Positions 1 through 29,754 of a stretch of 29,754 nucleotides of DNA are shown here, piece after piece. The stretch is taken from the IMG/VR virus record IMGVR_UViG_3300033571_003572, positions 1-29,754 of that record. The stretch is one strand, 5' to 3'. The DNA is from a virus. The notes under the pieces were generated by a model. It was not told the origin of the DNA. It saw nothing but the letters and a program-made list of their open reading frames with translations, and did no database searches. A program made the translations under genes and the position numbers. The stretch's first letter is position 1; each line of letters starts with the position of its first letter.

Positions 1-87
1 CGCGGCCATTGATTGGATAACACACCATTTTTTAGTTTTGACAAAACAGGACGTAAAAGCAAAGTTAACCCCAACGCAATTTTGGGA
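1..87. repeat. terminal direct repeat (circular-contig overlap)
   Basis: Bases 1-87 are identical to 29668-29754. The repeat lies inside a helicase gene that reads in frame across the join, so it has no function of its own as coding sequence. An exact overlap of this size is typical of an assembler closing a circular graph at one k-mer length. A true short terminal repeat on packaged DNA is less likely, because the ends would fall inside an essential gene. Confidence 0.95.
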
Positions 88-643
88 CATGGCCGTTAAA
101 ATCAAAAACGATTCGGGACTTGAAACGGCGTCGATTGATTCATGGAAAGACCTTTCACACCCTTACAACGATTACGGGGGTTATGCGCAATACTTGGAAT
201 ACGTTTTACCGTACCGAAATGCGATTGCTGAAAACAACGATTTACATTTACATACGATTATACACCCGAAATTAACGGAAAAAGAAAACGGAAAACGTAA
301 ACCGCCCGTCCCGTACGATTTGAAAGGGGGTTCGGAATGGTTTAACAGCGGTAAATGTATGATAACAATCGACCGACCTAATTTTGAAACGAACGAGGTC
401 GATGTATATTTCAACAAAATAAAACCCCGTTCGATTGGTAACATTGGACAAATTACAATGAGGTACGACATACAGGCTGGACGTTATTACGAATCGAGCG
501 AATTGGGTGGCATTGAACGACGAACGTACGCGAGTGAAAAACCCCAAGAAATAACGACACAAAATTTGTATGGTGGCGTAACTTTACGCGATCAGTTTAC
601 GAACAAAGAATTTGAAGGACCAACGGACGATTGCCCATTTTAA
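1..643 (+). CDS. Twinkle/DnaB-type replicative DNA helicase, C-terminal part (continued from 29309)
   Basis: The open frame enters from the window edge (reading frame begins at base 2) and ends with TAA at 641-643. It is the continuation of the ORF that starts at 29309, and residue numbers below are for the joined 333-residue protein. IDSWKDL near residue 166 fits the Walker B region, and IIHPKL near 208 fits the sensor His of RecA-fold helicases. KGGSEWFNSGKCMITI followed by NKIKPRSIGNIGQ corresponds to the conserved C-terminal strand and arginine-finger region of Twinkle-like helicases. A TTG at 38 could be mistaken for a start, but the upstream sequence stays open and conserved, so it is internal. 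The gene leads directly into the recombination cluster. Confidence 0.85.
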   Translation, partial: AAIDWITHHFLVLTKQDVKAKLTPTQFWDMAVKIKNDSGLETASIDSWKDLSHPYNDYGGYAQYLEYVLPYRNAIAENNDLHLHTIIHPKLTEKENGKRKPPVPYDLKGGSEWFNSGKCMITIDRPNFETNEVDVYFNKIKPRSIGNIGQITMRYDIQAGRYYESSELGGIERRTYASEKPQEITTQNLYGGVTLRDQFTNKEFEGPTDDCPF

Positions 644-653
644 CATTAAAAAC

Positions 654-947
654 ATGGATTATTTAGATTTAATACACGCACAAAGTAGTTTAACGGCGAT
701 TATTCATTCGTTAAAACTTTCAATCGATGAGGTAAAAGAAAAACGGCCTGGCGCGACGGATTACATTTCAGGAATGGAAAAACATTTCAAAGCAATGAAC
801 GAAACGTTTTTGTTTTTACAGGAATCCGAAAAACAAATCCGAACATTGCGCGAAATCGTATATAATTACCACAGGGAAAATGTCGAATTAAAATCGACCA
901 TTGATAAATTACGAACTCAAAACGCAAATTTATTCGAGGGGTTATGA
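654..947 (+). CDS. hypothetical coiled-coil protein
   Basis: This ORF encodes 97 residues from ATG 654. A TTG at 612 would extend it into the helicase gene, but ATG 654 lies just after the helicase stop and is preferred. The second half is rich in Glu, Lys, Leu and Gln with heptad-like spacing (for example LQESEKQIRTLREIV), which indicates a coiled coil and probably an oligomer. There is no membrane segment, signal peptide or catalytic motif. The stop overlaps the start of the NinG-like gene by four bases (ATGA at 944-947), so the two are probably co-translated. I do not recognise a family. Its position suggests an accessory role in replication or recombination. Confidence 0.7.
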   Translation: MDYLDLIHAQSSLTAIIHSLKLSIDEVKEKRPGATDYISGMEKHFKAMNETFLFLQESEKQIRTLREIVYNYHRENVELKSTIDKLRTQNANLFEGL

Positions 948-1495
948 GTAAATGTAAAAATTGCCGATCGGAATTTGAACCCCGATTTTCAACGCTCGAA
1001 CGTTATTGCTGGGCGCCTGATTGTAAAACAATCGAGGCCATGAAAAAATTGGACGCGTTAAAAAAAATGGAGGCGCGTAATTGGCAAAAGCGAAAAACGG
1101 AATTGAAAAAAAAGAACAAAAACGCGTCGGATTATCGCAACGAATTACAGGTCGTATTTAACACATGGGTTCGTTTACGCGATTCAGGCGAACCGTGTAT
1201 TTCGTGCGACGTTCAATTACGGGGAAAATTTGACGCTGGCCATTTTCACAGCGTTGGGGATTACCCTAATTTACGTTACCACGTTGACAATGTTTTCGGC
1301 CAATGTGTCGAATGTAACCAGCACAAACGCGGTAACATACACGAATATAGAATTAACCTAATCAAACGAATCGGAATCGAACGCGTTGAAGCGTTAAACG
1401 AGGCCCGAAAGCAACCGTTAAAATTATCAATTCCCGAAATCTTGGATTTAATCGATCATTACAAAGCATTAAATAAAATTTTACGGTCCGAATGA
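944..1495 (+). CDS. ninG: NinG/Rap-like recombination nuclease
   Basis: The 183-residue product resembles lambda NinG (Rap), an enzyme that binds and cuts branched recombination intermediates. It has an N-terminal zinc-ribbon-like pattern (C4, C7, C22, C27) and a Lys-rich helical linker (about 33-62). A central HNH-type core follows: CISC at 85-88, AGHFHS around 99-103, then QCVECNQHKRGN at 120-131 and the NinG-typical YR..L...IG...VE stretch near 135-150. The Cys pairs and His residues probably hold structural zinc and form the active site. The length is close to lambda NinG (about 200). It overlaps the upstream gene by four bases and lies in the same block as an annealing protein and an exonuclease, consistent with a phage recombination module. 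Confidence 0.85.
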   Translation: MSKCKNCRSEFEPRFSTLERYCWAPDCKTIEAMKKLDALKKMEARNWQKRKTELKKKNKNASDYRNELQVVFNTWVRLRDSGEPCISCDVQLRGKFDAGHFHSVGDYPNLRYHVDNVFGQCVECNQHKRGNIHEYRINLIKRIGIERVEALNEARKQPLKLSIPEILDLIDHYKALNKILRSE

Positions 1496-1523
1496 TTGTA
1501 TAATAAAATTATTTTTATATTTG
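1496..1523 (+). promoter_or_regulatory. Bacteroidota-type promoter
   Basis: TTG at 1496-1498 is followed 17 bases later by TATATTTG at 1516-1523, a full match to the TAnnTTTG -7 element. It lies directly after the ninG stop codon and about 20 bases upstream of the small ORF at 1545. The sequence from 1516 to the ATG closely resembles the promoter-leader at 2826-2853. Confidence 0.75.
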
Positions 1524-1544
1524 TCAAAACAAAACATCGAACAA

Positions 1545-1691
1545 ATGCTAAAAATGTCCACGATTGCCGAACTTGACGCTAAAATGAAACTAATTGCTGA
1601 ATCGGTTAACATGACTGTTGAACAGTTACGCAAATTACCAGCGAAAAAATTTATTCAAATTTGTAATAATTATAACCTAAATAACAAATAA
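1545..1691 (+). CDS. small hypothetical protein (48 aa)
   Basis: ATG 1545 opens a 48-codon frame ending with TAA 1689-1691. It begins MLKMSTIAEL and ends YNLNNK. It is the first ORF after the promoter at 1516-1523 and is followed after four bases by the next gene. It is preceded by the leader motif AAAACATC (1531-1538), seen before several other genes here. The sequence is amphipathic and probably all helical (QLRKLPAKKFIQICNNY), with no known motif. An internal ATG at 1554 is an alternative start. Support is positional plus codon use like its neighbours. Confidence 0.6.
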   Translation: MLKMSTIAELDAKMKLIAESVNMTVEQLRKLPAKKFIQICNNYNLNNK

Positions 1692-1695
1692 ACAC

Positions 1696-2241
1696 ATGAA
1701 ACGAAAGGGAATCAGTAAACAAACCATTGCGCGGTATATGGCCGCGTTTTGTGAAATTAAACAGGCAATCGACGCGAACCCAAAATGCCACACGTCGCAC
1801 ATCGCAAAGCAATTCAAAATTGGACAGCACCCAATTACGATGTTAAAAAAAATGGGGGTTATCGAACAAAAAAACGGTCGTAAAAAATGGGTTGGACCTG
1901 AACCGAATGTCGGAATGATTGTTCAAATTGCCGAATCGGTCCACAATTACCACGCTGAATTAAGATCGCGTAAATCGAACGGCGAAATGTTTACAAAGAA
2001 AAAACGCGTACAAGCGACGAAAACAATCGAGCCGACACAATCCGACCTTAACGAATGGAAATCGCGTTACACGAAACAAAATGCGGTAAAAACGGACATT
2101 CCAATACAAAACACGATATTCGATAAATCGACAGCGGATCATATCGTCGAAAACATCGGCGAATTGGAATCCTCAAAACCGGCACCGCGTAAATTTGAGG
2201 TTAAAATTTTTGGTATTAAATTATTTACAATCAATTACTAA
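1696..2241 (+). CDS. putative HTH DNA-binding protein
   Basis: The 181-residue product has an N-terminal region (about 1-65) that reads as a helix-turn-helix or small winged helix: KQTIARYMAAFCEIKQAI, then HTSHIAKQFKIGQHPITML, then a short wing-like GVIEQKNGRKKW. The middle (about 90-135) is basic (SRKSNGEMFTKKKRVQ) and probably flexible, and the C-terminus ends in a hydrophobic FEVKIFGIKLFTINY patch. It is co-transcribed with the small ORF at 1545 from the promoter at 1516. I infer a DNA-binding role in regulation or replication, but I cannot name the family. Confidence 0.6.
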   Translation: MKRKGISKQTIARYMAAFCEIKQAIDANPKCHTSHIAKQFKIGQHPITMLKKMGVIEQKNGRKKWVGPEPNVGMIVQIAESVHNYHAELRSRKSNGEMFTKKKRVQATKTIEPTQSDLNEWKSRYTKQNAVKTDIPIQNTIFDKSTADHIVENIGELESSKPAPRKFEVKIFGIKLFTINY

Positions 2242-2261
2242 TCAAATAAAAACAAAACATC

Positions 2262-2813
2262 ATGAACATTACAAAACACAACATCGAATTATTAGTCGCA
2301 CTCGCACAATTTCAATACGAATGCCCGATTATTCACAAAACGACAAAGGGTTTCGGGTACAGTTACGCGGATTTACCTACGATTATCGAAAAAATAACGC
2401 CGTTATTGAAAAAACACGAATTAGGATTCACACAACTAATTAACGGTAATTCGATTATTACGGTTGTATTTCATTACCCGACAGGTCAAACGATCGAAAG
2501 TACAGCGGATTTGTTCAGCGGCCTCGATTTTAAGGGAATGAACCAATTACAGGTTTACGGTTCGCAATTATCGTACATGCGCCGTTATGCCCTCACATCG
2601 ATTTTGGGTATTGTGTCGGATTCGGACATTGACGGACAGGGACAACCAAAGAAAAAAGCGGAAAAAACTACCGAACGAACGTTAACCGACACACAGTTTA
2701 TTCGTGCTATTCAGGCGGTGCAAAGTGGAACGCTGGACGCGTCAAAATTACGGACCGATTACAAGTTAACACAAAGCCAATTATTAACCCTCGACGAATT
2801 AAACGCTGAATAA
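2262..2813 (+). CDS. erf: ERF-family single-strand annealing protein
   Basis: The 183-residue product shows the ERF recombinase signature. GYSYADLPTIIEKITPLLKK (residues 32-51) is the characteristic Y.yadl..i...i.pll. motif, followed by TGQTIESTADL. The hallmark QVYGSQLSYMRRYALTSILGI (97-117) then leads into DSDIDGQG. ERF proteins form rings on single-stranded DNA and anneal complementary strands. After residue 130 there is a Lys-rich linker and a short helical C-terminal domain. The gene is followed by an exonuclease, the usual two-component phage recombination pair. AAAACATC sits immediately before the ATG. Confidence 0.88.
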   Translation: MNITKHNIELLVALAQFQYECPIIHKTTKGFGYSYADLPTIIEKITPLLKKHELGFTQLINGNSIITVVFHYPTGQTIESTADLFSGLDFKGMNQLQVYGSQLSYMRRYALTSILGIVSDSDIDGQGQPKKKAEKTTERTLTDTQFIRAIQAVQSGTLDASKLRTDYKLTQSQLLTLDELNAE

Positions 2814-2825
2814 AAGAAAATTTAG

Positions 2826-2833
2826 TATATTTG
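2826..2833 (+). promoter_or_regulatory. Bacteroidota-type promoter -7 element
   Basis: TATATTTG matches the TAnnTTTG consensus and sits 20 bases before ATG 2854. I see no clear TTG at the -33 position. The downstream leader resembles that of the promoter at 1516-1523, which supports it. It would give the exonuclease gene its own transcript in addition to readthrough from erf. Confidence 0.6.
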
Positions 2834-2853
2834 CACAAACAAAACATCAAAAC

Positions 2854-3564
2854 ATGACACATCAATTTATTGCACGGGCTTCGCAAATGGGCGAGCTCAT
2901 GACAAACCCACGAACAAAATCCGAAATTTTAAGCGCAACGGCGAAAACAGCGGTTCAAAAATCCGTGTTATTTGACAAATACGGAATTATCGACGACATT
3001 TCGAGTAAACCCACGGACAAAGGAATACAACTAGAACCCGAAGCGATTGAATCGGCGGGACTTGTTTTAGGCTGGTTTGACGTTGAACCGACAAAAAAAC
3101 GAATGATTAACGATTTTTTTACAGGTGAACCTGACGTTTTAACCCCGACGTTATTAGCCGATATAAAATGTTCCTATTCTGGCTTAACGTTCCCATGGTT
3201 TAACGATGAAATACCGACGGCTGGGTACTTTTATCAGCTGCAAGTTTACATGAATTTAAGCGGCCACAAAACGGCTGAACTGGTTTATGTTCTACTAGAC
3301 ACGCCCGAACAAATGGTACTCGATGAAATCAACCGTAAAGTTTGGAAAATGTTACCTGATCCGCGTTACTCAAATTTCAGTCAAAACGAAATTGAACTAA
3401 TGGCCGATGAACAGGTGCGAAGGTTGCACAATTTCGCGCACATTCCTATCGAAAAACGTGTGAAAAAATATCGCGTCGATTACGATGAATCAGTTATAAA
3501 ATCAATGAAAGATCGCGTAACGCTTTGCCGCGAGTATTACGATTCAATTTACAATACAATTTAA
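2854..3564 (+). CDS. PD-(D/E)XK exonuclease, partner of ERF (YqaJ/lambda-exo-like)
   Basis: The 236-residue product carries PD-(D/E)XK nuclease motifs: an acidic residue at QLEPEAIES (E61/E63), GEPDV with D94, LADIKCS with D103 and K105, and a QxxxY motif (Q128, Y132) typical of the lambda-exonuclease/YqaJ clade. These residues coordinate magnesium and cut DNA strands. The expected role is 5'-3' resection of double-stranded ends to give single strands for the annealing protein encoded upstream. The size agrees with lambda Exo (226). Residue 140 onward is helical and ends with a Tyr-rich tail. The next gene begins one base after its stop. Confidence 0.85.
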   Translation: MTHQFIARASQMGELMTNPRTKSEILSATAKTAVQKSVLFDKYGIIDDISSKPTDKGIQLEPEAIESAGLVLGWFDVEPTKKRMINDFFTGEPDVLTPTLLADIKCSYSGLTFPWFNDEIPTAGYFYQLQVYMNLSGHKTAELVYVLLDTPEQMVLDEINRKVWKMLPDPRYSNFSQNEIELMADEQVRRLHNFAHIPIEKRVKKYRVDYDESVIKSMKDRVTLCREYYDSIYNTI

Positions 3565-3565
3565 C

Positions 3566-3760
3566 ATGGACAAACGAATAATTAAAACGGCATTCGTCGT
3601 ATTAACAGCAATTTTAACAACGGCGTTAATGCCTATTTTCGGCCAGTGGTATCATCAAAAAACAGGAATTTACCCTATCGGTGTTTTTTTTGTTGCTGGA
3701 TTCGGTGGATTTGGAATTACGATATTATCAATCCTTAAAATTTGGGGCGAAATCAAATAA
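3566..3760 (+). CDS. small two-helix membrane protein
   Basis: The 64-residue product contains two hydrophobic segments, about 7-27 (TAFVVLTAILTTALMPIFG) and about 37-58 (PIGVFFVAGFGGFGITILSI), joined by a short polar loop (QWYHQKTGIY). A basic start (MDKRIIK) suggests the N-terminus stays in the cytoplasm. It begins one base after the exonuclease stop and so belongs to the early operon. A holin role is possible from topology alone, but a separate lysis cassette lies at 25424-26599. Early membrane proteins in phages often modify the host envelope. Function unknown. Confidence 0.65.
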   Translation: MDKRIIKTAFVVLTAILTTALMPIFGQWYHQKTGIYPIGVFFVAGFGGFGITILSILKIWGEIK

Positions 3761-3778
3761 TTTATAATAAAATTTAAC

Positions 3779-4039
3779 ATGTCAAAAATTAAAGGAAATC
3801 AAAAAGAATACGATTCAAACGGTCGACAATGTAGGCCGCCAAAAGCACAGCCAACAAAAACAAAAGAAAAACAACCCGAATATTATATCGACAAAAGCAA
3901 ATCAATTCGAAAATCAATTATAATTTATCGGATAAAAGGTTCGGTTCATTCGCCGATAATGTATATCAGCAAACCGAAATTTATATCGGAAAATGAATTC
4001 AATGATTTTATCAATAACATGCAAATTTTCATCAAATAA
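3779..4039 (+). CDS. hypothetical protein, basic (86 aa)
   Basis: The first 45 residues are strongly charged and Lys/Gln/Pro-rich (PPKAQPTKTKEKQPEYY), probably disordered. The second half looks like a small alpha/beta fold (KSIIIYRIKG, then SPIMYISKPKFISENEFNDFI). There is no membrane segment and no family that I recognise. It stands between the small membrane protein and the SSB-like protein in the early operon, with an 18-base gap upstream and a 10-base gap downstream. A basic tail could bind nucleic acid, but this is only an inference. Confidence 0.6.
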   Translation: MSKIKGNQKEYDSNGRQCRPPKAQPTKTKEKQPEYYIDKSKSIRKSIIIYRIKGSVHSPIMYISKPKFISENEFNDFINNMQIFIK

Positions 4040-4049
4040 AAACAATCAA

Positions 4050-4472
4050 ATGTCAAACACAGTAACAGGGACCGTTTATTCAATCGGCCAAACGCAACAA
4101 ATTAGCGACAAATTTTCAAAACGCGAAATCGCAATAACAACCGCTGAAACTTACCCCCAAACAATCCTATTCCAATTTAGTAACGACAAATGTTCGTTGC
4201 TGGATAACGTACGAATTGGCGACACGGTAACAATTAGTTACAATTTGCGCGGCCGGATTTGGCGAGGTAACGACGGCGTTGAAAAAATTTTTAATACAAT
4301 CGACGGTTGGAACATTGTTTTAACATCGACAACAGGTAACAACGTACAACCGCCACAGGCGACAAATCAGCCTGTACAAACGCAATCATTCCAACAGCGC
4401 GAACAATCCACGTTAACACAAAAAAACGAACCTGATTTCGTACAAATTGGTAACGACGGGTTACCGTTCTAA
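4050..4472 (+). CDS. DUF3127-family SSB-like protein
   Basis: ATG 4050 gives 140 residues; an in-frame ATG at 3993 would overlap the previous gene and is less likely. Residues 3-95 follow the DUF3127 pattern: VTGTVYSIGQTQQISDKFSKRE, then PQTILFQFSNDKCSLLDNVRIGD, then NLRGRIWRG and FNTIDGWNIV. This is an OB-fold arrangement known mostly from Bacteroidota and linked to single-stranded DNA binding. A Gln/Thr/Asn-rich linker (96-128) leads to a C-terminal tip, GNDGLPF, like the acidic DDIPF tip that bacterial SSBs use to recruit repair proteins. I infer that it is the phage SSB, serving the ERF/exonuclease pair and the replication fork. Confidence 0.78.
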   Translation: MSNTVTGTVYSIGQTQQISDKFSKREIAITTAETYPQTILFQFSNDKCSLLDNVRIGDTVTISYNLRGRIWRGNDGVEKIFNTIDGWNIVLTSTTGNNVQPPQATNQPVQTQSFQQREQSTLTQKNEPDFVQIGNDGLPF

Positions 4473-4483
4473 AATATGGACAC

Positions 4484-4696
4484 ATGACAGCAAATGACCT
4501 CATGAACATAAATTCCGAAACGCGACGATTGATTGTTGAATACATCGAACGTAAAGGAATTACATTAGCCGCGTTCGCTCGATGTTCGGGCGTACATCAG
4601 GCGCAAATGTGGATTTATCTTTACGGGAACACAAATCGAGGGTTACACGGCGCGACAATCGAAAAAATTGGCAAATACTTAAACGAAAACCCATGA
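4484..4696 (+). CDS. small Cro/CI-type HTH regulator
   Basis: The 70-residue product is one helix-turn-helix domain. The pattern GITLAAFARCSGVHQAQMW (25-43), then a loop and ATIEKIGKYLNE (56-67), fits the five-helix Cro/CI (XRE) fold, though the recognition helix is atypical. The N-terminus (MTANDLMNIN) could be shortened to an internal ATG at 4502. Its stop overlaps the start of the methyltransferase gene (ATGA at 4693-4696), so the two are probably translated together. This arrangement recalls the controller proteins of restriction-modification loci, but no restriction enzyme gene is nearby. It may regulate the methyltransferase or the early-to-late switch. Confidence 0.65.
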   Translation: MTANDLMNINSETRRLIVEYIERKGITLAAFARCSGVHQAQMWIYLYGNTNRGLHGATIEKIGKYLNENP

Positions 4697-5865
4697 AAAC
4701 AATTTCAGTCGGTTCGGATTTTTCAGGCGTTGGCGCGTTCGATTTTGCTATCGGGCGCGTCGCGAACGCCAAAGGATTCAAAGTAAAAACCGTTTTCGCT
4801 TGCGACATGGATAAATTCGCACGTCAAACGTACATACATAACCACGGCAAACCCGATTATTACCCAGCCAATGTTTACGATCGTGAAATACCAGCGGAAT
4901 CAATCGACGTATACATGACCTCGCCGCCATGCCAAGCGTTTAGTATTTCTGGAAAACGATTAGGTAAGGACGACAAACGAGGAATTTTGTTTTTTAATTC
5001 GCATGAATTTATACAAAAAAACAATCCTCGATTTTTTATTTTTGAAAATGTAAGAGGTTTAATTAGCCACGACAACGGTAAAACGTTCAGCGAATGGCTT
5101 AATTTATTGGCTGGGAAATCGGTTAATGGGTTGCCTGTATTGTTCCCGTACGAAAACGCGGTTAATTACCATGTTTATTGGCAAGTTTTGAACGCAAAGG
5201 ATCACGGAATACCACAAAACAGGGAACGCGTTTTCATTATCGGCATTCGGGACGATCGAGATAATAATTTTCGATTCCCAATCGAGGAACATTTGAGCCT
5301 GAAATTCAACGATATTTTGGAAAAAAAAGCCGATAAAAAGTATTTTTTGAATGAATCGTTAACCGAAAAACTAATTAACGGTTGCGAATCAATGGGACAA
5401 CAAAGCGTTTTAATTGGCGATTACCGTACCGACGAGGGGTTACGGTGGCGTAAAGATAATGTAAGCCCGTCCATTCTCGCGATGATGAGGGACACATGGT
5501 CGGAAACGTTCGCAGGACAAAACCCCCCAATTATTTCAATCGGTAAGGAACGAAAAAACGGTCGAGCTGTAAAGCAATTAAACCAATGTAACGAAAGCGG
5601 TGGAAAACAACCGTACCAACAAAATCGAATTTACAGCACGGACGGAATAGCGCCGGCTTTACTTTCAAATTTAGGAGGCGACCGTAACCATAACATTTTT
5701 AACGATTACAAAATTCGACGGTTAACCCCTCGCGAGTGTTTTCGTTTAATGGATTTCCCCGATACGTTTACATGGCCCGTGCCCGATTCACAGGCTTACA
5801 AACAGGCTGGTAATTCGATCGTGGTTCGTGTTTTGGAAAAAATTATTACTAACTTGCATTTATGA
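4693..5865 (+). CDS. DNA cytosine-C5 methyltransferase (Dcm-type), orphan
   Basis: ATG 4693 gives 390 residues; an in-frame start at 4582 would lie inside the HTH gene. All landmark motifs of C5 methyltransferases are present: motif I DFSGVGAFD (9-17) for S-adenosylmethionine binding, motif IV SPPCQAFS with catalytic C80, motif VI ENVRGL (118-123) and motif VIII QNRERVF (175-181). A target-recognition region lies between about 200 and 340. Motifs IX and X follow as RRLTPRECFRLMDFP (342-356) and QAGNSIVV (371-378). The enzyme transfers a methyl group to C5 of cytosine in a specific duplex sequence I cannot predict. With no restriction partner visible, it probably protects phage DNA from host restriction. 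Confidence 0.93.
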   Translation: MKTISVGSDFSGVGAFDFAIGRVANAKGFKVKTVFACDMDKFARQTYIHNHGKPDYYPANVYDREIPAESIDVYMTSPPCQAFSISGKRLGKDDKRGILFFNSHEFIQKNNPRFFIFENVRGLISHDNGKTFSEWLNLLAGKSVNGLPVLFPYENAVNYHVYWQVLNAKDHGIPQNRERVFIIGIRDDRDNNFRFPIEEHLSLKFNDILEKKADKKYFLNESLTEKLINGCESMGQQSVLIGDYRTDEGLRWRKDNVSPSILAMMRDTWSETFAGQNPPIISIGKERKNGRAVKQLNQCNESGGKQPYQQNRIYSTDGIAPALLSNLGGDRNHNIFNDYKIRRLTPRECFRLMDFPDTFTWPVPDSQAYKQAGNSIVVRVLEKIITNLHL

Positions 5866-6149
5866 ACATTCAACAGCAAATGCAAACTTTGAAAGTTAAC
5901 GAAATAAGCGAAATTTTAATCGAACATTACGCGAGTAAATCGCCGTGTAATTGGGGTGTTATCATTAAATTTTCAAAGGATTTCGGCAAATGCCCGTTGA
6001 ATGGAATACAGTTTTTTCATGACAAACCAACAAACATTAAACCCGTCGTTCGTTTATTGCGTCGACATGGATTCCCAATTTTGAGCGTTCAAAATACGGA
6101 CCTGAATATACATGTAATAACCTTATTAAACCACTCAACCGAAAATTAA
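5862..6149 (+). CDS. hypothetical protein (95 aa)
   Basis: The start overlaps the methyltransferase stop by four bases (ATGA at 5862-5865), so it is translationally coupled to it. The sequence begins with a helical stretch (QQQMQTLKVNEISEILIEHY). It ends with a segment that reads like a small winged-helix or alpha/beta unit: NIKPVVRLLRRHGFPILSVQ followed by NIHVITLL. There are no Cys or His clusters and no membrane segments. A DNA-binding role is possible from the basic RLLRRHG helix. I do not recognise the family. Confidence 0.6.
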   Translation: MNIQQQMQTLKVNEISEILIEHYASKSPCNWGVIIKFSKDFGKCPLNGIQFFHDKPTNIKPVVRLLRRHGFPILSVQNTDLNIHVITLLNHSTEN

Positions 6150-6177
6150 CTAACTTTACAACGATGTTTTGTAAATT

Positions 6178-6219
6178 GCGTTCGTCGGTTCAACCATTGC
6201 CATGGCGATCGGCGAACGC
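6178..6219 (+). promoter_or_regulatory. perfect 10-bp hairpin in intergenic leader
   Basis: GCGTTCGTCG (6178-6187) pairs with CGGCGAACGC (6210-6219) over 10 positions with one G-U pair. The 22-base loop contains a second small palindrome (CCAT/ATGG) with an in-frame ATG at 6202. There is no T-run after it, so it is not a classical terminator. TAACTTTA at 6151-6158, one base off the promoter -7 consensus, lies just upstream. It could regulate translation of the gene at 6235. Confidence 0.5.
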
Positions 6220-6234
6220 TCAAAACAAATTAAA

Positions 6235-6453
6235 ATGAAAAACAAAAAATTCAAAATCGCGTTGGGCCTGGCATTGTTGCCGCTGTTCACAATCATTTAC
6301 TTTTGCGACCGTTTAATTTTGGTTGCGATGTTTTGGATCGAGCAAAAAACGATTAAAAAATGGTTCGACGATATTCCTTTAATGGTTTACAGCGTTGTAA
6401 GGGTAACGGCCGCATTCCTAATTTGGTTAATTTACGATTTGATATTCGGGTAA
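6235..6453 (+). CDS. small membrane protein (72 aa)
   Basis: ATG 6235 is chosen because the Lys-rich start MKNKKFKIA directly precedes the first hydrophobic segment and ATG 6202 lies inside a stable hairpin. Two membrane segments are visible, about 9-32 (LGLALLPLFTIIYFCDRLIL) and about 50-70 (VYSVVRVTAAFLIWLIYDLI), with a charged loop (EQKTIKKWFDD) between them. The next gene starts two bases after its stop. No family is recognised. Confidence 0.6.
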   Translation: MKNKKFKIALGLALLPLFTIIYFCDRLILVAMFWIEQKTIKKWFDDIPLMVYSVVRVTAAFLIWLIYDLIFG

Positions 6454-6455
6454 CC

Positions 6456-6698
6456 ATGGATTATTACAGCATTTCCGACGAATTGGACCGTTGTTTTAGC
6501 ACGGAATACGACCATTGTGTTATTGGTTACTGTTTAGAAACGCAACAACCCATTTACAGCGTGGAAAAAATCGCGAGGGTCGTAATGAAAAAAGCAAAAA
6601 TAACTTACTTTGAGGCGCTGGACTTTGTTATTAACACAATGAAAGGTTGTCGAAACGGATCATGCGAACCTATTTTGTGCATGGACGCAACCGAATAA
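6456..6698 (+). CDS. hypothetical protein (80 aa)
   Basis: ATG 6456 follows the previous stop by two bases; an upstream in-frame ATG at 6360 would overlap the membrane-protein gene by about 100 bases. The product is acidic and compact, with five Cys spread through it (FSTEYDHCVIGYCLE, then KGCRNGSCEPILCMD). The core VEKIARVVMKKAKITYFEALDF is helical, and the ending EPILCMDATE could be a last beta strand. It is one of three consecutive small genes placed just before the terminase genes. Function not recognised. Confidence 0.6.
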   Translation: MDYYSISDELDRCFSTEYDHCVIGYCLETQQPIYSVEKIARVVMKKAKITYFEALDFVINTMKGCRNGSCEPILCMDATE

Positions 6699-6710
6699 AA
6701 CACGGAATAA

Positions 6711-6926
6711 ATGGAAAACGAGTTACACGAAATCGAATTACCAATCGACACAACGTTAAACATAACGGAATTGATTAACAAAGCGGAACAATTAGCGTAC
6801 GACGGTAATATAAACATGGCCGCAAAGGGAACATTACCCGTTCAATTTTTAATCGTGGACGGTCGAACGTTTGTTTTCAGCGTTCAAATGGAATTGATCG
6901 GATTGTCTAAACAGGTAAACGAATAA
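6711..6926 (+). CDS. hypothetical protein (71 aa)
   Basis: The 71-residue product is acidic at its N-terminus (MENELHEIELPIDTTLN), then has a helix (ITELINKAEQLAYDG) and two likely beta strands (PVQFLIVDG, RTFVFSVQME). No catalytic or metal-binding pattern is present. It starts 12 bases after the previous stop and ends three bases before the probable TerS gene, so it shares that transcript. Function not recognised. Confidence 0.6.
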   Translation: MENELHEIELPIDTTLNITELINKAEQLAYDGNINMAAKGTLPVQFLIVDGRTFVFSVQMELIGLSKQVNE

Positions 6927-6929
6927 AAC

Positions 6930-7328
6930 ATGAAACCCATGGCGTACGATAAAAAAGAACTGTTAAAACTTTCATTGGAGGCAATCGAAAAACACCAATT
7001 AGTTTTTATCGATGAGGTCGTTACATTTTTACCATGTACACGCGCGACATTTTACAATCATGAATTGGACAAAATGGACGAAATAAAGGACGCGTTAAAC
7101 AACGTCCGTACGTCCATGAAAACCCAATTACGGAACAAATGGCGCGATTCGGAAAACGCAACGTTACAAATTGGTTTAATGAAGCTCATAGCAACCGACG
7201 ACGAACGAAAGCGCCTGGCAACGGGTTACATGGAAACGGTACAAAAACACATCGCGCCCGACCTTTCGAATTTTACAACGGATCAAATTATCGAGTTACT
7301 GAACAATGAATCAGCAAACGACGAATAA
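6930..7328 (+). CDS. terS: probable small terminase subunit
   Basis: The 132-residue product precedes and overlaps the large terminase gene by 23 bases, the normal TerS position. It is almost wholly helical. Residues about 8-60 could be an HTH DNA-recognition domain (LLKLSLEAIEKHQLVF, then PCTRATFYNHELDKMDEI). The region ATLQIGLMKLIATDDERKRLATGY resembles the central oligomerisation helices of small terminases, and the C-terminus is acidic (ELLNNESANDE). TerS rings bind the packaging site and load DNA into the motor. The assignment rests on position plus architecture, because small terminases vary greatly in sequence. Confidence 0.7.
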   Translation: MKPMAYDKKELLKLSLEAIEKHQLVFIDEVVTFLPCTRATFYNHELDKMDEIKDALNNVRTSMKTQLRNKWRDSENATLQIGLMKLIATDDERKRLATGYMETVQKHIAPDLSNFTTDQIIELLNNESANDE

Positions 7329-8676
7329 ACGCGAGTTTGTACGCGAGTTATTACGGGCTGAACTTTGCCGCCGTTCATTTTGGCATTTTTGTTTATATTA
7401 TGACCCCGAATTTTACAACGAACGGCCGTTCCTTAAGGACATCGCCGTCGGTTTTCAGTCAATCGAAGAACGCGAAATTAAATCATTATCGGTGTCCATG
7501 CCCCCACGTGCTGGTAAAAGTTACATAACATCGTTATTTTGTGCGTGGACAATCGGACGTAACCCCGATAAATCCGTTATGCGCAACACATGTACGGCTA
7601 CATTATACCTCAAATTTAGTTACGATGTTCGGGCTATACTTAAAAACGACCGATTCAGGCGTATTTTCCCAGACGTTTTCCTGTCGGACGACAAAGCAAA
7701 TTTACAAGGTTGGAATACAAACCGCGCTAAAATGGTGTCGTATTTTGGGGCTGGCGTGGGCGGTACAATTATCGGATTCGGTGCGTCCAATGTAGCCATT
7801 ACGGACGACCTTTATAGGGGAATCGAGGACGCGTTAAGCGATACCGTGAACGATCGTATTATACAATGGAAAGAATCGACGCACGATTCACGTTTTGAAA
7901 ACGGTTGCTGTCGAATCGACATCGGTACGCGTTGGTCGTTAAACGATGTCATTGGGCGTAACATGACACAAAAAATTTACGATCATTCCGTAATTGTTCC
8001 AGCGTTGGACGATAACGACATTTCGTTTTGTAATGCTGTCATGACATCGGACGAATACAAAACAAAGCGTTTGAGGACCGCAAACGAAATTTGGTTGGCT
8101 GAATATCAGCAACAGCCTGTCGACATGAAAGGACGTTTATTTAGCGACTTGCAATTCATTGATAAAAGCGAATTCGAGGAATTAACAAAAGCAAATCCAA
8201 TCGAGGGCACCGTGGCGTACATCGACGTTTCGGATCAGGGAACGGATTATACAGCATTGGCGGTTTGTGCAATCATTAAAAACACGCCGTTCGTTGTCGA
8301 TTACGTTTTTACTCGCGACAATACCGACGTTACGTTACCAATGTGCGCGGAAAAACTGAACCGCTGGAACGTAACGTATTGCCGTGTCGAATCGAATAAC
8401 ATGGGCGCCATGTTTGCACGACAATTACAGGCGTTGACGAAAACACGGATTTTACAGGTAAACAATACCACGAACAAAATAACGCGTATAATAATGCAAT
8501 CGGCGTTTATTATGAATACGCTGAAATTTGTTAAAAACGGGGACAATAACAGCGAGTTATTTATACAAAATATACTGTCGTTCAGTAAGGAAGGCAAAAA
8601 TAAAAACGACGACGCGCCCGACTGTATAGCCGGCCTGTCGATTTTTATGGTGTCAATGTTCAAAAATTTGCGTTAA
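7306..8676 (+). CDS. terL: large terminase subunit (ATPase and nuclease)
   Basis: The 456-residue product is the DNA-packaging motor. The ATPase domain has Walker A MPPRAGKS (65-72) and Walker B VAITDD (163-168), and GTRW at 207-210 fits the coupling-motif region. The C-terminal RNase H-fold nuclease shows the acidic metal ligands in AYIDVSDQG (D307), RVESNN (E362) and DDAPDCIAGL (D436/D439). It hydrolyses ATP to push DNA through the portal and cuts the concatemer. Its start overlaps the end of terS and it is followed by a -7 element and the portal gene. Confidence 0.93.
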   Translation: MNQQTTNKREFVRELLRAELCRRSFWHFCLYYDPEFYNERPFLKDIAVGFQSIEEREIKSLSVSMPPRAGKSYITSLFCAWTIGRNPDKSVMRNTCTATLYLKFSYDVRAILKNDRFRRIFPDVFLSDDKANLQGWNTNRAKMVSYFGAGVGGTIIGFGASNVAITDDLYRGIEDALSDTVNDRIIQWKESTHDSRFENGCCRIDIGTRWSLNDVIGRNMTQKIYDHSVIVPALDDNDISFCNAVMTSDEYKTKRLRTANEIWLAEYQQQPVDMKGRLFSDLQFIDKSEFEELTKANPIEGTVAYIDVSDQGTDYTALAVCAIIKNTPFVVDYVFTRDNTDVTLPMCAEKLNRWNVTYCRVESNNMGAMFARQLQALTKTRILQVNNTTNKITRIIMQSAFIMNTLKFVKNGDNNSELFIQNILSFSKEGKNKNDDAPDCIAGLSIFMVSMFKNLR

Positions 8677-8681
8677 ATTTG
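8674..8681 (+). promoter_or_regulatory. possible promoter -7 element upstream of portal
   Basis: TAAATTTG matches TAnnTTTG and begins at the terL stop codon, 21 bases before the portal ATG. No good TTG is found about 19 bases upstream, so strength is uncertain. It could provide late head-gene transcription. Confidence 0.4.
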
Positions 8682-8702
8682 TAAAAATCAATTCCAATCG
8701 GA

Positions 8703-10136
8703 ATGGAAATAAATTTTTGGGAAGCGTTTTTCGGTGTGAACGCAAACAGGGAAAACCGATATATCAATCAAATGCGGCGGTTATTTCCGACTGCAAATCA
8801 GTTATGGGGTGTAAAAACAGCGGTTTGGATTGACACACAAAACGCGTGGGAATTGTTTATGACAATACCCGAATTACGCGCTGTAATTGATAAACGCGCG
8901 TCCATGATGAGCGCAAACAAGCCTGTAATGGTTGACAAAAACGGCGCGTTGGTCCAAAATCATTGGTTACTCGACCTCATTAACAAGCCGAACCCAATGC
9001 AATCATGGGCCGACGTCGTGTACAGTTTGAGCGTAAACGACGCGTTGTATAGCAATTCTTTTGCTTATTCGCCGTTACGATCCTTTAACCAGCGTAACAT
9101 ATTTGTTACATTACCGTCGGGAAAAATCGAAATCCGTACCACAGGGCGCACATTAAAGCAAATGGACGTCGACGGAATGATCGAGGGTTTTCGATTCAAA
9201 TACGATAACGAGGGGTTTGAAACGTTAACTGTTGACGATGTAATATATTTGACGACAGCGGACGGCATGAACCTAATAAAACCAACGTCGAAACTTGACG
9301 CGTTGAAATACCCATTGTCGAACATTAAAGCAAGTTATCACAAACGCAACGTTTTGTTGGAAAACATCGGCGCTATTGGTATTTTATCGGCTCAAAAATC
9401 GGACATTGGGGGTTCAATTCCAATGACACCTGAAGAAAAACACGAAATCCAGCGCGATTGGTACAACCGTTCAAAAGACGAACTAATTATTACCGAAAGC
9501 CAAGTTAATTGGCAACCGATGAGTTACCCAACGCGCGATTTAATGCTATTCGAGGAATTAACGGCCGACAAATTGGCTATTATCGACGCGTACGGATTGA
9601 ATTACAACCTATTTTCGAGCGACAAAGGGGCAACGTTTACCAATGTAAAGGACAGCATTCGCATGTGTTACACGGACACAATTATACCTGAAACGCAATC
9701 GATGTACGACACGATAATGCAACAGTTTAAATTGTCCGATGAGGGTTATAAATTGATTGCTGATTTTTCACATTTACCCGTGTTACAGGACGATGAGTTA
9801 AGCAAACAACAAGCCATGTCCGCAAAGGTTAACAATTATTCGGTCATGTTACGCGACGGGGTTATAACGTCCGAACAATACGCGGCCGAATTTGGAATCG
9901 AGTTAATGAAAATCGACGCGGCAACGGCACAGGCGGCAGGCCTGGCACAGGCTCAAACCCAATTAAGGGGAACAGTCGGGGGGTTAGACGGTATTATTTC
10001 GTTAAACACAGCCGTTTCAACGGGACAAATGGACCGACAAACAGCAATTAACACGCTTATAAATTATTACGGTTATTCCGAAACGATCGCGTCGGCCATG
10101 ATTACCGCACCGCCAACGCCACAAATTACAGGATAA
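8703..10136 (+). CDS. portal protein (HK97-like)
   Basis: The 477-residue protein lies between the terminase and the prohead protease, the standard portal position, and has the usual length. Recognisable portal features include the N-terminal wing containing LLDLINKPNPMQ (89-100), which in this family leads into the stem region, and NDALYSNSFAY shortly after. The clip/crown region is Gln/Ala-rich near the C-terminus (ATAQAAGLAQAQTQL). Portals form a 12-subunit ring at one capsid vertex through which DNA enters and to which the neck attaches. Its stop overlaps the next start (ATGA region at 10134-10138). Confidence 0.87.
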   Translation: MEINFWEAFFGVNANRENRYINQMRRLFPTANQLWGVKTAVWIDTQNAWELFMTIPELRAVIDKRASMMSANKPVMVDKNGALVQNHWLLDLINKPNPMQSWADVVYSLSVNDALYSNSFAYSPLRSFNQRNIFVTLPSGKIEIRTTGRTLKQMDVDGMIEGFRFKYDNEGFETLTVDDVIYLTTADGMNLIKPTSKLDALKYPLSNIKASYHKRNVLLENIGAIGILSAQKSDIGGSIPMTPEEKHEIQRDWYNRSKDELIITESQVNWQPMSYPTRDLMLFEELTADKLAIIDAYGLNYNLFSSDKGATFTNVKDSIRMCYTDTIIPETQSMYDTIMQQFKLSDEGYKLIADFSHLPVLQDDELSKQQAMSAKVNNYSVMLRDGVITSEQYAAEFGIELMKIDAATAQAAGLAQAQTQLRGTVGGLDGIISLNTAVSTGQMDRQTAINTLINYYGYSETIASAMITAPPTPQITG

Positions 10137-10900
10137 TGAAAAAAGAAACGAACATTTACAGCACAAAATCGGCTTTTGAAATTAAAGCCATGGACGCTGG
10201 AAAACGCGAGGTTGCGATATACCTTTCAAAATTCGGGGTTATTGATTCCGACGGCGACATGATCCAAAAGGGGGCGTTTGCTAAATCCATTTTGGAACGT
10301 GGACCGAATGCGGATTCAAACCGTAAAATTGCGTTTTTGCGTTCGCATGATTGGGAAAAACCAATAGGTAAATTTTTGAAATTAGAAGAGGACGATTTCG
10401 GTTTATTCGCGGTTGCTGAATTGGGACATTCAAGTTATGCAAACGACGCCTGGAATGATTACCAAGACGGTATAATCCGCGAACATTCAATCGGATTCAA
10501 ATACATGTCGGACAAAATGCGATTTATCGAGGACGTAACAGCGCCGGACGGGGTCGGATTTTGGAACATTACCGAAGTTAAATTATACGAGGGTTCGGCG
10601 GTCCTATTCGGGGCAAATGAATTCACGCCTGTCGTGGACGTAATGAAATCCGAGGATCGACAAAACTATTTTGAAAAAGTATCGAATGAAATCGACATTT
10701 TAATTAAAGCATTGGCGAACGGTAAGGGAACGGACGAACGCCTGTATAATATCGAAATGAAATTAAAATTTTTGAACGGCCAATTATTATCACTTGCGAG
10801 CTCCGAACCGCTGAATGTAAAGCATTCGGACGCTGTACAGCCGAAAACGATTGAAACGCCGTTTGATTGGAACACAGTAATTAACGCCATTAAAAAGTAA
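10136..10900 (+). CDS. HK97-family prohead protease (peptidase U35)
   Basis: The 254-residue product has the prohead protease signature. VAIYLSKFGVIDSDGDMIQKGAF (26-48) is the typical first segment, RSHDWEKPIGKF supplies catalytic His71, and REHSIGFKY supplies catalytic Ser118. The protease works inside the immature capsid, cutting off the N-terminal delta domain of the major capsid protein so that the shell can expand. The region after about residue 165 is helical and may be a self-cleaved or scaffolding-like tail. It lies between portal and capsid genes and overlaps the portal stop by one base. Confidence 0.9.
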   Translation: MKKETNIYSTKSAFEIKAMDAGKREVAIYLSKFGVIDSDGDMIQKGAFAKSILERGPNADSNRKIAFLRSHDWEKPIGKFLKLEEDDFGLFAVAELGHSSYANDAWNDYQDGIIREHSIGFKYMSDKMRFIEDVTAPDGVGFWNITEVKLYEGSAVLFGANEFTPVVDVMKSEDRQNYFEKVSNEIDILIKALANGKGTDERLYNIEMKLKFLNGQLLSLASSEPLNVKHSDAVQPKTIETPFDWNTVINAIKK

Positions 10901-10906
10901 AAACAA

Positions 10907-12103
10907 ATGGAAAACAATTTAACACCTGAACAAGTTGTCGAAAAACTTAACAACATGTTCGCTGAAAAAATGGAAGGAACGGCGACAAAATCGGACGTTT
11001 CGGATTTGAAAAACGAGGTTGAAAGCCTTAAAGGATTGAACGAAAAAAGCGCGGAAATTGAAAAAGCGATTGCACGTTTTGAGGGTCGTTTGGAATCAAT
11101 GAGCGAAAAAGCGTCGAAAACCGCGCCTAAACGTCAAACATTGGCTGGCGCATTCGGTGAAAAACACGCTGATATTTTGGACGTTGTAAGCAAGGGACAA
11201 ACGTTTAATTTGAACGTAAAGGTCGCAGGCGATACAACGTTAACAGGTTCATACGATGGCCGTGTCGCGCTATCTGTACTCGAACTTGGTGTCGATCGAA
11301 TTCAACGTCCGACGATTAAGGTTCGTAACATCGTTAACAGCGGGACAACGACGTCGAAATACGTTGTTTACATTACACAAACAAATGCAATCGGTGCCGA
11401 TTGGACGGCTGAAAGCGAAACAAAATCATTGTTTGCACCTACATACGAGGAAGTAAGCGAGGAGGTTAAAAAAGTCGCTGGAACAATCAAAATTTCAAAA
11501 GAAATGCTTTCGGATTTGTCGTTCATTCAATCGGAAATTAACACCGATCTAATGGAGGCAATCGCGGCACAAATCGAGGAATCGTTAATTAACGGTGGCG
11601 GTGGTGCTGAAATTAACGGTTTGTTGGGTTATGCTCAAACGTTCGCGGCTGGTCCATTTGCTGGGGCTATTCCATTCGCAAACGAAACGGACGTTATTCG
11701 TGTAGCAATCGCACAAATTCAATCGGCTAATTTCGAACCGACACACGTTGTGTTGAACCCGAACGACGTTGCGAAAATGCAATTAACTAAAACATCGACA
11801 GGCGAATATACATTCCCGATGTTTTTGGTTGACGCAAACGGAACACAAACCGTTGCTACATTGCCAATCGTTTCAACAACAAACATCGCCGAGGGGGCGT
11901 TTTTGGTTGGGGATATGACAAAATCAAACGTTCGTGTTCGCGAGGATATTAACATGCAAGTTGGTTACGTTAACGACGATTTCCAGCGTAACATGGTTAC
12001 AATCCTCGCCGAGGCTCGTTTGGTTCATTACGTTAAAGCAAATCAGGTATTTGCATTCGTAACAGGCGATTTCTCAACAGCAAAAGCGGCGATTAACGAC
12101 TAA
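10907..12103 (+). CDS. major capsid protein (HK97 fold)
   Basis: The 398-residue protein follows the protease by six bases. Residues 1-75 are a charged coiled coil (VEKLNNMFAEKMEG and SDLKNEVESLKGLNEKS), the delta domain that acts as internal scaffold and is removed by the protease. The remainder fits the HK97 fold: a start like LAGAFGEKHADIL, an E-loop region around TTSKYVVYITQTN, a helix with IEESLINGGGGAEINGLLGY, and an A-domain ending VHYVKANQVFAFVTG. An RNA hairpin lies just downstream. Confidence 0.9.
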   Translation: MENNLTPEQVVEKLNNMFAEKMEGTATKSDVSDLKNEVESLKGLNEKSAEIEKAIARFEGRLESMSEKASKTAPKRQTLAGAFGEKHADILDVVSKGQTFNLNVKVAGDTTLTGSYDGRVALSVLELGVDRIQRPTIKVRNIVNSGTTTSKYVVYITQTNAIGADWTAESETKSLFAPTYEEVSEEVKKVAGTIKISKEMLSDLSFIQSEINTDLMEAIAAQIEESLINGGGGAEINGLLGYAQTFAAGPFAGAIPFANETDVIRVAIAQIQSANFEPTHVVLNPNDVAKMQLTKTSTGEYTFPMFLVDANGTQTVATLPIVSTTNIAEGAFLVGDMTKSNVRVREDINMQVGYVNDDFQRNMVTILAEARLVHYVKANQVFAFVTGDFSTAKAAIND

Positions 12104-12113
12104 AAATTAAAAT

Positions 12114-12143
12114 GTTAAGGGGGTTTAACCGCCCCCGTTTAAC
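12114..12143 (+). terminator. hairpin after the major capsid gene
   Basis: GTTAAGGGGG (12114-12123) pairs with CCCCC (12132-12136) and, after a two-base bulge, TTAAC (12139-12143). The stem has five G-C pairs. It lacks a proper T-run, so it may act as a partial terminator or as an RNA-protecting element behind the highly expressed capsid gene. Confidence 0.55.
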
Positions 12144-12147
12144 TTTG
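12140..12147 (+). promoter_or_regulatory. possible promoter -7 element overlapping the capsid hairpin
   Basis: TAACTTTG fits TAnnTTTG and overlaps the 3' arm of the hairpin at 12114-12143. The downstream gene starts at 12154. No clear -33 element is seen. The layout resembles the terminator-promoter pair at 15025-15062. Confidence 0.4.
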
Positions 12148-12153
12148 CATAAA

Positions 12154-12468
12154 ATGGATCAAAAGAAACGCACCCGAAAGCCAAAACGCGACATTCAAAT
12201 TAACGTCGATTTACCCAATGCCGATTTAAGCATTGAAAAAAACGTTAACGGCGATGTACGCGCGACATTGGACACGAATAAAATCGACGTTCAGGTCGAA
12301 AAAACGGCTGAAAAATTGACAATTAACGTAGAGGTTGACGATCAAACGATTTACGAATTTGAAAGTAACGGGAAATCGAAACACATGTCGAAAGGTCAAG
12401 TTTTCAAAATTGCTGGAAAATTGGCAAAGTATTTCATTGAACGCGGATTCGGACGCATAAAACAATAA
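12154..12468 (+). CDS. hypothetical virion-region protein (104 aa)
   Basis: ATG 12154 is preferred over an in-frame ATG at 12112, because the earlier one would put the capsid hairpin inside the coding sequence. The product starts with a basic stretch (MDQKKRTRKPKRDI), then has beta-rich repeats (INVDLPNADLSIEKNVNG and TINVEVDDQTIYEFESNG), and ends with a helix (QVFKIAGKLAKYFIERGF). It lies between the capsid and adaptor genes, where phages often encode decoration or capsid-stabilising proteins. This is only positional inference. Confidence 0.6.
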   Translation: MDQKKRTRKPKRDIQINVDLPNADLSIEKNVNGDVRATLDTNKIDVQVEKTAEKLTINVEVDDQTIYEFESNGKSKHMSKGQVFKIAGKLAKYFIERGFGRIKQ

Positions 12469-12471
12469 CAC

Positions 12472-13224
12472 ATGTACTATTTAACCCCAAACGACTTTAC
12501 AGGAAAATTTGCGCTACATACGGGTATGTATACGAATCAAACGATTCAGGATTATATCGACCGTTACGAACCGCTGTATTTAATGCAATTATTCGGGGCT
12601 AAAATGTACGACGAATTTGTCGCTGATATGGGCATTTTGAACATTCCTATTTCGCCGAATTTTCAGTATTTGTATAATCCGTTTCATGAGAATTACGCGT
12701 TTAATCAGTTAATTGTGTCAAATGGTCTTATTGACATGTTAAAAGGATTCGTTTATTTCGAGTATTGTAAGGACCTTACAAATCAAATGACAGTAAACGG
12801 CAACGTTCGACCTGTTGGGGAAAATTCAGCGGACGTTTCGACGCTTTATTCAATGATGTACGCCCGTTACAACGAGGCTGTTAAAACGTATCGCGCAATA
12901 CAAACGCACATTGTTAACAATTTTAACGCGCCAACAGGTCAAATTGTAAGCGCCTCGATTACTAATCAGGGGACGGGTTACGTTGACGCGCAAAATGTAA
13001 TTGTAACAGGGGGTTCGGGAACGGGTGCCACGGTGTCCATTAACGAAACGGGCGGTTTAATTGATACGGCTATTTTTGATAATAAGGGTGTAAAATATCA
13101 AATCGGGGACGTGTTAACGATTACAGGCGGTAATAACGACGCGCAATTAGTTGTCGATTTAATCGGAATAGGTAATTATAACAATTTCGCTGGAGTAAAT
13201 AAACAGTTTAACTATTGGATATGA
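12472..13224 (+). CDS. head-tail adaptor-like protein with inserted beta domain
   Basis: The 250-residue product occupies the first neck position. Residues 1-150 are helical and resemble gp6-like adaptors in pattern: TPNDFTGKFAL, then IQDYIDRYEPLYLMQLFGAKMYDEF and a long helix pair to about 150. Residues 158-232 look like an added beta domain with two imperfect repeats, NQGTGYVDAQNVIVTGGSGTGATVSI and DNKGVKYQIGDVLTITGG, a GxGY...ITGG pattern common in phage surface proteins. The last residues (NNFAGVNKQFNYWI) appear to return to the adaptor fold. It should seat on the portal and join the head to the tail. Confidence 0.65.
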   Translation: MYYLTPNDFTGKFALHTGMYTNQTIQDYIDRYEPLYLMQLFGAKMYDEFVADMGILNIPISPNFQYLYNPFHENYAFNQLIVSNGLIDMLKGFVYFEYCKDLTNQMTVNGNVRPVGENSADVSTLYSMMYARYNEAVKTYRAIQTHIVNNFNAPTGQIVSASITNQGTGYVDAQNVIVTGGSGTGATVSINETGGLIDTAIFDNKGVKYQIGDVLTITGGNNDAQLVVDLIGIGNYNNFAGVNKQFNYWI

Positions 13225-13922
13225 TAACGGACGTAGCCGATGAGGTCGGACATTTAATTCAGGCCATGGATTGCACCATTAACGGCGAGCTCAATACTGA
13301 AATCGAGCCAAACGAATGGGTTACATGTAACGGTAAATGGGCGCGTGTCGGTAAAATTGTAATTGATCCTGTTACGGGAAATTCCTTTACAATCGTTTCA
13401 GCGGTCGAAAACATGTATTTTGTTCTCAAACCGTTGCCAACAAATCCGACTGTTGAACCGCCTGGCAATGTGTTACTTTTACCCAATCCGTTTTATTTGT
13501 CTGGAACAAAAATAGCGGCAAATAACGAATGGTCGAAAGTTAGTAATTCGTTAATGGCAAAAACGCCTGTCGTTTGGTTATTAGAGTTAATTCGATTCAA
13601 AAGTTACGGCCGCGAATCGACAATCGATTTCGAAAGCGACTTGCGATTATTTTTTTTGGACGAAACGAATGTAACACAATACTATACGTCGGACCACAGG
13701 TCGAATGTAGTTAGCCCAATGACTGAATTAGCGTCGGAATTTATCGACACAATCGGTTCATTACGGCAATACAAAACAGTCGACCAATTTGAAATAATTA
13801 CATTCTCGCGGTTTGGTGTCGAACAGGATCAAGGCGTTTTCAAAAACATTTTGGACGCAAATTTAAGCGGGGTCGAATTACGACTTACCTTAACAAAGTA
13901 TAAACAAAATTGTAAATGTTAA
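13221..13922 (+). CDS. neck or tail-completion protein
   Basis: ATG 13221 overlaps the adaptor stop (ATGA) and is preferred over TTG 13215. The 233-residue product begins with a compact beta-rich region (VTCNGKWARVGKIVIDP, then FTIVSAVENMYFVLKPL). The second half (about 115-233) reads as a separate alpha/beta domain (TPVVWLLELIRF, then ESDLRLFFLDETN, ending RLTLTKYKQNCKC). Gene order (adaptor, this gene, tail tube) points to a head-closure or tail-terminator protein. The CxC ending is unusual; CxC also occurs at the start of the tail tube protein. No family name can be given. Confidence 0.55.
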   Translation: MITDVADEVGHLIQAMDCTINGELNTEIEPNEWVTCNGKWARVGKIVIDPVTGNSFTIVSAVENMYFVLKPLPTNPTVEPPGNVLLLPNPFYLSGTKIAANNEWSKVSNSLMAKTPVVWLLELIRFKSYGRESTIDFESDLRLFFLDETNVTQYYTSDHRSNVVSPMTELASEFIDTIGSLRQYKTVDQFEIITFSRFGVEQDQGVFKNILDANLSGVELRLTLTKYKQNCKC

Positions 13923-13934
13923 AAATTAGAAATT

Positions 13935-14834
13935 ATGGCATTGGGTTGTAATTGTAACAGTGGGTTGTCAAACACAGGGCGCCCGAATTGCGTACCGCTA
14001 CAAAGCGTTACGAGTAAAATGGTCATGGTGCCATTAAAAGCGAACGACGGAACGTTAAATTACATTGATTTGACGGCACCGCTTCCGACGTGGAACGATT
14101 TAATTAACGAGGTTGACGCGTCTAAACGCTGGTTTCCGTTGCCAAACTTTGAAAACGTTGAATTGCCGAAAGCCGATTCACAATTCGAGGAGGCAAACAG
14201 CGGCCGAATGGTGTTTTTACGTCAAGGTAAACGCTCGTTTTCTGGCGAATTGTGGGCCGAGGATTCAACGCCGACGTTATTAGGAAAACTACAAAATAAC
14301 CGTTGTGTTGACTTTGGCGTTTACATCGTGGACGTTAACGGAAATTTAGTAGGTTCAAAGGTAAACGGTGGTTTGTACCCTATTCCTGTCGATAACCCGT
14401 CGTTTAATCCGACATTCGTTTTCGCAACGGACAGCACAACGCAAAAAATTATGTTAACATTTGATTTCGACCGTTTGTTCGACGAAAGCACGATGTACAT
14501 GATAACACCGTCCGAGGCTGGAATTAACTTTAACGACCTTACAGGATTAGTTGACGTTAATTTAACGATTACAACGTCAAACCCTACAAGCGTTTCGTTT
14601 GACGCGACACTCGATTACGGTACGGCATTAAACCCTATTTTATTTATGGGTGCCGTTTCGGCTGATTTCGCTTGTTTTAACGTAACAACAGGTTTAACAG
14701 TTGCTGTTACATCGGTTGAAAATTTTGATGGTAATTATACGTTGACATTTGCGGCTCAAACATCGGGCGATTTGTTGACGTTCAGCGTTGACAAAGACGG
14801 ATTCGACGGCGAAATATCAATTTCAGCGGTTTAA
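13935..14834 (+). CDS. probable major tail tube protein with C-terminal Ig-like domain
   Basis: The 299-residue product follows the neck genes and precedes the chaperone-position genes and the tape measure, the usual place for the tail tube. It begins MALGCNCNSG with Cys at 5, 7 and 19. The main domain (about 25-200) is beta-rich, with SGRMVFLRQGKRSFSGEL and NPTFVFATDSTTQKIMLTFDF typical of tube beta sheets. From about 205 a second domain of roughly 90 residues with Ig-like strand spacing follows (DVNLTITTSNPTSVSF to DKDGFDGEISISAV), probably displayed on the tail surface. Tube subunits stack as hexameric rings around the tape measure. Confidence 0.7.
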   Translation: MALGCNCNSGLSNTGRPNCVPLQSVTSKMVMVPLKANDGTLNYIDLTAPLPTWNDLINEVDASKRWFPLPNFENVELPKADSQFEEANSGRMVFLRQGKRSFSGELWAEDSTPTLLGKLQNNRCVDFGVYIVDVNGNLVGSKVNGGLYPIPVDNPSFNPTFVFATDSTTQKIMLTFDFDRLFDESTMYMITPSEAGINFNDLTGLVDVNLTITTSNPTSVSFDATLDYGTALNPILFMGAVSADFACFNVTTGLTVAVTSVENFDGNYTLTFAAQTSGDLLTFSVDKDGFDGEISISAV

Positions 14835-14836
14835 TC

Positions 14837-15004
14837 ATGAATTACGTTAAAGTAGGAAAAATCGAATTCGCTGTCGAACATTTGACAGGCGTTTCATTGG
14901 CTGAATGTCAGGCGTTTTTTGGACATATTCGAAAGGATATTGTTAAAATAGCATGGGACAAAGCCAATCCGAAAACAAAGGGAAAACCGAAAACCAACGA
15001 ATAA
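14837..15004 (+). CDS. small tail-module protein (55 aa)
   Basis: ATG 14837 lies two bases after the tail tube stop, and the frame runs 55 codons to TAA 15002-15004. The product begins MNYVKVGKIEFAVEHLTG, continues with a helix (SLAECQAFFGHIRKDIV) and ends in a basic tail (NPKTKGKPKTNE). It is followed by a clear intrinsic terminator, so it is the last gene of this transcript. Its place between tube and tape measure fits a tail-assembly chaperone fragment or a tube accessory, but no homology is recognised. Confidence 0.65.
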   Translation: MNYVKVGKIEFAVEHLTGVSLAECQAFFGHIRKDIVKIAWDKANPKTKGKPKTNE

Positions 15005-15024
15005 TTGGTAACTACTAACAAATT

Positions 15025-15055
15025 GAGGGGCGTAATTTATGCCCCTCTTTTTTTT
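15025..15055 (+). terminator. intrinsic terminator
   Basis: GAGGGGC (15025-15031) pairs perfectly with GCCCCTC (15041-15047) across a nine-base loop and is followed by eight T residues (15048-15055). This is a textbook rho-independent terminator ending the head/tube transcript. Confidence 0.9.
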
Positions 15056-15062
15056 ACCTTTG
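15055..15062 (+). promoter_or_regulatory. promoter -7 element abutting the terminator
   Basis: TACCTTTG fits TAnnTTTG, sharing its first T with the terminator T-run. The next gene's ATG is at 15067, only four bases after the element, so transcripts would be leaderless or nearly so. No clear TTG is seen at the usual distance upstream. Confidence 0.55.
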
Positions 15063-15066
15063 TAAT

Positions 15067-15537
15067 ATGTTCGATTTAATGCAAACTAAAATTGGCGAAT
15101 TACTGTTAAAATCCAAAGGTTTGGACTTTGCGACAATTTGGCGCGCCGTGTTTGAGGATCAGCAATTCAAAACGGAAATTTTAGATTGGATTCGTTGGGA
15201 ACAGTTGTATAATGAGGGAATTGATGAGTTAGGGCAAATTATCGGGACTTATTCGAGTTACACGGCTATGTTAAACCCAACAAAAGCCGCTGGAACACCT
15301 TACACATTATACGACACAGGCGCGTTTTATAATTCAATGGTTATAACAGTAATTGAAAACGGTATTGAAATCGACGCTGACCCCATTAAAACGGACGAAT
15401 TCGGACAAACAACGGATTTATTTAACGAATACGGGGACGGAATTATCGGGTTAACCGACGAACACAAAACATTATTAGCCGATGAACTTATTTCGAGGTT
15501 TCAAATCGAAATCGAACGATTATTATTTAACGATTGA
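15067..15537 (+). CDS. conserved-looking tail-module protein (156 aa)
   Basis: The 156-residue product is acidic. It begins with a helical region (TKIGELLLKSKGLDFATIW, then EILDWIRWEQLYNEGID), followed by TPYTLYDTGAFYNSMVITVIENG, a motif that reads like a beta-hairpin core seen in phage neck and tail-completion proteins. It ends in a helical acidic tail (DEHKTLLADELISRF). It starts directly after a terminator-promoter junction and overlaps the next ORF if that one starts at 15482. The start could alternatively be ATG 15079. I infer a structural or assembly role from position only. Confidence 0.65.
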   Translation: MFDLMQTKIGELLLKSKGLDFATIWRAVFEDQQFKTEILDWIRWEQLYNEGIDELGQIIGTYSSYTAMLNPTKAAGTPYTLYDTGAFYNSMVITVIENGIEIDADPIKTDEFGQTTDLFNEYGDGIIGLTDEHKTLLADELISRFQIEIERLLFND

Positions 15538-15952
15538 CGAAATGCCATTGTATAATTGGATTCAATGCCACAACGGAAAACCCGAATTTGCGCGTAAAGG
15601 TTCAAATGGAACACCTGAACGCGATGTCGTGGCTTGGCAAACAATTTACGACAGTTATATCGGCGAATTTGGATTGTCGGACATTCAAAAAAAACTATTC
15701 GACGCAATGAAAAAACGTGCATTGTTGGAATTGGATTTCGTTATTACAGGCGATCGATTCAAGTTAACCGAAATCGAAATACAAATCGCAAAAATGGACG
15801 CGATGTTATCGAACAAAGGTTCGGGAATAACAATCGAACAAATGTTAATTTATATTTCGAAATGGTTGGGACAATGGTTAAACCCTCGAAATATAACAGT
15901 AAAGGAATACTTTAATTTAATAGAACAGTATGGCAAAGCAAATAAAGGCTAA
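15482..15952 (+). CDS. tail-module protein before the tape measure (chaperone position)
   Basis: From ATG 15482 the product has 156 residues and overlaps the previous gene by 56 bases in another frame. From ATG 15542 it has 136 and no overlap. I favour 15482, because the extra residues (MNLFRGFKSKSNDYYLTIDEMP) look like a natural start running smoothly into LYNWIQCHNGKPEFARKG. The remainder is mostly helical (SDIQKKLFDAMKKRALLELD and TEIEIQIAKMDAMLS). It overlaps the tape measure start by 23 bases. Genes here usually encode tail-assembly chaperones that bind the tape measure; no frameshift fusion is obvious. Confidence 0.6.
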   Translation: MNLFRGFKSKSNDYYLTIDEMPLYNWIQCHNGKPEFARKGSNGTPERDVVAWQTIYDSYIGEFGLSDIQKKLFDAMKKRALLELDFVITGDRFKLTEIEIQIAKMDAMLSNKGSGITIEQMLIYISKWLGQWLNPRNITVKEYFNLIEQYGKANKG

Positions 15953-18854
15953 CGACTTATTTGAAAGCGATGATATTTTTAGGGGCATTCGCGAATCAGC
16001 CGAAAAAACGATCGTAACGATTGATAAATTAAACGCGGAATTTAAGCAAACCGCCGAGGGACTTAAAAATACCATTGGCAACGCCGATTTGGGTTCGACG
16101 AAAGGAATTAACGACTTTACAAAAGCGACAACACAGGCGAACCAATTACAAAAGGAGGCCGCCGAACTTGCTAAAATGCGAGCCGAAGCGGAAAAACAGG
16201 CCGCAATCGCGCAACGTGAACAAGCCAAAGCACAGGAACAGGCTATTAAAACCGCCATGGCTGAAGCAAAAGCAAAGGAACAAATGGCGAAAGCCGCTGA
16301 AAAAGTCGCAAAAGCGGCTCAAAATGAAGCGTCAAGTTATAAGCAATTAGAAAAAAATACGCGCGACCTTAAAAATCAATCGAAAGAATTGGCCGCGCAA
16401 ATGCTCGAGCTCGAAAAAACGGGTCGTAAAAATACACAGGCGTACGCGGACCTCGAAAACCAATATCGGGACGTAACAAAAGCGGCTCAAGAGGGCGACC
16501 ATGCGTTAAAGGGAATCGATAAAACAGTCGGGGACAATTTCCGAAACGTCGGTAATTACGAGGGCGCTACAAAGTCGTTAAAATTGGAATTGCGACAATT
16601 AACACAGGCATTGCAACAAATGGAAACGACCGATCCGCGGTTCGCTGAAATGGCTCAACGCGCTGGGGACTTAAAGGATCAAATCGGGGACACACAGGCT
16701 GTAATTAAAGCAACAGGCGGAACAGCGGTCGAAACGTTATCGAAAGGTTTATCGGGTGTTGGACAAATTGGAATCGCGGCGTTTCAGGGTGTCGAATCGA
16801 GCATGGCGTTAATGGGTGTTGAATCCGAGGCGGTAATGGAAACCATGATGAGGTTACAAGCCCTCGCAGGATTAGGGGACGCGCTCGAAACATTGGGCGG
16901 TTTAGGGGACAAATTAACCGAAATTCGCGCGGCATTTGTAGCAACAGCGGCCAAAATGGGGTTAATGACAACAGCGAAAACGGTCGACACGGCGGTTACT
17001 GTTGGACAAACAGCGGCAACCGAAACGGCAACGGTCGCAACGTCGGGACTTGGTAAAGCCATGAAAGCATTACCTATTGTTGCCATTATCGCTGGTGTTG
17101 CCGCAATCGCGGCGGCGTTCATTGCATTCGGAACTGAACAAGAACAATTAGTCGACAAACAAGCCGCGTTAAATGACACAATGGACGAATTCCGTTCAGC
17201 AACGGCTGGCGCAGTTGAACAAACAACAAAGGTCGGTAACGCTTTCAAATTGGCTCGCGAGGGTGTAATGTCCAAAAAGGACGCGTTGGCCATGTACAAC
17301 AAAGAATTGGGCGGAACATTTGGCGAGGCTAAAAACTTGAATGAAGCCGAGGAATTATTTAGAGCAAAAACGGACGCGTATATTAAAGCGGTCGGATTAC
17401 GCGCCCAGGCCGACGCAATTTTGAAAAAATCAGCCGAGGAACAAGTTAAATCGTTGGAAATTCAAATGGCCCTCGACGATCGCAAAAGTAAAACAAACGG
17501 ACAGGGGGGCTGGTTATCTTTACAAGATGAGGTAACAAAAGGTTTAGAAGAAGAAGTAAGATTATCGGAAAAACGCGCAAAAGTTTATGCCGACATGGCC
17601 GCCGATTTGACCGCACAAGCAATGCGAATCGAGGAAAAAAATAAAATAACGGTTCAAAGCGAGGAAAAAACGACAAAAGCGGTTGAAAAAACTACAAAAG
17701 CAATCCAAAAACAAAAGGATTTAACAATACAATTAACATCGACGTCAAAAACAGCCGCACAGGAACTCGAGGAATGGGGCAAAAAACACAAAATTTTAAT
17801 CGATGTCGACGCCATGGAGGCTGTAAATGAGGCATTAAAAGAACGTTCCAAAATTGCGGCCGACATTGCTGTTTTAGACGCTGAAATGGCGTTAACACGC
17901 GCTAAAGAAAAAGGCGACACGACCGAAATAGCAAAAGCGCAAAAGTATTTAACCGACGCTAAAATTAAGGCAATCAATGAACAATTAAAACTCGATTTGG
18001 AGGCAAACGCTGACAATGGCGCCAAACGTTCATTGATTGAAAAACAAGCCGAAGCGGATATTTTGGCCGCACAAAACGAATTCGCCGCCGAATACATCGA
18101 TAATGAAAAAAAGATGTTCGAGGAATCCGCAAAAATGGCGGAACAAACAGCAAATTTTTTCGTTGAACAAAGCGAAAAAAAGATCGCGCAAATCGATAAG
18201 GAAATGGACGCGGCACAAAAGCAATTCGATAATTTACAGGAATTAGCAAATAACGGTAACATTTCAGCAAAGGAATCATTAGCCGAACAGCAACGAATAA
18301 TTAACGAGGCGAACCAGCGTAAAGAACGCGAAATGCGACGACAACAGCGAATTAAATTAGCCGAATCCGTTTATTCAACGTACGCGGCAAAAGTTGCCAG
18401 CGGATCAAAAAACCCATTACAGGAAACGATAACCGACACGGCAATGTTACAAACATTTATCGCGTCGTTACCTACATTCGAAAGCGGAATCGAGGACACA
18501 GGTTCGAATGGTCGAGGATTGGACGGCAAAGGGGGGTTTTTGTCCGTGTTACACCCGAACGAACGTGTTATGCCGAAATCGTTAAACGAACAAATTGGTT
18601 CAATGTCCAATGAAGCGTTGGCAAAATTAGCAATGGAATATCAGGCCGGAAAATTAGTCGCTGGACACAAAGGGGCTGAATCCATACAATTAGCGGTTTT
18701 AGTTAATGAAATGCGCGACCTTAAACAGGTTATTCAAAACAAACCTGAAACTAATATCGAGCTCGGCGAAATAACACAGTCGGTAATGGAAATTGTAAGG
18801 TCCACAAAAACAGGCAACACGAAAACGTTTAATCGATTTAAGGTTAGGAAATGA
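15930..18854 (+). CDS. tape measure protein
   Basis: With 974 residues this is the largest gene, as expected for a siphovirus tape measure, whose length sets tail length. Residues 65-165 are an Ala/Lys/Glu/Gln-rich coiled coil (AEAEKQAAIAQREQAK and similar). Residues 380-400 (ALPIVAIIAGVAAIAAAFIAF) form one strong hydrophobic segment of the kind thought to insert into the host membrane during DNA entry. Further long coiled coils lie at about 530-620 and 720-830. The C-terminal part (about 840-974) is globular (GGFLSVLHPNERVMPKSLN). No lysozyme or peptidase domain is recognised. It overlaps the next gene by four bases (ATGA). Confidence 0.9.
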   Translation: MAKQIKANDLFESDDIFRGIRESAEKTIVTIDKLNAEFKQTAEGLKNTIGNADLGSTKGINDFTKATTQANQLQKEAAELAKMRAEAEKQAAIAQREQAKAQEQAIKTAMAEAKAKEQMAKAAEKVAKAAQNEASSYKQLEKNTRDLKNQSKELAAQMLELEKTGRKNTQAYADLENQYRDVTKAAQEGDHALKGIDKTVGDNFRNVGNYEGATKSLKLELRQLTQALQQMETTDPRFAEMAQRAGDLKDQIGDTQAVIKATGGTAVETLSKGLSGVGQIGIAAFQGVESSMALMGVESEAVMETMMRLQALAGLGDALETLGGLGDKLTEIRAAFVATAAKMGLMTTAKTVDTAVTVGQTAATETATVATSGLGKAMKALPIVAIIAGVAAIAAAFIAFGTEQEQLVDKQAALNDTMDEFRSATAGAVEQTTKVGNAFKLAREGVMSKKDALAMYNKELGGTFGEAKNLNEAEELFRAKTDAYIKAVGLRAQADAILKKSAEEQVKSLEIQMALDDRKSKTNGQGGWLSLQDEVTKGLEEEVRLSEKRAKVYADMAADLTAQAMRIEEKNKITVQSEEKTTKAVEKTTKAIQKQKDLTIQLTSTSKTAAQELEEWGKKHKILIDVDAMEAVNEALKERSKIAADIAVLDAEMALTRAKEKGDTTEIAKAQKYLTDAKIKAINEQLKLDLEANADNGAKRSLIEKQAEADILAAQNEFAAEYIDNEKKMFEESAKMAEQTANFFVEQSEKKIAQIDKEMDAAQKQFDNLQELANNGNISAKESLAEQQRIINEANQRKEREMRRQQRIKLAESVYSTYAAKVASGSKNPLQETITDTAMLQTFIASLPTFESGIEDTGSNGRGLDGKGGFLSVLHPNERVMPKSLNEQIGSMSNEALAKLAMEYQAGKLVAGHKGAESIQLAVLVNEMRDLKQVIQNKPETNIELGEITQSVMEIVRSTKTGNTKTFNRFKVRK

Positions 18855-20569
18855 GGCATTTGTTAAACGGCGTTGAAATTACGCCACGGAATCGCGATTC
18901 AATCGGTGTAGTTAGTACATTCGAGGGTAACCCCGACGAACTTTCGTTAAACGTCGATTCATTGGTTTTACCTCGCGAGGCGTACGATATTATAAAACAG
19001 CACATTGAAACGATTGGATTGTTTGAGGGAATACCGTACACCGTTGAATCGGCTGGCGTAACGCTCGATTATTACATCGACTTAACTGATCCGTCGAACA
19101 CATTTCGTTCGTACGAATGCGAGGTTAAAATAAAACGTCGTAAAGCAATCGATAATTTTAGCGACAACGCGGCTGGAACATCGTTCGAATTGATGTTAAA
19201 AAAGGGTGTCGAATTTCCAACGTTCAACGTGCCGTATGTTATAATTAAGGATAACCAAACCGAACTCGCGTTAATTACGGGCATAACGCTGTACATGATG
19301 ACAACGGCGTTAATTCAATCAATTAAGGACCTCGCGACAACCATTTCACAGGGAATTCAGGCCAGCACCCCAAACGCTGGCGTACCGCCGTCGATTGACA
19401 CGGGGGACATTATCGCGTACATTATCAATATAGCGGCGCAGGTCGTATTTATCGCCGCGCAATTACTCGCAATTATTCAAATGGCGACAAAGTTTTTCGC
19501 GCTGATATTTCCACCTGTTCGAAATTTATTAGGTTGCACAATTTGGGACTTAATGCGCGTATCGTGTGAACATTTGGGTTATCAATTCGAATCGAGTTTA
19601 GCCGTTGAATGTCCTAATTATACAGTTTTACCTGTTCCATTGGTTCGAAATAGGAAATCGATATTTGATTTTGTGCCAGAGGATTTAATAGCACCGTTTA
19701 ATAAGGGTGTTCCCTCATCGAGCGACACGACACCAACGATTAAAACGCTATTCGACGCGGCTGAAACTACATTCAACGGGCGAACGCGCGTTGTTAATGG
19801 TGTGGTTAGGTTTGAGCGTCGCGATTGGTGGGCAAACGTAACACCAAACACAATTATTCCAGCGTTAAACATACAGGCTAATCGGACCGACGAATTTTCG
19901 TATAATACGGACGATGTTTGGAAACGTTACTACATTCATTATAATTTAGACCCGTCCGACATTCATACAATGGACAAAATTTATAATTATTCCGACGCTG
20001 AATATAGCACCGAACCGACAAACGTTGTTAACGAGGATTTAGTTTGTATTAAAGGACTGAACGACGTTAATGTACCGTTTGCCATGGGGGCGCGTAAAGA
20101 GGGGTTAAATTGGCTCGAAAAATTAGTAAAGGAAATGTTCGAATTTATCGATTTTGTAACAGGAATTTTCGGTGGCGGTACAAATTTCGCGGCCAAAATA
20201 GAAAACCGAATCGGTGTGTTAATGGTGTCCCAAAATTATTTTACCGTTACAAAATTGCTTTACACGGTTAACGGAAAACAACAGCCAGATTATTTGGATT
20301 GGATCGCGGCGCGTTCGTTATGGGGACGATTCCACGCAATAAATCAAATTCAATTAAATGATTACGTTATAAAAAATGAGGCGCGTATTCAAATGACACA
20401 ATCCGAATTTGTAACTTTGCTAAATAACAATTTCGCCGAAATTAACGGGGTTATGTGTGAAATTTTACGAATTGAATGGATCGACGAAAAATCATTTGCA
20501 CAAATAACGTACAGGGAACGGAATAATTATTCAACAGGTAAGGTTACAACGTTAACAATTAACGACTAA
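18851..20569 (+). CDS. distal tail/baseplate protein with a hydrophobic insert
   Basis: The 572-residue product starts in an ATGA overlap with the tape measure, the normal place for the distal tail or hub protein. Residues 1-140 are beta-rich (MRHLLNGVEITPRNRDS, then STFEGNPDELSLNVDSLVL). Residues 187-221 form a long hydrophobic stretch (DIIAYIINIAAQVVFIAAQLL and on to FFALIF), unusual for a baseplate protein and possibly membrane-active or buried in the hub. From about 225 to 572 the protein looks globular, with several Trp/Tyr-rich strands. I infer a tail-tip role from position; no family is recognised. Confidence 0.6.
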   Translation: MRHLLNGVEITPRNRDSIGVVSTFEGNPDELSLNVDSLVLPREAYDIIKQHIETIGLFEGIPYTVESAGVTLDYYIDLTDPSNTFRSYECEVKIKRRKAIDNFSDNAAGTSFELMLKKGVEFPTFNVPYVIIKDNQTELALITGITLYMMTTALIQSIKDLATTISQGIQASTPNAGVPPSIDTGDIIAYIINIAAQVVFIAAQLLAIIQMATKFFALIFPPVRNLLGCTIWDLMRVSCEHLGYQFESSLAVECPNYTVLPVPLVRNRKSIFDFVPEDLIAPFNKGVPSSSDTTPTIKTLFDAAETTFNGRTRVVNGVVRFERRDWWANVTPNTIIPALNIQANRTDEFSYNTDDVWKRYYIHYNLDPSDIHTMDKIYNYSDAEYSTEPTNVVNEDLVCIKGLNDVNVPFAMGARKEGLNWLEKLVKEMFEFIDFVTGIFGGGTNFAAKIENRIGVLMVSQNYFTVTKLLYTVNGKQQPDYLDWIAARSLWGRFHAINQIQLNDYVIKNEARIQMTQSEFVTLLNNNFAEINGVMCEILRIEWIDEKSFAQITYRERNNYSTGKVTTLTIND

Positions 20570-20788
20570 ATGGAAAATTTGAAATCAGTAATCGAACAGT
20601 TAAATAAAACGTTGGTTCAAGTTAAAATTGAACAGGCGAATTTAACGGCGAAAATGACCGCTGAACAGCGTTTAATGGTTGCACCTATACAATCCGACAT
20701 TACAGCGGCGTTGGACGCGTTAAAACGTGGCGACATGACCGCATTAAATAATTTACAATCGAAATATGCCGATACAAATAAACAGTAA
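20570..20788 (+). CDS. small helical tail-module protein (72 aa)
   Basis: The ATG immediately follows the previous TAA. The product is almost entirely helical, with heptad-like Leu/Ile/Val spacing (LKSVIEQLNKTLVQVKIEQ) and a second helix (IQSDITAALDALKRGDM). Its 3' end overlaps the next gene by 23 bases in another frame. It may be a small coiled-coil assembly factor or tail-tip component. No family is recognised. Confidence 0.65.
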   Translation: MENLKSVIEQLNKTLVQVKIEQANLTAKMTAEQRLMVAPIQSDITAALDALKRGDMTALNNLQSKYADTNKQ

Positions 20789-23021
20789 ACAATTCGTCGA
20801 CGTTTTTTCGAATGCGACAACGTATTACCAGGCGAACGCTGGCGACCGAACAGCGGTTCAATTTGAATTAACGGAAAACATACGCGTTCAGTCGGGCGGT
20901 GCGAACAATTTTTCATTGGATCCGATTAACAATATCATTATCTGGCCTACGGGTAATTTTCTCGATGAGGGTTTTCGCGTTGGGGACGATGTGGAAATTA
21001 ACGTTTACACGAATGGGGGTTCGATAATTTCTTCGACAGTTACGACAGTTACCAATGTAACAGCAAACAACCTCGATGTTAATTCGATTCCTGTTTGGTA
21101 CGACTTTACGGCTGGCGAAATTTTGCGCGTAACCGTAACGGGGCGCAAACGCGAGGGGTTAACATTATTCGTAAACCATGTAAGCAACGGCGCAACAGGT
21201 AATCGGTTTTCATTGATCGACGGCGAGGCAACAACGTTTACATTTGATTTATCAGGCACCACGACAGGGGACACGGTAACAGGAACGCAAGTCGGTAACC
21301 GTTCGGGACAATTCGACGCGATTGTTATAATTACCGATAATACTGTTTACCCGTCCGACACGCGGAATTATCAATTAAACATGTTAATCGTTCAATCTGG
21401 GCAATACAACGAAACGTCGTTTGATACGTCGGGCGCGTTAAAACTTTACGTCCAAACCGATTGGCAATCATTACTTGGCGAACCATACAATAACACGACG
21501 TTTATAATTTCGGACGACGCAAATACGGGTTGGTACGATCAGGCTTTTAATACGGGAACGCCGTTCGGAACATTGGTTCAGGGTATTTCGTCCCTCGATT
21601 ACGCGATACCAACAACGGGACAATTTGTTATTGATTGGACAACGACGGATTGGGCTGTCGGTGGGGCATATTTTTCGACCGATGAGGCGTATTATAAGAA
21701 CCGACCGTTTACACAATCGCAATTATCAATGTGTTTACCGTCGACGGGGGTATCGTATGGTTCAGTGTTTTCGTCGCAATTCAATGAATTCGGCGCCGCA
21801 TGGACAATTAACATAACGGGTGTAACGACATCGGGTTCAATTTCGACATTCGATTTTGTCTTTACACCAAACGCGGCGTTTACCTCATTTATGGACACAC
21901 GCGTCGAAAACGATCGAACGTTTTATTTGTGGTTCAAAGTTGGAAATATAAACCTGTTATTGTTTGACGGTCAAATGTCAAAATCGGCACCCGTCGCTGG
22001 GGAATTGTTAAACGTTCGTTCGATATTTTTGGACCATGGACAAAATTATCAAGTTTCGTACGACAGCGCAACAGGATTCGAGGGGAATTTGGAGGACGAT
22101 GTACTGTTTTCAGGCGTGTTTTTGTTTGAAAAAACAAAGGTTTACGATTCTTTTACGGGTCGAATCGAGGCGTTTAACAGCGTAACAGGGGAAAAATTTA
22201 CCTTACATTCGGTATTTTATGACCTTACCGCTATTCCTTTCAATGGAATAAATCAGTTAATTTACCAATCGCAACCAATCATTAACACGTTACCGACGTC
22301 GAGCGAAAAACGGATTTCAAATTTGTATTTGAATTACGAGGACACCTCGACACATTACGGCGTGTTTTTTTCGTTACCGTTTTTTTACCGTTGGGAGTAT
22401 TGGTTACAACAAACAAACGCGGACGCTGATTTTTACCCGTTCCAACAAACGCGTAATTGGTTGCCATACGATACGGCGGCAAATTGGACCGTTCGTTTAT
22501 ATTGCGAGGCAATTACCGACGGCCTGGCGTATGTGTTTACTGACAATTTAACGATTAAAGATTACGATTCGACCGCTGATATAAAACAAAATGTCGAATT
22601 ATTTATCGATTCAACAGGCGACCAAGTCGGCGTTGTCGTGGAAAACGAGTTAATGCGAATTGTAGGAACATCGGAATTAACAAACGGGGACATTTGGGAC
22701 AGCTCAAACATTTGGGGAATGCTTACCATTGAACCATTTGAAAACGCGCCGCGATCAATAGCGTCGAGCGTGGTAACATACGACGGTAACCCAAACAATC
22801 CATTAACACCGTTGTCGGGAATTATTACGCCGATAACGTACCCGTCGCCAAACGTGGCACGAATGGAATGTTATTTCAATCCGAATTTGATTAACTTAAC
22901 GAATGGGGTTAAATTTACAGTAAAAATTAAAGGTTGCACATTGTCGAGTGAACTGTTAAAAGTAACAACAAAGGACGAACAAAAGGTAACAACGGAAAAC
23001 GAACCTAAAATAATATCGTAA
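20766..23021 (+). CDS. large baseplate/tail-fibre structural protein
   Basis: The 751-residue product is beta-rich from end to end, with many Thr, Ser, Asn, Gly and aromatic residues, as in tail-tip and fibre proteins. N-terminal sequence AVQFELTENIRVQSGG and a region with TGRKREGLTLFVNHVSNG suggest successive beta-sandwich domains. The last 20 or so residues carry a short near-repeat (KVTTKDEQ then KVTTENEP) that may be a flexible linker. It lies between the small helical protein and the receptor-binding candidate, consistent with a baseplate side component. I cannot name a family. Confidence 0.65.
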   Translation: MPIQINSKQFVDVFSNATTYYQANAGDRTAVQFELTENIRVQSGGANNFSLDPINNIIIWPTGNFLDEGFRVGDDVEINVYTNGGSIISSTVTTVTNVTANNLDVNSIPVWYDFTAGEILRVTVTGRKREGLTLFVNHVSNGATGNRFSLIDGEATTFTFDLSGTTTGDTVTGTQVGNRSGQFDAIVIITDNTVYPSDTRNYQLNMLIVQSGQYNETSFDTSGALKLYVQTDWQSLLGEPYNNTTFIISDDANTGWYDQAFNTGTPFGTLVQGISSLDYAIPTTGQFVIDWTTTDWAVGGAYFSTDEAYYKNRPFTQSQLSMCLPSTGVSYGSVFSSQFNEFGAAWTINITGVTTSGSISTFDFVFTPNAAFTSFMDTRVENDRTFYLWFKVGNINLLLFDGQMSKSAPVAGELLNVRSIFLDHGQNYQVSYDSATGFEGNLEDDVLFSGVFLFEKTKVYDSFTGRIEAFNSVTGEKFTLHSVFYDLTAIPFNGINQLIYQSQPIINTLPTSSEKRISNLYLNYEDTSTHYGVFFSLPFFYRWEYWLQQTNADADFYPFQQTRNWLPYDTAANWTVRLYCEAITDGLAYVFTDNLTIKDYDSTADIKQNVELFIDSTGDQVGVVVENELMRIVGTSELTNGDIWDSSNIWGMLTIEPFENAPRSIASSVVTYDGNPNNPLTPLSGIITPITYPSPNVARMECYFNPNLINLTNGVKFTVKIKGCTLSSELLKVTTKDEQKVTTENEPKIIS

Positions 23022-23635
23022 TGGGCGCAAAAATAAATGAATACCCGAACGAAATAACGTCCATTGGGGCGTTGGATTATTTCGACAGCGACGCATGGAA
23101 CGGCGCGAATTATCAAACCGCAAAATTAAGCGGTGCAAACTTAAAAAATCAGGTCCAATCGTGGGCTTCCGAACGTGGTTTCGGTTCGTTCTTTGACACA
23201 TCGACGCAAACATGCGCGTCGGGTACAATTAAAGCAATGAAAGTAAACAATTCGGACGCATTTAATAGCGGTGTTTTCGTTGGTATTGACATTGACGCAA
23301 ACCCTACATTATTCACGGTGTCGAATGCTGGTATTTATAACATTCAATTTAGCGCACAATTAAATCGAACGTCGGGCGGATCATCGAAAACCGTTTCAAT
23401 TTGGTTACGAAAAAACGGTGTCGATATTCCAAACACGGCAACACATGTAAGCGTTCAGGCAAACGCTGGTAAATTGGTCGCGGCGTGGAATTTCTTTGTT
23501 GAAATTGGCGCGACTGATTCAGTACAAATTATGTGGTCGCAAGACGACGCAATCGACATTTTATATCAGGCCGCCGATTTGGTGTTACCACACCCAGCCG
23601 TTCCGTCCGTAATTATAACAATTAACCGCGTTTAA
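23021..23635 (+). CDS. tail fibre tip with C1q/TNF-like receptor-binding domain
   Basis: The 204-residue product has a short N-terminal linker (GALDYFDSDAWNGANYQTAKL, approximately 17-37) that reads like the attachment segment of phage fibre proteins. It is followed from about residue 54 by a C1q-like jelly-roll domain: FGSFFDTSTQTCASGTIKAM, then FTVSNAGIYNIQFSAQLNRT, SIWLRKNGVDIPNTATHV, and a final IPSVIITINRV-type strand (SVIITINRV). Such domains form trimers and often bind host surface polymers. This is the best candidate for the host receptor-binding protein. It overlaps the upstream stop by one base. Confidence 0.75.
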   Translation: MGAKINEYPNEITSIGALDYFDSDAWNGANYQTAKLSGANLKNQVQSWASERGFGSFFDTSTQTCASGTIKAMKVNNSDAFNSGVFVGIDIDANPTLFTVSNAGIYNIQFSAQLNRTSGGSSKTVSIWLRKNGVDIPNTATHVSVQANAGKLVAAWNFFVEIGATDSVQIMWSQDDAIDILYQAADLVLPHPAVPSVIITINRV

Positions 23636-23636
23636 C

Positions 23637-25097
23637 ATGTGCGATTGTATACAAATAACATACGCGTTCACGATTGAAATGGCACCCGTAACAATCGACG
23701 TTGAATCGGTTGGGACTTATAACGGTTACAATTATTTTATTTGGACCGTTGACGGTGTAACTTATACCATGTGGCACGACGCAACGGATAATTGGAATGT
23801 AACAACCGACGGCCTGGGCGGTTCGGTATTGGTCGCGTCGATTAAATCGACTTATTCCCCGTGTCCGATTGGATCAATTCCCGTATGGATTACAGGCGAA
23901 TTTTTTACAACGTTTACGACTGAACTTTGCCCCCCGATTGAATTAAAATGCGATTGCGGAATTACGGTTACTTTGAACAATCCACGTTTGAACGTTTGGA
24001 ATGTTACGGCGTTGGGTTTAATAAATGGACGACCTTATTACGAATTTACTTTCGTTGCTACGGTGTACGAATTCCGTTTATATTGGGACGGTTTACAATG
24101 GGTTATTGAAAACACAATCGATAACGTTATATTTTGGACGCTGGAATACAACGCAACGTGTCCTATTGGTATTGATTGGCGAAATAAAATCGATAACGAT
24201 TGGACCGCTGAAACGACGGGCGTACGTTGTGGCTGTTCGCCATTAGAGGACCGAACGCAATTTACATTCGATTCGATTAAATTACCGCCAATTTTTACCG
24301 AACAAAATAGGGGGTTAAAAGATTGCTGTTGCGAACAATTAGTTTTAGCGGGCGGCGGTACGGAATCGTGGAAAAACGACAAATCCAGCGCATGGATTAA
24401 ATTATCAGGTATCGACGACGCCGTTTCGTTTAAGTTAAGTAAATGCGGAATAGGCGCAACAGTTTACGAACCGCCTGTTTACGAGTTTATAAATGAACCA
24501 AACGCGTATTATACAACCATAAATTGGGCCGATGTTTTACTTTCGGACGGTGTGGGTAATTACGAACTTGAAATCGGATTCGTTATTTCAGGCGTTTCAG
24601 GCGTGTTTACATGGGCCGAATATAGTTTGCAACAGTACACCATACAAAATGCGCTTACAACGGCGCGCGTTCGTGCTATTTTTAACGGTTATCATGAAAT
24701 CGAGGGAATCAATTTTACAGGTTCAAACGTCGAATCGACACATCGTTTTCATGGATTTATCGGAAATCGACAGCCAAACACGGAAATTGATAACGTAATT
24801 TATAATAACAGGGAAATGAAACGCGTAATTCGTGAAAATTTGAACGATTACGAAATTATAACTGATCCTGAAAACGAGTGTATAATTAAACCGCTGGTCG
24901 ATTTGTACCTGTTAAGCGAAAACGATCTTTACATTTCGGATTACAACGCGCACAACCACAGTTACCGATATTTAGATTTGCCCGTAATTGTAAGCGAATC
25001 GCCATCGTACGAATACAAAACGTTGAGCCGAAAGGCCGTTTTAACGTGTAAGGTATCGGATAAATTCAAAAACAAACGAACATATTACAATGGCTAA
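23637..25097 (+). CDS. cysteine-rich repeat virion protein
   Basis: The 486-residue product contains two tandem repeats of about 100 and 93 residues. Each opens with a CxC motif (C2-x-C4 and C105-x-C107), has a NG.xY(F/Y)...W core with aromatic strands, and closes with CPIG (76-79 and 175-178). A third CxC (198-200) and a CCC cluster (230-232) follow. The rest (about 240-486) is beta-rich and ends in a basic tail (KVSDKFKNKRTYYNG). The Cys pairs could bind metal or form disulphides in the mature virion. It closes the tail operon and is probably an appendage or fibre protein. The family is not recognised. Confidence 0.6.
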   Translation: MCDCIQITYAFTIEMAPVTIDVESVGTYNGYNYFIWTVDGVTYTMWHDATDNWNVTTDGLGGSVLVASIKSTYSPCPIGSIPVWITGEFFTTFTTELCPPIELKCDCGITVTLNNPRLNVWNVTALGLINGRPYYEFTFVATVYEFRLYWDGLQWVIENTIDNVIFWTLEYNATCPIGIDWRNKIDNDWTAETTGVRCGCSPLEDRTQFTFDSIKLPPIFTEQNRGLKDCCCEQLVLAGGGTESWKNDKSSAWIKLSGIDDAVSFKLSKCGIGATVYEPPVYEFINEPNAYYTTINWADVLLSDGVGNYELEIGFVISGVSGVFTWAEYSLQQYTIQNALTTARVRAIFNGYHEIEGINFTGSNVESTHRFHGFIGNRQPNTEIDNVIYNNREMKRVIRENLNDYEIITDPENECIIKPLVDLYLLSENDLYISDYNAHNHSYRYLDLPVIVSESPSYEYKTLSRKAVLTCKVSDKFKNKRTYYNG

Positions 25098-25120
25098 AAA
25101 AAAATAAAAAAAAATAAAAA
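25096..25120 (+). repeat. A-rich tandem repeat (A9T units) in a leader
   Basis: Two units of nine A residues plus T, then five more A, lie in the 38-base gap between the Cys-rich gene and the gene at 25136. The tract is likely part of an A-rich translation leader typical of Bacteroidota, and could vary in length by slippage. Confidence 0.7.
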
Positions 25121-25135
25121 CAAAAACAAATCAAA

Positions 25136-25396
25136 ATGGCTGAAAAAATATTAAGAGTAAACGGAAATTATTTATTGATTACGGACGGCAAAGAAACAAC
25201 CGAATTTCAATTAAAAAACGTGTTTTACAAAACGGAAAACGACGCGTTTATTATTCGCGATTCGTCCTATCGTTTTATTATTCCTTTCGAAGAGGTTGGC
25301 ACCTATACGGACGGTAAAGAAAATTTTACCGTTGAATCAATTACATCGTTTTTACAAGCGAATACAGGATCGGTTGGCCGTGCATTTCCAATTTGA
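25136..25396 (+). CDS. hypothetical small protein (86 aa)
   Basis: The 86-residue product looks like a small beta-rich domain (ILRVNGNYLLITDGKETTEF, then DAFIIRDSSYRFIIPFEEVG) ending in a short helix and GSVGRAFPI. It has no signal peptide or membrane segment. It follows the virion genes and precedes the lysis cassette, which starts after a probable promoter, so it is the last gene of the structural block. Small proteins of this kind occur after tail-fibre genes in related phages in my general recollection, but their role is unknown. Confidence 0.6.
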   Translation: MAEKILRVNGNYLLITDGKETTEFQLKNVFYKTENDAFIIRDSSYRFIIPFEEVGTYTDGKENFTVESITSFLQANTGSVGRAFPI

Positions 25397-25405
25397 TTAT
25401 TTTTG
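25374..25405 (+). promoter_or_regulatory. probable promoter of the lysis cassette
   Basis: TATTTTTG (25398-25405) fits TAnnTTTG and lies 18 bases before ATG 25424. TTG at 25374-25376 is 21 bases upstream, slightly longer than the usual 19. It would drive holin, spanin-like and endolysin genes together. Confidence 0.5.
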
Positions 25406-25423
25406 TAGGTAAAAATTAAGGGT

Positions 25424-25744
25424 ATGAAATTTTTGAATGAGTTTGGCGATCTTTTAAGTATGGCCGTCGGAATGGTTGGGGCATTATTAAAGGGTTTGAA
25501 ATCACGATTGCATTTCACATCGGTAATTTTGGGAATGCTGATCGCTGGAATTTTAACGTTTTCAATTATCGGTGTTATCGAACAGTTTTATTCGACGTTG
25601 TCGCCGAAATTTATTATTTTAATTTCGTTTTGTGTCGGTTGGGTTGCCAACGAAATAACATCGAAATTAGACGCAATGGTTAACGACGTTTATAATATCT
25701 TTATTGCATGGATAAAAGCGAAATTTAACAGCAAATCAAAATGA
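25424..25744 (+). CDS. probable holin
   Basis: The 106-residue product has two clear membrane segments, 33-54 (SVILGMLIAGILTFSIIG) and 60-77 (PKFIILISFCVGWVANE), and a hydrophobic amphipathic start at about 8-24. Its C-terminus is charged (WIKAKFNSKSK). It starts a three-gene run with overlapping ends (ATGA-type overlap at 25741-25744) that finishes with a probable endolysin, the usual lysis cassette. The holin should form lesions in the cytoplasmic membrane at the end of infection. The sequence family is not certain, so the call rests on topology and position. Confidence 0.65.
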   Translation: MKFLNEFGDLLSMAVGMVGALLKGLKSRLHFTSVILGMLIAGILTFSIIGVIEQFYSTLSPKFIILISFCVGWVANEITSKLDAMVNDVYNIFIAWIKAKFNSKSK

Positions 25745-26034
25745 AAAAATTGTTTATTATTTTACTGTTTGTCGTCGGGACTGAATCGGCAAACTGTAAA
25801 CCAACAGTAACGATTACAACGGACACGACCGAAATACACAACGAACCTATTATTATCGACGGACACATGATAATACAGGACACCGTAATAATTGAAAAAG
25901 TTATCGAAAAAACGTTCCCAAAATCCACGCCCGAACAACGCAACGATTATGGTAAAATCGCGGCGGCGTTTTTTTCATTGGTGTTTGTAATCATGTCCGT
26001 AATTTGGGGCAAAAAACGCTCGAAAAATGGTTAA
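25741..26034 (+). CDS. spanin-like protein (signal peptide plus C-terminal membrane segment)
   Basis: The 97-residue product has a signal peptide-like start (MKKLFIILLFVVGTES) followed by Cys19, a possible lipidation site although ESANC is not a canonical lipobox. A beta-rich periplasmic stretch follows (TVTITTDTTEIHNEP, then DTVIIEKVIEKTFP), then one membrane segment at 72-90 (KIAAAFFSLVFVIMSVIWG) and a basic end (KKRSKNG). An outer-membrane lipid anchor plus a C-terminal inner-membrane helix is the topology of unimolecular spanins, which fuse the two membranes during lysis. It overlaps both the holin-like and endolysin-like genes. Confidence 0.55.
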   Translation: MKKLFIILLFVVGTESANCKPTVTITTDTTEIHNEPIIIDGHMIIQDTVIIEKVIEKTFPKSTPEQRNDYGKIAAAFFSLVFVIMSVIWGKKRSKNG

Positions 26035-26599
26035 AAGTTACACGGATAATCAGTTATTAACACGCGTTAAATCGTTGCCGTCGTTTAATGGTATTCCGCC
26101 AGGCTTTTGGATTTTAGGGGTTCAATCAATCGAGGATAAATTTAACACGTTTGACGACAAATTTTATTTGTTTGAGGGCGAACGGTTTGTTATGGTTACA
26201 TCGGGCACCACAAACGCTGGTAAAAACGGAATACTGAATTACGAAACTCAAAACCCGGCCGGCGTTGCTGTCATAAAAACGAACGAATGGTATTATAACG
26301 TTTGGCGTTACGGATTGCACAAGGGAAAAATGCGAGCTCTTAAACAGGTTCGTCCGTTTTTGATTAGTCGGGACGGCGACAAAGACCAACAAATCGAGGA
26401 AAACAAATCGTTACCCGTTATTTGTGGAATCAATTTTCACGCAAATACATACGATTTGAGCAATCAGGAAATAAAAACTATTATCGGTGGTTGGTCGCTG
26501 GGTTGTCAAGTCGTGAATAACACACCGAAATACGTTCAATTCATGGATCATGTACAGGCTCAAAAGGTCGTAACGTATTGTTTGATAAAAGAATTTTAG
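26027..26599 (+). CDS. probable endolysin with YkuD-like His/Cys motif
   Basis: The 190-residue product has no signal peptide. The ordered landmarks WILGVQSIEDKFNTFDDKFYL, RYGLHKGKMRALKQVRPFLI and INFHAN (H138) with GGWSLGCQVV (C160) match a phage lysis-protein pattern in which His and Cys form an L,D-transpeptidase (YkuD)-like active site. It would act on peptidoglycan after release through the holin. It is the last gene of the lysis cassette and overlaps the previous gene by eight bases. A YkuD-like enzyme could also remodel or protect the wall, so cell-wall degradation is an inference from position. Confidence 0.65.
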   Translation: MVKSYTDNQLLTRVKSLPSFNGIPPGFWILGVQSIEDKFNTFDDKFYLFEGERFVMVTSGTTNAGKNGILNYETQNPAGVAVIKTNEWYYNVWRYGLHKGKMRALKQVRPFLISRDGDKDQQIEENKSLPVICGINFHANTYDLSNQEIKTIIGGWSLGCQVVNNTPKYVQFMDHVQAQKVVTYCLIKEF

Positions 26600-26607
26600 T
26601 AAATTTG
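26578..26607 (+). promoter_or_regulatory. Bacteroidota promoter without a downstream gene
   Basis: TTG (26578-26580), 19 bases, then TAAATTTG (26600-26607) is a near-perfect consensus promoter. It overlaps the end of the endolysin gene. No ORF follows before the terminator at 26677-26710. Confidence 0.7.
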
Positions 26608-26613
26608 ACCAAA

Positions 26614-26710
26614 GTACAAGTTTAGTTTAGGTAAAAGCACAGGTTTTTTTTTCTTTTCATGTAGAAAATTTAGGTCGCGAACCCTCGAATTATCGGGGGT
26701 TTTCGCTTTT
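26614..26710 (+). ncRNA. candidate small non-coding RNA (about 95 nt)
   Basis: This is the stretch between the orphan promoter and the intrinsic terminator. The 5' end is estimated about seven bases after the -7 element. It contains no ORF; the single ATG at 26659 is followed at once by TAG. The middle holds a T-run (26643-26651) and the 3' end folds into the terminator hairpin. It lies between the convergent ends of the late genes and the start of the early genes, so it could be a phage regulatory RNA. Existence as a separate transcript is inferred. Confidence 0.45.
26677..26710 (+). terminator. intrinsic terminator
   Basis: GCGAA (26677-26681) pairs with TTCGC (26702-26706), and CCCTCG (26682-26687) pairs with CGGGGG (26694-26699) with one G-U pair and a two-T bulge. 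The loop is AATTAT, and TTTT follows. It ends transcripts from the orphan promoter and the late genes. Confidence 0.8.
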
Positions 26711-26732
26711 ATTCAAACTTTATTCAAACTTT
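26711..26732. repeat. 11-bp tandem direct repeat next to the early promoter
   Basis: ATTCAAACTTT occurs twice head to tail, directly after the terminator and about 26 bases before the -33 element of the early promoter. It is a candidate operator or protein-binding site. Confidence 0.7.
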
Positions 26733-26757
26733 TTTCACTTTTTTTTCTTGATAAGTG

Positions 26758-26787
26758 TTGTATATCAAAATAATGTTTTTATATTTG
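26758..26787 (+). promoter_or_regulatory. main early promoter
   Basis: TTG (26758-26760), 19 bases, then TATATTTG (26780-26787) matches the Bacteroidota consensus with ideal spacing. It lies after a terminator and begins the early gene block. The leader includes AAAACATC (26804-26811). Confidence 0.85.
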
Positions 26788-26823
26788 TGAACCCAATGAG
26801 GGCAAAACATCAAAAAAAACGAC

Positions 26824-27084
26824 ATGAAAGCAATTAAAATCGAAAACAGAAAAGAATTAAAGACATTCACATTTGGGCGCAATTGCACAACGCAACAAAT
26901 TGAAAACAGCATTTTTGTAATTTTTGAAAACAACGCTTCAATGAAATTACATTCACTTTGTAGCGAAATCGGTAATCAATTCGGTTGGTCGGAGGCTGAT
27001 AAAATGAAAAAAAGCAAATCCGAAAAAACAATTATTGAATTCATTAACAAATATCAATTATTCGTTTTACAGTATATTTCGTAA
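26824..27084 (+). CDS. first early gene product, unknown (86 aa)
   Basis: The 86-residue product is the first ORF after the early promoter and is followed after 11 bases by an intrinsic terminator. It reads as a small alpha/beta protein (MKAIKIENRKELKTFTFG, then NSIFVIFENNASMKLH) with a basic middle (ADKMKKSKSEKTI) and a C-terminal amphipathic helix. The arrangement (early promoter, one small basic gene, terminator) is that of lambda N. An antitermination role is therefore an attractive but untested possibility; I see no sequence similarity to N. Confidence 0.65.
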   Translation: MKAIKIENRKELKTFTFGRNCTTQQIENSIFVIFENNASMKLHSLCSEIGNQFGWSEADKMKKSKSEKTIIEFINKYQLFVLQYIS

Positions 27085-27095
27085 AACATCGAGGG

Positions 27096-27120
27096 GCGCG
27101 GCTCGAAAACGCGCTTTTTT
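27096..27120 (+). terminator. intrinsic terminator inside the early block
   Basis: GCGCG (27096-27100) pairs with CGCGC (27110-27114), followed by six T (27115-27120). It stands between the first early gene and the rest of the early genes. No TAnnTTTG element is seen between it and ATG 27143. Confidence 0.8.
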
Positions 27121-27142
27121 ATTTACTCAAAACATCAAATCA

Positions 27143-27259
27143 ATGAAAAAATTTTTTACCTATTTCACGCCACGCAATTACGAGGAACGTGAATCGTTAA
27201 TCGGGTTCTTTTGCGGCCTGGCTATTTTAGCAATCGTTTTTTACTTTTATTCAATCTAA
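27143..27259 (+). CDS. single-span membrane mini-protein (38 aa)
   Basis: ATG 27143 is chosen because it follows the AAAACATC leader (27129-27136); a longer in-frame start at 27035 would run back through the terminator and into the previous gene. The product starts MKKFFTYFTPRNYEERES and ends in one hydrophobic helix (LIGFFCGLAILAIVFYFYSI). It is a typical small early membrane protein with the N-terminus probably inside. Function unknown. Confidence 0.6.
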   Translation: MKKFFTYFTPRNYEERESLIGFFCGLAILAIVFYFYSI

Positions 27260-27269
27260 ACTTTACACC

Positions 27270-27431
27270 ATGGCAAACACAATTAAATGCAACGAATGTA
27301 ACGGATCGGGAACGGTCAAATTTCAAACCGATGAGGGGCCGTATAATCGTATTTTTGACGGCGATTGTCCCGAATGCGACGGATCAGGCGAAATTAAACC
27401 ACGACGTTTTTTTCTCGATGAGAACGAATAA
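27270..27431 (+). CDS. DnaJ-type zinc-finger mini-protein (53 aa)
   Basis: ATG 27270 to TAA 27429-27431 gives 53 residues. Two CxxCxGxG motifs are present, CNECNGSG (7-14) and CPECDGSG (33-40). This is the zinc-binding unit of the DnaJ Cys-rich domain, here with two of the usual four motifs, enough for one zinc site. There is no J domain. The end of the gene overlaps the next by 14 bases. It could bind unfolded protein or act as a small regulator. The frame is real by motif conservation although it is short. Confidence 0.75.
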   Translation: MANTIKCNECNGSGTVKFQTDEGPYNRIFDGDCPECDGSGEIKPRRFFLDENE

Positions 27432-27579
27432 TTACGAGGTCCGTTTTTATAACGTTTGTTCGCGCACATTTAAGCGCACAGCGACGAAAAAAACGGTACA
27501 GGCGTACGATCAGCGCCACGCGTTACAAATCATTGATCGACACGAAAATTTAATTATCGGTATAAAAAAAATATCATGA
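27418..27579 (+). CDS. small basic protein (53 aa)
   Basis: ATG 27418 overlaps the zinc-finger gene by 14 bases; upstream in-frame starts would read antisense-like shadow sequence through that gene. The product is basic, beginning MRTNNYEVRFYNVCSRTFKR and ending in a helix and strand (HALQIIDRHENLIIGIKKIS). It overlaps the next gene by four bases (ATGA). It may be a small alpha/beta nucleic-acid-binding protein; no family is recognised. Confidence 0.6.
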   Translation: MRTNNYEVRFYNVCSRTFKRTATKKTVQAYDQRHALQIIDRHENLIIGIKKIS

Positions 27580-27953
27580 ACGAACAAACGAAAACACACA
27601 TCGAACACTCTGAACAAATCGCTAAAATAACGGCGCAATTTAAGGAACGCCAATTTATGTGCAATTTGCTGCATGAACATATCAATAAACTAAATAAGAA
27701 AATCAGCGATTTGGAAATACAAAAAAAGGTCGCGAACGAATGTCATGATTTACGCATCAAAGATTTAAGCGATCGCGATATTTTAATTACTCAATTACAA
27801 ACGACAATTTACGACATTCTGGATCGTTTGAAAAGCGATTCGAAATCGACATTTTGTTCAGCAACGACACGAAAGTACGCCGATAAAATGTTCGATTTAA
27901 TAGAATATCAATACTTTGAAAATACAGGAAAAAATTTAACCGATAACGATTAA
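27576..27953 (+). CDS. coiled-coil early protein (125 aa)
   Basis: The 125-residue product is helical through most of its length, with heptad-like repeats at about 10-75 (EQIAKITAQFKERQFMC, then HINKLNKKISDLEIQKK). The C-terminal part (QYQYFENTG-like IEYQYFENTGKNL) is less regular. It overlaps the preceding stop (ATGA at 27576-27579). It may oligomerise and act as a scaffold or inhibitor of a host factor. No family is recognised. Confidence 0.65.
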   Translation: MNEQTKTHIEHSEQIAKITAQFKERQFMCNLLHEHINKLNKKISDLEIQKKVANECHDLRIKDLSDRDILITQLQTTIYDILDRLKSDSKSTFCSATTRKYADKMFDLIEYQYFENTGKNLTDND

Positions 27954-27956
27954 AAC

Positions 27957-28100
27957 ATGAAAACAAAACAAAACATCAAACAGCCACAACGTCCAGCGGT
28001 GGCGCATGGTGTAACCCATGCTGATCGTAAAAAATGGTGGACCAATTACAACGCCTCATTAGTTAACCGAATTTCCGAAATCAAAAAATCGCAATCATGA
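27957..28100 (+). CDS. small basic protein (47 aa)
   Basis: ATG 27957 to TGA 28098-28100 encodes 47 residues starting MKTKQNIKQPQRPAVAHG, followed by ADRKKWWTNYNASLVNRISE. The stop overlaps the start of the DnaA-like gene (ATGA), so the two are probably coupled. The AAAACATC leader motif is found inside the first codons (27970-27977). It is basic and could contact DNA or the DnaA-like protein. Confidence 0.6.
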   Translation: MKTKQNIKQPQRPAVAHGVTHADRKKWWTNYNASLVNRISEIKKSQS

Positions 28101-28486
28101 ACCCAAACGAAAATTTAGTGTCCGTCGATTTCATGTCAAACGTTTACGAGCTCATCGAAAAACATAACCTAAAACGAAAGGACCGTCGCCGGGCAACGAT
28201 TTACAAACGTTATTACCTTTACTCGAAACTTTACGACGCGCGGTTGTCATTGTCCCACATTGGCGTTTTATTCAATAAGGACCATGCTACCGTAATTCAC
28301 GGCCTGAAAATGCATAAACTTTACATGTCGCAAAACGACCAAGTTTATAAACATTACATTCAACCGATAATAAACGAATTACAGTTTACACCTGAACCGC
28401 GCGATTTGAAACGCGAAATAATGGAATGTAATTCACTTGACGAATTATTTATTATCAAACGTAACATTGAACGAAATTTGTATTAA
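28097..28486 (+). CDS. DnaA domain IV-like DNA-binding protein
   Basis: The 129-residue protein contains the diagnostic DnaA box-binding helix-turn-helix: LSLSHIGVLFNKDHATVIHGL at 50-70 with the DHATV signature, preceded by a helix rich in Tyr/Arg (RRATIYKRYYLYSKLYDA). DnaA itself has about 450 residues with an AAA+ ATPase, which is absent here. The protein probably binds DnaA-box-like sites, either to start phage replication or to interfere with host initiation. It lies directly upstream of the replication-organiser and helicase genes. Confidence 0.8.
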   Translation: MNPNENLVSVDFMSNVYELIEKHNLKRKDRRRATIYKRYYLYSKLYDARLSLSHIGVLFNKDHATVIHGLKMHKLYMSQNDQVYKHYIQPIINELQFTPEPRDLKREIMECNSLDELFIIKRNIERNLY

Positions 28487-28499
28487 ATTCGTCCTGTTC

Positions 28500-28579
28500 G
28501 CTTCCACATTATAGAACATTGGCATTATTGCCCCTTTATTTGATTTGCGACGTGGAAGCCGCGAGGATAATGGAGGGGC
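28500..28579 (+). ncRNA. interleaved inverted repeats, possible H-type pseudoknot leader
   Basis: GCTTCCAC (28500-28507) is the exact complement of GTGGAAGC (28552-28559), and GCCCCTTT (28530-28537) pairs with GGAGGGGC (28572-28579) with two G-U pairs. The pairs interlock in the order 1-2-1'-2', the topology of an H-type pseudoknot. The second stem is directly followed by eight T. It lies in the 118-base gap upstream of the replication-organiser gene and contains no ORF. It may be an attenuator or a sensing RNA. Confidence 0.55.
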
Positions 28580-28587
28580 TTTTTTTT
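28530..28587 (+). terminator. intrinsic terminator/attenuator upstream of the replication genes
   Basis: The stem GCCCCTTT/GGAGGGGC (loop of 34 bases) is followed by eight T (28580-28587). Genes downstream have no obvious promoter of their own, so readthrough seems necessary for their expression. The long loop is unusual and holds one arm of the other inverted repeat. Confidence 0.65.
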
Positions 28588-28604
28588 GCTTAAATAATTA
28601 CAAA

Positions 28605-29324
28605 ATGGCTGTAAACAAAAAATCATTTTTACTTTACGTCGACCTGATCCACACGGTCGAAAAATTACCCGACGATTACGCTGGTAAACTGTTCAAACAT
28701 TTGTTACAATACGTTAACGACATGAACCCCGAAACGGACGACATTGTTATTAACGTGGCATTTGAACCGATTAAACAATCGTTAAAACGCGATTTGGTAC
28801 GTTGGGACGAAACGAGGGAAAAACGTTCGAGGGCTGGTAAAATGAGCGCGGAAAAACGCAACAAAAACGAACATAATGAACACATGTTAACACATGTTGA
28901 ATTTGTTGAACAAAAACAAACAAGCGTTAACACACCTCAACAAGCGCCAACAAATTCAACTGATAATGTAAATGTTAATGTAAGTGTAATAAATAATAAT
29001 AATACTGTCGATGTCGAAAACATCGACTTTGATTCCCTGTTGAATTTGATTAACGACACATTCAAACGATCATTTCGAACAATAAACCAAAAGAACCGCC
29101 AGGCGTTTAATGCTCGAATGAAACAAGGCTACAAAAAAACGGACATTCAAACCGCAATAAAAAATTGTTCGACAAACGATTACCACATCGAAACAAATTT
29201 CCGATATTGCACCCCTGAATTTTTTTCCCGTGCCGATGTTTTGGATAAGTATTCGAACGTAACGATTGTGAAAAAAGAAAATGAACCTAAAAACGCCGCA
29301 AACGTGCCATGCTGGAATCGATAA
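28605..29324 (+). CDS. replication organiser/initiator (Phg_2220_C-like C-terminus)
   Basis: ATG 28605 gives 239 residues; an in-frame start at 28545 would cross the terminator. The N-terminal domain (MAVNKKSFLLYVDLIHTVEK, then DDYAGKLFKHLLQYVND) matches the DUF6291-like pattern of phage replication proteins. A Asn/Gln/Thr-rich linker (about 95-140) follows. The C-terminal domain (FDSLLNLINDTFKRSFRTIN, then KQGYKKTDIQTAIKNC and YCTPEFFSRADVLDKY) resembles the conserved phage C-terminal domain Phg_2220_C. It probably binds the origin and loads the helicase encoded by the next, overlapping gene. Confidence 0.78.
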   Translation: MAVNKKSFLLYVDLIHTVEKLPDDYAGKLFKHLLQYVNDMNPETDDIVINVAFEPIKQSLKRDLVRWDETREKRSRAGKMSAEKRNKNEHNEHMLTHVEFVEQKQTSVNTPQQAPTNSTDNVNVNVSVINNNNTVDVENIDFDSLLNLINDTFKRSFRTINQKNRQAFNARMKQGYKKTDIQTAIKNCSTNDYHIETNFRYCTPEFFSRADVLDKYSNVTIVKKENEPKNAANVPCWNR

Positions 29325-29754
29325 AAGGATTTAAGATAACGACCGCCTCGGACGTACTTAACAAATTGAAAAATTACCGTACAAATTACCATGATCGCGG
29401 TAAATACCTCGGATTTCCGGCCGTCGACCGACATTATACCATGCAATTAGGTAACGTTACGGATTGGACGGGTTACCCAATAAGCGGTAAAACACAGTTT
29501 TTAATGGAAATGTTAATTAACACGTCCGTAATGCACGGTTGGCGCCATTTAATTTATTTCCCCGACGTTGGTTCAAACGTGGAAATTATCGCGGACCTAA
29601 TCCACAAAAAAACGGGTAAAACTTTTGATCCAAAAGCAACAAACCACATTACCGAAACGGAAATTTACGCGGCCATTGATTGGATAACACACCATTTTTT
29701 AGTTTTGACAAAACAGGACGTAAAAGCAAAGTTAACCCCAACGCAATTTTGGGA
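29309..29754 (+). CDS. Twinkle/DnaB-type replicative DNA helicase, N-terminal part (continues at base 1)
   Basis: The gene starts at ATG 29309, overlapping the end of the replication-organiser gene (stop 29322-29324), and is cut by the window end. Joined through the 87-base repeat to bases 2-643 it encodes 333 residues. Residues 55-62 (GYPISGKT) are a Walker A motif for NTP binding, preceded by a short N-terminal region with no primase or Toprim domain. The order (Walker A, then an acidic motif in IDSW, then a His motif in IIHP, then NKIKP) matches the helicase half of Twinkle/T7 gp4-like proteins. It should unwind the phage replication fork as a ring-shaped hexamer. Because the primase half is absent, priming probably depends on the host or on another phage protein. 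Confidence 0.85.
   Translation, partial: MLESIKGFKITTASDVLNKLKNYRTNYHDRGKYLGFPAVDRHYTMQLGNVTDWTGYPISGKTQFLMEMLINTSVMHGWRHLIYFPDVGSNVEIIADLIHKKTGKTFDPKATNHITETEIYAAIDWITHHFLVLTKQDVKAKLTPTQFW
29668..29754. repeat. terminal direct repeat, second copy
   Basis: This is the exact second copy of bases 1-87. Removing one copy gives a circle of about 29,667 bp in which the helicase gene is intact. Confidence 0.95.

Follow-up and report, generated by a model that had tools for sequence, protein, structure and literature searches.

The locus examined here raises the question of whether two 8-base inverted repeats, which interlock just ahead of a set of phage replication genes and of which the second runs into eight T, belong to an RNA structure, and what such a structure would do to the genes behind it. 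The window, that is, the whole stretch of 29,754 nt that was analysed (IMG/VR record IMGVR_UViG_3300033571_003572), is a complete-looking phage record and probably circular: positions 1-87 are repeated exactly and in the same direction at 29668-29754, an 87-bp terminal repeat that probably reflects a phage genome that is circular or has terminal redundancy. The gene for a protein with a DnaA C-terminal DNA-binding domain (DnaA-C) is followed by the RNA element, the initiator gene and an ATPase gene that spans the record ends at the terminal-repeat junction; the initiator ATG at 28605 lies 17 nt beyond the end of the U-tract (Table 1). The preliminary description had located the repeats ahead of replication initiator and helicase genes, in agreement with the initiator and ATPase found downstream.

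A lone repeat of this size is unremarkable. The whole window contains 71 exact 8-bp inverted repeats within 60 nt, against 70.7 expected, and 7.2% of dinucleotide shuffles of positions 28480-28600 hold an exact 8-bp repeat. An interleaved 8+7 pair occurs in 0.25% of these shuffles, a figure that refers to a region picked after the fact, and the minimum free energy of the element region has a z-score of -2.18. Since the lone repeat is unremarkable and the region was chosen post hoc, the test of significance has to be comparative. An adjoining exact 8-bp repeat (GACGAATT at 28439-28446 and AATTCGTC at 28486-28493) is not conserved, being absent, as judged by eye, from the closest relatives, L002 and L004, and it therefore serves as an internal negative control.

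Relatives were collected by a protein search with the ATPase, which fetched 80 related viral contigs without using the RNA element for selection; BLAST of the leader revealed homology in many of them. Two pattern scans, based on the 5' hairpin only, gave 32 and 114 stretches, some in shared records. A covariance model (R1) was built from ten sequences with the stems H1, P2 and P3 paired and the kissing arms left unpaired. R1 detects the element at 57 of the 80 ATPase loci as well as in the window (E-values from 3e-19 to 4.5e-7), a count in which some of the ten building sequences match by construction because they come from the same contigs; all its matches in this set lie on the coding strand, and nearly all pattern-scan loci are matched as well. 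Among the 67 ATPase loci for which 1 kb or more of upstream sequence is available, 56 are detected by R1 and two more, diverged, by a structure-only descriptor (a kiss of at least 7 bp, the second arm inside a terminator hairpin, and T5), and in the roughly nine relatives that match neither, the element may be dispensable. Eight loci (L047, L048, L049, L053, L061, L064, L071 and L078) show neither a detectable element nor a TAnnTTTG box plus T-run upstream of the ATPase. The design recurs in more than 100 relatives with co-ordinated, helix-preserving sequence changes; judging from relatedness and promoter type, the hosts of these relatives are probably Flavobacteriales.

Other search routes returned little. 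A DUF6291 protein search of IMG/VR yielded no relatives, an exact-sequence search with the window's own apical region yielded nothing, and an RNA BLAST against named phages and plasmids produced chance-like matches or none. A scan of bacterial genome contigs with a 5-N pattern, which covers the bulged sub-type only, gave four matches in unrelated bacteria, and these are taken as chance because none has a second hairpin. At positions 2875-2955 of one relative (L143) a matching 5' hairpin stands without a kissing terminator, as either a broken copy or a chance match.

The predicted element can be divided into a 5' hairpin, H1, a linker, and a terminator hairpin in which the inner 6-bp stem P3 tops a TGA/GAT internal loop above the stem P2. 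Both interlocked pairings reported earlier agree with the sequence and are kept as helices in relatives; in the second, GCCCCTTT (28530-28537) pairs with GGAGGGGC (28572-28579) through two G-U pairs among others. The stem proposed to run into eight T as a terminator is longer than had been claimed, with 11 bp in P2 followed directly by U8, and this P2/P3 hairpin with its U-tract, the latter present in nearly all relatives, corresponds in sequence to an intrinsic terminator. The H-type pseudoknot topology first suggested for the locus has to be replaced: arm A sits in the loop of its own covarying hairpin, and since H1 and the inner stem present both arms, the arrangement is one of kissing hairpins, with two complementary hairpin loops retained by covariation. 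The predicted stems and kiss are mutually compatible and coexist within one compact fold.

Table 1. Features at the locus (positions in the window) and looser copies of the element in isolated phages (positions in each isolate genome).
Feature	Position	Strand	Basis or remark
Whole RNA element, predicted transcript of ~92-94 nt	28494..28587	+	Covariance model R1, 62.9 bits, E 3.4e-10; model R2, 73.2 bits, with the window itself among the building sequences of R2
Degenerate -7 box TAAATTCG (family consensus TAnnTTTG)	28484..28491	+	Aligned position of relatives' box
H1 5' arm TGTTC	28495..28499	+	Pairs with 28514-28518; both-side changes at 5/5 pairs in relatives
Kissing arm A GCTTCCAC, in H1 loop	28500..28507	+	Exact reverse complement of 28552-28559
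H1 loop, conserved 3' side ATTATA	28508..28513	+	A3 columns 20-25: A.91, T.79, T.86, A 1.0, T.95, A.93
H1 3' arm GAACA	28514..28518	+	Fold and covariation in relatives
Linker, family consensus AAAGRAATTATTR	28519..28529	+	A3 column frequencies
P2 5' arm, terminator hairpin	28530..28540	+	Fold; 8/10 modelled P2 pairs change on both sides in relatives
Internal loop strand TGA	28541..28543	+	Opposite GAT 28566-28568; conserved T.86, G.86, A 1.0
P3 5' arm TTTGCG	28544..28549	+	Fold; 4/4 modelled P3 pairs covary
Kissing arm B GTGGAAGC, apical loop of terminator hairpin	28552..28559	+	Complement of arm A
P3 3' arm CGCGAG	28560..28565	+	Fold and covariation in relatives
P2 3' arm, terminator hairpin	28569..28579	+	Fold and covariation in relatives
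Intrinsic-terminator U-tract TTTTTTTT	28580..28587	+	T at columns 111-115 in 88-100% of relatives
DnaA C-terminal DNA-binding domain protein	28097..28486	+	PF08299 E 1.3e-6, just below Pfam cut-off; adjoins RNA element upstream
DUF6291 / O-like replication initiator	28605..29324	+	PF19808 E 6e-22; PHROG replication initiation O-like, weak
Replication-module ATPase	29309..29752, continuing at 2-643	+	PHROG 5482 and primase/helicase PHROGs
F. columnare phage VK58	35887		Descriptor
Flavobacterium phage tooticki6-1	11608, 12646		Descriptor
Olleya phage Harreka_1	30092		Descriptor
Cellulophaga phage phi19:3	+23527, -4093		Descriptor (only parts scanned)
Cellulophaga phage phi13:2	-3172		Descriptor (only parts scanned)
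Flavobacterium phage 11b	33643		Descriptor

Outside the helices, the family alignment A3 conserves the ATTATA of the H1 loop, an A-rich linker ending in ATTATT, a TGA(A)/GGA(T) internal loop and an apical loop made of A-R and the 8-nt arm. The TGA/GAT internal loop possibly forms tandem G.A, non-canonical pairs. Two other candidate structures were discarded: a twister-like ribozyme, with a misfitting topology and no Rfam match, and an anti-terminator mini-hairpin, GGCA-TTAT-TGCC at 28521-28532, which belongs to the W clade only and is not general.

Covariation was measured on 43 distinct sequences from the ATPase set, which was not selected for the RNA. In H1, P2 and P3, 99.3% of cells are paired and 17 of 19 pairs show double changes, counts that lean towards the model because the alignment was fitted to these three stems. 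Their covariation score is 0.876, compared with 0.225 for shuffled sequences and at most 0.12 when partners are slid, and sliding by 1-3 columns lowers the paired fraction to 36-55%. H1 alone varies from GGTTC/GAACC to GTAC, GCATT/AATGC, GGCTT/AAGCC, GTTAC/GTAAC and others. The kissing helix, unpaired in the search model and so free of that bias, reaches 99.1% pairing, and 6 of its 8 pairs show double changes; it has 99 double-change cells against 32.5 in shuffles, and its score of 0.723 compares with 0.212 after shuffling and no more than 0.116 after sliding, which leaves 29-42% paired. The number of kissing pairs with change and the number of pair types show no excess over shuffles, because few columns vary and these vary together, and it is the score and the cell counts that exceed them. 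In the pattern-derived set, conservation of the 5' part is partly imposed, as a portion of the 5' hairpin was required. All four predicted helices (H1, P2, P3 and the kiss) covary. Covariation analysis had been proposed at the outset as a check, with uncompensated drift of the stems counting against the structure, and 98-100% of cells turn out to be paired in every helix. The interlocked pairing is not a product of chance, the same predicted helices being kept with compensatory changes in most relatives.

The joint conservation of the helices bears on how such a leader might work. The preliminary description offered kinetic competition between two stems as a way of setting read-through into the initiator and helicase genes, and pointed to riboswitches as a frequent identity of such leaders. 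A probable role in setting read-through stands, while the competition proposed as its means does not: H1, the kiss, P3 and P2 are compatible and conserved together, and no anti-terminator pairing is conserved. Leader position ahead of a terminator and interlocked helices would suit a ligand-responsive riboswitch or a switch between mutually exclusive stems, a reading that we regard as very improbable with all helices compatible and conserved, no anti-terminator pairing, and downstream DNA-replication genes that share no metabolite. The suggested comparison with Rfam points the same way, since no family was at or above its gathering threshold for the window and eight relatives, and the weak matches, inspected by eye, reflect generic terminator similarity only.

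A promoter box accompanies the element. TAnnTTTG starts 11-13 nt upstream of the first model base in 35 of the 43 distinct sequences (99 of 133 overall) and is found almost nowhere else within 60 nt upstream. In flavobacteria the sigmaA -7 box spans -12 to -5 relative to +1 (PMC9723704), so this spacing would place +1 at or next to the first H1 base, and a Bacteroidota box of sigmaA type is thus recognized in these 35 relatives. The -33 TTG element of Bacteroidota promoters has no preferred spacing and is not conserved among the relatives. In the window, L002 and L004, TAAATT[CA]G takes the place of TAnnTTTG, and with this degenerate box the predicted promoter of the present phage is the weaker one by consensus.

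The fold, its covariation, its position and the conserved promoter box are read from the sequences, whereas termination in the cell, attenuation, and the part of any factor or of any trans action by the released RNA are inferred. We consider it probable that the element represents an undescribed RNA family of about 92 nt that serves as a promoter-proximal attenuator of replication genes in phages of (probably) Flavobacteriales. RNA polymerase would start on the first base of H1, or beside it, and transcribe H1, the linker and then the intrinsic terminator hairpin (P2, the small internal loop and P3), and the H1 loop and the terminator apical loop would form an 8-bp kissing helix. Most transcripts would end there and be released as a short RNA of ~92 nt, with the initiator/ATPase operon expressed only by read-through, so that the attenuator would set the dose and timing of the replication genes. 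Read-through would most likely be controlled by a factor able to recognise the kissing fold or disrupt it. The uniform terminator architecture with its U-tract across relatives counts in favour of the attenuator. Counted against it are the unconserved -33 element, the degenerate -7 box of the window, the lack among relatives of a conserved anti-terminator pairing that could explain read-through switching, and the relatives without a covariance model match (11 of 67, two of them diverged by descriptor).

The genomic context was compared over 168 loci. A DnaA-C protein cluster is the most frequent immediate upstream gene (87/168), and in most loci the initiator cluster takes the first or second place downstream, with the ATPase and NinG next. 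With other replication modules, in which a primase-helicase, an SNF2-like helicase or a ParB-like gene comes first, the RNA still lies just before the first gene. The distance from the U-tract to the next ATG is usually 10-25 nt, and that to the start codon with which the replication module opens is usually 13-25 nt, a gap short enough to leave no room for another promoter, and the first downstream gene would therefore depend on read-through, whichever promoter upstream is used. Five contigs (L187, L191, L197, L201 and L224) carry two full copies each, one before each operon segment, and L156 has one good copy and two weak ones; copies within one contig bear different kissing words. In L156, positions 433-497 and 2586-2668 hold degenerate copies, with the kiss shortened or missing, near the normal one.

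This context also bears on the idea of a free-standing sRNA gene, comprising promoter, stable kissing-loop RNA of ~92 nt and terminator, whose product would be trans-acting, with a protein or some host or phage target as its partner, and whose position ahead of replication genes would be incidental. Such a gene would have its own -7 box at the right spacing (PMC9723704), a complete terminator and a compact fold typical of stable RNA, as observed here; the downstream genes vary, HNH, ParB-like and small ORFs being included, and the gap to the next gene could merely mirror a compact genome. However, the element keeps a tight link to the heads of replication modules despite their very different gene contents, the missing promoter room means that the terminator would affect the downstream operon regardless, and the loop sequences, which are the most exposed to a target, are the least conserved part. 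We therefore regard the free-standing gene as rather unlikely.

A small ORF of 50-70 aa comes first after the RNA in 59 of the 168 loci. Several of its clusters look distantly related by profile comparison, being beta-rich with a C-terminal helix, ...KEELxxLIxxL..., and its product is possibly a partner protein of the RNA.

Several known systems resemble the proposed attenuator in part. At lambda pR' a terminator stands close behind the promoter and 6S RNA is released until Q antitermination, in front of the late genes. Here too a promoter is soon followed by a terminator, which would give a short RNA until read-through into phage genes; the element, in contrast, heads replication genes, whereas lambda control involves the Q protein and late genes, and no covarying kissing fold is known for lambda 6S RNA. 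The put RNAs of HK022 are two-hairpin structures located right after phage promoters that act on the elongation complex and suppress downstream terminators; the present element likewise has two hairpins directly behind a promoter but, unlike put, itself ends in a terminator. In ColE1, RNAI and RNAII form a sense-antisense loop-loop kiss through hypervariable complementary loops beside replication control. Variable yet complementary loops near replication control are shared with our element, in which, unlike ColE1, a single strand carries both loops and there is no sign of an antisense transcript.

In phage P4, the CI RNA and the seqA-seqC leader control replication genes by termination versus read-through and contain complementary RNA segments; the CI RNA is a processing product, and its pairing acts in trans or between leader segments (PMC4825925). 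IsrK of Gifsy-1 is a short terminated RNA made from the same promoter as a read-through mRNA (PMC4825925). Like both, the element would be a short, untranslated phage operon-leader RNA with complementary segments, and leader complementarity ahead of replication genes gives it a layout of the P4 CI type; the resemblance is in layout only, no sequence relation to P4 CI RNA or IsrK was found, and, unlike P4, two hairpin loops of one RNA pair here, one of them the terminator loop. A literature search, which proves little as most subscription journals lie outside its scope, found no description of the element. It is thus best described as a candidate phage attenuator or leader RNA with a kissing-loop terminator that belongs to no Rfam family. 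The RNA structure is widespread, strongly supported and missing from the Rfam copy searched, and it stands where phage DNA replication is controlled in a group of bacteria for which little is known about how phage genes are regulated. It is unusual for a terminator loop to be coupled to an upstream hairpin in this way, at fixed stability while the sequence changes fast.

The kissing words change quickly. Among 22 distinct 8-nt words, 21 contain 4-5 G-C, and the predicted pairing energy has a standard deviation of 1.2 kcal/mol, compared with 2.8 for random words of the same composition; this narrow spread implies that pairing strength is held while the word sequence changes. Of phage pairs with 95-99% ATPase identity, 27% have the word in common and 73% differ in it, and the RNAs of the near-identical contigs L083 and L084 differ in nothing but the two arms and one bulged base. 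Median RNA identity is 0.70-0.80 where ATPase DNA has 0.90-0.97 and DnaA-C 0.84-0.91. The initiator is as diverged as the RNA or more, and the two have been exchanged independently among relatives. The initiator gene appears as a mosaic hot spot, as low as 60% identical between phages with 97% identical ATPase DNA. This pattern of divergence fits the diversification of a specificity determinant and also a mosaic replication region.

Fast word change at near-constant stability suggests pairing specificity, perhaps in trans. In that case the kissing arm of a released RNA would pair with a nascent leader sharing its word and promote termination, which would give the replication operon copy control or immunity to superinfection, as with P4 CI RNA or antisense-controlled plasmids. 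The 73% of closely related pairs that differ in word, an RNA more diverged than its DnaA-C and ATPase flanks and exchanged independently of the initiator, the change of identity at near-constant stability, the difference between L083 and L084, and the different words on copies within one contig are all in agreement with such self-recognition. Nevertheless, intramolecular pairing accounts for all the pairing seen, a cis fold present several times in a genome would call for orthogonal words in any case, and short structured segments outpace coding sequence in divergence, with the initiator diverging as much as the RNA; we thus regard recognition in trans as quite improbable. If true, the words would be recognition codes that diversify under selection at fixed pairing strength, and flavobacterial phages would possess an RNA-only copy control and superinfection immunity with many specificities.

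Returning to the proposed attenuator, isolated phages of Flavobacterium, Olleya and Cellulophaga carry looser versions of the predicted element. Across six isolate genomes the descriptor detects eight copies linked to a promoter box, TAnnTTTG lying 17-22 nt upstream of their first arm, as against zero in 1.92 Mb of shuffled sequence; it finds no copy in phage 6H or in the CRP19 stretch, and in the phi19:3 and phi13:2 elements before the initiator the H1 stem is not detected. Considering that these phages are cultured, the element is directly testable, including the question of whether loop pairing sets termination in cis or recognises kin in trans. In VK58, tooticki and L027/L029 the kissing loop types appear, by eye, swapped between the hairpins relative to the main family, with the purine arm in H1 and the pyrimidine arm in the terminator loop, which suggests that the kissing module matters more than the hairpin that carries each arm.
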